Below are positions 1 to 53,680 of a stretch of 53,680 nt of DNA, one piece after another; positions within the stretch are counted from its first letter, which is position 1, and each line of letters begins with the position of its first letter. The position numbers were made by a program, and so were the translations under genes. A model generated the notes under the pieces. It saw only the letters and a program-made list of their open reading frames with translations, was not told the DNA's origin and made no database searches. The DNA comes from Paucidesulfovibrio gracilis DSM 16080 (lineage in GTDB: Bacteria > Desulfobacterota > Desulfovibrionia > Desulfovibrionales > Desulfovibrionaceae): contig NZ_FUYC01000014.1 of the NCBI RefSeq assembly GCF_900167125.1, positions 1 through 53,680 on the forward strand, read 5' to 3'.

Positions 1-297
1 GGAGCAGCGCGGCGGCGTGTCGTTCTGTTGCCGCGATTTCCGGGATGGCTGCGCCCTCCCGAAACTCGCGGCAACGGTGCGCCCCAAAGCAAAAGAACGG
101 CTTCGGCCGTTCTTTTGCTTTGGGAGGGGGGAGAAAATAAAAATCAGATAAACAACGAACATCTGCGACAGACCGCAGGTCTGGAGCTAGGAAAAGTCTT
201 TGGAAAGGGGGTCCAGGGGGAAGAACCTTTCTTCAGAAAGGTTTTCCCCCTGGTCGCCGAAGGCCACTTCTTTTTCCCCTTGGTCGCCGAAGGCCAC
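1..297 (+). repeat. Intergenic modular repeat, copy A (continues beyond the left edge)
   Basis: This copy holds three hairpins in order. Hairpin 1 is at 27-75 (10-bp outer stem, GTTGCCGCGA with TCGCGGCAAC). Hairpin 2 is at 83-124 (perfect 19-bp stem, loop TTCG at 102-105). Hairpin 3 is at 213-253 (CCAGGGGG arms around an AACCTTTC/GAAAGGTT stem). It ends in two direct copies of GGTCGCCGAAGGCCAC at 252-267 and 282-297. The same modules recur at 34497-34881 (inverted) and 53285-53680, with partial copies at 24031-24112 and 45894-46109. No protein is supported here, although one frame stays open. Confidence 0.85.
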
Positions 298-314
298 GTT
301 TCTGATGATCACGT

Positions 315-347
315 AAAAAAGCGGGGAAGGATGATTCCTTCCCCGCT
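315..347 (-). terminator. Rho-independent terminator of aspS
   Basis: Read on the minus strand, a 12-bp perfect stem (AGCGGGGAAGGA with its complement) has a 4-nt loop and is followed directly by six T. It starts 13 nt beyond the aspS stop codon, inside the gap before repeat copy A. Confidence 0.9.
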
Positions 348-359
348 GGAGTGAGCAGG

Positions 360-2192
360 CTATTGTTCTTCTTTCTTTTCCCGAAGTCGGATGCCCAGTT
401 CCCGCAGTTGTTTTCGTGCCACTTGCGAGGGCGCTTCGGTCATCATGCAGGTACCCCGTTGTGTTTTGGGGAAGGCGATGACGTCGCGGATGGACTTGGC
501 GCCGGTCATGATCATTACGAGCCGGTCCAGGCCAAAGGCGATGCCGCCGTGGGGCGGAGCGCCGAATTTCAGCGCGTCCATGAGGAAGCCGAATTTGGCG
601 CGGGCTTCTTCTTCGTCAATGCCCAGGGCCGCGAACATTTTTTCCTGCATCTCCGGGGTATGGATGCGGATGGAGCCGCCGCCGATTTCGTGTCCGTTAA
701 GCACGAGGTCGTAGGCGCGGGCCAGGGCTTCGCCGGGATTGTCGGTCAGGGTGTCCAGCTGTCCGGGTTGGGCCGAGGTAAAGGGGTGGTGCCGGGCGAC
801 CCAGCGTTTGTCTTCCTCGTCCCATTCCAGCAGCGGGAAGTCCGTGATCCAAAGCGGCGCAAAGGCGTTTTCGTCGATGAGTTCGAAGCGTTCGCCGACC
901 TTGAGGCGCAGGTTGCCCAGTGCGGCGTTGACGATGTCGGCCTGGCCAGCCTGGAAAAAGAGGATGTCCCCGGCCTGCACGCCGGTGCGTTCGGCCAGGC
1001 GGCTTTTTTCCTCATCCGAGAAGAATTTGACAATGGGGGACTGCCATTCACCGTCCTCCTTGACCTTGATCCAGGCCAAGCCCTTGGAGCCATAGATTTC
1101 CACGAACTTGGTGAAGTCGTCGATTTCCTTACGGGTGAGACGGCCGCCGCCGGGTACGCGCATGACCTTGACCAGGGAGGCCTGGGCAAAGACCTTGAAG
1201 CCTGAGCCTTCGAAAACATCGCTCACGTTTTGGAGCTTGAGGTCAAAGCGCACATCGGGCTTATCCACGCCGTAGTCGCGCATGGCGTCGGCATAGGTCA
1301 TGCGGGGGAAGGCTTCGGGCAGGTTTACGTCAAGGGTTTCGCGGAACAGGGTCCGGACCATGTTTTCAGCCATGTCCTGAACGATTTCCTCGTCCACGAA
1401 GCTCATTTCAATGTCGATCTGGGTGAACTCGGGCTGCCGGTCGGCGCGCAGGTCTTCATCGCGGAAGCATTTGACGATTTGGAAATAGCGTTCCATGCCC
1501 GAAACCATGAGCATCTGCTTGAAGAGCTGCGGGGACTGGGGCAGGGCAAAAAAATCGCCCTGGCTCAGGCGGCTGGGTACCAGAAAATCGCGCGCGCCTT
1601 CGGGCGTGGACTTGGTCAGCACCGGGGTTTCGATTTCCAGGAAACCCAGGTTGTCCAGGTAGCGGCGTACGCTTTGGGCGGCCTTGTTGCGCAGGATGAA
1701 GTTGCGGGCCAGCGCGGGACGGCGAAGATCCAGGTAGCGGTATTTGAGGCGCAGATTTTCACCGGCCTCCACGCGGTCTTCAATGGGAAACGGGGGCGTA
1801 TCCGAGGTGTTCAGCAGTTTCCATTCGTCCACCACGATTTCGATTTCCCCGGTGACCAGATTGGAATTGGCCATGCCTTCGGGCCGGGGGCGCACTGTGC
1901 CGCGCACGGCCACCACGTATTCGGGCCGGATGGCGTGGGCGCGTTCGTGGGCCTCGGTATTGTGTTCGGGGCTGAAGACCACCTGGGTCAGGCCTTCGCG
2001 GTCGCGCAGGTCGATGAAGATCAGGCCGCCGTGGTCGCGCCGGAACTGGACCCAGCCCATGAGACAGACCTGTTCGCCCATGTTGGCGGCGGTGAGTTCG
2101 TTGTTGTGGTGCGAGCGCCGCCAGCCGCCCAGATCGTCGATCCAGCGGTATTTGTCGTAAACGCTGTCGTCCTGAAAAATTTGTTCACTCAT
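360..2192 (-). CDS. aspS: Aspartyl-tRNA synthetase (class II)
   Basis: Charges tRNA(Asp) with aspartate in the cytoplasm. At 610 residues it has the length of the bacterial-type enzyme. It begins with an OB-fold anticodon-binding domain (RRDHGGLIFIDLRDREGLTQ, about residues 52-71), followed by the class II catalytic core with the motif 2 region FRDEDLRADRQPEFTQID, the bacterial insertion domain, and a motif 3-type ending GIAFGLDRLVMIMTG. An AAGGA ribosome site lies before the ATG. hisS lies 193 bp upstream on the same strand, a common bacterial pairing. Whether this is the discriminating or the non-discriminating (Asp/Asn) type was not decided. Confidence 0.97.
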   Translation of the reverse strand: MSEQIFQDDSVYDKYRWIDDLGGWRRSHHNNELTAANMGEQVCLMGWVQFRRDHGGLIFIDLRDREGLTQVVFSPEHNTEAHERAHAIRPEYVVAVRGTVRPRPEGMANSNLVTGEIEIVVDEWKLLNTSDTPPFPIEDRVEAGENLRLKYRYLDLRRPALARNFILRNKAAQSVRRYLDNLGFLEIETPVLTKSTPEGARDFLVPSRLSQGDFFALPQSPQLFKQMLMVSGMERYFQIVKCFRDEDLRADRQPEFTQIDIEMSFVDEEIVQDMAENMVRTLFRETLDVNLPEAFPRMTYADAMRDYGVDKPDVRFDLKLQNVSDVFEGSGFKVFAQASLVKVMRVPGGGRLTRKEIDDFTKFVEIYGSKGLAWIKVKEDGEWQSPIVKFFSDEEKSRLAERTGVQAGDILFFQAGQADIVNAALGNLRLKVGERFELIDENAFAPLWITDFPLLEWDEEDKRWVARHHPFTSAQPGQLDTLTDNPGEALARAYDLVLNGHEIGGGSIRIHTPEMQEKMFAALGIDEEEARAKFGFLMDALKFGAPPHGGIAFGLDRLVMIMTGAKSIRDVIAFPKTQRGTCMMTEAPSQVARKQLRELGIRLREKKEEQ

Positions 2193-2385
2193 GGTTTGGT
2201 CCTTATGATGCGGGCCGGTGCAGGGCGGCCGTTAACGGGCTGGTGAGAAACGGCGATCTGCCGTGGCATCTGGAACGCCTTTGGCCGTCGTGTCGGCCCG
2301 AAGCATTTCCAGCGTGGTGCATCTCGGCATTCATTCCCAGCCTGTGTTTTCAACTTATCCGGCAGACTGTCTCGGGCAGCGCCGG

Positions 2386-3648
2386 TTACCGTTTTTTGCC
2401 GCCCAGCAGCAGTTGTCGGCATTGCTCCGGGGTCACGGTGACCTGGGGGGAATCGCCCACCATGTCCTTGACCGTGACGGTATGATCGACGTTCTCTTCC
2501 TCGCCGAGGATCAGGCAATAGCGTGCGCCGATGCGGTTGGCGGCGCGCAAACGGCTTTTCATGCTGCCCGCGCTGTAGCTGACCTGGCCGCCCAATCCGG
2601 CCAGGCGGAGTTCCTGGGCCAGAAGCAGGGCGTTGTTGGCGGCTTTAGGCGCGGTTACGGCGATGTAGAAGTCCGGCTGGTCGGCGGATTGTTCCCCGAG
2701 CAGCAGGGCCAGACGCTCCATGCCGCAGGCAAAGCCCGTGGCCGGGACATCCGGGCCGCCCAGGTGCTTGACCAATCCGTCGTAGCGGCCGCCTCCGGCC
2801 ACCGCGGTTTGTGCGCCGATGTCGCCGGAGGTGATTTCAAAGGTGGTGCGCTGGTAATAATCCAGCCCGCGCACCAGACGCGGGTTCAGCTCGTAGACCA
2901 GACCGGCCCGGTCGAGCACCTCGCGCACCTGGGCGAAGTGGTCGGCGCATTCAGCGCAGAGGTGGTCCGTGACGCTGGGCGCATCCTTGACCAGCTCCTT
3001 GCAGGCGGGCACCTTGCAGTCCAGCACGCGCAGGGGGTTGGTATCCTTGCGGCGGCGGCAGTCTTCGCACAGCTCGTCCACGGGCAGGGAATTGAAATAC
3101 TCGGTCAGAGCGCGGCGGTATGTGGGACGGCATTCCGGGCAGCCCAGGGAGTTCAGCTCAATGGACAGTTTTTTCAGGCCCAGGTCGCGCAGAAAGGTAT
3201 CGAGCATGAGGATCAGCTCGGCGTCGGACTGCGGTTCGGGCGCGCCGATGATTTCGGCGTTGATTTGATGAAACTGGCGCTGGCGGCCCTTTTGCGGACG
3301 CTCGTATCGGAACATGGGACCAAAGGAATAATACTTGGCCACACTGCCGGGCTGGTGTTTTCCGGCCTCCACGAACGCGCGGATCACTCCGGCCGTGGCC
3401 TCGGGCCGCATGGTCAGCGAGCGCCCCTTGCGGTCCGGAAAGGTGAACATTTCTTTGCCGACCACGTCCGTGTCTTCACCAATGGACTTTTGGAACAGTT
3501 CGGTTTTTTCCAGCACGGGCGTGCGCAGCTCACCGAAGCCAAAACGCTCAAACGCGTTGCGGGCCTTGGCCTCCATGAAGCTGAAAATGGCGGCCTCTTC
3601 TGGAAAGAGGTCGGCGAATCCCTTGATTTTCTGAATCTTTTTGCTCAT
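2386..3648 (-). CDS. hisS: Histidyl-tRNA synthetase (class II)
   Basis: Charges tRNA(His) in the cytoplasm. The 420-residue protein opens with KIQKIKGFADLFPEE, the usual HisRS N-terminus. It carries the class II motif 2 region (FRYERPQKGRQRQFHQIN), the histidine-A signature LVRGLDYYQRTTFEI, and a C-terminal anticodon-binding domain. A Cys-rich stretch in the insertion region (CPECR, CEDCRRR and CAECADHF) could bind zinc. A likely promoter lies at 3722-3750. It is probably transcribed with aspS, as no terminator is visible in the 193-bp gap between them. Confidence 0.97.
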   Translation of the reverse strand: MSKKIQKIKGFADLFPEEAAIFSFMEAKARNAFERFGFGELRTPVLEKTELFQKSIGEDTDVVGKEMFTFPDRKGRSLTMRPEATAGVIRAFVEAGKHQPGSVAKYYSFGPMFRYERPQKGRQRQFHQINAEIIGAPEPQSDAELILMLDTFLRDLGLKKLSIELNSLGCPECRPTYRRALTEYFNSLPVDELCEDCRRRKDTNPLRVLDCKVPACKELVKDAPSVTDHLCAECADHFAQVREVLDRAGLVYELNPRLVRGLDYYQRTTFEITSGDIGAQTAVAGGGRYDGLVKHLGGPDVPATGFACGMERLALLLGEQSADQPDFYIAVTAPKAANNALLLAQELRLAGLGGQVSYSAGSMKSRLRAANRIGARYCLILGEEENVDHTVTVKDMVGDSPQVTVTPEQCRQLLLGGKKR

Positions 3649-3721
3649 ACGATCGTGTCTTCCTGAACCCTGTTTCGGGGAGGGTCGTTCGGGGCATAGA
3701 GATGTTCACAGGAAACGAATT

Positions 3722-3750
3722 TCGTTAGTCCATCGGGGCCGGGTTGTCAA
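3722..3750 (-). promoter_or_regulatory. Candidate sigma-70 promoter of hisS
   Basis: On the minus strand a perfect TTGACA (3750-3745) stands 17 nt before TAACGA (3727-3722), about 75 nt upstream of the hisS ATG. The -35 is strong and the -10 is poor, so this is only a candidate. Confidence 0.4.
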
Positions 3751-3835
3751 AGTCTGCATCTCTTGGGCCGGGGATGATCTGGGCCTTGGGGCGGGCTTTG
3801 TTGCCTTCTGGGGTCGGTTTTTCGGTTGCCCTCTA

Positions 3836-3864
3836 TTGACAGGATAGATTACATGAATAGCTTT
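3836..3864 (+). promoter_or_regulatory. Candidate promoter of the IscA-like gene
   Basis: A perfect TTGACA at 3836-3841 lies 75 nt before the ATG at 3917. The best -10 partner (TAGCTT at 3858-3863, spacing 16) is weak. The region is shared with the divergent hisS promoter. Confidence 0.3.
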
Positions 3865-3916
3865 GAAGAAACCAACGGGGTGCGCAAGCCCACCCTCAAG
3901 CCGAGCTGGAGGCACC

Positions 3917-4252
3917 ATGCTTCAATTGTCCGACGCGGCCCTGAATGGGCTGAAACAATACTTTGAATCCAACGAGAAGGCGCCGGTGCGCGTATTTGTG
4001 GCCCAGAGCTGCTCCGGGGCGTCCCTGGCCCTGGGACTGGACCAGGTGCGCGATGGCGACAAGAGCTTTGATTTTGACGGCGACATCACCGTTGTCGTGG
4101 ACGAGGAACTGATTGAACAGGCCCAACCCGTGACCATCGACATGGGTCCCATGGGATTTGAAGTGAAGTCCAGCCTGGAGTTTCCCCAGGACGGCGGTTG
4201 CGGTTGCAGCTCCTGCGGCACAGGTTCCTGCTCGTCCGGCAGTTGCCACTAG
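3917..4252 (+). CDS. IscA/HesB-like protein with Cys-rich tail
   Basis: A-type Fe-S carrier-like protein of 111 residues. The ATG at 3917 was chosen because GGAGG stands just upstream and the family domain begins there. Cys32 (in QSCSGASLALGL), Cys95 and Cys97 match the three-cysteine pattern of IscA/HesB, C-(~62)-C-x-C. Three further cysteines at 100, 105 and 110 with glycine and serine give an unusual Cys-rich end, closing in Cys-His. It stands alone between hisS (divergent) and a terminator at 4280-4317, not in an isc or suf operon. A role in iron-sulfur cluster or metal handling is inferred from the family. Confidence 0.85.
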   Translation: MLQLSDAALNGLKQYFESNEKAPVRVFVAQSCSGASLALGLDQVRDGDKSFDFDGDITVVVDEELIEQAQPVTIDMGPMGFEVKSSLEFPQDGGCGCSSCGTGSCSSGSCH

Positions 4253-4279
4253 CGCCACGGAACGAATACGGCGATCCGA

Positions 4280-4317
4280 AGCGGACCTTTCCAGACCAGG
4301 AAGGGTTCGCTTTTTTT
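4280..4317 (+). terminator. Terminator of the IscA-like gene
   Basis: A 13-bp stem with two G-U pairs (4280-4292 with 4299-4311, loop AGACCA) runs into seven T, 27 nt after the stop codon of the IscA-like gene. Confidence 0.88.
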
Positions 4318-4351
4318 GTTGCCGCTGGCGGGGCGTTGAGTAAGGGAAGCG

Positions 4352-5446
4352 CTAGGCTGGGCCGATGCCGAGCCGGTGCAGTATTTTTTTGCAGCTGCGG
4401 AGCAACCGACGTACCGGACGTTTGTTTTCCCTCTTTTGCAACGCGTCAAGTTGCTCCTGTTGGCGGGCACAAACGCAACCAAACGCCTGCACCACTTTTT
4501 CAAGCGGAATGCCGGGGTATGGTTGCCAATCCTCCTGGTCCGGCAAGGGGTCGAAAAACAGCTTGCCGTGCTCACGTCCCAGATACTCCCTTGCAATGAT
4601 TTCATATTCTTTGCCGCACCCTTCGATCAAAGCGATCCGTCTTTGCGGAGAGAGCAGGGAATAGGGGGTAAACAGCTGGTTCTGGTCGGTAGGGTGGGAT
4701 AACTCCCACAGGCAGCTTGTAAAAAGACGTTGCACGTTTCCCCGGGGAATTTTTGGATGGTTGAGCATCATGCGCAGTTCCAAGAAATCCCGGTCAAACC
4801 CCGGATTGATGGCCCGTTGTGGGAGCTGGAACTCGCCGGTCAGAGGAATTCCCAGGATCGTGAGGAAATCCGAGAAAATGTTGCCGTCCGTGAATTGCCC
4901 TTTTTCATACGGGCGGATGATGACCTTGTCTTTTTCGTATCCACGGACGAATTGGAGCAATGCTTGGGCCGCATTCTCGCCGAGCAGCTGCATGAAGCCG
5001 TTGAACATGGGATCATCGCTTTCCCAGGCGTCCAGTGAGCGCAGGCCGTGGAGCTTCACGCCTTGTTGCAGGTAGGATTGCAGGTAAAGATCCTGCCGCC
5101 GCAGGTAGGCGATGATGTGGATATCGAAATCAGAGAGCGCCTTATGAAGCCGTGCCATGCGTTCGTCGGACTGGGCAATGAAGAACTCCGAAGAAACGAG
5201 AACCGTGTCAAACTCGCTGGCCTGGATTTGCCGCAGCGCGTGCTTATATTCTTTGGAATCGGGTTTCGCGAGGCACAGGTCTCGCCCATTGCCGGACTGG
5301 GCGCTGAATTGTGTTTTTTTGGCGGGACCGCCCGGGTAATCAATGCCCTTGGAACGCAATACCTCTCTGTTTTGCTCCAAAAAAGTCTGGATGGCCGAGG
5401 ATCCTGTCTTGGGTGTGCCGATATGAAGGTACAGCGTTTTACGCAT
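4352..5446 (-). CDS. Sulfotransferase-like protein of the glycan cluster
   Basis: The 364-residue protein starts MRKTLYLHIGTPKTGSSAIQ. The TPKTGSSAIQ stretch (about residues 10-19) is the 5'-phosphosulfate loop seen in PAPS-dependent sulfotransferases. The start at 5446 is preceded by GAGAGGA; an in-frame extension of 43 codons upstream has no such support. The rest has no motif that I can assign to a substrate. It is the last gene of a minus-strand cluster with an AlgJ/AlgX-type and an AlgI-type protein, so it may decorate a surface polysaccharide. A related non-sulfotransferase fold is possible, as P-loop evidence alone is modest. Confidence 0.7.
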   Translation of the reverse strand: MRKTLYLHIGTPKTGSSAIQTFLEQNREVLRSKGIDYPGGPAKKTQFSAQSGNGRDLCLAKPDSKEYKHALRQIQASEFDTVLVSSEFFIAQSDERMARLHKALSDFDIHIIAYLRRQDLYLQSYLQQGVKLHGLRSLDAWESDDPMFNGFMQLLGENAAQALLQFVRGYEKDKVIIRPYEKGQFTDGNIFSDFLTILGIPLTGEFQLPQRAINPGFDRDFLELRMMLNHPKIPRGNVQRLFTSCLWELSHPTDQNQLFTPYSLLSPQRRIALIEGCGKEYEIIAREYLGREHGKLFFDPLPDQEDWQPYPGIPLEKVVQAFGCVCARQQEQLDALQKRENKRPVRRLLRSCKKILHRLGIGPA

Positions 5447-5461
5447 TTGTCTGATCCTCTC

Positions 5462-5495
5462 AACAGCCTGTAGGATTGATTTTTTCAACGGCCAG
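5462..5495. repeat. Short dispersed repeat, copy 1
   Basis: AACAG-C-CTG, then three bases, then ATTGA, six T and CAACGGCCAG. A near-identical string is at 13624-13655 (five T instead of six). Both are intergenic. Confidence 0.5.
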
Positions 5496-5540
5496 TTACT
5501 GAAGCAGGTCGCGTTTCCCCGGTATGGGGAAAGGGACCGG

Positions 5541-6716
5541 TCAAAGATACGGCAAAAACCGTTCCGCGGTTTCAAAGATAACCAAATCCACGTTGTATCG
5601 GGTTACCAGATCCTCACAGATATCCCGGTTGGCCTTGCCGGTATACACCACCTTTGAAAATGTCTGGCTGAGCATTGGAATGAGCGCCCGGCTGAAGGAA
5701 TCACGAAATACCAGCACCGTCAGGTGGTTGAGCGCTTCGGGATTGACCGTGATTCGGTTCAGGTGTTTGGGAAACCGCTCGTCAAGGCCGATGGACACTT
5801 CGTTGCCTGAAAAGTCGAAGGCGCGCAAGGTGCGGAACGGTTCGTTGAACCGCAGACGAATCAAGGCGTCGTTCACCGCATCAAGCCCGGCGAGCCTGGC
5901 CAGTCCAAAGCCTTCGGGCTGTGGAGTAACCACGCAGCGTTCCATGGTCAGGGCGCGAAGCGGTCCCAACGCATCCGAAAGCTGCTCCATCATGGCTCTG
6001 TAGACCAGATAGGCTCCCAAGTCCGACCAGTGGCTGTCCGTATTGGGGTAGAGCAAGGCGTTGAATCGTGATTTTTCCCTTTGCAGAATGCGGCGGCCGT
6101 CCACGGTCGGGAGTCCTGCCTCTGCTGCTCCTTCCATGAACAAGTCCGCCGAAGTTACTCCCTGAAAAGGGGACAGCCAGCCCGGCAGGTCTTCGGGATA
6201 GATTCCATGTTTGTCCGGTGCCAGAAGAAACAGGAACTCCACGTTCATGTCGTCGAGGGCATGGGCCATTGCGGTCATGCGTTGCACCAGGGCGTCCCGG
6301 AGGTCTTCGGACATGACATAGGCGTCACCGGTGTGCTGGGTCATGACCTGATCAAAACGGTCCCCGAGAAAAAAGCGGTCGTTTTTGCCGATGACGACCC
6401 TTGCGTTTGGGTCGGCGGGGGGCAGAATGCCGAGCAATCGGTTGAGGTCTTTGTCCGCGTCGAGAAAAACGCGGCGAAAGGCGTAATGGTCGTTGAACCA
6501 GGCCTCGAAATCGTGGGGCCACTGGCGCATCGCGTTGAGCACGGTTCCGGGAGCTGCCTTGGCCGGAAAACCTGGAAATTTGTTCGGTGGGCGCAGTTCC
6601 TTTCGTTCGAAGCGGGCCTCGTCCACGGTTGCCAGTCCGGAAAGCATAACCAGGGCGGGCAAAAGGAACAATGCCATGCACAGGGCGGCGTGGATCGGAT
6701 ACGATCGGGTCTTCAT
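5541..6716 (-). CDS. AlgJ/AlgX-like SGNH acetyltransferase
   Basis: The 391-residue exported protein has an N-terminal membrane anchor or signal (about residues 8-30, hydrophobic). It then has a SGNH-hydrolase-like domain of the alginate O-acetylation type. The DxHW motif is visible as Asp227 and His229 in PNTDSHWSDLGAY, and Ser340 in FRDSFSRAL is the likely nucleophile. In this family the enzyme moves an acyl group onto a polysaccharide in the periplasm, fed by an MBOAT partner. The AlgI-like gene ends 3 bp upstream, so the two are surely co-transcribed. The glycan acceptor is not alginate for certain, as no alginate synthesis genes are in view. Confidence 0.85.
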   Translation of the reverse strand: MKTRSYPIHAALCMALFLLPALVMLSGLATVDEARFERKELRPPNKFPGFPAKAAPGTVLNAMRQWPHDFEAWFNDHYAFRRVFLDADKDLNRLLGILPPADPNARVVIGKNDRFFLGDRFDQVMTQHTGDAYVMSEDLRDALVQRMTAMAHALDDMNVEFLFLLAPDKHGIYPEDLPGWLSPFQGVTSADLFMEGAAEAGLPTVDGRRILQREKSRFNALLYPNTDSHWSDLGAYLVYRAMMEQLSDALGPLRALTMERCVVTPQPEGFGLARLAGLDAVNDALIRLRFNEPFRTLRAFDFSGNEVSIGLDERFPKHLNRITVNPEALNHLTVLVFRDSFSRALIPMLSQTFSKVVYTGKANRDICEDLVTRYNVDLVIFETAERFLPYL

Positions 6717-6719
6717 GCT

Positions 6720-8129
6720 CTAGAACCTGAAATATAAAAACGGGTTGTAGGTGGAGGCCGAAAGGCGGAACAGGCAGATCATGTACACGCCAAGCAGCAT
6801 CCCCTGGTGCGCCGGGCGAAGCCAGCCTGCGGCGTTCGAGGCGGCAAGCGCGTTTTTGAGCCGGGGGTAGACGGGCCAGGAAAAAAAGAGACCCATCCCC
6901 AATGCCAGGAGGACGTCGTTGGTCAGCACCCGTTCGATCTGGTGCGGATTGGTGGCAATGCCGCCGAGCATGGCTCCGGCCCTCAGGAATTCCAACGCCT
7001 GGGGAAGTGTCTCGGCCCGGAAGATGACCCAGCCGCCCAATACCACCAGTAAGGCGTAGGCATGGCGCACCAGCCCCGGCAAACGGTGTAGCACCTTGCC
7101 CAGAAAGAGGCGCTCAAGCACGAGGAAGAGTCCGTGGTAGGCTCCCCACGCCACGAAGGTCCAGGCTGCCCCGTGCCAGAATCCGCAGAGCAGGAACACC
7201 GTGGCGAGGTTGGCGTAGGTGCGTAAGGGGGAGACGCGGTTGCCGCCCAGGGGAATGTACAGATAATCCCGAAACCAGGTGGAAAGGGATATATGCCACC
7301 TTCGCCAGAAATCCTGAATGGAATTAGCAATGTACGGATAATTGAAGTTTTCCGGAAAATGGAATCCAAGCATCCGCCCCAGGCCGATGGCCATGTCGGA
7401 GTAGCCTGAAAAATCATAATATATTTGGAGTGAATACGCCAGCGTTCCAAGCCAGGCCTCGCCGGGTCCGATCTGTCCGGAAGGAAGCGCGAAAAGCGTG
7501 TCCGCGCATTGGGCCAGGGGGTTGGCGATGAGCACTTTCTTCCCAAGCCCGAGAAAGAACCGATTGGCTCCCTGGGAAAAGTCCTTCACGCTTGTTTTCC
7601 GGTCGTGAAGATCCGTTTCAATGTCGCGGTAGCGGACGATGGGACCGGCCACGAGTTGCGGAAAGGACGCGATGTAGCAGGCCAGAGTGGTGAAGCTGCG
7701 GGCCGGGCGGATGTCTCCCCGGTAGACGTCGATGATGTAGCTGATGGCCTGGAAGGTAAAAAAGCTGATGCCCACGGGCAGGGCCACGTGTTCCCATCCG
7801 GTATTCCCGGCGTGCAGGACGTCCAGGACGAAGAAGTTTGCGTATTTATAATAGCCGAGGAAGCTGAGGTTTACACAGACGGCAAAGAAAAGGATCAGCC
7901 TTGCCCGCGCCGGATTCGTGGTCCGATTTTGATGGAGGAGCAGGCCGCAGAAATAGACGCTGAACGCGGAAAACAGCAGCAAAAGGACCGTGAAGCCCTC
8001 GCCCCAAAAATAGAACACGAGGCTGCTAAAAAGCAGCGCGGCGTTACGCGCCCGGGGCGGCAAAACAAAATTCAGCGCCAGCGCCGCCGGAAGAAAAAAG
8101 AGGAGAAAGACAATGGAACTGAATACCAT
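6720..8129 (-). CDS. AlgI-like membrane-bound O-acyltransferase (MBOAT)
   Basis: A 469-residue multi-pass membrane protein of the MBOAT family. Both family histidines are present: His279 in FWRRWHISLSTWFRDYLYIPLGG-type sequence (motif split here for length) and the catalytic-type His319 in CGFWHGAAW. In the alginate system AlgI passes acetyl groups from the cytoplasm to AlgJ/AlgX outside. The next gene follows after 3 bp and is that partner type. No strong ribosome site is seen before the ATG at 8129. The presence of a KAS III-like gene in the same cluster leaves open whether acetyl or a longer acyl group is moved. Confidence 0.93.
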   Translation of the reverse strand: MVFSSIVFLLFFLPAALALNFVLPPRARNAALLFSSLVFYFWGEGFTVLLLLFSAFSVYFCGLLLHQNRTTNPARARLILFFAVCVNLSFLGYYKYANFFVLDVLHAGNTGWEHVALPVGISFFTFQAISYIIDVYRGDIRPARSFTTLACYIASFPQLVAGPIVRYRDIETDLHDRKTSVKDFSQGANRFFLGLGKKVLIANPLAQCADTLFALPSGQIGPGEAWLGTLAYSLQIYYDFSGYSDMAIGLGRMLGFHFPENFNYPYIANSIQDFWRRWHISLSTWFRDYLYIPLGGNRVSPLRTYANLATVFLLCGFWHGAAWTFVAWGAYHGLFLVLERLFLGKVLHRLPGLVRHAYALLVVLGGWVIFRAETLPQALEFLRAGAMLGGIATNPHQIERVLTNDVLLALGMGLFFSWPVYPRLKNALAASNAAGWLRPAHQGMLLGVYMICLFRLSASTYNPFLYFRF

Positions 8130-8257
8130 GCGCGGCCCATATTATCTTATGCGAAAGGTTCCGAGGCGTTTTGCATGCGTGCCTTTGCAATCATTTGCTG
8201 TGCGGCGCTCTATCGTACCTGTTTTTCAACGTGTTACCGTCGCGTTCCACAAGCAGG

Positions 8258-9637
8258 TCAGTGCTCCTGCGGCGGTTTCCACGCGGGACCGGGAGTTAGC
8301 AAAAACGTATCGATATCGTATTCCACAACCGTGCACTCACCCGAGGAGGGGGGACAAACCTGAAAGCGCTCCAGCCGCTCCAAGACTTCCGACAGTGCCA
8401 GGCCGGGGAATTTTCCCCGAAGCGTGCGTTTTAGAAAATTTTTCTTTGCGTCATGACTCAGTCGGAGCTTGATGTTTCGGATGATGCGTTTGCCTTTTTT
8501 GGCGGTGCGGTAAACCCAGCTTTTGGGCTTCGGCAATGTGTACGCTGGGAGTTCTTCCATGGTGTAATCTTGTAGCACCGTGGAAACAATTGTGTCGGAG
8601 GCGCTTTGTCCGTCGATATTTGCCAACAACTTGCGTAACTTTGCCATTCGTTCTTCGCGTTCTTCAGGGAGCAAGTTTGAGCGGCCATTGTTGGCGATGG
8701 CGTTTCGTACAAGAGCTATAACCTCGTCTGCATCATCCGTTGCCTGGGAAATCTGAACAGCCATGCTGTCCATGTTGGTTTCCGGGCCTGTGTAGCTGAT
8801 CACGGGTTTCCCCATGGTAAAGGCTTCGATTCCCGTTGTGCAGTCGTTGTGGATCACGGCCACGGCTCGCTTGATCCAGGAATAGGAATTGCCCTGCTTG
8901 GATACAAGAATATTTTTTGCAGTAAAGTAGGACGCATAATGCTTTTCGTCTTCAACCGGATGCGGCCGGATGACGATTGTGTGGTCCGGGAACGCGGCCG
9001 TTAGTTTTTTTATAAGAGGTATCATGCGTTGCAACGTGTGGTTGTCTTTAACCGTTGCTCGCTCCAAACGTTCCAGTCCCATCTTTAGCGAAATATGAAG
9101 TTCTCTGAGCGCTTCAGCTCCGGCGACATAGTGAGCGGAAGCCCAATTGGAGTTAATGAGAATAAATTTTTCCGGAAAGCAAAGTTGTTCTTCCGCTTTT
9201 GTTTGGCGGAATGTTTCAACTTCTTGCAAGTCAAACTTGGGATGCCCTGAGGCGACGATTTTGTCTGGGTCGCCGCCATTGGCGACCATAAAATCTCGAT
9301 ACGCTTCGCCCCAGCAAAAAATTTTGCGCAATTTGTCTTGAACCTTGACCGGTGCCAAACGGCAATTCCCTGATGTGGAAAACTTGGCGCCTCCTTCTTC
9401 ATCAAGGCTATAGATGTTCATCGCCGGGCGGGCGTATTCACTCAGGTTTGCCATTTCTTTGGCAATATAACATATTGGAATGTCCGCGGCATCCTTTCTG
9501 AAAAATCTCCAAATGCGGGCACGGTGGCCTATCAAAACCGGAAATCCGGCTTTAATGAAGTTGGCCGACAAGAACAACAATGGGCTGATTTCCCGTCCTT
9601 TGACTTCTATGGCAATACAGACCAGTGGAGTTCTCAT
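8258..9637 (-). CDS. Surface carbohydrate biosynthesis protein, CDP-glycerol transferase-like fold
   Basis: A 459-residue cytoplasmic protein with the features of 'surface carbohydrate biosynthesis' proteins: GHPKFDL in the middle, IVIRPHPVEDEKHY, and then a conserved block with VIHNDCTTGIEAFTMGKPVI. These resemble the GT-B fold of CDP-glycerol or glycan transferases. The ATG at 9637 was preferred to one 14 codons upstream because AGAGA lies just before it and the conserved N-terminus starts there. It follows the KAS III-like gene by 54 bp. The donor and product are unknown. Its base composition is more AT-rich than its neighbours, which could mean horizontal transfer of this segment. Confidence 0.75.
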   Translation of the reverse strand: MRTPLVCIAIEVKGREISPLLFLSANFIKAGFPVLIGHRARIWRFFRKDAADIPICYIAKEMANLSEYARPAMNIYSLDEEGGAKFSTSGNCRLAPVKVQDKLRKIFCWGEAYRDFMVANGGDPDKIVASGHPKFDLQEVETFRQTKAEEQLCFPEKFILINSNWASAHYVAGAEALRELHISLKMGLERLERATVKDNHTLQRMIPLIKKLTAAFPDHTIVIRPHPVEDEKHYASYFTAKNILVSKQGNSYSWIKRAVAVIHNDCTTGIEAFTMGKPVISYTGPETNMDSMAVQISQATDDADEVIALVRNAIANNGRSNLLPEEREERMAKLRKLLANIDGQSASDTIVSTVLQDYTMEELPAYTLPKPKSWVYRTAKKGKRIIRNIKLRLSHDAKKNFLKRTLRGKFPGLALSEVLERLERFQVCPPSSGECTVVEYDIDTFLLTPGPAWKPPQEH

Positions 9638-9691
9638 TGTATTCTCTTTTTGTAATACCGTACAATAACAAGGTTGCACGGCAGCAGCTCA

Positions 9692-10618
9692 TTATGCGGA
9701 GCAACGCTTCAACACCGTTGTTCCCCAGGAAAGCCCGACCCCGAATCCCGAGATGAGGATAGTACGTTGTTTTTCTTGCAGCCGCGGCTGCAGCGTCATG
9801 GGAATGGTGGAAGAAACCGTATTCCCGATGCGGGCCAAGGCAAAGGGAACCTTTTCCGCGGGAACCCCCAGTCGTTTGGCCATGTTTTCCACGATGTACC
9901 TGGAAGCCTGATGCAGCACGAAAAGGTCAACGTCTGCGGGCGTAAGCTGGTTTTGTTCCAGGCATTTTTTTATTTGTCGGGGAACGGTTCCCAAGCTGAA
10001 ATTAAAAATACTCCGGCCGTCCATTTGCAGTCGGCCTGTTTTTTCGACGGAAAGGAGCTGGTGTTTGGTTCCGTCGTTTTCAAAAAGGCAATGACCGAGC
10101 TGATACAACGGGTCCGTCCCGATCAAGGTACAGGTTGCTCCGTCGCCGAACAAAAGTTCCGTCACCACGTCTTCGCTATCCAGTACCTTGGAGTAAGGAT
10201 CCGCTGTAAACAACAGCCCGCAACGCATGCCGTTGGCCTGCATGAAAGCGTTGAGAATGGAAAGTCCGTGGACATAGCCGGAGCACCCCAGGGAAACGTC
10301 AAAGGCGGCGGCTCCGTGAAGTCCAAGCTTGCCCTGTACGATGGAAGAGGTATGCGGCAATCCGTGTCCGTCCGGGGTTTGTGTCACCACGACGATGCAT
10401 TCCACGGATTCGGGATCTATGGGCGTGCGCTCGCAAAGGTTTTCAAAGGCGGCGACACACAAATCCGATGTTTCGGTTTCCGGCTGTTTCCGCCGCAACT
10501 CGGTAAACCCGATTTTGTCCCGAATGAAATCCTCGGGACGGTCAAAGGTCTGGGCGCGACGAAGATTGTCGATAACAACGTCACCATAGGAGACCCCTAT
10601 GTCAACAATTCCGATCAT
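9692..10618 (-). CDS. 3-oxoacyl-ACP synthase III-like (KAS III) in a glycan cluster
   Basis: A 308-residue thiolase-fold condensing enzyme. The KAS III triad is complete: Cys112 in LGCSGYVHG (same number as in E. coli FabH), His236 in LHQASRY and Asn266 in RIGNTVSST. AGGAG lies 8 nt before the ATG. FabH-type enzymes condense an acyl-CoA with malonyl-ACP; relatives make specialised acyl chains or transfer acyl groups. It is first in a run with a surface-carbohydrate protein and an MBOAT/SGNH pair, and no other fab genes are near, so a specialised acyl-donor role is more likely than general fatty acid synthesis. That role is inference. Confidence 0.88.
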   Translation of the reverse strand: MIGIVDIGVSYGDVVIDNLRRAQTFDRPEDFIRDKIGFTELRRKQPETETSDLCVAAFENLCERTPIDPESVECIVVVTQTPDGHGLPHTSSIVQGKLGLHGAAAFDVSLGCSGYVHGLSILNAFMQANGMRCGLLFTADPYSKVLDSEDVVTELLFGDGATCTLIGTDPLYQLGHCLFENDGTKHQLLSVEKTGRLQMDGRSIFNFSLGTVPRQIKKCLEQNQLTPADVDLFVLHQASRYIVENMAKRLGVPAEKVPFALARIGNTVSSTIPMTLQPRLQEKQRTILISGFGVGLSWGTTVLKRCSA

Positions 10619-10999
10619 TCCAGCGACTCCTGGCTAAACTTTGCGAACAATTGATTCGAGCGTGCTGGTAGGCTGCAAAAAAAGCACAAAAAAGTTCTAT
10701 TCCGCCTTGTCGTTGCCGTAGACCGCCGAGCATGGGGACACAACACCCCGGTCCCGACATCCGAAGAGTCCCTCCAATATATTGTTCCAGTCTTCTTTTC
10801 AACTCGCATGGGGGCGGCTTGTGCCGGAGCGGGGCGGGTACGGTTCGGTCGGCCGGGGACGCCGCAAAATCTACGGCGGGCCAACAGGGATCGTCTTGCA
10901 GGCACGGGGTGTCTGAGGCGGCGTGTTCAAGTGAAAGGCACGGTATCTGCATGGTTGGTTCCCAAACGGCAAAAAACCGTCAATATCAGGAGCCGAACC
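10619..10999. other. Divergent intergenic region before the glycan cluster and the zinc-ribbon pair
   Basis: 381 bp between the KAS III-like gene (minus) and the first zinc-ribbon gene (plus). It must hold promoters for both directions, but none stands out. An 8-base-loop hairpin with GGGG/CCCC arms lies near 10735-10754. One open frame on the minus strand (10602-10952) has no ribosome site and no recognisable protein features, so I left it out. Confidence 0.5.
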
Positions 11000-11236
11000 A
11001 TGAAGAACCGATGCTGCAAGTGCGGATTGTCCATTGATTCCTGGGACTTTTACGTACAATCCCGTGAAGGGAACATTTGCAGTTCCTGTTTGGTGGCCCA
11101 GGACGCGCTTGACGAGGACATTCGTGCCTTGTTCAAGACCGCGCCCTCCCGGAAGACCGCCCTGGCCGCCCTGCGGGAAATGCCCCAGGCCGAGCTGGAG
11201 ACGGAACCTTTGATTTTGGCCCGGTCCAGCGGCTGA
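11000..11236 (+). CDS. Small zinc-ribbon protein, tandem member 1
   Basis: A 78-residue protein with AGGAG 8 nt before the ATG. It has two CxxC knuckles, Cys5/Cys8 (CCKCG) and Cys27/Cys30 (ICSSC), 18 residues apart, typical of a small zinc ribbon. The C-terminal half is charged and probably helical. The spacing of the four cysteines is identical to that in the next gene (11289-11528), and both share a D-x-x-[DE]-F-Y and an R-[EG]-G/R-x-[IC]-C pattern between the knuckles, so they look like paralogues. Function unknown; protein or nucleic-acid contact is possible. The long upstream frame without ribosome site was rejected as start. Confidence 0.7.
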   Translation: MKNRCCKCGLSIDSWDFYVQSREGNICSSCLVAQDALDEDIRALFKTAPSRKTALAALREMPQAELETEPLILARSSG

Positions 11237-11288
11237 TTCCGCGCCCGGGCCGAGGCAGGGCAAAAAAACGCCTTGCCGGAGGAACGCC

Positions 11289-11528
11289 ATGTCCGCCATG
11301 CGTTGTGAGATTTGCGGTGCACGATTGGATGATCGGGAATTTTACCTCGGCGTCAGGGGCCGTTGTGTCTGTCCCGCCTGTGTTCCCCTGTTCCGGAGCG
11401 TTGTTCCCCAGGGCAGGCCGGGCAGCACTCCCAGGGGTCAGTGGTTTGACACGGTCCCCAACGGCCCGACATCACGCCGGACCGTGCTGGTCGGCAACGC
11501 GCCGCATTTGCGCCCCATGTTCCGCTGA
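11289..11528 (+). CDS. Small zinc-ribbon protein, tandem member 2
   Basis: A 79-residue protein, GGAGG before the ATG, 52 bp after the previous gene. Cys6/Cys9 (CEICG) and Cys28/Cys31 (CPACV) form the same double CxxC with the same spacing as the upstream paralogue. The C-terminal half differs: it is rich in Arg, Pro and Gly and has no acidic helix. It ends 27 bp before the convergent end of the SppA-like gene. Function unknown. A second ATG three codons in could also be used. Confidence 0.6.
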   Translation: MSAMRCEICGARLDDREFYLGVRGRCVCPACVPLFRSVVPQGRPGSTPRGQWFDTVPNGPTSRRTVLVGNAPHLRPMFR

Positions 11529-11555
11529 TCCAGCGGCGGGACGGTTTGCGCCGCG

Positions 11556-12557
11556 CTACTCATTCCCGGGCAGCCAAAGATAATAGACACCGCATTCCCT
11601 GGGCAGGCCCGAGCCGAGTGCTGTTCCGAGCAATCCGGCATCCAGCAGGGCGGGGCGCACCAGGCGGGCGGACGCGTTATACGCCGTATCATTGGCGTAT
11701 CGCTGGTCCCGGTAGGCCACGAGTTTCGCATCCTCGGGCAATTCCGCCAACTCCCTTGCCAGGGCGAAAGCCGATTCCAGATACCCCACTCGGTCCACTA
11801 GTCCCAGATCCAGGGCTTGCGTACCCGTGAACACCCGCGCCGTGGCAACGGTGTCCATCTGCTCCGGCGTGAGGTCTCGCGCCTGGCGAACCAACGTCTG
11901 AAACCGCGTTCCCATTTCATTGATCAGGGTTTGGGCGATATCCTGTTCCTCTTTCGTGGACTCCCGAAAGGGCGACCCCATGTCCTTGTTGCGACCCGAT
12001 TTGGCCACTTCCACACGCACACCCGCCATTTCCATCAATCCGGTGACCCGGGGCTGGAAAAACACCGCGCCCACGGATCCCGTCACGCTGGTGGGATGCG
12101 CCACAATGCGGTCGGCCGGCAGAGCCACATAGTATCCGCCGGACGCGGCCACATCCATGAGCAGCGCCACCACGGGCTTTCCCGACTCCCGGCGGAAGCG
12201 TTCAATCTCATGGTGCAGCACGTCGCTGGCCGTGACCCCGCCGCCCGGGGAGTTGATTTTCAGTATGACGGCGCGTACCTCGGCATCTTTTTCCGCCAAC
12301 CGCAAACGGCTGACCACCTCCTGCAGCAAACTGGGACGGCGGCCCAGCAGTCCCTGGTCCGGGGCATCGCTGATCAGACCGCGCACGTTCACCAGCAGCA
12401 CTTTTTCCGAACCCTCTCCCTGCAGCACCTGTTCCTCCAGCGGATCCGTGCCGTCGGGAAACAGCCGCACCTTGGGTGCGCATCCCGCCAGCACAAGGAG
12501 CAGGATCGTAATCAGGGCCAAGCGCATTGCTTTTGTTCCAACCAGCTTCTCAACCAT
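11556..12557 (-). CDS. sppA: Signal peptide peptidase SppA-type lipoprotein (family S49)
   Basis: A 334-residue S49 serine protease of the short form. The N-terminus has a lipobox (LVLAGC, Cys26), so it is probably a membrane-anchored lipoprotein. The catalytic pair is Ser139 (DVAASGGYYVA) and Lys191 (SGRNKDMGSPF), 52 residues apart as in the B. subtilis enzyme. The ATG at 12557 has GGGAGA at good spacing; a shorter start at 12527 would give a more standard signal peptide but has no ribosome site. SppA enzymes degrade cleaved signal peptides or other membrane peptides. Its 5' end faces the divergent PHP gene. Confidence 0.9.
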   Translation of the reverse strand: MVEKLVGTKAMRLALITILLLVLAGCAPKVRLFPDGTDPLEEQVLQGEGSEKVLLVNVRGLISDAPDQGLLGRRPSLLQEVVSRLRLAEKDAEVRAVILKINSPGGGVTASDVLHHEIERFRRESGKPVVALLMDVAASGGYYVALPADRIVAHPTSVTGSVGAVFFQPRVTGLMEMAGVRVEVAKSGRNKDMGSPFRESTKEEQDIAQTLINEMGTRFQTLVRQARDLTPEQMDTVATARVFTGTQALDLGLVDRVGYLESAFALARELAELPEDAKLVAYRDQRYANDTAYNASARLVRPALLDAGLLGTALGSGLPRECGVYYLWLPGNE

Positions 12558-12703
12558 TGTACGTCTCCCGCATTCGTAACAGGCGTTTTCTTGACAGGCC
12601 GGACCGCATCGGGAAAGATTACGCGGTTTGTAGCCTGTCGGAGCCGGGACGCGGCCATGCCGCTGGTCCCTTATCATCCAACCCGGGCCGTTCACTGAAA
12701 GCC

Positions 12704-13588
12704 ATGCTGACATTCGATCTTCATTACCATGCCAATGTGCATCAAATGCCGGGAGTGCAGCGCCGCTGCCGGTTGCGAAGCATTGCGCATACGGTTTCCC
12801 GCCATGGGCTGCACTATCTGGCTTCCACGGAACATTGCTACAAAAAGCCTCTGGAGGCGTACCAATGGCTGGCGCATGCCCTTGCGGACACGTCCACCGC
12901 GGTGCTGCCCGGCATGGAGAGCGTCACTTCCGAAGGCATCGACATCATATATCTCTATCGCACCGAGGACCAGCTTCGTCGGGCCGTGGTGGAGATTCCC
13001 AGTTTTCGGCGCTCCGTGCGCGACGTGAAGCGTCTTGCCGAGGCCACGGACGCGCTGACCATCATCCCGCATCCGTTTCATATCTGCCGCTCGGCAGCGG
13101 GCAATGTGCTGTGCCGCCGTTCCTACGCCAATTTGTTGCGGGCCTGCGACTATGTGGAAATCCACAACGGCTCCGCGCTCACCTTTGACAAGCGACTCGC
13201 CACCAGCCGCACCAAACCGTTGCTCAAAAAAACGCTTTCCAAGCTCCAGCGCACGATCGACCTGCCCATGAAGGATCGTGGCCGGGGCATGGGCTGGGCC
13301 GTGGGGTCGGACGCCCATTTTCCGGGAGAACAGTACATTGTGGGCAGCACGGACGCGGTCATGTCGCCCCGCGAAGATATCTTTGATTTCCTCCGTCGCC
13401 GCATCCGGTTTTCCACGTATGTGTTGCGCCAGCCTGCGACGGATAATTCCGTAAATAATTATCGCTTGTTGCGGAGCCTGCAAAGCATCGTCAAGGAAGG
13501 GGCGCGCAAGGAATACATCAAGGCCCGGGCCAAAGCCGTTGTCATGGCGTCGGCCGTGCTGCGCATCGGCCTGTACCCTCCGGGCTGA
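12704..13588 (+). CDS. PHP-domain metal-dependent phosphoesterase-like protein
   Basis: A 294-residue protein with the metal-binding motifs of the PHP superfamily: HxH at the N-terminus (FDLHYHAN), STEHCYK, the IIPHPFH histidines and the closing GSDAHFPGEQ. PHP proteins hydrolyse phosphoester bonds (histidinol phosphate, nucleic acids, nucleotides). No specific substrate can be read here. The start at 12704 puts the HxH motif at residues 6-8, as usual; the upstream in-frame extension overlaps the sppA promoter region and was rejected. The ribosome site is weak (GAAAG). It is divergent from sppA. Confidence 0.82.
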   Translation: MLTFDLHYHANVHQMPGVQRRCRLRSIAHTVSRHGLHYLASTEHCYKKPLEAYQWLAHALADTSTAVLPGMESVTSEGIDIIYLYRTEDQLRRAVVEIPSFRRSVRDVKRLAEATDALTIIPHPFHICRSAAGNVLCRRSYANLLRACDYVEIHNGSALTFDKRLATSRTKPLLKKTLSKLQRTIDLPMKDRGRGMGWAVGSDAHFPGEQYIVGSTDAVMSPREDIFDFLRRRIRFSTYVLRQPATDNSVNNYRLLRSLQSIVKEGARKEYIKARAKAVVMASAVLRIGLYPPG

Positions 13589-13623
13589 TGTTCCGTCCCC
13601 GAGCGAGAACCCGCACCGGATTA

Positions 13624-13655
13624 AACAGTCTGCCTATTGATTTTTCAACGGCCAG
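13624..13655. repeat. Short dispersed repeat, copy 2
   Basis: Matches 5462-5495: AACAG-T-CTG, three bases, ATTGA, five T, CAACGGCCAG. It lies between the convergent ends of the PHP gene and rsmG. Confidence 0.5.
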
Positions 13656-13726
13656 CACGATTTTTTTCCGTACCGCGTGCTCCCGACCACGGCGCACGAT
13701 CCGGGCCGGGGGAAGATGGATTCCTC

Positions 13727-14413
13727 TTACGCTTCGGCCTGGAGCGCCCAGAACCAGCGCGTGCTTTCCTCCCGGCCAGGACGGATGGTGTAGGAGCGGG
13801 ATTCCACGGGCCGCCATGCCTCGGGCAAAACAGCGGGAAGCGGTTCGTTGGCCAGCACCACCACTTGTCCGCCCGGAGTGAGCATGGGCCGCACAAAGGG
13901 CAGCAGCTCCTGCCAGGGCATGAAGGCCCGGCTGAGGATCAGGTCCGCGCCCTGGTCGGCGATTTCCTCGTCCGGCAGCTGCTGGAGCGCTTCCTCGGCG
14001 CGAACCTGCAGCACGGCAGTACGCGCGAGGTCCAAGCGTCCCACGGCCAAGCGCAAAAACACACATCGTTTTTCCCGCACCTCCACCAGATAGTACCGGC
14101 CACGCGTCCAGAGGCAGCGCAGGGGAATGCCGGGCAGGCCCGCGCCCGCGCCCAGGTCCAGACACAAGGGATCATCAGCCAGGGGCAGGGATTCCAGGAA
14201 TCCGGCCAGGGGCAGGCTGTCCGCCACCAGGGTATGCAGAATCTCGTCGGCTCGGCGCGGTCCCACAAGGTTGGTTTTGCGGTTCCATTGCGTGAGCAGG
14301 TCGAGATAGCCGGCGATGCGGATGGCGGTTTCCGGCTCCGGTGAAACGCCCAGGGAACGGCACAAGGCCGCGACCTGGGCTGCCAGTTGCTCTGTGGATT
14401 CCTTGGACGACAT
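13727..14413 (-). CDS. rsmG: 16S rRNA (guanine527-N7)-methyltransferase
   Basis: A 228-residue SAM-dependent methyltransferase. Family marks are QWNRKTNLVGPR near the N-terminus, the SAM-binding LDLGAGAGLPGIPL and the LILSRAF segment. It modifies the 530 loop of 16S rRNA. GGGAGGA precedes the ATG. It lies 75 bp downstream of radA on the same strand and probably shares its transcript. The usual gidA/gidB or parAB neighbourhood is absent. Confidence 0.95.
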   Translation of the reverse strand: MSSKESTEQLAAQVAALCRSLGVSPEPETAIRIAGYLDLLTQWNRKTNLVGPRRADEILHTLVADSLPLAGFLESLPLADDPLCLDLGAGAGLPGIPLRCLWTRGRYYLVEVREKRCVFLRLAVGRLDLARTAVLQVRAEEALQQLPDEEIADQGADLILSRAFMPWQELLPFVRPMLTPGGQVVVLANEPLPAVLPEAWRPVESRSYTIRPGREESTRWFWALQAEA

Positions 14414-14488
14414 CCGGTTCCTCCCGTTCGAACATTGCGGCCTGGGTCATGCATCGGTTCGCGCCCCCGGTGGGCCGTTGTGCTGCGT

Positions 14489-15817
14489 TTATTCGTTTTT
14501 CCCGAACAGGCGGCGTTGCAGATCCGCCAGGGTGCGGCAGGACTCCGCCTCAAACACGGGGTCATGTCCGAGCCGTCCGGCCTGTTTGAGTCGGGTGTCC
14601 CGCCCGGATACCGGGCGAACCTGTCCGTTGAGATCCACCTCCCCCCAAAAAATAGCGCCTTCGGGCAGGGGGCGGTCGTAAAACGAGGACAGGATCGCGG
14701 CCACCACGCCCAGGTCCAGTCCGGGGTCGCGCATGGCCAGCCCGCCGGAAATCTTGGCATAGATATCATGGCTGGAGAGATTCAGACGCAGGCGCTTTTC
14801 CAGCACGGCCAGGAGCAGGTGCAGCCGGTTGGTGTCAAACCCCAGGGCGGTGCGGCGGGGGATGGAAAGAAAGGTCTTGGAGGCCAATGCCTGCACTTCC
14901 ACGGCAAAGGGACGCTGCCCTTCCACGGCCATGACCAGGGCCGAGCCGGAAAGCGCGGCATCCCGCCGCCCCAGAAACATGGTGGAAGGATCATCCACGA
15001 TTTCCAGCCCCTGTTCCTTCATGACGAAGACGACCAGTTCGTCACTGGGACCATAGCGGTTTTTGAGCACGCGCAGAATGCGGGAAAAATGGCTGCGGTC
15101 CCCTTCCAGATAGAGCACCGTGTCCACCATGTGCTCCAGGAGTTTGGGGCCGGCAATCTGGCCCTCCTTGGTCACGTGGCCCACCAGGATCAAGGTGGTG
15201 CGGCTCTTTTTGGCGGCTTCCACCAGTTCCGCGGACACGGCCCGGACCTGGCTCACGCTCCCGGGAATGCCTTCGGCGGAAACCGAGGCCAGCGTCTGCA
15301 CCGAATCCACGATGAGCAGTTCCGGAGGTTCCGGTCCTTCCAGCACGGCCAGGCCGTCTGCCGCGCTGGTGGAGGCCATGGCCAGCAGGCCCGGTCCCAG
15401 CAGCCCCAGGCGTTCGGCCCGGTTGCGCAGTTGGGGCAGGCTTTCCTCGCCCGAGAGGTACACAGCGCGTGCGCCCAGGGCCGCCTGCCGACCCGCAAGC
15501 TGCAACAGGAGCGTGGACTTGCCGATGCCTGGTTCCCCGCCCAGCAGAATAGCCCCGCCGGGAGTCAGCCCCTTGCCCAAGACCTGGTCCAGGGCCGGGA
15601 AGCCCGACGGCCGCCCCTGGCCGCCCTCCTGGGAAAGCTCCTCCAGGGGGCGCGGAGCCTGGGAGCCTTCCGGACTGCGTGTGCCGGACCGGTTTTTCCC
15701 CTTGACCACGGACAGCGGTTCCAGGGTGTTCCAGGCGCGACAGGACGGACACTGCCCCTGCCATTGCGGGGATTGGGCGCCGCATTCGGCGCAGCGAAAC
15801 ACTTCCTTGGTCTTCAT
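14489..15817 (-). CDS. radA: DNA repair protein RadA
   Basis: A 442-residue RecA-like ATPase that helps process recombination intermediates. An N-terminal zinc finger has Cys9, Cys12, Cys23 and Cys26. The Walker A motif GEPGIGKS is at residues 94-101, and the RadA signature KNRYG is present in VLKNRYGPSDE. The C-terminal part is the Lon-like domain of the family (no catalytic serine expected). GAGGTGA lies before the ATG. Confidence 0.96.
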   Translation of the reverse strand: MKTKEVFRCAECGAQSPQWQGQCPSCRAWNTLEPLSVVKGKNRSGTRSPEGSQAPRPLEELSQEGGQGRPSGFPALDQVLGKGLTPGGAILLGGEPGIGKSTLLLQLAGRQAALGARAVYLSGEESLPQLRNRAERLGLLGPGLLAMASTSAADGLAVLEGPEPPELLIVDSVQTLASVSAEGIPGSVSQVRAVSAELVEAAKKSRTTLILVGHVTKEGQIAGPKLLEHMVDTVLYLEGDRSHFSRILRVLKNRYGPSDELVVFVMKEQGLEIVDDPSTMFLGRRDAALSGSALVMAVEGQRPFAVEVQALASKTFLSIPRRTALGFDTNRLHLLLAVLEKRLRLNLSSHDIYAKISGGLAMRDPGLDLGVVAAILSSFYDRPLPEGAIFWGEVDLNGQVRPVSGRDTRLKQAGRLGHDPVFEAESCRTLADLQRRLFGKNE

Positions 15818-15865
15818 GCGTCACCTCGGATGGCCAACGTGGGCGCGGGGTCGGGACGTTCCTCG

Positions 15866-15901
15866 AAAAAAAACCGGGAGGCCTTACGGCGTACCCCCGG
15901 T
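15866..15901 (-). terminator. Terminator of the zinc-ribbon/DUF3426 gene
   Basis: On the minus strand, ACCGGG ... CCCGGT closes a hairpin followed by eight T. It lies 65 nt beyond the stop codon at 15966 and before radA, so it separates the two genes. Confidence 0.8.
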
Positions 15902-15965
15902 CTTGATTGCACATTGCGCGGCGGCAGCGGACCGGTGTTTGCCGGTCGGCCCCGCAGGGTGCCGT

Positions 15966-17288
15966 TCATCGTTTGGGATTGCGGGCGTCCACGATCTCGA
16001 TCTGGTATTCCTTCACATCCCGGGGTGGATCAAAGAAGACCACCATAAAGGGTGTGGTCTGCTCCGGCTTGATGAACGAGTTGTTGGCATAGATTCCGGC
16101 CGAGGAATTCAGGCTTTCCACGATTTCATCGCGGGTCTGCACCTGGAGCTGGAGCAGGGACAGCGTGTTGCCGCACATCTGTTCCTGGGAGGCCAGCACA
16201 TTGCCTTGCTCGTCGAACAAGGTCACCAACACCTTGATGCGTTCCTTTGGCTCGGTGAATTTGTTCTGGGCTTTTCCTTCCACCACGAACAGGGGACCGG
16301 CGTTTTCGTTGCTGATCACGTATTGGCGGAAGTCCACGGGCTGGATGTTTTTGATTCGTTCGGCGGGCAGTTCGCCGGGCTTGGGCTGTTCGGGTTCATC
16401 CGGACCAAGCACAAAGGGCACCTTGAAGGGCAGTTCAAAGCCCAGTTGGATGCCTGTGGACTGCATGGAACCCGGCAGGGACCAGAGTCCAAAATTATAG
16501 GTCACAATGGCGCCGCCCGCCCCAAGCAGGAGCAGGAGCAGGAGGTAGAGCAGGGCTTTGCCCAGGCCGCCGCGCCGGGGTTCGGGTTCCAGGTCGAGAT
16601 CCTCGCCGGAGAGGGATTGGAACAAGTCTTCTCCGTCTTCATTCTCTTCCTGGTCCGCGTCCAGTTCGTCCTGGCCCTCGTCCAGATCGTGTTCCGCAAG
16701 GTCAAAGCCGTCATCGTCCGAGTCCTGGGCGGGTTTTTCGTCCAGGGAGTCCAGATCAAAGCCGCCGCCCAGTGGATCGTCGTCTTGGTTTTCTTCTTCG
16801 CCAAAGCCGCCGAACAGGTCGTCATCCTTGGCATCCAGGTCGTCGCCAAGTTCCTGATCCAGGCTCGAATCCAGGTCGCCGAGCAGGTCGTCGCTCAGGT
16901 CCGGTTCCGGTGCGGAGAGGTCGTTGTCGAGTTCATCCTCGGCATCGAACGCGGGAGCCGTGTCCGTTGTCTCGTCGGCCACGGCCTCTTCAAAGGCTTT
17001 GTCGAAATCGGGTGCGGCATCGGCAGCCGTGTCCGGCCGGGTCGGGGGTTGTTCTGGTTCCGGAGCCGTATCCGCTGGGGGGTTGGGCGCGGGAGGCACC
17101 GGCGCGGAGGCCGGGCTTTCGGCCGATTTGCCAGGCGTGGCCGCCGCAGGGGCGGGAGCCTCGGGTGTCGGAGCCGGTACGCGAAAAACGTGTTCGCATT
17201 TGGCGCACTTGACCTTCAACCCTTTGGCGGGAATCTTGTCATCCGGAAGGTTGTATTTCGTCTCACAGCTCGGGCAAGCAACGATCAT
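15966..17288 (-). CDS. Zinc-ribbon membrane protein with DUF3426 domain
   Basis: A 440-residue protein. It starts with an MJ0042-type zinc ribbon (Cys5, Cys8, Cys28, Cys31), then a Pro/Ala-rich linker and a very acidic region of Asp- and Glu-rich imperfect repeats (about residues 60-230). One transmembrane helix follows (about residues 243-266, rich in Leu), then a DUF3426-type domain of about 150 residues outside the membrane. This order is known in many deltaproteobacteria; the function is not known. The ATG at 17288 was chosen because the zinc ribbon begins there and AGAGAG precedes it. A role in sensing or scaffolding at the membrane is a guess. Confidence 0.85.
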   Translation of the reverse strand: MIVACPSCETKYNLPDDKIPAKGLKVKCAKCEHVFRVPAPTPEAPAPAAATPGKSAESPASAPVPPAPNPPADTAPEPEQPPTRPDTAADAAPDFDKAFEEAVADETTDTAPAFDAEDELDNDLSAPEPDLSDDLLGDLDSSLDQELGDDLDAKDDDLFGGFGEEENQDDDPLGGGFDLDSLDEKPAQDSDDDGFDLAEHDLDEGQDELDADQEENEDGEDLFQSLSGEDLDLEPEPRRGGLGKALLYLLLLLLLGAGGAIVTYNFGLWSLPGSMQSTGIQLGFELPFKVPFVLGPDEPEQPKPGELPAERIKNIQPVDFRQYVISNENAGPLFVVEGKAQNKFTEPKERIKVLVTLFDEQGNVLASQEQMCGNTLSLLQLQVQTRDEIVESLNSSAGIYANNSFIKPEQTTPFMVVFFDPPRDVKEYQIEIVDARNPKR

Positions 17289-17438
17289 GGCACTCTCTCT
17301 TGGGAAGCGGTTCCGTTGGTCCCGGACCGAGCTGAAGGCGGGTGGCCACGGGGGGAGCGCGGTGTACCTGCGCTGTGCCATGGCATGTTCGCCGTTGCCG
17401 GTTCCAGGAAGTGATGGTCGGCCTCCGGAAAGGTTTGA

Positions 17439-17975
17439 CTAGTCGCCCTGGTGGCGTACCAGCTCGTAGATGGCGTCAAGTTCCCGGTATCGCTCGGCAT
17501 AATCCATGCCGTATCCCACCAGGAATCCCGCACCGGTCAGGTTGAACCCGGCGAAGTCGACATTGATGTCGAGTTCCCGCCTTTCTCGTTTATCAACAAG
17601 TGCGCAAACTTTCAAACTCTGAGGCCTTCTTTTCGCAAAGACATGCTTGAGAAATTCTACGGAATTGCCGGTGTCCACGATGTCTTCCACGATGACCACG
17701 TGCTTTCCTTCGATGGGGACTTCCAAGTCTTTGGAAAAGCGCATTTCCTTACCTCGGCTCGTGCCGGATCCGTAGCTGGCCAGGCGCACGAAGTCATGCT
17801 CGCACTCGATGGTCATGGCCCGGGCCAGGTCCGCAAAGAATAAAAATGCGCCTTTGAGCACGCAGACCAGGACAACGGGTTCGTTGCCGTAGGCTTCGCC
17901 CATTTCGCGTCCCAGTTCCCGTACCCGCTGGTGGATGGTATCGGCGTCCACCAGCACGCTCAACGTATGACTCAT
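17439..17975 (-). CDS. hpt: Hypoxanthine phosphoribosyltransferase
   Basis: A 178-residue purine salvage enzyme making IMP (and GMP) from the free base and PRPP. The PRPP-binding motif is VVIVEDIVDTGNS in the middle. The flexible loop region with LASYGSGTSRGKEM and the C-terminal FLVGYGMDYAERYRELD are those of bacterial Hpt. AAGGA precedes the ATG. The gene stands alone between the DUF3426 gene and a 265-bp gap. Confidence 0.96.
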   Translation of the reverse strand: MSHTLSVLVDADTIHQRVRELGREMGEAYGNEPVVLVCVLKGAFLFFADLARAMTIECEHDFVRLASYGSGTSRGKEMRFSKDLEVPIEGKHVVIVEDIVDTGNSVEFLKHVFAKRRPQSLKVCALVDKRERRELDINVDFAGFNLTGAGFLVGYGMDYAERYRELDAIYELVRHQGD

Positions 17976-18240
17976 GGTTCGTATCCTTGTCAGGCCGTTT
18001 CCAAACGGTACTTCGTCGTTGCTGCCAAAAAAAGCAAACTTCCGCGTACAGGGAATACGCTTCAGCCTGGACTGTTGCCTGCGTCCGACGCTGTCCTTTT
18101 TTTTGAACGGTCTGCGGTTTTGCTCTTTTTATGGACAGCTTTTCTGCTGCCGGGAAAATGGCCCGCCGCGTTGCCGCACAAGCAATCCATCTGCTGCGTT
18201 CCTTGTGACGGAGGCAGCCGATTGAAAAAGTATATCATGC

Positions 18241-18714
18241 CTAGAGCCGGAGCATCATGGCGATTTCATCGCAATCCGGGAATTTCGGACAGTTCAGGCA
18301 GTCGGACCAGACCTTTTGGGGCAACACGTCCTTGGGTACTTCGCGGAATCCGAGATGCGCGAAAAACTCCGGCGTATTGGTGAGCACAAAGACCTTGTAC
18401 AGTTCCAGGGTCACGGCCTCGCTCAAACAGGCATCCACAAGCCGTCGTCCCAGGCCGCGGCCGCGGAACGTGTTCCGTACCACCAGGGAGCGGACCTCGG
18501 CCAGCTCTTCCCAGCAGATGGACAGGGCGCAGCATCCGGCCAGTTCTCCGGAGTTCTTTTCCACCACAACAAAAAAATCCCGCAGCAGGGTGTAGAGCTT
18601 GTTAAAGGAGCGGGGCAGCACCAGCCCTTCTTCCTCGGGATTGTCCAACAGCATGGCGTGCATGGCCTTTACATCCGAGATGCGGGCCTTGCGCACGACG
18701 AAATCGTGGTCCAA
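18241..18714 (-). CDS. GNAT N-acetyltransferase, ArgA-like short form
   Basis: A 157-residue acetyltransferase of the short N-acetylglutamate synthase type. The acetyl-CoA loop appears in VVRNTFRGRGLGRRLVDACL. The C-terminal CLNCPKFPDCDEIAMM is typical of the group in deltaproteobacteria and archaea. The best start is a TTG at 18714, one base after the stop codon of the upstream gene, with AGGAG 6 nt before it. A GTG at 18732 inside the upstream gene is the alternative. Acetylation of glutamate for arginine synthesis is likely by family; no arg gene is near. Confidence 0.8.
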   Translation of the reverse strand: MDHDFVVRKARISDVKAMHAMLLDNPEEEGLVLPRSFNKLYTLLRDFFVVVEKNSGELAGCCALSICWEELAEVRSLVVRNTFRGRGLGRRLVDACLSEAVTLELYKVFVLTNTPEFFAHLGFREVPKDVLPQKVWSDCLNCPKFPDCDEIAMMLRL

Positions 18715-18715
18715 T

Positions 18716-19258
18716 TTATTCTCCTGACGCACGCTGGATCAACGCTTCCAGCATGCCTTTGGGATAAAATCCGGAGTCGTCAAAGACTTTTTCCCCCGAA
18801 GCATCGTAGAGCACCAGCTTGGGGATGTAGGTGGCCTGAAACGCGTCGGCCACGGACGGCTCCACCAGCAGCACGGTGGCAGCTGGTTCATATTCCTTGA
18901 AAAATCCGCGCACAACGGCCCGGTTGCCGTCCAGATTGAGCAGCAAGACCTCCAGGTCGTCCGGGGCATACTGGTCGGCCAGTTCTTCAAGCACGGGCAG
19001 TTCCTGCACGCAGGCAGGGCAGTTCACGGACCAGAGGCAAACCAGCACAGGCCGCCCTTTGGCCGCGGCAATGCGTTCCCGCACCTGGTCCGTGTCCAGG
19101 GTGCTCAGCGCATCGGTCCAGTGGGCCTCGGCGGCTTGGGTTTGGGCGTCGGGCGTGGCGCTAGCCGAGGAAGCGGGTTCGGAGGAACAGCCCGAAGCCA
19201 GGGCCAGGGCAAGAATCGCGGCGGCCAGCAAAGAGCGGAAAACAGGCGTCGTGTTCAT
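18716..19258 (-). CDS. Thioredoxin-like lipoprotein (TlpA/ResA type)
   Basis: A 180-residue exported protein. A signal peptide ends in the lipobox ALASGC (Cys24). A short Ser/Ala linker leads to a thioredoxin fold with the active-site CPAC (Cys80, Cys83) and the cis-proline segment YIPKLVLYD. Such proteins reduce or exchange disulfides in the periplasm, for example in cytochrome c maturation. Its stop codon lies one base from the TTG start of the acetyltransferase gene, so translation is probably coupled. Confidence 0.9.
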   Translation of the reverse strand: MNTTPVFRSLLAAAILALALASGCSSEPASSASATPDAQTQAAEAHWTDALSTLDTDQVRERIAAAKGRPVLVCLWSVNCPACVQELPVLEELADQYAPDDLEVLLLNLDGNRAVVRGFFKEYEPAATVLLVEPSVADAFQATYIPKLVLYDASGEKVFDDSGFYPKGMLEALIQRASGE

Positions 19259-19788
19259 GGTAACCTCATACTATAATGTAGCCGGGTTGTATCAGAATCC
19301 CCGGACATGGAAAAGCGCAGACTACGAAGCCGCGCCGCCGGAGGCAAGCCCGATTCGTCCTGTGTCGCAAACGGTGTTTTTCCGTCATCGGCGATGCGGG
19401 CATACACCGGAACCGCATTCGCCTCAAGCGTCGCGGGGACCGGTGGATTGATTGGCGGGGAAGGGCAGTCGGAAAAGTGTTATAAATCAGTTTGTTGCAT
19501 TTGGTTGTCCACGTTTCCAACTAACGTGCCGTCATTTGGTGTTTTTTTTCGGAATATTTTTCCAACCCCCTTGTCAACACCCTAAGATTACTTTAATTGT
19601 CTTGCAGTACGCTTAGTTTGAGTTGAAAATAACGCCTATTCCATCACTTTCCTTGGGAATACCGCTTGATCTAAACCGGTTCGTAGGCTATCTTCCTCAT
19701 AACTGGCGTCTTTTTCCCCGGCATTGTGTCGGGAGGGGCTGGCGGGACAACATCCCGCCATGGGAAACATCAGACATTCGGAAGTGAC
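19259..19788. other. Divergent intergenic region, partly AT-rich
   Basis: 530 bp between the thioredoxin-like gene (minus) and the HIT gene (plus). The stretch 19490-19640 is clearly richer in A/T than its surroundings and holds runs of T, as in promoter regions. TTGTCA (19572-19577) stands 17 nt before TAATTG, a weak promoter candidate for the HIT gene. A 7-bp perfect hairpin (GGCGGGA/TCCCGCC) lies at 19741-19759. I see no protein or structured RNA that I can name. Confidence 0.5.
19741..19759 (+). other. Small hairpin in the leader of the HIT gene
   Basis: GGCGGGA, 5-nt loop CAACA, TCCCGCC: a perfect 7-bp stem 29 nt before the ATG. It could affect translation; no T run follows. Confidence 0.45.
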
Positions 19789-20205
19789 ATGAGTGCGGAC
19801 TGTATTTTTTGCAAGATCGTTGCGGGAGAGATCCCCAGCGCCACAATCCACGAAAGTGAACACACCATCGCGTTCCTGGACATCGCCCCTGTAATCCCCG
19901 GTCATGCCCTGGTTATCCCCCGGAAGCATTATGCGAACCTCTTTGAGCTGCCGGACGACCTGGGCAATGCCCTGCTCTCAGACGTCAAGCGCGTGGGCGA
20001 GGCCATTGTGTCCGCCACGGGCGCGCAGGGTCTGAACCTGGGGATGAACAACCACGAGGCCGCGGGCCAGCTGGTCATGCATGCGCATTTCCACCTGATC
20101 CCAAGGTTCGATGGTGACGGACTGAAATTGTGGGGGCAGCAGGCCTACGAGAGCCAGGAAGCAATGATGGCTCTTGCGGAAAAAATCAGAAACTCGCTCA
20201 GCTGA
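19789..20205 (+). CDS. HIT-family nucleotide hydrolase (HinT-like)
   Basis: A 138-residue histidine triad protein: His98, His100 and His102 in HAHFHLIPR. Cys5 and Cys8 near the N-terminus (CIFC) can bind zinc, as in many bacterial members. The family removes AMP from phosphoramidates or dinucleotides. The ATG at 19789 starts at the conserved DCIFCKIVAGE segment. It is followed after 30 bp by the IHF/HU gene, so the two may be one operon. Confidence 0.93.
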   Translation: MSADCIFCKIVAGEIPSATIHESEHTIAFLDIAPVIPGHALVIPRKHYANLFELPDDLGNALLSDVKRVGEAIVSATGAQGLNLGMNNHEAAGQLVMHAHFHLIPRFDGDGLKLWGQQAYESQEAMMALAEKIRNSLS

Positions 20206-20235
20206 GCGGCACCATGTCTTGATCAGGAGGCAACA

Positions 20236-20526
20236 ATGGGACAGACGCTGACCAAAGCCGGGATCGTCGATTACATCTACGAGCGCACCGACAAGAATCG
20301 CGCTGAAATCAAGGATCTGGTGGAATCCATCCTTGAGATCATGAAACAGTCCATCAAAAAGGACCATGCCCTTTTGGTGAGTGGATTCGGCAAGTTCGAA
20401 GCCTACGACAAAAAGGCGCGCAAGGGGCGCAACCCCCAGACCAGCGAAACCATTACCCTGCCTCCGCGCAAGGTCGTGGTCTTCCGCCTTTCCCGCAAGT
20501 TCAGGGCTGAATTGAATCCGAGCTAA
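20236..20526 (+). CDS. IHF alpha/HU-family DNA-binding protein
   Basis: A 96-residue nucleoid protein. GFGKFEAYDKKARKGRNPQT contains the family signature, and the DNA-inserting arm follows (TITLPPRKVVVFRLS). Sequence features (GRNPQTSETI) are closer to IHF alpha than to HU. CAGGAGG lies 7 nt before the ATG. Its last 26 bp overlap the 3' end of the convergent rlpA gene. Confidence 0.93.
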   Translation: MGQTLTKAGIVDYIYERTDKNRAEIKDLVESILEIMKQSIKKDHALLVSGFGKFEAYDKKARKGRNPQTSETITLPPRKVVVFRLSRKFRAELNPS

Positions 20527-21445
20527 GCACAAAGCTGGCCGGATAATTTGTCTTCAGCTGATCCAGCACGGTTTCCGCTTCGGGCCGGTCCGTAAAGGTA
20601 CCGGCCTGAACGCGGTATAGTCCATCCTGGGCCATTTCCGCGATGCGCGACTGCTCGTAGCCCTTGGCGTATAACTCCGCCAGGGCGCGTTTGGCGTTTT
20701 CACGGTCCTCGAACGCCCCCACCTGCACATACCAGCACGGGGTCGTGGTGGTGGCCTTTGCCGTCGAGTCCATGCTCCGCGTGGTCTGGTCCGCGGTCTG
20801 CGTGGCCGGTTCGGACGTTTGGGCGGGCTGCGGTGCGGCCGTGCCTGGGGCTGCGAGGGCGCCGTCCCCTGCTGTGGCCATGCCGTCCAAGACGCGCAGT
20901 CGAACTTTGATCACGCCCGGGCCGATCATGCCGAGTTGCTCTGCGGCCCGGCGGGAAACATCAATGATCCGTTCCTGCTTGAACGGGCCGCGGTCATTGA
21001 TGCGCACCACGATGGACCGACCGTTTTCCAGGTTGGTCACTTCCACCCGGGTATTCATGGGCAGGGTGCGGTGCGCTCCGGTGAGTGCTTCTTTGTCGTA
21101 GAGTTCGCCGCTGGCCGTGCGCAGGCCGTGGAAGTCGTCGGCAATCCAGGAAGCCAGCCCCTCGAGCCGTTCCGGTTGATCGGCTGCTGTGGCGGCGTTG
21201 GGCGTGGGTTGCAACGTTGTGGACGTGGGCTGGGCTTTGGCTGCGGGTTGTGGTGATGCCGGTGCAGCAGTGGCGGCCGTGGTACCGGCTGCTTGCGTTG
21301 CGGCCTGGCGTGGAGCCGGAGCACTAGAGTAGTGCGGCGGCTCGGAATAAATACGTTTTTTCTGAACACAGCCTACGCCGGTCAACAGGAAAACGCCACA
21401 GATCACCAGTGCCAAGGCACCCGCGCAATGGACGGTACGTCGCAT
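20501..21445 (-). CDS. rlpA: RlpA-like septal lytic transglycosylase with SPOR domain
   Basis: About 314 residues. A hydrophobic N-terminus ends in GVGC, a weak lipobox, so it may be an outer-membrane lipoprotein. A Ala/Pro/Thr-rich linker follows. The RlpA double-psi barrel is in the middle (ASWIADDFHGLRTASGE, RIIDVSRRAAEQLGMIG). A second linker leads to a C-terminal SPOR domain (WYVQVGAFEDRENAKRAL), which binds denuded glycan at the septum. RlpA cleaves such glycan during cell division. It lies next to ftsX and ftsE on the same strand. The ATG at 21445 was preferred to a GTG at 21454. The last 26 bp overlap the IHF/HU gene tail to tail. Confidence 0.92.
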   Translation of the reverse strand: MRRTVHCAGALALVICGVFLLTGVGCVQKKRIYSEPPHYSSAPAPRQAATQAAGTTAATAAPASPQPAAKAQPTSTTLQPTPNAATAADQPERLEGLASWIADDFHGLRTASGELYDKEALTGAHRTLPMNTRVEVTNLENGRSIVVRINDRGPFKQERIIDVSRRAAEQLGMIGPGVIKVRLRVLDGMATAGDGALAAPGTAAPQPAQTSEPATQTADQTTRSMDSTAKATTTTPCWYVQVGAFEDRENAKRALAELYAKGYEQSRIAEMAQDGLYRVQAGTFTDRPEAETVLDQLKTNYPASFVLSSDSIQP

Positions 21446-21628
21446 AAGTCCCACCCTTGTTCGTCCGTCAGTCTAGAATTTTTCTAACATAGAGGAAAGT
21501 AAAGATAATCGCAAGAAGAATATCGGCCGTCCAACCTCTGGACGCAGCGGAAAAAAAGTGTCGGGATTCCAGGCGGCCAGGCGGTTCGTCCATGCCCGGC
21601 GGATGTGCAGCCGGAGCCGGGCTGTTGT

Positions 21629-22507
21629 TTAGTGCCGAACCGCGACCCAGGAACCCGCCACGCAAACCAGTGTGACCACCCCGGCGAGCAGCAGGCAATG
21701 CTGTGTGGGGAAAAAGGAAATCACCAGGAACACGGGCGGAAAATCCAGGACATGTTCCAGGCGCAGATGCAGCAACCGCAGCAGCCCCAGGGCCAGACCG
21801 CTGGAAACCAAACCGGTGAACGCGCCGGACGCCAGCAGCGGAGCGCGGATATACCAGGGTCTGGCTCCCACCAGGGAGAGGATTTCAATCTCATCCTTGC
21901 GGGTGAGCATGGAGAGCTTCACGGTGTTGCCCACCACCAGCGCCACCACCAGGGCCAAAAAGCCCACCACGGGCCAGATCACGGAGTGCGACACGGCCAG
22001 CCAGCTTTTGGCGAGATCCAATTGCATGGGGTTGTAATGTACGGCCTGCACCTCGGGCAGCACGCGCAGTTCCGCGAGCAGCCCTTTGGCCCAGACTTCG
22101 CTGTGATCGCCGGGTGGAATGTTGAAGGCCAGAAACGCGGATGGGGGCAGGGGGTTTTCCTCCTCCAGCCAGTCCAGGGCGCTTTGACCGGAAAGATCCC
22201 TGGAGAGTTCGCGCAAGGCCCGTTCCGGCGTAAAGGTTTCCAGCTCCTTAAGATGGTCCATGGAGGCCATCCGTTCCCACTGCCCGCGCACCACGTCCAT
22301 GTCCGCATTGTGCCGCCAGAAAATTTGAAATTCCACGGCGCCGCGATTGCGGATCAACTCCTGGTTCACGTTGTGCAGCAACAACAAAAAGATCCCGGCC
22401 AAAACCGCGGCCATGGTCACGGCACTGAGCGTGAACAGTTGCGCCCAAGGGTGCAGAAAGGATTCCCGCACGCCGCGTCCGATCAGTCGAAGCAGGCGCA
22501 GTATCAC
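21629..22507 (-). CDS. ftsX: Cell division ABC transporter permease FtsX
   Basis: A 292-residue membrane protein with four helices: one at about residues 23-45, an extracellular domain of about 125 residues, then three helices in the C-terminal half. LVGARPWYIRAPLL is a conserved FtsX feature. With FtsE it signals across the membrane to activate cell-wall hydrolases at the septum. It starts with GTG at 22507 and overlaps the ftsE stop codon by 4 bp (GTGA), so translation is coupled. Confidence 0.93.
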   Translation of the reverse strand: MILRLLRLIGRGVRESFLHPWAQLFTLSAVTMAAVLAGIFLLLLHNVNQELIRNRGAVEFQIFWRHNADMDVVRGQWERMASMDHLKELETFTPERALRELSRDLSGQSALDWLEEENPLPPSAFLAFNIPPGDHSEVWAKGLLAELRVLPEVQAVHYNPMQLDLAKSWLAVSHSVIWPVVGFLALVVALVVGNTVKLSMLTRKDEIEILSLVGARPWYIRAPLLASGAFTGLVSSGLALGLLRLLHLRLEHVLDFPPVFLVISFFPTQHCLLLAGVVTLVCVAGSWVAVRH

Positions 22508-23202
22508 AGCAGTCCCCCTGGTTCGGCCGGCGCCTGGTTCGGCAGGGTGGTTTCGGTCACCTGTCCGTTTTCCAGGTGCAGCACATGGGCGTCCGGCACC
22601 ATGTCCAGGATGTGCCGGTTGTGGGTGGCCATGATCACAGTGGTGCCGTAGGAATTGAATTGTTTAAAGATGTTGATCAGATCCGTGCTCAGGTCCGCGT
22701 CCAGGTTGCCGGTGGGTTCGTCCGCCAGGATCAGCTTGGGGTTCACCACCATGGAACGGGCAATGGCCACGCGTTGCTGTTCGCCGCCGGAAAGATGACC
22801 GCAGCGGGTGTAGCTTTTGTTTTCCAGGCCCAGGGCGCGCACTATGGCCCGCACGCGCCGTTCCAGATGCTGACGCGATACCCCGCGTACTTCCAGGGCA
22901 AGGGCCACGTTGTCAAACACCGAGCGCTGGGCCAGGATCTTGAAATCCTGAAAAATGACACTGACCCGCCGCCGCAGCTCGGGTACATGCCCCCGGCGCA
23001 GCTTGCGTAAATCGAATCCAGCCACAGAGGCGTGTCCACGCTTGAGGGGCAGCCCCGCATACATGAGCCGCAGCAGAGTGGTCTTGCCTGCGCCGGAATG
23101 GCCGGTAAGAAATAAAAAGCCGCCCTTGTCCAAAGCAAAGGAAACATCCTTGAGCGCCCAACTGGAGCCGAACACATGGGAGACCCGTTTGAATTCCACC
23201 AT
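22504..23202 (-). CDS. ftsE: Cell division ATP-binding protein FtsE
   Basis: A 232-residue ABC ATPase. Walker A is GHSGAGKT, the signature is [14 protein letters not shown], Walker B is [12 protein letters not shown], and the switch histidine is in MATHNR. It drives FtsX. The ATG at 23202 puts [12 protein letters not shown] at the N-terminus as in the family; GGGAGG lies somewhat far upstream. The usual promoter region is shared with the divergent bacterioferritin gene. Confidence 0.95.
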
Positions 23203-23330
23203 GCGAACCTGTGTACCTCCCTGGCAGGGCTTTGTAAATCCGCCACGGCGTTTGGTTCGGCCGGTCGGAGACAACAATCGCTTTGGGATGTTTTACGAAT
23301 GGGGGGCGGGCCGAAAAATGTTCACTCCAC

Positions 23331-23359
23331 TTGTCAGCATGATCCCGACAGGTTAGGTT
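23331..23359 (+). promoter_or_regulatory. Candidate promoter of the bacterioferritin gene
   Basis: TTGTCA at 23331-23336 and TAGGTT at 23354-23359 are 17 nt apart, 48 nt before the ATG. The -10 is weak. A 5-bp hairpin (GGGCG-ATC-CGCCC) lies just before the ribosome site. No clear Fur box was seen. Confidence 0.33.
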
Positions 23360-23406
23360 GCAGACAACCATTCATTTCAATCGGGCGATCCGCCCAGGGA
23401 GGCTCC

Positions 23407-23949
23407 ATGCCGAAAGTAAGCAAAGAAGAACGCGAGGCCCGCAAGGCCAAGGTCGTGGAAGTACTCAACCAGGCCCGCGCCATGGAATTGACCGCCATCA
23501 CACAGTACATGAACCAGCATTACGGTCTGGACGACATGGACTACGGCGAACTGGCCAAGAACATGAAGCTCATCGCCATTGACGAAATGCGCCACGCCGA
23601 GATGTTCGCGGAGCGCATCAAGGAGCTGGGCGGCGAGCCTGTTTCCCTTGCGGACGGGGACATTGAAAAACGCCAGCCCGTGCAGACTATCTTCCCCTTT
23701 GACTCCGAACTGGAAGACGACACCATTGCGGCCTACAATGACTTTCTGCTGGTCTGTAGGGAAAACGGCGACAGCGTGAGCATGAAACTCTTTGAAACCA
23801 TCATTGAGGAAGAGCAGGAACATTACAATTACTTTGACAGTGTTGCCGGACACATCGAAGACCTGGGCGAGACCTACCTCTCCAAAATCGCGGGGACGTC
23901 CGCTTCCACGGGCGGCACGCAAAAGGGGTTCGTGCTGGGCGGCGAATAA
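23407..23949 (+). CDS. bfr: Bacterioferritin
   Basis: A 180-residue iron-storage protein that forms a shell, oxidises Fe(II) and keeps the mineral inside. The ferroxidase ligands are all present: Glu27, Glu60, His63, Glu103, Glu136, His139. Each is 9 places beyond its E. coli Bfr counterpart. Met61 corresponds to the haem-ligand Met52. D. desulfuricans has a bacterioferritin of this size with an unusual haem (iron-coproporphyrin III), and this protein fits that type. There the gene is paired with a rubredoxin gene; none is seen here. GGAGG precedes the ATG at 23407. Confidence 0.95.
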   Translation: MPKVSKEEREARKAKVVEVLNQARAMELTAITQYMNQHYGLDDMDYGELAKNMKLIAIDEMRHAEMFAERIKELGGEPVSLADGDIEKRQPVQTIFPFDSELEDDTIAAYNDFLLVCRENGDSVSMKLFETIIEEEQEHYNYFDSVAGHIEDLGETYLSKIAGTSASTGGTQKGFVLGGE

Positions 23950-24030
23950 CCGCGAACCGGGCCTTCAGCCTGTATCCCACAGCAGGATAGCCGCCGGAAT
24001 CGCAACTGCGACGTGCATGGGCGGACGTTT

Positions 24031-24112
24031 TCCGGCCGGGTACAAGCGGCGAAACCGGTCAACGGTGGACCAGGGGGCGGCGTGCCTCCTGGTCGCCGAA
24101 GATCCGCCTTTC
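24031..24112 (+). repeat. Intergenic modular repeat, partial copy E
   Basis: It matches the end module of copy D (inverted) and of copy B: ACCGGT, about ten bases, then a hairpin with GACCAGG and CCTGGTC arms (24068-24094), then GGTCGCCGAAGATCCGCC. Only this module is present. Its end lies 17 nt beyond the metF stop codon. Confidence 0.7.
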
Positions 24113-24129
24113 CATGATATGTGCCTGCG

Positions 24130-25008
24130 TTACCCCAGCAATCCCGCTTGTTGCGCCACGTCCAGGCATTGGGACGACTGGTTCAGGGGATAGAGGTGGA
24201 TTCCAGGGGCACCGCCGTTCAGCAGCCCCTGCACTTGCTGCACGGCGTGGGCGGTTCCCACTTCGCGCACGGCGTCATCTCCGCCTTGGGCGTGGGCTTT
24301 TTCCAGGGCGGCGTATAGATTTCCCGGAATGGCCGCGCCGCACAGAGAGAGGATGCGCCGTGCCGAGGCCATGGTTCGCAAGGGCATGATTCCTGGAATC
24401 ACCGGCTTATGACATCCCTGATCCGCCAGCCGTTCCACCATGTCGAAGTAGCGGCGGTTGTCGAAGAAAAGCTGGGTCACGCCGAAATCCGATCCCGCAT
24501 CAAGCTTGAACCGGAGCATATCAATATCGGCCTGTACGCTGGGGGATTGCGGATGCGGTTCCGGATACGCGGCCACGCCCAGGGCTATGTCCGGGTATGA
24601 CTTGCGGATGTGCTCCACCAGGTCCGACGCGTGCTGCAAGGGAGCGTCCCCGTCCGGACCGTTGCCGTCGGTGCCGTCGCCGCGAAGCGCCAGGACATTG
24701 TTTATCCCGTTGGCCTGGAATTGGGCGAGGGCGTCGTCCACGCCTTTTGGCTCGAGACCGCAACAGGTCAGGTGCGGCATAACTCTGTACCCCAGAGCGG
24801 TGTGCAGCATGTTGGCCGCCTGCAACGTGCCGCGTCCTCCGCCGCCCCCGGCTCCGCAAGTCACGGAAACGAACAAGGGGTGCAGCACCTTAAGCTCCTC
24901 CCCCACGCGCAGCATGCGCTGGCGGGCCTCTTCATCCCGCGGGGGAAAAAATTCAAAGGAAACAAACGGCGTTCCGGGCCGGATCAGGTCGGGGATTCGT
25001 TCTTGCAT
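24130..25008 (-). CDS. metF: 5,10-methylenetetrahydrofolate reductase
   Basis: A 292-residue FAD enzyme that reduces 5,10-methylene-THF to 5-methyl-THF, for methionine synthesis or, in some anaerobes, the C1 pathway. The N-terminal VSFEFFPPRDEEA and the later LALRGDGTD are MetF hallmarks, as is FGVTQLFFDNRRYFD. The ATG at 25008 has AGGAG at a good distance; the 29 codons upstream are not supported. No met genes are adjacent. Confidence 0.95.
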   Translation of the reverse strand: MQERIPDLIRPGTPFVSFEFFPPRDEEARQRMLRVGEELKVLHPLFVSVTCGAGGGGGRGTLQAANMLHTALGYRVMPHLTCCGLEPKGVDDALAQFQANGINNVLALRGDGTDGNGPDGDAPLQHASDLVEHIRKSYPDIALGVAAYPEPHPQSPSVQADIDMLRFKLDAGSDFGVTQLFFDNRRYFDMVERLADQGCHKPVIPGIMPLRTMASARRILSLCGAAIPGNLYAALEKAHAQGGDDAVREVGTAHAVQQVQGLLNGGAPGIHLYPLNQSSQCLDVAQQAGLLG

Positions 25009-25523
25009 GGGTGGCTCCTGGCGATCAGCTTGTTGGGGTGGCGTTTGGTCGTTGGGGAAATATTTCGGTCTTTGCGCATGGATTTTCCGCATCAAGCAGG
25101 AACGTGTTGGGTGTTTGGGCTGCTGCGCCGCGTCCCACGTTACCGCATGGACCGATACGGGCTGGTCCAGTGTTGTCTTTGGCGTATCGTTATATTCGGT
25201 TATTGTGATATATCGTTCTACGCATCTTTTTCCCAGGGGTCAAGCCGGGATTGTTTGGCCGGGATTGTTTGGCAGGGAGTTTCAGGAACAAGTCCGGCTC
25301 GTCCTGAAATGGAGCAAGGCAGCCCGCGGAGCCGTGAGCGTATGCAACGCATGCCCCTTGGTTGGCGGATACAAGGATGCGGGAGCGTGCTGTTCTTTTC
25401 ACGGCCGTGGCGCATGGCGCTGTCCCGTAACCTGGCCTGTGAACGGGTCCGGGGGGGGGCAGCAGGGAGTGGCGGGGACAGATAGATCGTCTAAGGGCGG
25501 GGCGAAAAAGGGTTCGGCTGTGA
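25009..25523. other. Gene-free stretch between metF and the DinB-family gene
   Basis: 515 bp. It should hold the metF promoter, which I cannot place with confidence. A perfect 14-bp tandem duplication lies at 25245-25272, and a run of nine G at about 25451-25459. Open frames across it show no ribosome sites or recognisable domains. Confidence 0.45.
25245..25272. repeat. 14-bp perfect tandem duplication
   Basis: CCGGGATTGTTTGG occurs twice head to tail (25245-25258, 25259-25272) in the metF upstream region. Confidence 0.8.
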
Positions 25524-26021
25524 TCAGGTCTGTTGTGAGGGACCGGTGTACGAACTAAGCAGGTGCCGGGGCGCGTGCGTGGCGCCGAGCAGCCGCAGGA
25601 GGGTGGTCAATTCACCACGGTGGTGCGCGGCATGCTGTGCCATGTGGAGCAAAATCACGTCCAGGGGGCGTTCCTGCTGCCGACCGGCCAGGTCAACGTA
25701 CCCGATGGTCCGCTGCAAATCCTTGGGAGCGATGACCAGCAGATAGGCGAGCATGGCTTCTTCCTGCCGCGCCAGAATTTCCTTCATATTGATCAGGCTG
25801 GAAAAGAATGCCTCGCCCGGCAGGTGTTCAAGGGAGATGCCCTCCCGGCAGCGCAGGCTCCAAAGCCGGTCAACGCCGACGATATGTGCCAGGGTGCCGA
25901 ACACGCTGTTGTAGGGGCATTCCAACGGTGTGTGAATCAGGTGCTCCACCTGACCGGCGGCTTCAATGCAATCCATGGTTGATGCGTAGTGGTGACACAT
26001 CAATTCCCGCATAGCGTGCAT
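25524..26021 (-). CDS. DinB-family metalloprotein
   Basis: A 165-residue four-helix protein. The three metal-binding histidines of the DinB/YfiT fold are visible: one in LAHIVGVDRLW and two in the C-terminal HMAQHAAHHRGEL. Members are induced by DNA damage in Bacillus or act as thiol transferases; the function of this one is not known. GGGAGA lies 10 nt before the ATG. The gene is alone. Confidence 0.82.
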   Translation of the reverse strand: MHAMRELMCHHYASTMDCIEAAGQVEHLIHTPLECPYNSVFGTLAHIVGVDRLWSLRCREGISLEHLPGEAFFSSLINMKEILARQEEAMLAYLLVIAPKDLQRTIGYVDLAGRQQERPLDVILLHMAQHAAHHRGELTTLLRLLGATHAPRHLLSSYTGPSQQT

Positions 26022-26286
26022 GGGATGTATCTCCCGGGAGAATCGGTTCCGAGTCGGTCAGCATATGATCATCCGGCATGGCCGGCTTGTTTGCGACGCG
26101 GGGAAAACGATGCACGCCGTTCTTTACCCGCTTTTTTATAGAAGAGCGCATTCCGGGATCGTTTGTCAACTCTGATCCGGGAATGCGTTGGATAGGGGCG
26201 TGCGGAAAACGGTTCGTGTCAGAGCCGGCTTGTTATTTTTTTGGGGGAGAGCAGTTCAGGGAAAAGCCGCGTGGTGACGAAGGTTG

Positions 26287-27378
26287 CTATTTCGCGGGCC
26301 TGGAGCAAGCGTGGTCGCCACGTTCCCGGATGGCCCTGTCCGGGTCGTCCAGGTGGAAAAAGACCCGGATCCGCTCGTACACCAATTCCGGCGTGAGCGC
26401 ATAGAGGCATTCCAGGGTGCCGAGGCGGCAGGTGGACTTGTTGCAGCCCAGGCAGGTGTATTCTCCGGGGCGCTCGTTGCGGATGTACCCATGCTGGGGG
26501 GAGGGAAAGGTCCAGGAACCGGGTTTATTGGAACCGAGCACGGCCATGCTGGGAGTCCCCACGGCAACGGCCAGGTGGCGGGGGGAGGAACAGTTGCCGA
26601 AATGGGCGTGGGCGTGGCGAATGATGGCGGCAACCTCGCGCAGGGTGGTTTGTTTCTCCGGCAGGATACAGCCGTCGGGATTGCCGGCCTGTTGCCAGAT
26701 GTTTCGCACCTCTTGCTCCTCACCCGGGCCATAGAGCAGAAAAAGGCGCAGACGCGGGTGGCGGGCCGCCAGCATGGACAGCAGCCTGGCATAATATTCA
26801 GCGGGCCATTTGCGGGTGATGCGGCGGTGGGTCATGTCCAGGGTCATGAGCATGGTGGAGCTGTCCACGCCCTGCTTGGCGAGGTATTGTTTTCCCCAGG
26901 CGAGTTCCTCTTCCGTGAGGTGCAATTCCGGAGGCTGGCCGCTCCAGGCAACGCCCAGAGGCTCCAGCACCCCGGCCTTGGCCTTGGCTGCGTACCCTTT
27001 GCCCACGGCACCGAAGCGGTTGTAAAACAGCTTGTTGTACCATCTGGGTTTGTAGGAAAGGCGCACCGGAGCGCGGCTGCAGAGCGTGGCCAGGCGCAGA
27101 CGCACAAACTGTTGCAGGTCGATGGCCAGATCGAACCGTTCCCGGAGCAGGCCGGAATACAGGCCCATGGTTCCCGAAAGTCCGGCTTTTTTGTCGATGG
27201 TCCAGATCTTGGTCAACAGGGGATTGTTTTCCAGCATGGGGCGGCACTTTTGTTCTGTAAGAAAATGCAGCTCAGCCTGTGGAAAGCGTTCATGCAGCAG
27301 GCGGACACAGGGGGTGGCCAAAAGCACGTCCCCGATTTGGTGCTGCTGACAGATGAGGATTTTATGAAAGTCCTGCAA
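26287..27378 (-). CDS. ADP-heptose:LPS heptosyltransferase-like protein (GT9)
   Basis: A 363-residue GT-B fold enzyme of family 9. KILICQQHQIGDVLLATP at the start and the later HAHAHFGNCSSPRHLAVAVG are the family marks, and the histidine-rich HFGNCSSP block replaces the usual HDSG-type motif. It probably adds a heptose to the LPS core. Near the C-terminus is a four-cysteine cluster (Cys309, Cys312, Cys317, Cys324) that could bind metal. The only reasonable start is a TTG at 27378, with AGG 9 nt upstream; no ATG or GTG lies near. Confidence 0.88.
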   Translation of the reverse strand: MQDFHKILICQQHQIGDVLLATPCVRLLHERFPQAELHFLTEQKCRPMLENNPLLTKIWTIDKKAGLSGTMGLYSGLLRERFDLAIDLQQFVRLRLATLCSRAPVRLSYKPRWYNKLFYNRFGAVGKGYAAKAKAGVLEPLGVAWSGQPPELHLTEEELAWGKQYLAKQGVDSSTMLMTLDMTHRRITRKWPAEYYARLLSMLAARHPRLRLFLLYGPGEEQEVRNIWQQAGNPDGCILPEKQTTLREVAAIIRHAHAHFGNCSSPRHLAVAVGTPSMAVLGSNKPGSWTFPSPQHGYIRNERPGEYTCLGCNKSTCRLGTLECLYALTPELVYERIRVFFHLDDPDRAIRERGDHACSRPAK

Positions 27379-27586
27379 GGTGTGTATCCTGTATGTCGGT
27401 TCGGCCCCGACCGAGGGTGACGGGCGCGGCGTGGTCCGGCGGCCATCTCTGGGGATTGGTCCGGTGGGCCTTGGGAACCGTGAAATGTTGTGTTTTGGAA
27501 CCGCTAGTCCCTACCCTTTTTTTCCGTGGGCTTCAATGTGCGGCAATCGGGGCGCCACGCAGCGGCTCCAGCCGTGTACGCTCATG

Positions 27587-27620
27587 AAAAAGGCGCTCCC
27601 CCGTGTTGGGAGAGCGCCTT
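27587..27620 (-). terminator. Terminator of the LysM lipoprotein gene
   Basis: On the minus strand, AAGGCGCTCTCCC pairs with GGGGAGCGCCTT (one small bulge) and is followed by TTTT. It lies 33 nt after the stop codon. Confidence 0.88.
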
Positions 27621-27653
27621 GCGGTATCTCTATCGTATGAGCGGCTGTCGGGC

Positions 27654-28106
27654 TTAGAAGCTGTAGCCGAGGTTGGCGCGCATTTGCGCCGGGATCACGG
27701 CCTCTGCGCCTGGCTCCAGAGCCTGCCAGGGAGCGCCGGCCATCTTGCGGCCGTCCTTGACTTCGTCCATGGAGAAGTCACGGGGCACGGAGAAAGTCTG
27801 TCCGGGGTAGATCAGGTCAGGGTTCTTGATCTGGTCACGGTTGGCCTTGTAGATGAGCGGCCACATGAACGGATCGTTGTAGATCTGCTGGTATTCAGCG
27901 ATCCACCACAGGCATTCACCCTTGGACACGCTGTGGCTGGTGGGCAGTTGGGCGTAGTCCTGCTCATAACGCTGCATGGGCGTGAGCACCTCGTCCACTT
28001 TTTGTTCCTTCACCACCACGGTCTCGGGCTCGGTTTTTACCTTCTTGGAACAGCCCCAGACAAAGACGAGGCTGAGGGCAACCGAAATCAAAAGCAATTT
28101 TTTCAT
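27654..28106 (-). CDS. LysM-domain lipoprotein
   Basis: A 150-residue exported protein. A short signal peptide ends at the lipobox FVWGC (Cys18). A charged linker precedes a LysM domain (HSVSKGECLWWIAEYQQIYNDP then WPLIYKANRDQI and PDLIYPGQTFSVP), which binds peptidoglycan. GAGGAGG precedes the ATG at 28106. Upstream in-frame codons were rejected because they cross the ribosome site. It follows the unknown gene 28165-28929 by 58 bp and may share its transcript. Likely an envelope protein; no partner is known. Confidence 0.92.
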   Translation of the reverse strand: MKKLLLISVALSLVFVWGCSKKVKTEPETVVVKEQKVDEVLTPMQRYEQDYAQLPTSHSVSKGECLWWIAEYQQIYNDPFMWPLIYKANRDQIKNPDLIYPGQTFSVPRDFSMDEVKDGRKMAGAPWQALEPGAEAVIPAQMRANLGYSF

Positions 28107-28164
28107 TTTTTTCCGCCTCCTCAATTGGGTAAAGAAATGACAGCCTTGCACATACGTATAAGGG

Positions 28165-28929
28165 TCAAGAATGAATACTAAGGGACCAATTATCAATAAT
28201 TTTTTTTTCCTGCAAGACAATTTTATGGTTTGGGTTGATTTTATACGCTTCTGTAACAGCTTCCTCGGCCTGGTCCATCCACCCGCCCAGACGCAGACTG
28301 CGCGATGCGAGAATGTAAAGCATCCACGGCCGACCCGCATAAATACCGTTTACCAGGGCGTCGTACAGTTCGCAAAACACGGCCCGGACCATGGAGTTCT
28401 GGGAAAAGATGAACCGGGCAAGCAGAGCATTTTCACTATGGCGGGAAAGATACACGGGCAAGAGGCGCTTGCACTGGTCCAGAATCACCCGGATGCGGGC
28501 GATTTCACGCCGCATGGATTCCTCGGTCTGCGCGGGCAGGGAAAGCAATTGTCCGGCCACGTCATGCCCGTGCGCGCCTTCCACGGCCATTTCCCGCAAC
28601 CAGGGCGCGTAGGTCATTTGCTGGTAGATGTCTTCCTTGAGCTTGATGCATTCATGGAAGATGTACCCCATGCCCCAGTCCAGAAACCGTCCCTGAATGG
28701 GGTCGTCCGGATCGTTGCGGAACACGTGGTGGGCTGTGTCCTTGAGCCGCCAGAGCAGCCCCTTGAAGCCTTCTTCGCCGATGAGGTCGCGCAACTGGTC
28801 GAAATCCATGCTGCCCAGACGGTCATAGCGTTCGAACTGCTCGTCCAGGGTCATGCACGCCTGGCAGAAGTTCCGGAACATGTCCCGCACAAATTCGGGA
28901 CGCTTTGCCATAATCCACGCTTTGGACAT
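28165..28929 (-). CDS. Unrecognised protein between Lon-like protease 1 and the LysM gene
   Basis: A 254-residue protein without signal peptide. I do not recognise the family. It is largely helical and charged; the C-terminus (LGGWMDQAEEAVTEAYKIN) resembles a tetratricopeptide-type helix pair. The stretch QCKRLLPVYLSRHSENALLARF lies in the middle. GGAGGAAAT sits just before the ATG at 28929. It starts 55 bp after the Lon-like gene, so an operon is likely, and the protein could be a partner or substrate of that protease. The last 120 bp are more AT-rich than the rest. Confidence 0.75.
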   Translation of the reverse strand: MSKAWIMAKRPEFVRDMFRNFCQACMTLDEQFERYDRLGSMDFDQLRDLIGEEGFKGLLWRLKDTAHHVFRNDPDDPIQGRFLDWGMGYIFHECIKLKEDIYQQMTYAPWLREMAVEGAHGHDVAGQLLSLPAQTEESMRREIARIRVILDQCKRLLPVYLSRHSENALLARFIFSQNSMVRAVFCELYDALVNGIYAGRPWMLYILASRSLRLGGWMDQAEEAVTEAYKINPNHKIVLQEKKIIDNWSLSIHS

Positions 28930-28984
28930 GCATTTCCTCCGACTTGGAAGCGTACGGCATATTTGGCCCGAGTTCAACGGCTTC

Positions 28985-31411
28985 TCAGGATGGACCGCCT
29001 CCGGCACCGTAGGCGCGGGCCAGCCGGGCAAACTCGGCCAGCCGGCGGTCTGCGGCGTGGTAGAGCGTGCCGGTGGCGAATCCGCCCTTGGCGTCGCGAC
29101 GGTCCACGGGCATCCCCGTGAGGATGCGCATGGCCTGTTCCACGCTGGAGACCGGATAAATGCGGAAGGTGCCGTTTTCCACGGCCTGGAGCACGTCGTC
29201 CCGCAACATGAGGTTGGCCACGTTGTCCTTGGGGATGAGCACGCCCTGCTCGCCCGTGAGACCATGACGGCGGCAGACTTCGAAAAATCCTTCGATCTTG
29301 CGGTTCACCCCGCCCACGGCCATGATCTGCCCGGACTGGCTCACCGCGCCGGTGAACGCATAGGAAAGGTTGATGGGGACGCCGGAAAGGGCCGAAAGTA
29401 GGGCGGCCAGTTCCGCGCCCGAAGCGGAGTCCCCTTCCACGCCCGCATAGCTTTGCTCAAAGCAGAGGCTGCCGGTCATGACGATGGGCTTGTCCTGGGC
29501 GAACAGGCCCAGGAGATAGCTCTTCAGGATCATCATGCCTTTGGTATGGATGGGACCGCCGAGCTGGGCCTCGCGCTCCAGGTCCAGAATGCCGCCATGC
29601 CCCACGCCCACGGTGCAGGAAATCTGGTGGGGCAGGCCGAATTCGTAGTCGCCGAACAGGGTCACGGACAAACCGTTGCAGCGGCCCACGGCCTGGCCCG
29701 AGGTGGCCACCTTGATGATCTCCCGCTCATAGTCGCCCATGTATTCCTCTTCAAAGAGGTTGGACCGAAAGTCGCGGGTGCCAACGGCCTCGCGCAGGTG
29801 CGCCGCGCCCACCATGGCCTTGCCGTCCATTTCCGCCAGGGCCGAGGCCTCGATCATGCGTTCGCGCACCAGGGGGAATTGCAGGGACAGTTTTTTCTGG
29901 TCCTCGGCCAGCCTGGAGGAGAAGTCCACCAGCCCGGCCAGGGCCGCACGGTCAAAGGGCAGCAGTTCGGCCTCGCGCACAATGCGGCCGAGCACGGTCA
30001 GGTAGTGCCGGATGTTGGGCATGGTGCGCGGCGCTGTGGACTGCATGTGCGCCTTGAGCTTGAAGAATTTCTGGAACCGGTCGTCGTGGTAGAGCAGCGC
30101 CTCGTAGTGCTCGTCCGAACCGATGAGCACGATCTTGAGGTCCAGCGGGATACATTCCGGCTCAATGGTGCGGGTGCGGGCCTGTTCCTGGTCCACGGGA
30201 TCCTCAATGCGGGAGTGTCCGGCGCGCAGGGCGCGAAGCAGTCCTTCCCAGGAAGAGGAGCTGGAGAGCAGATCATCGGTATTGAGCAGCAAAAAGCCGT
30301 TGTTGGCCTTGTGCAGACTGCCGGGACGTATCAGGGTGTGGTCGGTGTAGAGTGAGCCGAGTTCGGCCTCGCGTTCAATGCTGCCCAGCAGGTTGAAGGT
30401 GGTGGGATGGTCCTCCACCACCACGGGCGCGCCCTTGGTCGGGCCGTTATCCACGAAAAGGTTCACCTCAAAACGGGAAAACTGGTCGTCCCCGGAGGCG
30501 TCGCCCTGGCTTGCCGCCGCAGCTCCGGCCGGAGTGTTGGCCGTGGATTCCTTGGGCAGGAACATGTCCACGTTTTCCACCAGGTCATCTTCCGCGGCCT
30601 TGAGGTAGGCGGTCAGCTTTTCATTGTCGCCGAAGCGCTCCCGCAGGGGCTGCAAACATTCCGTGACCACTTCGCGGGCAATGGCGCGTTGTAATTCCAG
30701 CTCTTTGCGCTTGAGTCCCTTTTCGCTCTGGTTGATCTGCCGCAGAAAGGTGCTGATCTCCGAGAGGACGTTGTCTCCCTCGCGCTTGAGCCGATCGCGC
30801 TCCTTTTTGGGCAGCTTGTCAAAACTGCCGTCCTCCATGGGTTCGCCGTCCACCAGCGGAGCCAGGGTCAATGCCCCGGCGTCATCCATGTCCAGGCGGA
30901 AGTTTTTTTCCCGGGCCGCGTCCTCCATCTGGGAGAACAGTTCTTCGCGCTGCCGGGTATGGCTCTTGAACAGGGATTCGTGCTGGCTGTGGTAGGCGTC
31001 CCGTTCAAAGTGGGCGGGCAGGTCCGCACGGATGGCGTTCAGCGCCTTGGACATGGCGTTTTTGAACTGTCGTCCTTGCCCGGCGGTCAGGGACACGGCC
31101 AGGGGCCGGTCCGCATCGTCGAAATTGTGCAGGTAGAGCCAGTCCGGGGGCGTGGCCGCCTTTTTTGCGGCGGGGCGCAGGTGGTCGCGGACAAAGTAGG
31201 TCCGGCCCATGTTGGCCTCCCCCGCGACAAAAATATTATATTCATTTCCTTTGATGCGCAGAGCCAGCTCCAGCGCCTGGATGGCCCGGGGCTGAAATTT
31301 GGAATAGCCGTTGCCCGCAGGAATTTCGCGGCTATCGGCATAGGGAATGCGGTCAGGGTGCAGGGAGGCTCCAAGATGGCGGTGAGCCAGGGGTTTGGGT
31401 ATGCTGGTCAT
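28985..31411 (-). CDS. Lon-like AAA_32 protease 1
   Basis: An 808-residue protease of the LonB/LonC-like group (AAA_32 N-terminal region, Lon proteolytic domain). The catalytic pair is Ser662 (VEGDSASGAEL) and Lys705 (GGVNRKIEGF), 43 residues apart as in E. coli Lon (Ser679/Lys722). The P-loop reads GEANMGRT (residues 64-71): the key lysine is arginine, so ATP use may be impaired. AGAGAGGA precedes the ATG at 31411; the long in-frame extension upstream runs over the start of the divergent kinase gene and was rejected. A paralogue of similar length is at 36593-39067. Confidence 0.92.
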   Translation of the reverse strand: MTSIPKPLAHRHLGASLHPDRIPYADSREIPAGNGYSKFQPRAIQALELALRIKGNEYNIFVAGEANMGRTYFVRDHLRPAAKKAATPPDWLYLHNFDDADRPLAVSLTAGQGRQFKNAMSKALNAIRADLPAHFERDAYHSQHESLFKSHTRQREELFSQMEDAAREKNFRLDMDDAGALTLAPLVDGEPMEDGSFDKLPKKERDRLKREGDNVLSEISTFLRQINQSEKGLKRKELELQRAIAREVVTECLQPLRERFGDNEKLTAYLKAAEDDLVENVDMFLPKESTANTPAGAAAASQGDASGDDQFSRFEVNLFVDNGPTKGAPVVVEDHPTTFNLLGSIEREAELGSLYTDHTLIRPGSLHKANNGFLLLNTDDLLSSSSSWEGLLRALRAGHSRIEDPVDQEQARTRTIEPECIPLDLKIVLIGSDEHYEALLYHDDRFQKFFKLKAHMQSTAPRTMPNIRHYLTVLGRIVREAELLPFDRAALAGLVDFSSRLAEDQKKLSLQFPLVRERMIEASALAEMDGKAMVGAAHLREAVGTRDFRSNLFEEEYMGDYEREIIKVATSGQAVGRCNGLSVTLFGDYEFGLPHQISCTVGVGHGGILDLEREAQLGGPIHTKGMMILKSYLLGLFAQDKPIVMTGSLCFEQSYAGVEGDSASGAELAALLSALSGVPINLSYAFTGAVSQSGQIMAVGGVNRKIEGFFEVCRRHGLTGEQGVLIPKDNVANLMLRDDVLQAVENGTFRIYPVSSVEQAMRILTGMPVDRRDAKGGFATGTLYHAADRRLAEFARLARAYGAGGGPS

Positions 31412-31563
31412 ATCCTCTCTCTTACGGCGTTGTTTCGGGCAGTGGCCCGATAACCGGACACTAAGGGCTTTGAACCGGTTTGTCACGGTCTGCCGGACCG
31501 GAATCCCCGGGGCGGAACGCGTGAGCGCTTGAATTCGGCTCCGCCTGCTGATAACGCAGTGAC

Positions 31564-33930
31564 ATGGAAGAAAAGCGCGGCAGGGACGAAGCCCCGGACA
31601 CTCGGGAACAGCGGGCCAGGGGCGAGGATTCCGACATCCCACGGGAACACGGGGTGATTCCCGAGGTACCGGTTTCCAGCGACGATCCGGATCAAGCGGT
31701 TCCCGAAGACCTGGAAGCCCAAGCCCCGGAAGCTCCTGGTCCGGCAACGTCCATCGCCGTGGGCGCGCCCCACGCCAAGGAACGCAAGCGGCGGCGCTGG
31801 GAGCTGCTCATCGCCGTAACCTGCTTCGGCCTCATTGCCCTGCTCACCTGGGTCCAGCTCAAATACCTGGCCGTGGATTCCTACCTCTTCCTGGGCCTGT
31901 TCAACATCAACTTCATCCTGTTGCTGCTGGTGCTCTTCATCGTCACGCGCAACGCGGTGAAGCTGCTCCTGGAGCGGCGGCGCAAGGTGCTCGGCTCACG
32001 GCTGCGAACCCGGCTTGTGGTGGCCTTTGTGTCCCTGTCCCTGATCCCCACCCTGCTCATGTTCATCGTTTCCGTGAAGTTCGTGCAGACCTCGGTGGAC
32101 TACTGGTTCAAAGTCCAGGTGGAGGACAGCATGGAGCATGCGCTCAAGCTTTCCGAGACCTTTTACCGCGTCATGGAAGAACGGCTGGCCCGGCAGGCCG
32201 GAACCCTGGAAAACCTGCTGCGCGAAAAGGGCTTCCGCTGGGGCGGCAAGGGCATGGACGCGTTCTGTGAGGAAAAGGCCACGGAATGGGGTGTGAGCCT
32301 TTTGGGGGTGGCCCAGCCCGACGGCACCTACGTCAGCCTCTACCGCAACGCCCGCATGCAGCGGCGCTGGGGCGAGTTTGAAAAGCGCATTGCCAAACAA
32401 TACCGCAAAAAGCCCGGAGCCGCGTTTCTGCTGGAAGGAGGCGGCCCGGATCATGTGATTGTCTACCGGCCCGTGGACGCGGGCGAAACCGGATACATCG
32501 TCATCGGCGAGCAGCTAGGCTGGGACGTGCATGAAAAACTCAGCCAGGTTATCAACGGGCTTAACGAATATCAAAAGCTGAAGACCCTCAAAAGCCCCTG
32601 GAAAAGTACGCTCTACATGACCCTGGGCGTCATGACCGCCCTGATTATTCTGGGCGCGGTCTGGTTCGGGTTCCGGCTGGCCAAGGAGATGTCCGCGCCC
32701 ATCCAGGCGCTGGCCGCAGGCACCGAACGCGTGGCCCGGGGCGACTTGTCCGTGCACCTTGAGGATCCCTCGGACGACGAGCTGGGCTTTCTGGTCAAGT
32801 CCTTCAACAGCATGACCGAAGATCTGCGCGAGAGCCGGTCGCGCCTGGATACCTACAACCGCCGCCTCTCCCAGCAGAACAGGGAGTTGGAGCGGCGTGG
32901 ACGCTACATCGAAGCCGTGCTGGAAAACATCACCTCCGGCGTGGTGACCATGGACCACGAAGGACGGGTGGGTACCATGAACCGGGCGGCCGAGGACATG
33001 CTCGGTCTGGTGGCCCGGGAGATCATCGGCCGCAAGCCCCTGATGTTTCTCCAGGGGGAGTTCGCGGAAATGCTTCGCGAGGCCCGGGAGCAGATGGCCC
33101 TGGACCCCTTTTCCCAATGGCAGCGCCAGATCGACATCCAGGTGCGGGGACGGCTGGCCAAATTCTTTGTGAACGTGGTCTCCCTGCGGGCCAAGGACGG
33201 CGAGGCCTACGGCATTGTGGCCGTGTTCGAGGATATCACCGAACTGGAGCGCGTGCAGCGCATGGCGGCCTGGCGCGAAGTGGCCCGGCGCATCGCCCAT
33301 GAGATCAAAAATCCGCTCACGCCCATCAAACTTTCGGCCCAGCGGCTGCAACGTCGCTACGGCGGGGACCATACGGACAAGACCTTTGCCAGCTGCACCG
33401 AGCTGATCGTGCGGCAGGTGGAGCGCATTCAGCAGATGGTCACCCAGTTTTCATCCTATGCCAAGCTCCCGGAAATGCAGCCCAAGCCCGGAGAACTTCC
33501 CCTGCTGCTTCAGGAAGTGGTGGACATGTTCGCCAACACCCACCGTGATATTTCCTGGAGTCTTGAACTGGAAACGGAGATCCCTGTTTTTTCCTTTGAC
33601 CGTGAAGGATTGCGGCGGGTATTCATCAACCTGCTTACCAACGCGGCCGAAGCGCTCCATGAAACGGAAAACGCCGAAGTGCGGGTCATGGCCCGGCACG
33701 ATGCGGAAAAAGGCCGCGTGGTGGTGCGCGTGCGGGACAACGGTCCCGGCATTTCCAAGGAAGAGGCCGCTCGTCTGTTCGAGCCGTACTTTTCTCGCAA
33801 AAAGGGCGGCACCGGCCTGGGCCTGACCATTGTTCGCACCGTGGTGGGCGACCATCGCGGCGTGGTCCATGCCTCGGCGCGGCCCAAGGACGGCGGCGCG
33901 GAATTCGTGGTGCGCCTGCCCGACAGTTGA
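31564..33930 (+). CDS. NtrY-type membrane sensor histidine kinase
   Basis: A 788-residue kinase. After an acidic, Pro-rich cytoplasmic start (about 75 residues) come three close transmembrane helices (about 81-175), a periplasmic sensor part (about 175-345), a fourth helix (346-370), HAMP, PAS (from about 455), HisKA and HATPase_c. The phosphorylated histidine is His579 in RRIAHEIKNPLTP. The ATP lid is visible as DNGPGISKEEAARLFEPYFS and GGTGLGLTIV. The order is that of NtrY. No response regulator follows, unlike in ntrYX operons; the next gene is rubrerythrin-like. The ribosome site is weak. Signal sensed is unknown. Confidence 0.93.
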   Translation: MEEKRGRDEAPDTREQRARGEDSDIPREHGVIPEVPVSSDDPDQAVPEDLEAQAPEAPGPATSIAVGAPHAKERKRRRWELLIAVTCFGLIALLTWVQLKYLAVDSYLFLGLFNINFILLLLVLFIVTRNAVKLLLERRRKVLGSRLRTRLVVAFVSLSLIPTLLMFIVSVKFVQTSVDYWFKVQVEDSMEHALKLSETFYRVMEERLARQAGTLENLLREKGFRWGGKGMDAFCEEKATEWGVSLLGVAQPDGTYVSLYRNARMQRRWGEFEKRIAKQYRKKPGAAFLLEGGGPDHVIVYRPVDAGETGYIVIGEQLGWDVHEKLSQVINGLNEYQKLKTLKSPWKSTLYMTLGVMTALIILGAVWFGFRLAKEMSAPIQALAAGTERVARGDLSVHLEDPSDDELGFLVKSFNSMTEDLRESRSRLDTYNRRLSQQNRELERRGRYIEAVLENITSGVVTMDHEGRVGTMNRAAEDMLGLVAREIIGRKPLMFLQGEFAEMLREAREQMALDPFSQWQRQIDIQVRGRLAKFFVNVVSLRAKDGEAYGIVAVFEDITELERVQRMAAWREVARRIAHEIKNPLTPIKLSAQRLQRRYGGDHTDKTFASCTELIVRQVERIQQMVTQFSSYAKLPEMQPKPGELPLLLQEVVDMFANTHRDISWSLELETEIPVFSFDREGLRRVFINLLTNAAEALHETENAEVRVMARHDAEKGRVVVRVRDNGPGISKEEAARLFEPYFSRKKGGTGLGLTIVRTVVGDHRGVVHASARPKDGGAEFVVRLPDS

Positions 33931-33978
33931 TCCGAACGAAACAATCACAAGCAAGCCAGATTGGGGAGAAAATCCGAT

Positions 33979-34461
33979 ATGCAGGGAAACGGCATCCAGC
34001 GGCTGGCCGAAGCCTTTATCAATGAATCCGCGTCCGCAGCCCGGTGCGAGGTGGCGGCGCTGCGCGCCCGTGCCGAGGGTCGCCCGCAGGCCGCTCGCCT
34101 GCTCAATGCCCTGGCCGTGGCCCAGAAAGTCCACGCGGACAAGGCGCTCATGATCCTGCGCGGCAAGCTGGGAGATACGGACGCGAACCTGGACGAACTT
34201 TTGGAAGGTCTGGACCAAAGCGCGACCCATTACCAAGAGGCTCTGACCTGCCTGGAATGCGCCACCGGCCCGGCCAACGGATTTTTGGACCAGTTCCGAC
34301 GCACAGCGCGCAATCATGCGGGATTGGTTCGCCAAGTGGATGAAAGAGCGCCGTCTGCGTACCAGGTATGCACCGTGTGCGGCTTTGTCGCCCGGGAAAA
34401 TGCGCCGGAACGCTGCCCGGTCTGCGACGCGGTACCCGAACGGTTCGCCTGCGTGGACTGA
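33979..34461 (+). CDS. Rubrerythrin-like protein with degenerate diiron site
   Basis: A 160-residue protein with a ferritin-like helical part and a C-terminal rubredoxin-like site (Cys131, Cys134, Cys146, Cys149 in CTVCG and CPVCD). Compared with rubrerythrin, Glu16 is kept, but the ExxH of the second helix reads QKVH (His52, Gln at the Glu place). The E-x-x-x-H of the last helix reads TARNH (His113, Thr at the Glu place). The middle Glu pair is absent. Diiron chemistry is therefore doubtful. GGGGAG lies 12 nt before the ATG. It follows the kinase gene by 48 bp, so co-transcription is likely. Confidence 0.78.
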   Translation: MQGNGIQRLAEAFINESASAARCEVAALRARAEGRPQAARLLNALAVAQKVHADKALMILRGKLGDTDANLDELLEGLDQSATHYQEALTCLECATGPANGFLDQFRRTARNHAGLVRQVDERAPSAYQVCTVCGFVARENAPERCPVCDAVPERFACVD

Positions 34462-34496
34462 CCCTGCCCCCCCAAGCGGCAAGCATATATTTTCCC

Positions 34497-34881
34497 TGAG
34501 GGGCAACTCTTTTTCCAGGGGGAAAACCTTTCTGAAGAAAGGTTTTTCCCACTGGACCCCCTTTCCAAAGACTTTTCCTTGCTCCAGGCCTGCGGCCTGT
34601 CGCGGTTATCGTTTCTTTCCCTTTCCTCCTCCCCTTTCCCCCCTCCCAAAAGAAAAGAACGGCCGAAGCCGTTCTTTTCTTTTGGGGGCGCACCGTTGCC
34701 GCGAGTTTCGGGAGGGCGGAGCCATCCCGGAAATCGCGGCAACATGAGATCACGCCGCCGCACGACTCCGCCTGTCCACTCCCCAGACGTCCTCCCACCC
34801 CATGCCCCCGGCCGCGCGCAGCGCGAGACCGGGAAATGGGATTCCAAAGGGTCGCGGACCCTTTGGCCGCCGGAGGCATGC
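34497..34881 (-). repeat. Intergenic modular repeat, copy B (full, inverted)
   Basis: The most complete copy. In minus-strand order: end-module hairpin 4 at 34844-34866 (CCAAAGGGTC/GACCCTTTGG), hairpin 1 at 34695-34743, hairpin 2 at 34645-34686 (perfect 19-bp stem, minus-strand loop TTCG) and hairpin 3 at 34515-34555. It fills the gap between the convergent 3' ends of the rubrerythrin-like gene and the solute-binding protein gene. Peptides read through it on either strand are artefacts. Confidence 0.9.
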
Positions 34882-34904
34882 TTTATTCGGACAAACGCTA
34901 CCTG

Positions 34905-35855
34905 TCAGGGAACGATTTGCCAATGGCGAACAGCGGCGTTGTAGAATCCGCTTTCCTGGTAGGCGCGTTCCAGGGTTCCCTGATCCCGGAGGAGTCGGAT
35001 TCCCCGGTTCAGGGCGTGCAAGGCTTCTTGGCCCCGTTCGTGTACGGCGGAAACCGGCAGGTGACGGCTACCCGGGAGCGTGGTCTTGATGCCGGGGATG
35101 GGAACCAGCCGCAGTTCTCCTATGGTCAGGGAAAGGTCCGTCGTGGCCGGGAAGGGTGCCAGGGTCACGTCGGCCCGGCCGCGATCCAGCACCCGAAGCA
35201 TGTCTTCCCAGTCGTTCACGTCCAGAACGTCGTGGCAGAGAGCCGTCATGGCGGCCCAATCTGGTGTCCAGTCCCGTGAGGACACGCCCCGAAGCTGCCG
35301 CAAATCCGATGTGGTGCGTGCTTCCAGCGCCAGAATATTTTTGGAATCCACGTAGAGTCCGGCCTCGAATCGCCCTTCGGGGATCAGCGGGTCCGAGGCC
35401 AGCATTGTGGTATTATTTTGTTCCAGGTCCGTACGCCAGACCGTGTTGCCGGAGAGCAGCACGTCCCCGCGTTCCAACTCCGCGAGCAGCCGCGCATACG
35501 TGGGAACGGCCACAAATTGTACGGTTGCGTGCAGGCCGCCCAGGGCCAGCGCCTGTTGGGTGAGCACCACTTCCACCACGTCCCGCCGGGAGTGCGGGCC
35601 GGAAAATCGTTTGATTTCCAGTGGATTTCGCCCTTGCAAAAACCGCTGGTAGTCCTTGAGCACATCCTCGGGTACGACCATGCGTATCTGGTCCGCAACA
35701 CCGCCCGTGGGCGCCTGGTCCCGGCCGAACCCCGATGCGGCCCACGCGAGCGACAACAGGAGGCTGAGCAGCATTCCCCGCCCAATGGGGCGCAGGATAC
35801 GCAGGGAGCGTTCTGTGGCTTTGGTGTTCATTTTTCGCATGGCGCGTGCATACAT
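34905..35855 (-). CDS. Periplasmic solute-binding protein-like
   Basis: A 316-residue exported protein. A hydrophobic signal (about residues 29-40) precedes an SBP_bac_3-like bilobed domain, with MVVPEDVLKDYQRF at its start and ALNRGIRLLRDQGTLERAYQESGFY at its end, as in extracellular amino-acid binding or sensor domains. No permease or ATPase gene is adjacent, so it may be an orphan binding protein or a sensor partner. The start is uncertain: ATG at 35855 has AGGAG rather far (14 nt); ATGs at 35840 and 35831 have no ribosome site but give a more usual signal peptide. Confidence 0.75.
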   Translation of the reverse strand: MYARAMRKMNTKATERSLRILRPIGRGMLLSLLLSLAWAASGFGRDQAPTGGVADQIRMVVPEDVLKDYQRFLQGRNPLEIKRFSGPHSRRDVVEVVLTQQALALGGLHATVQFVAVPTYARLLAELERGDVLLSGNTVWRTDLEQNNTTMLASDPLIPEGRFEAGLYVDSKNILALEARTTSDLRQLRGVSSRDWTPDWAAMTALCHDVLDVNDWEDMLRVLDRGRADVTLAPFPATTDLSLTIGELRLVPIPGIKTTLPGSRHLPVSAVHERGQEALHALNRGIRLLRDQGTLERAYQESGFYNAAVRHWQIVP

Positions 35856-36179
35856 ATTACGAGGTCCGGCTCCTAGAGAAAAACGTCGTTCATGATGCTT
35901 CGGGACTAAAATTCTGTCATGAACGTCGTATCCAACTCAAATCGCCGTAGCTTTTGTTTTGATTGCGTCGGCAGATGTTTTTGTAGAACGTTTGTTGTGT
36001 GACGCACCATACACATTTTGCATTTCCAAGGTAAGGGTGCGGCTCTGCATACACTGGAGCGGCCCGTCCAACGTATCCAAAAAAATCCTTGAGCCGTCTT
36101 GGTCTTCCTGTCGGGGTTTGGTATTGACTATCCATAGAAGTATCGAGTCGTCGGAATATCACTACGGAGGTCACCCACC
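35856..36179. other. Divergent region before the binding-protein gene and hsp20
   Basis: 324 bp. It holds the inverted repeat at 35887-35925 described separately. TTGACT at 36124-36129 is a possible -35 for hsp20 but lacks a good -10 at normal spacing. No CIRCE element or clear heat-shock sigma promoter was found. Confidence 0.5.
35887..35925. promoter_or_regulatory. Inverted repeat, likely operator
   Basis: CGTTCATGA (35887-35895) and TCATGAACG (35917-35925) form a perfect 9-bp inverted repeat with a 21-nt spacer; centres are 30 bp apart, about three helical turns. It starts 32 bp upstream of the longest start of the solute-binding protein gene and about 255 bp before hsp20. The geometry suits two dimers or a dimer of half-sites on one DNA face. 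Confidence 0.55.
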
Positions 36180-36590
36180 ATGCCCGATCTGAAAGGTTGG
36201 AGCTACCGCGAGTTGGGCAGGCTGCGGCGCGACATGGACCGGCTGTTCGACAGCCTGTGCCAGGACTATGGGCTACCCGGTCCCAAGTGCGCGGAGCGTG
36301 CGGAAATTGAGGAAGACGACCAGGAGGTCCGTATCCGCCTGGTGTTGCCCGGGTTGCGTGCCCGTGATCTGGATGTCCGCGTAACGGAGCTGGATTTGGA
36401 AATCTCCGGCAGACAGGAAAAAGCAACGGACCAGGGACACACACTGCGAGGGTTTACCCGCCGTTTGGGGCTGCCCTGCCGGGTGCAGCCCGACCAAGTG
36501 CGGGCCGTGTACCGCGACGATGTCCTCAACGTGATCCTGCCCAAATGCCGGGGCGCACAGTGCCGAAGCATCCACATTTCCGAGGAGTGA
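36180..36590 (+). CDS. Hsp20-type small heat-shock protein
   Basis: A 136-residue alpha-crystallin-domain chaperone. The domain spans about residues 40-125 (EEDDQEVRIRLVLPGL, then FTRRLGLPCRVQPDQVRAVY and DDVLNVILPK). It lacks the usual C-terminal I-x-I/V anchor except for IHI near the end. GGAGG lies before the ATG. The Lon-like protease 2 gene starts 2 bp after its stop codon, with GAGGAGTGA serving both. Holding misfolded proteins for that protease is a reasonable inference. Confidence 0.9.
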   Translation: MPDLKGWSYRELGRLRRDMDRLFDSLCQDYGLPGPKCAERAEIEEDDQEVRIRLVLPGLRARDLDVRVTELDLEISGRQEKATDQGHTLRGFTRRLGLPCRVQPDQVRAVYRDDVLNVILPKCRGAQCRSIHISEE

Positions 36591-36592
36591 AC

Positions 36593-39067
36593 ATGCCGAG
36601 CAAAATGGACCGGACCATCAAGGTGCCGCAGGAATCTCTGCGCTGGAAACTCGATCCCGCCACCCTGCCTTTCGAGACAACGGACGATCTGGAACCGCCT
36701 TCCGATATCATCGGCCAGGGGCGGGGAGTGGAGGCCTTCCGTTTTGGCATGGGCATGGACCGTAAGGGGTACAACATCTTCGTTACCGGCCCGGCGGGTA
36801 CGGGCAAGATGTTTACGGTCAAGAAGCTGCTCAAGGAGCTTTCCGATGACAGAGCCACACCGGACGACCTGTGCTACGTGAACAATTTCAAGCACCCGGA
36901 ATCACCGGTGCTGTTGCGGTTTGCTCCGGGTCGCGGCGCGGCCTTCAAAAAGGCGGTGCAGGAGTTTTTGGACAACGTCAAAAAGGAAGTGCCGCAGCTT
37001 TTTGAGTCCGAAGAATACATCGCCCGCAAGAACGAGATTATGGAAGCGCATGAAAAGCAAGTGCGCGAATTCTATAAGGGCGTGGAAGAAAAGGTAAAGG
37101 ACACGGACCTTGTGGTGGTGAACATGCAGATGGGTCCGGTGCAGCGACCCGACGTGGTACCCCTGGTGGACGGGGAGCCGAAGCGCATGGTCGAGGTGGA
37201 GGAGATGGTGGAGAAGGGGCGCTTCCCCCAGGAAGAGCTGGAACGCCTCAAGCAGCGCCGTCTGGAGGTCAAGGAGGAGCTGGACCAGATCGTCATTCAG
37301 GTCAAGCAGCTCAACAAGGAGGTCAAGGACAAGAGCGAGGAAGTGGACCGGCTCATGTTTCTGGCCCTGGCCAGGGAGCACATGCAGCCCCTGCGCGACG
37401 AATTTTGCCAGGGTGACAACGCCGAAAAGATCGAACGCCATTTGGACGCGGTGCTCGACGACATGGTGGAGAACATGGACGCCCTGAAGATGCTCGGTGC
37501 CAAGCCGCAGCAGGCCGGGCCAATGATGATGATGGCGCCGCCCCCGGAAGTGGTCTTTCATCCCTACCAGGTGAATCTGCTGGTGGACAATGCCGAGCAG
37601 GACGGCCCGCCCGTGATCATCGAATCCTACCCCACCTATCGGAACCTGTTCGGATCCATTGAGCGCATCATGGACCGCAACGGCGGCTGGCGGACGGATT
37701 TTACCAAGATCAAGGCGGGATCCTTTGTCAAGGCCAACGGCGGCTTTTTGGTGCTCAACCTCATGGACGCCATTATGGAGCCGGGGGTCTGGCAAACCCT
37801 GAAGCGTTCGCTCAAAACCGAAGCCATTGAGATACAGACCTTTGATCCCTATTACTTCATCACGGCCACGGGCCTGAAGCCGGAATCCATCCCCATGCAG
37901 GTCAAAGTGGTGGTCACCGGCGATCCGCGCCTGTATCACCTGCTGCGCCACTACGACCCGGACACGCAGAAAATATTCAAGGTCCGGGCGGATATCGAAA
38001 CCAGCATGGACCGCACGGACGAGAACGTGCTGCAGGTGGCCCGCTTTGTACGGGCCGTGGTCCAGCGCCATGAACACAAGCCCTTCCATGCCTCGGCTGT
38101 GTCGCGCATCACGGAACGGGCCGTGCGCATGGCCGGGCGGCAGGAAAAAATCTCCACCGCGTTTCCCCGGCTCTCGGACCTGGTGGACGAGGCTGCCTAC
38201 TTCGCAAGCCGGTGCTCTGCGTGCGATACGGTCACGGCCGAACATGTGGAGCAGGCTGTGGAGGCCAAGATTCATCGTTCCAACCAGATTGAGGAACAGC
38301 TCCAGGAGATGATCGACCGCGGTTCCCTGTTCGTGGATACGGACGGAAGCGAGGTGGGGCAGATCAACGGCCTTGCCGTGTATTCCATGGGCGACCACAT
38401 GTTCGGCAAGCCTTCGCGCATCACGGCCGTGACCAGTCTGGGCAAGGAAGGGGTCATCAACATCGAGCGGGAGGCGGACCTTTCCGGTCCCACGCACAAC
38501 AAAGGCATGCTCATCCTTGCGGGCTGGCTGCGGCGTATGTTCGCCCAGGACAAGCCCATGGCCCTGGCCGCGTCCATTGCGTTTGAACAGAGCTATGGCG
38601 GCGTGGACGGCGATTCCGCATCCAGCACCGAGCTGTACGCCCTGCTTTCCAGCCTATCCGGGCTGCCCATCCGTCAGGACATCGCCGTGACAGGCTCCGT
38701 GAACCAGAAGGGCGAGGTGCAGCCCATCGGCGGGGTGAATGAAAAAATCGAGGGGTTCTACCTCTGCTGCAAGCGGGCCGGACTTACAGGGCGTCAGGGC
38801 GTGCTCATTCCCCGGGCCAATGTCAAGGATCTGATGCTCCGCCAGGAGGTGGTCGATGCCGTGGCCGAGGGCCGGTTCCATGTCTGGGCCGCGTCCAGCG
38901 TGGAGCAAGGGGCCGAGTTGCTCATGGGTAAGCCCGCGGGCAAACGCGGCAAGAACGGCAACTATCCCAAAACGTCCATTTTTGGCCGGGCGGATGCTGC
39001 GTTGGCGGAAATGGCCGAGGCGCTGCAAAAATTCGGCAAGGACGACAAAGAGGAAAAGGATTCCTGA
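36593..39067 (+). CDS. Lon-like AAA_32 protease 2
   Basis: An 824-residue paralogue of the protein at 28985-31411. Catalytic Ser675 (VDGDSASSTEL) and Lys718 (GGVNEKIEGF) are 43 apart. Its P-loop is GPAGTGKM (residues 66-73): the lysine is present, but Met stands where Thr or Ser normally follows. A coiled-coil insertion (about residues 185-270) resembles that of the paralogue. It starts 2 bp after hsp20, with GAGGAG upstream, and ends with a charged tail (KDDKEEKDS). The operon suggests a role in proteotoxic stress; a terminator follows at 39100-39132. Confidence 0.93.
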   Translation: MPSKMDRTIKVPQESLRWKLDPATLPFETTDDLEPPSDIIGQGRGVEAFRFGMGMDRKGYNIFVTGPAGTGKMFTVKKLLKELSDDRATPDDLCYVNNFKHPESPVLLRFAPGRGAAFKKAVQEFLDNVKKEVPQLFESEEYIARKNEIMEAHEKQVREFYKGVEEKVKDTDLVVVNMQMGPVQRPDVVPLVDGEPKRMVEVEEMVEKGRFPQEELERLKQRRLEVKEELDQIVIQVKQLNKEVKDKSEEVDRLMFLALAREHMQPLRDEFCQGDNAEKIERHLDAVLDDMVENMDALKMLGAKPQQAGPMMMMAPPPEVVFHPYQVNLLVDNAEQDGPPVIIESYPTYRNLFGSIERIMDRNGGWRTDFTKIKAGSFVKANGGFLVLNLMDAIMEPGVWQTLKRSLKTEAIEIQTFDPYYFITATGLKPESIPMQVKVVVTGDPRLYHLLRHYDPDTQKIFKVRADIETSMDRTDENVLQVARFVRAVVQRHEHKPFHASAVSRITERAVRMAGRQEKISTAFPRLSDLVDEAAYFASRCSACDTVTAEHVEQAVEAKIHRSNQIEEQLQEMIDRGSLFVDTDGSEVGQINGLAVYSMGDHMFGKPSRITAVTSLGKEGVINIEREADLSGPTHNKGMLILAGWLRRMFAQDKPMALAASIAFEQSYGGVDGDSASSTELYALLSSLSGLPIRQDIAVTGSVNQKGEVQPIGGVNEKIEGFYLCCKRAGLTGRQGVLIPRANVKDLMLRQEVVDAVAEGRFHVWAASSVEQGAELLMGKPAGKRGKNGNYPKTSIFGRADAALAEMAEALQKFGKDDKEEKDS

Positions 39068-39099
39068 CGAGCTTCGGCTTTGTCGGGATGGCGGCTTGG

Positions 39100-39132
39100 G
39101 ACCGGTCGGCGGAATGTCGGCCGGTCTTTTTG
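39100..39132 (+). terminator. Terminator of the hsp20-Lon 2 operon
   Basis: GACCGGTCG pairs with CGGCCGGTC (one bulge) around a short loop and runs into five T, 32 nt after the stop codon. Confidence 0.85.
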
Positions 39133-39296
39133 TGCGTGGAGGGGCGCATTGCGGTTGTGTCCTGGGGCGCGTTGCCGGAAGCTGCCGAGCAAGGCACGAA
39201 TAATGCAATAAATCGCGGGAGGACAAGGGACCGACAGTAAAATGACCCCCAGACCGGCAATGTCTCCGCTGCCTGCCGGTCGAAACGAGGTGAGGC

Positions 39297-40520
39297 ATGG
39301 ACGAGGAACTGCGGGATTTTTTGAAACGACAGGCCAGAATCACGGCCGAATACACCCTGCTGGGCGAGCGCACCCCCAAGGACAAACAGCGCTATGTCTT
39401 TATCGGACGTCGGCGGGGCGGTTTTTCCGGCAATACCAAATATCAGTTTCTGCACATGTTGCGGCATCACCCGGAATTGGACTGCCGATACTTCACCGAG
39501 GAGCGCGGGGTATACAACGAATTGTGCGATGCGGGTCTTCCCGCTGCATATTTCCCATCGCGCCATGCCGTGGAAGTGCTGGCCGGAGCCGGAACCGTGG
39601 TGGTGGAATCCATCAGTTTCCGGACGCAAATTTATTATCCGCTGCTGGCCGGAGCCAGGCAGATTCAGCTCTGGCACGGCGTAGGCAACAAAAAGATCGG
39701 GTTTTTGCTGCGGGGCGTTCCGGTCCTCCAGGGCTATGAGGACGACCTCCTGCGCGACCACAGCGACTACGACCTCATTGTTTCCACCTCGCCGTTCTAC
39801 ACCGAGGAAGTGTTCCGCAAGTCCATGCATGCCAAGGAGTTCGCCTCCCTGGGGTATCCGCGTACGGATGTTTTGTACCGGCCTGTGGACAAGCAAACCC
39901 TGGTGGGCTGCGATCTCCAGGCCTACTCCCGGGTACGCCGCGCCGCCAAGCGCGGTCCTGTGGTGCTCTTTGCGCCCACGTTCCGCGATACGGACATGAA
40001 TCCCATCACCCAGAACGTCCTGGACCTGCGTCGGCTGGTGGAGCTTTTTGCCGAGCACGACGCCCACCTGCTGGTCAAGCCCCACGGTCGGATTCCCCTG
40101 GAAACCGGAACCCTGCCGGACAACGTCACTTTTTGCCGTTCCGATTCGGACGTCTATCCCTTCTTCCCCCTGGTGGACGCCATGATTACAGATTATTCCT
40201 CCATCCACACGGAATTTTTGCTTATGAATCGTCCCGTGTTGTTTTTCTGGGCGGATTTTGACAGTTATATGGCCGTGGACCGGGGGTTTCAGTTCCCGTT
40301 TGAGTCCATGTGTCCCGGGCCGAAATGCCGCGACGCGGAAAGCCTGATCCGTGAGCTGGAAAACGTGCTCACCGGCGGACCGGACCACTGGGCCGAAGCC
40401 CGGAGCGCCCTGCGCGACAAAGCGTTTTCCCATCAGGATGGCCGTTCCGCCCAGCGTGTGGCCGAACACATCCTGCAAGGCGAATTCGCGCCAGCCGTCA
40501 GTGGGCAGACCGTTTCCTGA
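39297..40520 (+). CDS. CDP-glycerol glycerophosphotransferase-like protein
   Basis: A 407-residue GT-B-type protein of the TagB/TagF-like family. IQLWHGVGNKKIGF carries the family histidine, FASLGYPRTDVLY and VLFAPTFRDTD follow, and MITDYSSIHTEFLLMNRPVLFF is the acceptor/donor site block. In Gram-positives such enzymes build teichoic acids; in Gram-negatives they modify surface glycans. GAGGTGAGG lies before the ATG. The DUF115 gene starts 47 bp later, so both likely serve one surface-glycan task. Confidence 0.88.
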   Translation: MDEELRDFLKRQARITAEYTLLGERTPKDKQRYVFIGRRRGGFSGNTKYQFLHMLRHHPELDCRYFTEERGVYNELCDAGLPAAYFPSRHAVEVLAGAGTVVVESISFRTQIYYPLLAGARQIQLWHGVGNKKIGFLLRGVPVLQGYEDDLLRDHSDYDLIVSTSPFYTEEVFRKSMHAKEFASLGYPRTDVLYRPVDKQTLVGCDLQAYSRVRRAAKRGPVVLFAPTFRDTDMNPITQNVLDLRRLVELFAEHDAHLLVKPHGRIPLETGTLPDNVTFCRSDSDVYPFFPLVDAMITDYSSIHTEFLLMNRPVLFFWADFDSYMAVDRGFQFPFESMCPGPKCRDAESLIRELENVLTGGPDHWAEARSALRDKAFSHQDGRSAQRVAEHILQGEFAPAVSGQTVS

Positions 40521-40567
40521 GCGGTACGACTACGTCAACACACCGGAATTACAAGGATAGCAAGGTC

Positions 40568-42373
40568 ATGAACGAACCCAAGACCATTCGTAACGGCGCA
40601 ACCTATTTCGGACGCATCGATCGGCAACAATGGAACGGCTGGACTGTGCTGGCTCTTGGGGATGTGGACGTGGATCCGGACATTCCGGAAGAGTATGTGG
40701 TCCGGGTTCCGAATCCGGCGCAAGTCCGGCCGGAGAATTTGGTCGAGCGTCTTCCCGGGGAGCATGCCCGGCGGCCTCTTGCCCTGGTCATGCCCGAGCA
40801 GCCCGGTCCAGACAATGGCGCGGCCCAACGCCGATTGCTCATGCATCTGCTCCGCAAACATTACCATGCCGTGTTCGAAGGGCTTACGCGGCAGGATCCT
40901 CCCGGGCCTTTGCAGCCTTTGCTGCGCGGACTGCGCGACCCCTCCAGAAGCATCCATCAATTGCAGAATTATCCCTGGCTGCTGCGCTACCCTCTGGTGG
41001 ACCAATTGCAAAACGTCTTTCAGGATACGCCGGCACTGATCTTGGTGGGCGGTCCCTCTTTTCGTGAGCTGCTGCCCCGCCTGCCGGAGCTGGCCAAGCA
41101 TTGCCTGGTGATCTGCATCGCCCGCACCCTGCGCCCCTGCCTGGAGGCCGGGGTGGAGCCGGATTTTGTGGTGCAGTACGACACCAATCCCGAGCAGGCC
41201 CAGTTCTATGAAGAATTGCCGCGGCTGGAGCACACCACGCTTGTTTCCCTGTCCACGGCCTACATCGCTCCCTATGCGGATTTGTTCCGTGGGGTGCTCT
41301 TTCGCGGCAGCTTCGGCAAAAATTTTCTGCCCAACCCGTTCACCATGCGCGAAGGCACCGAAGGCTCGCTCATTGCCTGTTTGGGATTGGTGGAGGTGTT
41401 GGGCTGTTCCCATACGTTCGTCACCGGCACGGACCTGAGTTGGCCTTTGGACGGATGCCGGTATGGGACATCAAAGGTCTCCGAATTTTCAGAGTCGGAA
41501 GAGACGGCCATCGCTCCCGACGACCAGCGGGTTCACCTGGTGAACGGCATGTGGGTGCGACTGCGGCGTCGGGATGGTGAAATCGTCAATTCCAACTGGA
41601 ACTTTGTGGCTGCCGCGGTCAAGGCCGAAACCATGGCTCGGGAAATCAATCAGGCCAACGGTACCCGGTTTTTCACCATGAATGACAGCACCCTGCTGGA
41701 TGATGAGGTGTTTCCCACCAGCCCCGAAGAAGCGGTGCGCGCCCTGCCGACCCTGGACCGCCACGCCCTGCGGCAGACCATTGACACGGCTTTGACGACG
41801 AGGGAATCCATTCATCTTGAGCGGCTCTATGAGTACCTCAAGTCCTGGGAGCAGGGACTTGCCTCCATGGGGGAACTTTTTGCCATGCGCCGCCTGAATC
41901 CCAAGGAGCAGTCCAAACTGAAGACCGACATGTTTGTGCGGCTGCTGGAAAATTTTCGCGGTGCCTGCTGGATGCGCGGAATGAATGATCCCGTGGAGTC
42001 GGCTTCACGCTTTATCCGCATTTGGAAAGGCCACAACGCCCGGGCCGCAAAACTGGCTTTGGCGCACCACCGCGTGGCCGGGGGGATTCCCCTGCCGTTG
42101 CTCTGCCGTGCGGATGAGCAACCCGGCCTGCTGCGCGCTTTGGAGCAATACCTGCCCGGAGGCCGGTTCACGATCCGGCTGGTGGTTCCCTTTGGCAAAA
42201 AGAAGACCAGCCCCACGGAATTCGACGACATGGACCTCAAGCCCCTGCTGGATGGATACGATTTGATCCTGGTATCGCCCGCTGTGCAGAAGCGGTATCG
42301 CCACTTCTGGAGCATGGCTCCGGACGACAGCGTGTTGGACGTGGACTGGCTGGTCGGGCAGCGCTCCATATAG
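40568..42373 (+). CDS. DUF115 (MptE-like) protein, motility-accessory-factor type
   Basis: A 601-residue protein with a DUF115 domain in the middle: ALILVGGPSFRELLPRLPEL, then EPDFVVQYDTNPEQAQ, and the closing GCSHTFVTGTDLSWPLDG. Archaeal relatives (MptE) pyrophosphorylate a pterin; bacterial ones (Maf) add nonulosonic sugars to flagellin. The N- and C-terminal parts are not assignable. AAGG lies before the ATG. No flagellin or sialic-acid gene is in view; the neighbouring CDP-glycerol-type gene points to glycosylation or surface glycan work. Confidence 0.83.
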   Translation: MNEPKTIRNGATYFGRIDRQQWNGWTVLALGDVDVDPDIPEEYVVRVPNPAQVRPENLVERLPGEHARRPLALVMPEQPGPDNGAAQRRLLMHLLRKHYHAVFEGLTRQDPPGPLQPLLRGLRDPSRSIHQLQNYPWLLRYPLVDQLQNVFQDTPALILVGGPSFRELLPRLPELAKHCLVICIARTLRPCLEAGVEPDFVVQYDTNPEQAQFYEELPRLEHTTLVSLSTAYIAPYADLFRGVLFRGSFGKNFLPNPFTMREGTEGSLIACLGLVEVLGCSHTFVTGTDLSWPLDGCRYGTSKVSEFSESEETAIAPDDQRVHLVNGMWVRLRRRDGEIVNSNWNFVAAAVKAETMAREINQANGTRFFTMNDSTLLDDEVFPTSPEEAVRALPTLDRHALRQTIDTALTTRESIHLERLYEYLKSWEQGLASMGELFAMRRLNPKEQSKLKTDMFVRLLENFRGACWMRGMNDPVESASRFIRIWKGHNARAAKLALAHHRVAGGIPLPLLCRADEQPGLLRALEQYLPGGRFTIRLVVPFGKKKTSPTEFDDMDLKPLLDGYDLILVSPAVQKRYRHFWSMAPDDSVLDVDWLVGQRSI

Positions 42374-42615
42374 CGACTCGACGGACGGCCGGTTTTTTTC
42401 GCATAAGATCATCCCGCGTTCCGCGCGGCAACGGCCAAAGGAACGGCCTCGGCTGTCCATGGTCCGTTGGCAAGGGATCACACTCTGCTGAATCCGGCCC
42501 TGCCACCCCGGTTTTGCGCTGCCACTGACCACTATTTTTCGATCCGACATGGACTTGTCCCCGGACTCGTGTCTATGATGGGACACGGGGTCACAACTAT
42601 CGCAGGAGATATCAA

Positions 42616-43008
42616 ATGAATGTTTTCCCTATGTTGCTCATTGCCGTGGGCGTCTACAACGCCCTGGCGTTTTTGTTTCCGGAATCTCTGGCCGGAGCGC
42701 TGGTCTCGGTTCCGCTGCTCTCGGGGCGTGTTCTGTCCGTAACCACGGGGGAACTCGTCATTTGCCTCGCCGTGTTGCTGCTGTTCGTGGAAATCGTCAA
42801 AGCCACGCGCACCGGCGGAGCCACAGCCATCGACCATGCGCTGTCCCTGGTTTTGTTCGTGGTCTGCCTCATTGAATTTCTGGCGGTTCCCGCCCTGGGG
42901 ACCGGAACCTTCATGATCATCACACTGCTCACCCTGCTGGACGTGATCGCTGGATTCACGGTCAGCCTGAGTACCGCCCGCCGCGACCTGATGGTTGGCA
43001 GCGCCTAG
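42616..43008 (+). CDS. Small four-helix membrane protein, unknown
   Basis: A 130-residue protein with four predicted transmembrane helices (about residues 3-22, 40-62, 72-92, 95-118) and short loops, ending in a basic tail. AGGAGAT lies before the ATG. I do not recognise the family. It stands alone in its transcript, 242 bp after the DUF115 gene. Confidence 0.75.
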   Translation: MNVFPMLLIAVGVYNALAFLFPESLAGALVSVPLLSGRVLSVTTGELVICLAVLLLFVEIVKATRTGGATAIDHALSLVLFVVCLIEFLAVPALGTGTFMIITLLTLLDVIAGFTVSLSTARRDLMVGSA

Positions 43009-43479
43009 CCGGACCCGGCATCGGCCGCCCCGGTTTGGGGCTATGGCACGCCGTGCACTACGCGGCTGCCGGAACATTGCGGCCCGTTGCTCCGGGCCTA
43101 TGCCGCCTTTTGGTTCTTTTTCATTGCAGCGGTTGGTTCATCGCCAGCGCGTTGCCATACGCCCTGGTTCGTCTTGTTCGAGCCGGGGCGTTTTGTCCCG
43201 CACTTTCCCCGGCACCTGTCCTGTCAGATGTTGGGTGCCACTGTGTTGTTTTCCAAAAAATAACACGACCGTTCTTGTGATTTCCACCTCTCGTTATATA
43301 CTTGGCGTTCATTGGAACGCCCCGCGGGTCTTGCTCGTTTTTTTGTACACTAACACGCTACAATTGAATGTTTTTTTGCATGTCGGCCGATTCGCGACGC
43401 CCATGCATGCGGCCCGCCACACGGAAGCATTATTCGCGAAAAGCGGTAGCTGCCCCTTTTCGCGCAGGAGAGGTTGCCC
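43009..43479. other. Gene-free stretch before the chemoreceptor
   Basis: 471 bp. A 5-bp hairpin just after the upstream gene (GCCCC-GGTTT-GGGGC, near 43029-43043) and a 7-bp hairpin at 43304-43321 (GGCGTTC/GAACGCC) are seen. TACAAT at 43359-43364 is a good -10, and GCCGATTC at 43386-43393 resembles a sigma-28 -10, but neither has a good -35 partner. Nothing else recognised. Confidence 0.5.
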
Positions 43480-45861
43480 ATGACCCTGCGACGCCAATTG
43501 ATCCTTTTTTTTCTGCTTGCCGGATTGCTCCCCCTCGGCAGTGTCGGCATCATCAGCGAGTGGGCCTCCACGGACGCCCTGCTCAGCCAAGCCTATCAAC
43601 AACTTGTTTCCGTGCGCGAGATCAAGCGTTCTTGGATCACGGATTATATGGAAACCATCCATGACCAGATTCTGACGCTTTCCGAAAACCAGATGGTTGT
43701 GGACGGCATGCGCGCGGCTGCCCGGGGCATCAACACGTATCTCTCCGAGCGCCGCATCGAGCCGGAGCAAGTGGATGCCATGCGCCGGGAACTGACGGGC
43801 TACTATCGAAGCGATTTTTCCACGGAATATAACAGCCGGACCGGGCAGGACGCGCCGCTGGAGCGCATGCTTGCCGGGTTGGACGATGTGGCCGTGGTCA
43901 TGCAGCACGCCTTTATTCAGGACAACAGCCACCCATTGGGCAGTAAGGATTTGCTGGACGACCCCGGGGACGGCACCCGCTACGCCATGCTCCACGCGCG
44001 CATACATCCCAAGCTACGAAGCTATCTAAAGGAATTTGGATACTACGACATTTTTCTGGTGGAACCGAAAAGCGGACGCATCGTGTATTCCGTGTTCAAG
44101 GAGCTGGACTTTGCCACGTCGTTGAGAACCGGTCCCTACGCCAACAGCGGCATCGGGCGCGTTTTCCAGCAGGCCGTGGACAAGGGAAAAGAGGTCGTGG
44201 TCTTTGACGATTTTGACCGCTATACCCCTTCCTACGAAGCTCCGGCCGGGTTCATTGCCTCCCCCATTTTCGACGGGGAATACCTGCTCGGCGTACTGAT
44301 CTTTCAAATGCCCATCAATCGCATCAACGGCATTATGAATCAGCGGGAAGGACTCGGGGAAACAGGCGAGTCCTACTTGGTCGGACCGAATAAACTGATG
44401 CGTTCGGATTCCTACCTGGATCCGGAAAACCATTCCGTGCAGGCCTCCTTTGCCAATCCCGATGAAGGCCGCGTGGACACGCTTGCCGTGCGGGAAGCCC
44501 TGGCCGGCAACAGCGGCGTGGGCATTATCGAGGATTATACTGGCAACAGCGTGCTTTCTGCCTATGCCCCGCTGGACGTCTATGGATTGCACTGGGCGCT
44601 GCTGGCCGAAGTGGATGAATCCGAAATCATGGCGCCCATCCAAACGTTCCGCATAGCCGTGACTATCGCGGCCGTGCTCTCGGCCCTGGGCGTGGGCTTT
44701 ATCGCCTGGTTCGTAAGCCGGGGCGTGCTTCGCAAGCTCGGAGCCGATCCCACGAAACTCTCCGCAGTAGCCGATCAGGTGGCGCTCGGTGATCAGGAAA
44801 TGGAATTCGGGGAGAATCCCCAAGGTGTGTACGCCTCGCTGCAACGCATGACCGCGAGCCTGCGCAAGATGGCCGATGTCGCCACGGCCATTGCCGAAGG
44901 GGATTTGAGCCGCGAGGTGCACCCTATCTCGGAAAAAGACCGCCTGGGCCGCGCTCTGGAACGCATGAGCGAAAATCTGAACGAAGTCATGGGACAGGTG
45001 AGCAGCGCCGCAGCCATGGTCAACAGCGGCTCGGACCAGGTCTCGTCCGCAAGCCAGGCGTTGTCCCAGGGAGCCACGCAACAGGCCGCCTCCTTGCAGG
45101 AAATCAGCAGCTCGTCCGCAGAAGTGAGCAACGGAGTCAAGCTGAATGCGGACGGCGCAGGGCAGGCCAACAGCGCCGCAGAAAAATTGTACCAAGTGGC
45201 CGAGCAGGGCCGTGAGCACATGGCCGCCATGGTCACGGCCATGGCTGAAATCAATGATTCCAGTCAAAATATTGCCAAGATTATCAAGGTCATCGATGAA
45301 ATCGCCTTTCAGACGAACCTGCTGGCCCTGAATGCGGCCGTGGAAGCGGCCCGGGCCGGACAGCACGGCAAAGGATTCGCCGTGGTGGCCGAAGAGGTTC
45401 GCAATCTCGCTTCCCGTAGCGCCAAGGCCGCACAGGAGACCGCCGGAATTATCGAGGCGTCCGGAACCAAGGTGGAGTCTGGAAGCCGCATCGCCAACGA
45501 AACCGAACACGCCCTGGAAGAGGTGTCCGTACAGGTTACCAAATTGCGGGGACTGCTTGAGGAAATTGCGGAGCAGTCCAACCAGCAGGCCGCACAGGTC
45601 ACCCAGATCAGCAATGCGCTCAATCAGCTGGACCAGGTGACACAGGCCAATACGTCCAATGCCGAACAAACCGCGTCCGCGTCCGAAGAATTGATGGCCC
45701 AGGCCGTGGAATTGCGGCATCTCCTGGATCGGTTCTCGCTGAAGGATCACGCCTCGGCACGACCGGCCCTGACCGAAAGCCGCTATAACAATGCGGACGA
45801 GGAAGAGGAACAGGAACCCGGACCGAGCGCATCCACGGATGATGGCTTTGCCGCCTGGTAA
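43480..45861 (+). CDS. Methyl-accepting chemotaxis protein with extracellular Cache-type domain
   Basis: A 793-residue chemoreceptor. One helix at about residues 8-30 leads to a large periplasmic domain (about 30-385; [16 protein letters not shown] and [18 protein letters not shown] are Cache-type features), a second helix at about 390-415, HAMP and the cytoplasmic coiled coil. The hairpin tip with [23 protein letters not shown] binds CheA/CheW. It ends in DDGFAAW, without a clear CheR-binding pentapeptide. AGGAG lies 9 nt before the ATG at 43480. The ligand is unknown. Confidence 0.95.
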
Positions 45862-45893
45862 ATCGAAACAATGTGTCGTATTTTGAGAGTGTT

Positions 45894-46109
45894 CCGAGGG
45901 GCAACCCTTTCTTGCAGAAAGGGCTTTCCCCTCGGGCTGCTCCCCTTCCCAAAGACCGTTCATTCCTCTCGGCTGACGCCGCTCTGATTTTCCGCCAAAA
46001 TTGCCGGGATTGGTTCAACGGAGCAGCCCTGCCGGATATCCCGGCCGCGCAGCGCGCGGTCGGTAAATGGGATTGCAAAGGGTCGTGGACCCTTTGCCCG
46101 CCGGAGGCA
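45894..46109 (-). repeat. Intergenic modular repeat, partial copy C
   Basis: It holds hairpin 3 (45894-45935, CCGAGGGG arms around AACCCTTTCT/AGAAAGGG) and end-module hairpin 4 (46075-46097, GCAAAGGGTC/GACCCTTTGC). Hairpins 1 and 2 are missing, replaced by unrelated sequence. It fills the gap between the chemoreceptor and ogt; its end lies 24 nt before the ogt start. Confidence 0.78.
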
Positions 46110-46133
46110 ATTGTTTCAACAAAGAGGATTTTC

Positions 46134-46634
46134 ATGTTCGAGGGTATTCATCCCCGCACCGAGTATCTGGAAGCCGGGCGTTTGGGCCTGACATTGCAGT
46201 GGAGCGTCCGGGGGCTTTGCGGCATGGAGTTGCGTTGGAGCGTGGGGACCGGGCCGGACGCGGCGTTGAGCGCCTGGGGCCGCGCCATGCAGGGGGCGCT
46301 TGCGGCGTATGTTCAGGGTCGCGATGCGCCGTGGCCTGCGGTGCCGTTGGACGACACGGGTCTGACGGCGTTCACGCGTTTGATTTTACGAACGTTGCGT
46401 GACCGTGTCGGGTACGGTTGTACTGTGGCGTATGGGGAGCTGGCCGCCATGGCCGGGAGACCGGGTGCGGCGCGTGCCGTGGGCGGAGCATTGGGCCGCA
46501 ACCCCTGGCCGCTGCTGGTGCCATGTCACCGTGTGGTGGGAGCGGGCGGCGCGCTCACGGGATTCACCAACCCCTGCGGTCTGGATATGAAGCGTTATTT
46601 GTTGATGTGCGAGTCGCGCTCTCTTGCGGAGTAG
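46134..46634 (+). CDS. ogt: Methylated-DNA--protein-cysteine methyltransferase
   Basis: A 166-residue repair protein that takes the alkyl group from O6-alkylguanine onto its own cysteine. The acceptor is Cys131 in the family motif PCHRVVGAGG; YGELAAMAGRPGAARAVGGAL is the DNA-recognition helix. GAGG lies before the ATG at 46134. The sequence upstream in the same frame belongs to the repeat and is not coding. Its last 40 bp overlap the convergent hemerythrin gene. Confidence 0.95.
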   Translation: MFEGIHPRTEYLEAGRLGLTLQWSVRGLCGMELRWSVGTGPDAALSAWGRAMQGALAAYVQGRDAPWPAVPLDDTGLTAFTRLILRTLRDRVGYGCTVAYGELAAMAGRPGAARAVGGALGRNPWPLLVPCHRVVGAGGALTGFTNPCGLDMKRYLLMCESRSLAE

Positions 46635-47023
46635 GCATAGTCGGCAAAATCCATGTCTTCGCGCAGGATGTGCGTGCGCAGCCAATCCGCGAGAAAGAGG
46701 AATATATCCAGGTGGAGTTCACGCCGTCCCTGGGCGCGTTCCAATTCATTGATTCGTTGCAGAAATTCCTTGTGGAGAAAGGCGTGGTTCTGCGTGCCGG
46801 GATAGCCAAGGCGGAGCATGTGCTCTTCTTCGAGGTCGAAGTGGTCACGGGCATAGTCCCGCATATCCTGAAGCATGGCCTGAATCCGTTGTTCATCGTC
46901 CGCCTCGGGATTTCTCAGCACGGTTTCGTAGGCCTGGTTCAACAGGTGCATCAGATCTTTATGCTGTTCATCCAGGGTTTCCACCCCGAGGCTCATGTCA
47001 TCGGTCCATTGAATGATGGCCAC
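46595..47023 (-). CDS. Bacteriohemerythrin
   Basis: A 142-residue single-domain diiron protein. All ligands are present: His21, His61, Glu65, His80, His84, His118 and Asp123. It binds O2 or shields against it, in the cytoplasm; such proteins are frequent in Desulfovibrio. The start is a GTG at 47023 behind a run of eight G, which gives the usual IIQWTDDMSLGV N-terminus; an upstream in-frame ATG lies before that ribosome site and was rejected. The 3' end overlaps ogt by 40 bp. Confidence 0.95.
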   Translation of the reverse strand: MAIIQWTDDMSLGVETLDEQHKDLMHLLNQAYETVLRNPEADDEQRIQAMLQDMRDYARDHFDLEEEHMLRLGYPGTQNHAFLHKEFLQRINELERAQGRRELHLDIFLFLADWLRTHILREDMDFADYAYSARERDSHINK

Positions 47024-47365
47024 GTTCCCCCCCCTTTGGTTGTTCTCATGTTTCCGACGGATCAATGGAAACGGCAATGTGTCCGTTATTCCGAAAACCA
47101 CCGACCGGTATCCCATGGAACGGCTCGACGGTGTGGGACGTTTTCGGTGCTGCCGAAGAGTGGCTCCGGAACAGCGTGTTGTGTTGCGGATTCTCTAGGC
47201 GGTCCATCGGCAACGATTCGTCGAAGGCAATGCGAACAATGTTAACGAAGTATGCCTGGATACGGACCGCAGGGCAACCCTGCTTTCTATTCTCTCGAAT
47301 TGACACAAAAAAAACCCCGAACCAGGTCGGAATGGACCGTGGGTTCGGGGCTGGGTAGGGTTTTT
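47024..47365. other. Gene-free stretch between hemerythrin and pstA
   Basis: 342 bp. It contains the pst terminator at 47306-47352. The rest should hold the hemerythrin promoter, which I cannot place with confidence. Nothing else recognised. Confidence 0.5.
47306..47352 (-). terminator. Terminator of the pst operon
   Basis: On the minus strand, CCCCGAACC/GGTTCGGGG form a perfect 9-bp stem with an 18-nt loop, followed by a long T run (47314-47307). It starts 14 nt after the pstA stop codon. Confidence 0.9.
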
Positions 47366-48277
47366 CTATTTGCTCAGTTTACGCTGGAGCCTGGCCCGCA
47401 GGAAGATGGCGATCAGGTTCATGCCCAGTACCAGGGCGATGAGCACCAGTGCCGTGCCGTACTGCAGGGGTCGGGTTTGTTCGATGTTGGTTCCTGCCGT
47501 GGCCAAAACATAGATGTGGTAGGGCAGGGCCATGACGTCGTCGAAAATGGACGTGGGCATGTCCGGCGTGGAAAATACTGCCGCTGTGAACATGATGGCC
47601 GCGGTTTCGCCCGCTGCGCGCGAGAGCGACAGGATGGAACCGGTGAGGATGCCCGGCAGGGAGGCCGGAAGCACCACACGATAGATGGTCTGCCATTTGG
47701 TGGCGCCCAGGCCCAGCGAGGCTTCCCGGTAGGTGTCCGGTACGGAGCGCATGGCCTCCTCAGTGGTGCCGATGACCACGGGCAGGGTCAACGCGCCCAG
47801 GGTCAGCGCGCCCGCGGCAATGGAAACGCCCAGTTGCATGACCGTGACGAACAGGCCCAGGCCGAACAGACCGAAGACCACGGAAGGGACGCCGGCCAGG
47901 TTGTTGATGCCGATGCGTATGACGCGCAGCAGTTTGCCGGGCCGTGCGTATTCGTTGAGGTAGATGGCCGAGGCCACGCCCAGGGGCAGGGCCACGACCA
48001 TGGCGCTGAGCGCGAGGAGAAAGGTGCCCACGATACAGGGCAGGATTCCTCCGGCGGTCATGGAATCGCGTGGTTGTTCGGAAAGGAACTCCCAGGAAAG
48101 CGCGGGAACGCCGTGGTAGAGCAGAAAGCCCAGGATGATGGCCAGCGCAAGCCCGCATACCCAGGCCGCGGACTGGAATAGTCCGAAGGTGAAGAGCTGG
48201 GAAAGTTTGCGCCGACGGTTCCGTTTTTCCGCCTGGTCCATGATGGCGGCCACGCGCTGCATGGATTCCTGCATCAC
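47366..48277 (-). CDS. pstA: Phosphate ABC transporter permease PstA
   Basis: A 303-residue inner-membrane protein with six helices and the binding-protein-dependent permease loop (EASLGLGATKWQTIYRVVLPASLPGI). With PstC it forms the phosphate channel. The start may be the GTG at 48277 or the ATG directly after it at 48274; AAGGAG lies upstream of both. pstC ends 37 bp before. pstB and phoU are not in the window on this strand. Confidence 0.95.
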   Translation of the reverse strand: MMQESMQRVAAIMDQAEKRNRRRKLSQLFTFGLFQSAAWVCGLALAIILGFLLYHGVPALSWEFLSEQPRDSMTAGGILPCIVGTFLLALSAMVVALPLGVASAIYLNEYARPGKLLRVIRIGINNLAGVPSVVFGLFGLGLFVTVMQLGVSIAAGALTLGALTLPVVIGTTEEAMRSVPDTYREASLGLGATKWQTIYRVVLPASLPGILTGSILSLSRAAGETAAIMFTAAVFSTPDMPTSIFDDVMALPYHIYVLATAGTNIEQTRPLQYGTALVLIALVLGMNLIAIFLRARLQRKLSK

Positions 48278-48313
48278 GATGGATCTCCTTGGTCTGGAGG
48301 GTTGTGGTCCCCG

Positions 48314-49681
48314 TTACAGGGTGGCCGCGCCCACCTGCTTGTATTTGTGCGAAATGTGATCCGCCACGATGTTGAAGAGCATGGTAAACAAGAACAGGAC
48401 GATGCCGATGGCGAACAGGGCGTAGTAATGGTCGCTTCCCAGGGGGGCTTCGCCCATTTCCGCGGCAATGGACGAGGGCATGGGCCGTACCGGATCAAAG
48501 ATGGAATCCGGCACCATGCCTGCGCCGCCCGCCACCATGAGCACCACCATGGTTTCGCCGATGGCCCGGGACATGCCCAGGATCACGGCCGTGCTGATGC
48601 CGGAAAGCGAGGCCGGAACCACCACTTTCCAGATGGTTTCATTATGCGTGGCCCCGAGCGCGAGGGAAGCTTCCTTCAGTTCCAGCGGCACGGCGTAAAT
48701 GGCATCCTCGGAAACGGAGGTGATGGTGGGTACGGACATGAACGCCAGCATGAGCGAGGCGTTGAACATGTTCAACCCGGTGTTGATGTCGAACGAGTTT
48801 TGCAGGAAGGGCGCCACCACGACCATGCCGAAAAAGCCGATGACCACCGACGGCAGGGAGGCCAGCAGTTCGATGATGGGCTTGACGATGTTGCGCACGC
48901 GCAGGGAGGCGATCTCCGCCAGGTAGAGCGCGGTCATGACGCCGAGAGGAATGGCGATGGCCGAAGACAGGGCCGTGACCGAAAGGGAACCCATGATCAG
49001 CGGGAAAATGCCGAATTCGGGATCGTCCTCGTCCGTGGGGTACCACCCGTAACCGAACAAAAAGTCCATGACGTCCACTTTTTGGAAGATGGGCAGACCT
49101 TCCAGAAAGAGAAAGACCATGATCAGCCCGAGCACCACGATGGAAGTGAGGGCCGTGCCGAAAAAGACGCTCTGGATGAGTTTGTCGCGGGTTTTGCGTT
49201 GCAGGTTCAGGGCGCGGAGCACCAGCGTGAGCACGCTGAAAAACGCGAAAATGGCGGCGAACACGTAGTACCAGGTGGCCCGGGCCTCCATGTGCGCGTG
49301 GACGAAGTCATCGAGGTAGTGCAGTCCCTGCTCCTCCAGGTCTTGTCCATGTCCCTGGCGTCGCAGCTTGGCACCGTGCTCCGTGATTTCCTTGGTCAGG
49401 GCGTCCAGTTCAAGCAGCGACTGGTGGAGCTTTTTTGCGTTCAGAGCCGGATCTCCGGGCCGCGTCTCCATCTCTTCCGTAATCACGAAAGTGACGTAGC
49501 GCGACATCTCCTTCAAGGCTCCATTCAGGCTTTTGTCCGGCATAATGCGATGCGGGGCCATTTCCAGTTGTTGGAGATAGACCCGTTCCACATAGTCCGG
49601 CTGCGCCTTGTGGTGGCCGTAGAGGGCCAGGCCAACGGCAGCCAACAGACCGGCGATGATGAAAATTTTGATCCTGTCCAC
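48314..49681 (-). CDS. pstC: Phosphate ABC transporter permease PstC with N-terminal extension
   Basis: A 455-residue permease, about 150 residues longer than the common PstC. The extra N-terminal part has a helix (about residues 5-22) and a periplasmic segment of about 110 residues, which is charged and helical. The normal six-helix permease core follows, with the loop EASLALGATHNETIWKVVVPASLSGI. GTG start at 49681 behind AAGGGGA. It follows pstS after a gap with a strong hairpin. Confidence 0.93.
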   Translation of the reverse strand: MDRIKIFIIAGLLAAVGLALYGHHKAQPDYVERVYLQQLEMAPHRIMPDKSLNGALKEMSRYVTFVITEEMETRPGDPALNAKKLHQSLLELDALTKEITEHGAKLRRQGHGQDLEEQGLHYLDDFVHAHMEARATWYYVFAAIFAFFSVLTLVLRALNLQRKTRDKLIQSVFFGTALTSIVVLGLIMVFLFLEGLPIFQKVDVMDFLFGYGWYPTDEDDPEFGIFPLIMGSLSVTALSSAIAIPLGVMTALYLAEIASLRVRNIVKPIIELLASLPSVVIGFFGMVVVAPFLQNSFDINTGLNMFNASLMLAFMSVPTITSVSEDAIYAVPLELKEASLALGATHNETIWKVVVPASLSGISTAVILGMSRAIGETMVVLMVAGGAGMVPDSIFDPVRPMPSSIAAEMGEAPLGSDHYYALFAIGIVLFLFTMLFNIVADHISHKYKQVGAATL

Positions 49682-49709
49682 GACAGCGGTTCCCCTTTGC
49701 TTGGCACAA

Positions 49710-49751
49710 GTCCGCCGGAACAGCCTCGGATCGGAAGCGGTTCCGGCGGAC
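49710..49751 (-). other. pstS-pstC intercistronic hairpin
   Basis: GTCCGCCGGAAC (49710-49721) and GTTCCGGCGGAC (49740-49751) form a perfect 12-bp stem with an 18-nt loop. No T run follows, so it is not a full terminator. It may protect the pstS mRNA 3' end, giving more PstS than permease. Confidence 0.8.
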
Positions 49752-49780
49752 GTTTACACGTTACGCCTTGGAGTTCGTCG

Positions 49781-50599
49781 TTACTTGATGGGGATGAAGC
49801 CTTCGTCGGCAGCCATCTTCTGACCGGCCGGGCTCATGACGAAGTCGATGACGGTCTTGGTGTCGCCGGTGGGCTGACCAGCGGTGTAGAGGTTCAGGCC
49901 GCGGGAGATGGGGTAGGAACCGTCCATGGCGCTCTTCACGCCGGCGGCAACGCCGTCCACGGGCAGAGCCTTCAGCTCGGAGTTCACATAGGCCAGGCCC
50001 ACGTACCCGATGGCCTGCACGTTTTTGGAAACGGCCTGGGCAACAGCGCCGTTGGAGGCCAGCAGGGAGGCGCCGGGGAAGACCTTGTGCTTCTTGCCGT
50101 CGCGCTTCATGATCTTGGACTTCCAGCAGTCGTAGGTGCCGGAGGAGGTGTCGCGGGAAACGACCACGATCTCTTCATCCTGGCCGCCCAGCTCGGACCA
50201 GTTGGTCAGCTCGCCGGTGTAGATCTTGAAGAGCTGTTCCTTGGTGATGGCGGAGACCGGGTTGTCCGGGTGCACCACAGGGACGATGCAGTCGTAGGCG
50301 ACCACGTGCTGCATAGGCTCACGGCCGTTGGACTTGGCAGCCTTGATTTCCTTGTCCTTCATGTCGCGGGACATCATGCCGATGTCGGTGGTGCCGTCGA
50401 TGAGCGCCTTGGCGCCGTTGGAGGAGCCGCCGCCGGAAAGGGAGATCTGAATGCCCAGATCCGGGTTGGCTTTGAAGTGATCATCCACGAGCTGCATCAG
50501 GGGCAGCACGGTGGTGGAACCCTTGACTTCGACTTTTCCGGCGTAGGCCGTGGAAGCCATCAGGGCAAACACGGCGACAAGAGCGAGAAGCTTCTTCAT
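49781..50599 (-). CDS. pstS: Phosphate-binding protein PstS
   Basis: A 272-residue periplasmic phosphate receptor. The signal peptide MKKLLALVAVFALMASTAYA ends at residue 20. The phosphate site is visible in VKGSTTVLPLMQ, SGGGSSNGAKALI and SRDTSSGTYDCW. It hands phosphate to PstC/PstA. A good ribosome site (GGAGGA) lies before the ATG, and a Pho box lies upstream at 50675-50714. Confidence 0.96.
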   Translation of the reverse strand: MKKLLALVAVFALMASTAYAGKVEVKGSTTVLPLMQLVDDHFKANPDLGIQISLSGGGSSNGAKALIDGTTDIGMMSRDMKDKEIKAAKSNGREPMQHVVAYDCIVPVVHPDNPVSAITKEQLFKIYTGELTNWSELGGQDEEIVVVSRDTSSGTYDCWKSKIMKRDGKKHKVFPGASLLASNGAVAQAVSKNVQAIGYVGLAYVNSELKALPVDGVAAGVKSAMDGSYPISRGLNLYTAGQPTGDTKTVIDFVMSPAGQKMAADEGFIPIK

Positions 50600-50674
50600 T
50601 GGTTTTTTTCCTCCGAAAGGGTTGAAGCGGTTGCGAACAAATTCATTGTTGACGGCAGTAGTTAGCAGGGGGGA

Positions 50675-50714
50675 GTTACAGAATCGTTACGGCCTGGAAA
50701 AAGATGCGTTACAC
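50675..50714 (-). promoter_or_regulatory. Pho box of the pst operon
   Basis: On the minus strand CTGTAAC (50681-50675), CCGTAAC (50692-50686) and GTGTAAC (50714-50708) lie 11 and 22 bp apart, the 11-bp period of PhoB boxes. The pair reads CCGTAAC-GATT-CTGTAAC against the consensus CTGTCAT-N4-CTGTCA. A TGCTAACTA -10-like element follows about 7-10 nt downstream (50664-50659), as expected for a PhoB-dependent promoter without a -35. Confidence 0.65.
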
Positions 50715-50792
50715 ACGGTTCCAACCTTGAAAAATCACGCTTTTTCCGCTCCCCGCCTTGCCAAGGGGTGGGAAATGCCGCATATTTGATTC

Positions 50793-52181
50793 ATGCATGT
50801 AAAATATCTGATCATTGGTGCCGGGCCGACCGGTCTCGGCGCGGCGCATCGGCTGCGGGAGCTGGGCGAGCAATCCTTTGCCGTGCTGGAACGGGAGGGG
50901 CATCCCGGCGGTCTGGCCGCCAGCTTTCGCGATACCCAGGGCTTTACCTGGGACTTTGGCGGACACGTGCTGTTTTCCCACTACGATTATTTCGACAGGC
51001 TCACGGATGAGCTGCTGGACGGGGAATATTACGAACATGAGCGGGAATCCTGGGTCCGGGTGGCCGGAACCTGGGTGCCGTACCCCTTTCAGAACAACAT
51101 CCGCCACCTGCCTCCGGCCCTGCGTTGGAAATGCGTGCAGGGGCTGCTCCCCGGAAATCGGCCCGAGCCTGGTCCCGGCGTCCGGCCCGCGGATTTCGGC
51201 CAATGGATCGACACCGTGTTCGGCCCGGGCATCGCGGAAGTGTTCATGCGGCCCTATAATTATAAGGTATGGGCCACCCCGCCGGAGCGCATGGGCTATT
51301 CCTGGATCGGCGAACGCGTCAGCCTCGTGGCCCTGGAAAAAGTGCTGGAAAATATCCTCCTGGAACAGGACGATGTGGCCTGGGGACCGAACAATACCTT
51401 TCGGTTTCCCAAAAAGGGCGGCACCGGAGCCATTTTCCAGGCCTTGGCCCGTCGTGTGGAGAAGCATGTCCAGTACGGCCAGGCCGTGACCCGCGTGTTT
51501 GCCCGGGAGCACCGGGCCGTCACGGATCAGGGGCTGGAACTGGAATACGACGTGCTGCTCAACACCGGACCGCTGGACCTGCTGGTGCGCCGCTGGCTGG
51601 ACCGGCCCGACGCCGACATGGTCGAAGCCGCCGCACAGCTGGCCCACAACAGCGTACACGTCACAGGTCTGGGCGTGGACGGCCTGGGTACGGACCCCCG
51701 GCATATGGGCGAGGATACCCGGTGCTGGATGTACTTCCCGGATACGCAGATTCCCTTTTACCGCATGACCAATTTCCATCACTATTCGCCGCAAAACACG
51801 GCGCACCCGGGCAGCCAGCGCGCCCTGATGTGCGAAACCGCGACCTCCGAACACAAGAAAGAAGATTTGGACAGCCTGAGCGAACGCGTGGTGCGCGGAT
51901 TGCAACGCGCCGATCTGCTCGATCGCGGCGAGAAAAAACGCATTGTGTCCCGCTTTGAAATCAGCCGGGAATACGGCTACCCCGTCCCCACGCTGGAACG
52001 CGACAATGCCTTGGAAACAATTCAACCACGCTTGGAATCATTGGACATATATTCAAGAGGCCGCTTCGGTGGCTGGAAGTATGAAGTGGGCAACATGGAC
52101 CACAGCGTCATGCAGGGGGTGGAATGGGCGCAACGAATGCTTGAAGAGCGCAAGGAAACCACATACACCCTTTCATCATGA
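50793..52181 (+). CDS. UDP-galactopyranose mutase-like FAD protein
   Basis: A 462-residue flavoprotein. The N-terminal FAD-binding fold is IIGAGPTGLGAAHRLRELG (about residues 7-25), followed by HPGGLAASF and WDFGGHVLFSHY, the amine-oxidase/UGM pattern. The C-terminal WKYEVGNMDHSVMQGVE closes the FAD site. It may act on a nucleotide sugar for surface glycans; other flavin-dependent amine oxidase activities are possible. The ribosome site is unclear (AAGGGG is 22 nt upstream). The stop codon overlaps the next start by 4 bp. Confidence 0.83.
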   Translation: MHVKYLIIGAGPTGLGAAHRLRELGEQSFAVLEREGHPGGLAASFRDTQGFTWDFGGHVLFSHYDYFDRLTDELLDGEYYEHERESWVRVAGTWVPYPFQNNIRHLPPALRWKCVQGLLPGNRPEPGPGVRPADFGQWIDTVFGPGIAEVFMRPYNYKVWATPPERMGYSWIGERVSLVALEKVLENILLEQDDVAWGPNNTFRFPKKGGTGAIFQALARRVEKHVQYGQAVTRVFAREHRAVTDQGLELEYDVLLNTGPLDLLVRRWLDRPDADMVEAAAQLAHNSVHVTGLGVDGLGTDPRHMGEDTRCWMYFPDTQIPFYRMTNFHHYSPQNTAHPGSQRALMCETATSEHKKEDLDSLSERVVRGLQRADLLDRGEKKRIVSRFEISREYGYPVPTLERDNALETIQPRLESLDIYSRGRFGGWKYEVGNMDHSVMQGVEWAQRMLEERKETTYTLSS

Positions 52182-53254
52182 CCAATACCAATACGATCTA
52201 TCAGCAGCGTCGTGAGGCGCTGCGCAAACGGCTTTCGGAAAAAGGGCTGAATGCTCTTTTGGTCAGCCACGCCGCCAACCGGTACTACCTTTCCGGATTC
52301 GAGCTGCACGATTCCCAGTGCAATGAATCCGCAGGCTGGCTCGTGGTTACCGACAACGGCACGGACTACCTGCTCACGGATCCCCGCTACGAAGACGCGG
52401 CAAAACGCTGCATGCCCGAAGAAAATGTTTTTATTTATTCGGGAAAGAAATTCGAACAGGTCGGCCCGTTCCTCAAAGGACTCAACCTCGGCTCCCTGGG
52501 ATTCGAACCCAAGGCCATGAGCCTGTTCGACCATGAAAAACTACGGGATTACGTGCAGCTGACCGCCACGGAAAATCTCGTGGAGGATCTGCGCCTGATC
52601 AAGGATGCGGATGAAATCGAACGCATGCGGGCGGCCTGCGCCCTGAACCACCGCGTGTTCCGCGCCCTGGAGGATTCCCTGCGGCCCGGGCAGACCGAAG
52701 TGGAAGTGGCCTGGAACGCGGAACGTATGTTCCGGGAATGGGGCGCCAGCGAGCTGGCCTTCTCCACCATCGTGGGCGTCGGACCCAACGCGGCTCTGCC
52801 CCACGCCATCCCCGGCAATACCACACTCAAAGAAAACGAGCTGGTGCTCATCGACATGGGCTGCCGACTCAATGATTACTGCTCGGACCAGACCCGAACC
52901 TTCTGGGTGGGCGAAAATCGGTCCGAACGCTTCCGCAATGTGCGGGAAATGGTACGCACGGCCCAGCAAAAAGCCATCGACGCCATCCGCCCGGGCATGA
53001 CCTTTGCCGAAGCCTACGGCATCTCCCGAGGCTACTTCGAGGAACAAAACGTCGCCGAGTTCTTCACCCATGCGCTGGGACACGGCATCGGCCTGGAAAC
53101 CCACGAACCGCCGAGCCTCTCCCCCCTGGGAACCGGCGTGCTTCAGCCCGGCATGATCGTCACCGTGGAACCCGGACTCTACTGGCCCGACTGGGGCGGC
53201 GTGCGCTGGGAACACATGATCGTCATCACCGAGGACGGCTGCGAGACCCTCTAA
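52178..53254 (+). CDS. M24-family Xaa-Pro peptidase
   Basis: A 358-residue creatinase-type metallopeptidase. The N-terminal domain is the substrate-positioning half. The two-metal site is complete: Asp226, Asp237, His302, Glu331 and Glu345; His209 is also conserved. It probably cleaves Xaa-Pro bonds of peptides in the cytoplasm. Its ATG overlaps the stop of the flavoprotein gene (ATGA), so translation is coupled although the functions seem unrelated. Repeat copy D starts 30 nt after its stop codon. Confidence 0.94.
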   Translation: MTNTNTIYQQRREALRKRLSEKGLNALLVSHAANRYYLSGFELHDSQCNESAGWLVVTDNGTDYLLTDPRYEDAAKRCMPEENVFIYSGKKFEQVGPFLKGLNLGSLGFEPKAMSLFDHEKLRDYVQLTATENLVEDLRLIKDADEIERMRAACALNHRVFRALEDSLRPGQTEVEVAWNAERMFREWGASELAFSTIVGVGPNAALPHAIPGNTTLKENELVLIDMGCRLNDYCSDQTRTFWVGENRSERFRNVREMVRTAQQKAIDAIRPGMTFAEAYGISRGYFEEQNVAEFFTHALGHGIGLETHEPPSLSPLGTGVLQPGMIVTVEPGLYWPDWGGVRWEHMIVITEDGCETL

Positions 53255-53284
53255 GGCCGAGAGGTCTTTTGAGAATGGTCCACA

Positions 53285-53680
53285 GCGGCCTCCGGCGGCC
53301 CCGCAGGGCTGAAAGGCATGCCTCCGGCGGCCAGGAGGCCCGCGGCCCCCTGGACCCCCATTTACCGGTCTCGCGCTTGCGCGCGGCCGGGGGCGTGCGG
53401 CGGGAAGGAGTCCGGGGAGTGGACAGGCAAAGCAGCGCGGCGGCGCGATCTCATGTTGCCGCGATTTCCGGGATGGCTCCGCCCTCCCGAAACTCGCGGC
53501 AACGGTGCGCCCCCAAAAACAAAGGAACGGCTACGGCCGTTCCTTTGTTTTTGGGGAGGGGGAGGAAATAACAATCAGGGAAACAAACGATACCCGCGAC
53601 AGGCCGCAGGCCTGGAGCTAGGAAAAGTCTTTGGAAAGGGGGTCCAGGGGGAAGAACCTTTCTTCAGAAAGGTTTTCCCC
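53285..53680 (+). repeat. Intergenic modular repeat, copy D (continues beyond the right edge)
   Basis: In order: a CCTCCGGCGGCC-type end module given twice (from 53289 and 53321), hairpin 4 at 53331-53353, a GC-rich stretch, hairpin 1 at 53455-53503, hairpin 2 at 53511-53556 (perfect 21-bp stem, loop TACG at 53532-53535) and the first part of hairpin 3 from 53643. Same order as copy B read on its minus strand. Confidence 0.88.

Follow-up and report, generated by a model that had tools for sequence, protein, structure and literature searches.

The window analysed here is a stretch of 53,680 nucleotides from the genome of Paucidesulfovibrio gracilis DSM 16080. Between two of its convergent genes, at positions 34497-34881, lies a repeat which BLAST finds at no fewer than 40 places of its own genome, and this bears out the initial annotation in assigning the stretch to a multi-copy family. 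Five copies or part copies had been named in the window. Further copies are indeed present at 1-297, 45894-46109 and 53285-53680, but 24031-24112 gives neither a BLAST match to the reference copy at 34497 nor a motif in the triplex scan described below; inspection by eye shows a single degenerate G-type hairpin there, at 24070-24092. All five named places lie outside called genes, as had been claimed, with one side visible at the contig ends. The features are collected in Table 1. Two other genes of the window, 28985-31411 (minus strand) and 36605-39067 (plus strand), look like paralogues, because the segment at about 29160-29602 matches, in reverse orientation, inside the Lon gene of relatives.

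Table 1. Copies of the repeat in the window and modules of the reference copy
Feature	Position	Strand	Remarks
Reference copy, A to G orientation	34497..34881	+	left TIR absent, right TIR present
A-end hairpin (34515-34555) and third pyrimidine segment ACCCCC (34556-34561)	34515..34561	+	triplex layout damaged
Conserved CCAAAGACTTTT box adjoining the A-end	34565..34576	+	
Hairpin B	34585..34599	+	by eye and alignment
Hairpin C	34645..34686	+	not seen in G002 copies; two-sided stem changes between copies
Hairpin D	34695..34743	+	not seen in G002 copies
Hairpin F	34808..34832	+	by eye/alignment
G-end triplex motif: R1 GGGATT (34838-34843), R2 AAAGGG (34846-34851), Y CCCTTT (34859-34864)	34838..34864	+	
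Right TIR GCCTCCGGCGGCC	34865..34877	-	exact pattern match
Copy cut by contig start	1..294	-	A-end triplex motif from about 205, 8 triads
Degenerate solo G-type hairpin	24070..24101	+	no BLAST match to the reference copy; remnant TIR, by eye
Short core copy without C and D	45894..46109	+	triplex motifs at both ends
Copy cut by contig end	53288..53680	-	TIRs at 53288-53300 and 53320-53332

Modular structure and inverted ends

From 27 aligned copies we read the module order A-end, hairpin B, a pyrimidine-rich stretch, hairpins C and D, a variable spacer, hairpin F and G-end. The hairpin modules thus number six (A, B, C, D, F and G) and not four, as initially annotated. The modularity itself holds, as different inner blocks are missing in different copies (loci L048, L052 and L041/L043). 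In hairpin C the pairing is kept through two-sided changes at several pairs among 17 distinct copies. The annotation had seen no terminal repeats; in the own genome, however, the outermost sequence is identical and inverted at the two ends, and this terminal inverted repeat (TIR), GCCTYCGGCGRCC, has 86 exact matches there compared with 2 for a control pattern. It forms a mini-hairpin, GCCTYCGGCGR. Twelve two-ended copies have distinct flank pairs; eight of them measure 372-379 bp and four 318-347 bp, and over the 12 flank pairs there is no excess of matching bases that would point to a target duplication (summed match 14 versus 17.6 when shuffled), in agreement with the annotation. At the A-ends conservation largely ends at the motif (15 ends). 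Outside the G-ends 8-9 more bases are conserved (RAAARGCAT, 30 ends; ATGCYTTT when read outward) before the composition becomes flat. A coding function of the G-end was rejected, as the ATG which precedes CCTCCGGCGG in many copies is by eye missing in others.

Some ends are tandemly duplicated with an offset of about 30 bp. The copy at the contig start has such a duplicated end, with TIRs at 252-264 and 282-294; the TIRs at 282-294 and 53288-53300 are extra end copies. The reference copy is damaged at its left end, where it has no TIR and where the A-end fails the triplex test with a run of 2. In the copy at 45894 the A-end triplex is made up of R2 (45896-45901), Y (45928-45933) and the third segment (45940-45945), without an exact TIR, and a G-end motif follows from about 46069. 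The copy at the contig end has an A-end motif from about 53636, and its G-end fails the scan.

In the genome of the sister species (G002) the copies that were read consist of the A-B-F-G core only; hairpins C and D were not seen. Nine loci there were chosen from the best matches of the relatives search, and in eight of them two or three G-ends follow one another at spacings of 121-222 bp, most often 207-208 bp. Loci L063 (1193-1790) and L064 (1092-1689) are tandem core arrays with G-ends 207-208 bp apart. With one mismatch allowed, the TIR matches in G002 at G-ends only and the A-ends mostly lack it. Thus the TIR, which usually stands at both ends in the own genome but is mainly confined to the G-end in G002, is not a general feature of the A-end. 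Hairpins C and D, also lacking from the window copy at 45894, have the look of an insert peculiar to the window's species. At three loci of the genomes G026 and G030, which belong to other genera (L183, L198, L199), two G-type ends flank one long hairpin without an A-end, by eye another composite form of the same end unit.

Copy number, distribution and position relative to genes

BLAST of the stretch 34497-34881 against the own genome gave at least 79 matches, 44 rows of which have E <= 1e-17. Four pairs of these rows are halves of single copies, leaving 40 places; this number is a lower bound, with 40 of 98 first-look candidates scored and the 45894 copy absent from the list, and a single physical copy can show up in it at two contig ends. 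The genome (G000) is a 3.18 Mb draft in 53 contigs. Counted from the matches, at least 32 of its 106 contig ends have a copy no more than 170 bp away, so that the repeat has a large share in the fragmentation of the draft and helps to account for where the assembly breaks. In several cases one flank is joined via a copy to two partner flanks at contig ends (L041, L043 and L030 on contigs C35, C34 and C30; likewise L023/L054 and L024/L028/L029), which is either an assembly artefact or a real rearrangement between copies.

A search of 59 relatives, with at most 11 candidates scored per genome, gave matches to the window copy in 22, that is in 22 of the 35 genomes of the same family and in none of the 24 from other families of the order. 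Presence in relatives of the same family is thereby supported. In a sample of the phylum the TIR-plus-hairpin pattern is found in 10 of 395 genomes, eight of them among the 17 from the window's family; outside the family it occurs in 2 of 378 genomes with one match each, and a control pattern gave two in the whole sample. The A-end pattern, for which the mirror is not required, matches 33 of the 149 genomes of the family and has more than 130 matches in each of G473 and G528.

G-end-like matches were also obtained on the Novosphingobium plasmid records NZ_CP117882.1, NZ_CP103869.1 and NZ_CP117418.1. Near position 499796 of NZ_CP117882.1 (L266), GCCTCCGGCGG together with the hairpin CAAAGGG/CCCTTTG and AATCCC is close to the G-end; the base of the stem is changed from CC/GG to GC/GC, as it is at 46069 in the window. 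This plasmid repeat differs in its alphaproteobacterial host, only the G-type end matched, and the sequence was read in one of the three records. None of 50,697 phage records gave a match, and of the viral contigs one matched, for one pattern; a phage element was rejected on these grounds. A single G-type end lies at 733-772 of IMGVR_UViG_2519899530_000001 (L269), a contig classed as viral, with a TAA triplet a few bases before it.

By a codon-usage caller trained on the window, 39 of the 50 called sides of copies in the own genome are 3′ ends of genes; these come from 41 rows, some of the same physical copy, and one of the 39, the side at 45890, reads as a missed gene start. With the same caller and a 300-bp limit, 52 of 57 loci in relatives had a usable span, and 3′ ends make up 12 of 15 sides in G002, 10 of 15 in G001 and 37 of 60 in other genera, two places being counted twice (L006/L216 and L007/L219). 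The median distance to the stop codon is 24, 17 and 10 bp, respectively. Of the two-sided loci none of 39 in relatives and one of nine in G000 (L048) lies between divergent genes.

Site comparison by DNA search yielded one clean empty site, that of the copy at 34497, where the stop codons of the convergent genes are 4 bp apart in G002 versus 443 bp here. At three further sites, L036, L033 and 45894, the same gene is followed by a copy in G002 as well. At L036 and L033 the sequence from the stop codon to the A-end is unrelated between the two genomes, and therefore independent insertion and homogenisation are indistinguishable at these loci. The genes neighbouring these three sites are on different contigs in G002. 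This split suggests rearrangement, but breaks also occur without copies; an apparent gene-order break without a copy lies between about 33925 and 33979.

The third segment of the end units

Each end unit consists of a hairpin and a third segment that largely mirrors one of its arms, in the layout R1-loop-R2-loop-Y of an intrastrand DNA triplex. A pyrimidine segment follows each end hairpin and is tied to the 3′ arm (CCCTTTGGAATCCC, CCCTCTGGACTCCC, CCCCTTGGAACCCC, CCCCCTGGACCCCC); on the other strand the order is R1-CC-R2-loop-Y, and R1 runs antiparallel to R2, which is the arrangement of a purine-motif triplex. The third segment is a mirror image from its third base, or from its second where this is C. 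Next to the central GG, at the turn, T usually stands opposite A, which is a legal triad but not a mirror; as legal we counted G.G-C, A.A-T and T.A-T. Reading the third segment as a direct repeat, that is a switching hairpin, was rejected, because the A positions are mirrored and not repeated.

From 17 genomes 111 distinct ends were parsed and 106 were used, five with stems not ending in GG being dropped. Some ends came from a pattern which fixes GGG and CCC in the arms and leaves the third segment free; others came from BLAST matches to the window copy, which favours the commonest type, AAAGGG/AATCCC. The triad rule is obeyed at 312 of 318 positions of the 106 ends (104, 103 and 105 at positions 2, 3 and 4), compared with 259 on average and at most 284 in 20,000 within-genome shuffles of the third segment, which overstate the significance as repeat copies share ancestry. 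Collapsed to 46 distinct combinations, 132 of 138 positions are legal, versus a maximum of 126 in 20,000 shuffles. Eleven times positions 2 and 3 deviate from the commonest pairing, with a legal triad in six cases and an illegal one in five, and at position 1 only 91 of the 106 ends obey the rule. The two arms disagree in 17 ends, nine of them related G002 copies, and in all 17 the third segment matches the pyrimidine arm and not the purine arm. This counts against a triplex, because the purine arm is the expected partner in a hairpin triplex.

A first mirror statistic was dropped, as its loop placement was too restrictive, and was replaced by a triad-run test on the A-type ends. In 66 distinct instances from all fetched loci, own genus included and with the stem located by Watson-Crick pairing alone, the mean triad run is 6.8, compared with 3.9 for shuffled and 3.6 for reversed R1; twenty added A-end places had been chosen mostly for A on the R1 side of the pattern. 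The run is longer than the reversed control in 51 of the 66 and shorter in 4, and taken individually only 21 of the 66 reach P<0.05 against shuffles. Long runs in other genera include 16 and 15 at two places of L218, 12 at L257 and 11 at L176. In L218 (genome G485) the stretch 1449-1988 lies between convergent genes and carries two A-type elements, one on each strand.

The 53,680 bases of the window were scanned with the pattern R1(6)-loop(2-6)-R2-loop(3-30)-Y without mismatch. Five triplex motifs were returned, at about 205, 34838, 45945 (minus strand), 46069 and 53636, and all five are ends of this repeat; 20 dinucleotide shuffles of the window gave a mean of 0.1 and at most 1 motif. The motifs are short, and with 7 or 8 triads the place at 205 alone remains. 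By our own count five of the eight repeat ends in the window pass the scan and three fail. In 18 Lon-gene loci of other organisms (L094-L111, most of Desulfovibrio type and a few distant, with L093 left out) there is no motif in 285,430 bp. A LonB-like protein of the window has its matches, 19 loci in all, mostly in Desulfovibrio, Pseudodesulfovibrio and Nitratidesulfovibrio records, the closest being L093 (Desulfovibrio sp. STF2_139, 91% identity). Triplex places coincide with end marks in 33 of 34 cases in G000 loci, 11 of 11 in G002 and 8 of 12 in G001, together 52 of 57, and in 31 of 39 in other genera. The five exceptions in G000 and G001 read as A-ends missed by the mark pattern, and some of the eight in other genera likewise read as missed ends.

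Possible folding and spread, and comparison with known systems

We think it somewhat more probable than not that the repeat is a non-coding interspersed repeat of the Desulfovibrionaceae with triplex-capable inverted ends, which possibly spreads without an enzyme. Its build would be REP/BIME- or MITE-like, with inverted end units and optional inner hairpins. Of this picture the modularity, the TIRs, the copy number, the position and the three-way covariation of the ends are direct observations. In each end the purine arm R2 would pair with the pyrimidine arm Y, and R1, the third segment, which lies on the G-rich strand and matches R2, may fold back on the R2-Y hairpin once this strand is exposed by replication or transcription; the product would be an antiparallel purine-motif triplex (G.G-C, A.A-T, T.A-T). 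We infer that such a triplex could stall polymerases and lead to breakage and template switching at the ends. These events would duplicate ends, build tandem arrays, add and remove inner blocks and perhaps break the gene order, and the element could spread in this way without an enzyme of its own. Copies would persist where they are least harmful or serve as a boundary, and their usual position behind stop codons may reflect such tolerance or such a boundary role. More tentatively, it is quite possible that natural selection or structure-driven copying has kept a three-strand covariation across the Desulfovibrionaceae, the third segment changing along with the hairpin arm.

An enzyme-driven route of spread is less likely, because in this draft genome no Y1 transposase, target duplication or enclosed partner gene was found. 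REP elements moved by RAYT typically carry a GTAG-type head. That our repeat is a REP/BIME element moved in trans by such a RAYT (Y1) transposase as a single strand appears very unlikely. It does have inverted paired palindromes, lies extragenically behind stop codons and forms tandem arrays in G002, and Y1 genes are present in 22 of 39 relatives searched, including the repeat-bearing G007; however, PF01797 has no match in G000, G001 and G002 (the last an 89% complete draft), nor in G011, G016 and G017, all of which have many copies. RAYT mobilisation was rejected as the leading model, since the three genomes of the genus searched have no Y1 transposase; to this extent the initial annotation was right in seeing no transposase. 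We regard it as improbable, too, that the repeat is a MITE whose TIRs are acted on by a DDE transposase, perhaps from another replicon. Its TIRs, the length of 372-379 bp in 8 of 12 two-ended copies and the one empty orthologous site would suit a MITE, but the 12 distinct flank pairs are without target duplication (14 versus 17.6 shuffled) and the 50,697 phage records without a match. Facing pairs of exact TIRs 0.5-20 kb apart were not seen among the 86 places of the 53-contig draft.

The main rival to a boundary or tolerance role behind genes is an RNA-level transcription terminator or a stabiliser of mRNA 3′ ends, which we consider unlikely. It is consistent with the copies behind stop codons, with the ATGCYTTT conserved over about 9 nt outward of the G-end, with the paired changes in hairpin C and with two terminator-like matches in the copy, compared with 0.8 (sd 1.1) when shuffled. 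Against it, copies stand in either orientation to the gene (L013 and L015 versus L004 and L005), by eye those at L021, L046 and L053 lie behind an apparent separate terminator, and PIT motifs are reported to have no terminator activity (Holder et al. 2015; PMC4666352). An RNA of a family in Rfam was rejected, as only matches below the gathering score were obtained. It is likewise very improbable that a G-quadruplex, and not a triplex, is the reason why both purine segments keep their G-runs. At least four G-tracts are present in long relatives such as L218, but each motif of the window has just two main ones, and a quadruplex leaves the matched A positions and the linked pyrimidine arm unexplained.

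Triplex-capable ends touch upon the PIT and TM (TM_ECO, boxC) intrastrand triplex repeats of Enterobacteria (Holder et al. 2015; PMC4666352). According to that paper, these repeats have many intergenic copies, form a stable triplex in vitro and occupy loci that are more variable between relatives. Double-stranded TM_ECO oligonucleotides gave duplex signals, and DMS footprinting of TM_ECO in vivo showed no protection, with a polymerase-stop band being seen. On the question whether bacterial triplex motifs fold in cells, triplex formation in vitro stands against the missing footprint in vivo. A three-strand covariation kept across the family would argue, on evolutionary grounds, that in living cells a bacterial intrastrand DNA triplex does form and that this triplex defines the ends of a dispersing repeat. 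The many diverged copies in several genera supply linked three-strand changes, which were previously missing for this question. Some genomes hold tens of motifs (86 TIR places here, more than 130 A-end matches in each of G473 and G528) and are test material for effects on replication, termination and rearrangement.

REP and BIME elements, as described from E. coli and others, resemble the repeat in their inverted paired palindromes and extragenic position behind genes, and tandem arrays are found in the sister species; the repeat differs by its third segment, by species-specific inserts and by the lack of Y1/RAYT genes in the three genomes of the genus searched. With MITEs it has in common the TIRs (in G002 mainly at one end), a near-constant length of full copies and no coding capacity that we could see, but there is no target duplication found and no matching transposase pair seen. 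The BOX elements of Streptococcus pneumoniae have modular ends with optional inner blocks, in a host unrelated to that of the repeat.

In line with the initial annotation, which knew of no matching named family, none was found. No Rfam family reaches the gathering score (weaker matches only), and the searched open-access literature gave no description of the Desulfovibrionaceae repeat; the third segment, however, links it to the intrastrand triplex repeats of Holder et al. (2015; PMC4666352), whose main text does not name Desulfovibrio. The likeness extends to the purine-motif layout with a short loop between the purine arms, and to many intergenic copies at loci more variable between relatives, with no linked mobility gene. 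At five window places three consecutive segments form at least six legal triads (GG-C, AA-T, TA-T), by which an intrastrand triplex repeat of the general kind is recognised. The TM_ECO/ITxF pattern, CCCTCNCCC-GGGNGAGGG-GGGNGAGGG with loops of 1-6 nt, does not describe the ends, whose loops measure 7 nt in the G-end at 6 triads and about 20 nt in the A-end, where the loop holds an inner hairpin. The order on the G-rich strand is R1-R2-Y here and Y-R-R in the TM_ECO pattern, and the host family is another one. Unlike PIT and TM, the motifs are the inverted ends, with a TIR mini-hairpin, of a composite element that has a core of about 207 bp in G002 and measures 372-379 bp in the own genome. The nearest described kind is thus the intrastrand triplex repeat, of which the Desulfovibrionaceae repeat is apparently an undescribed variant.
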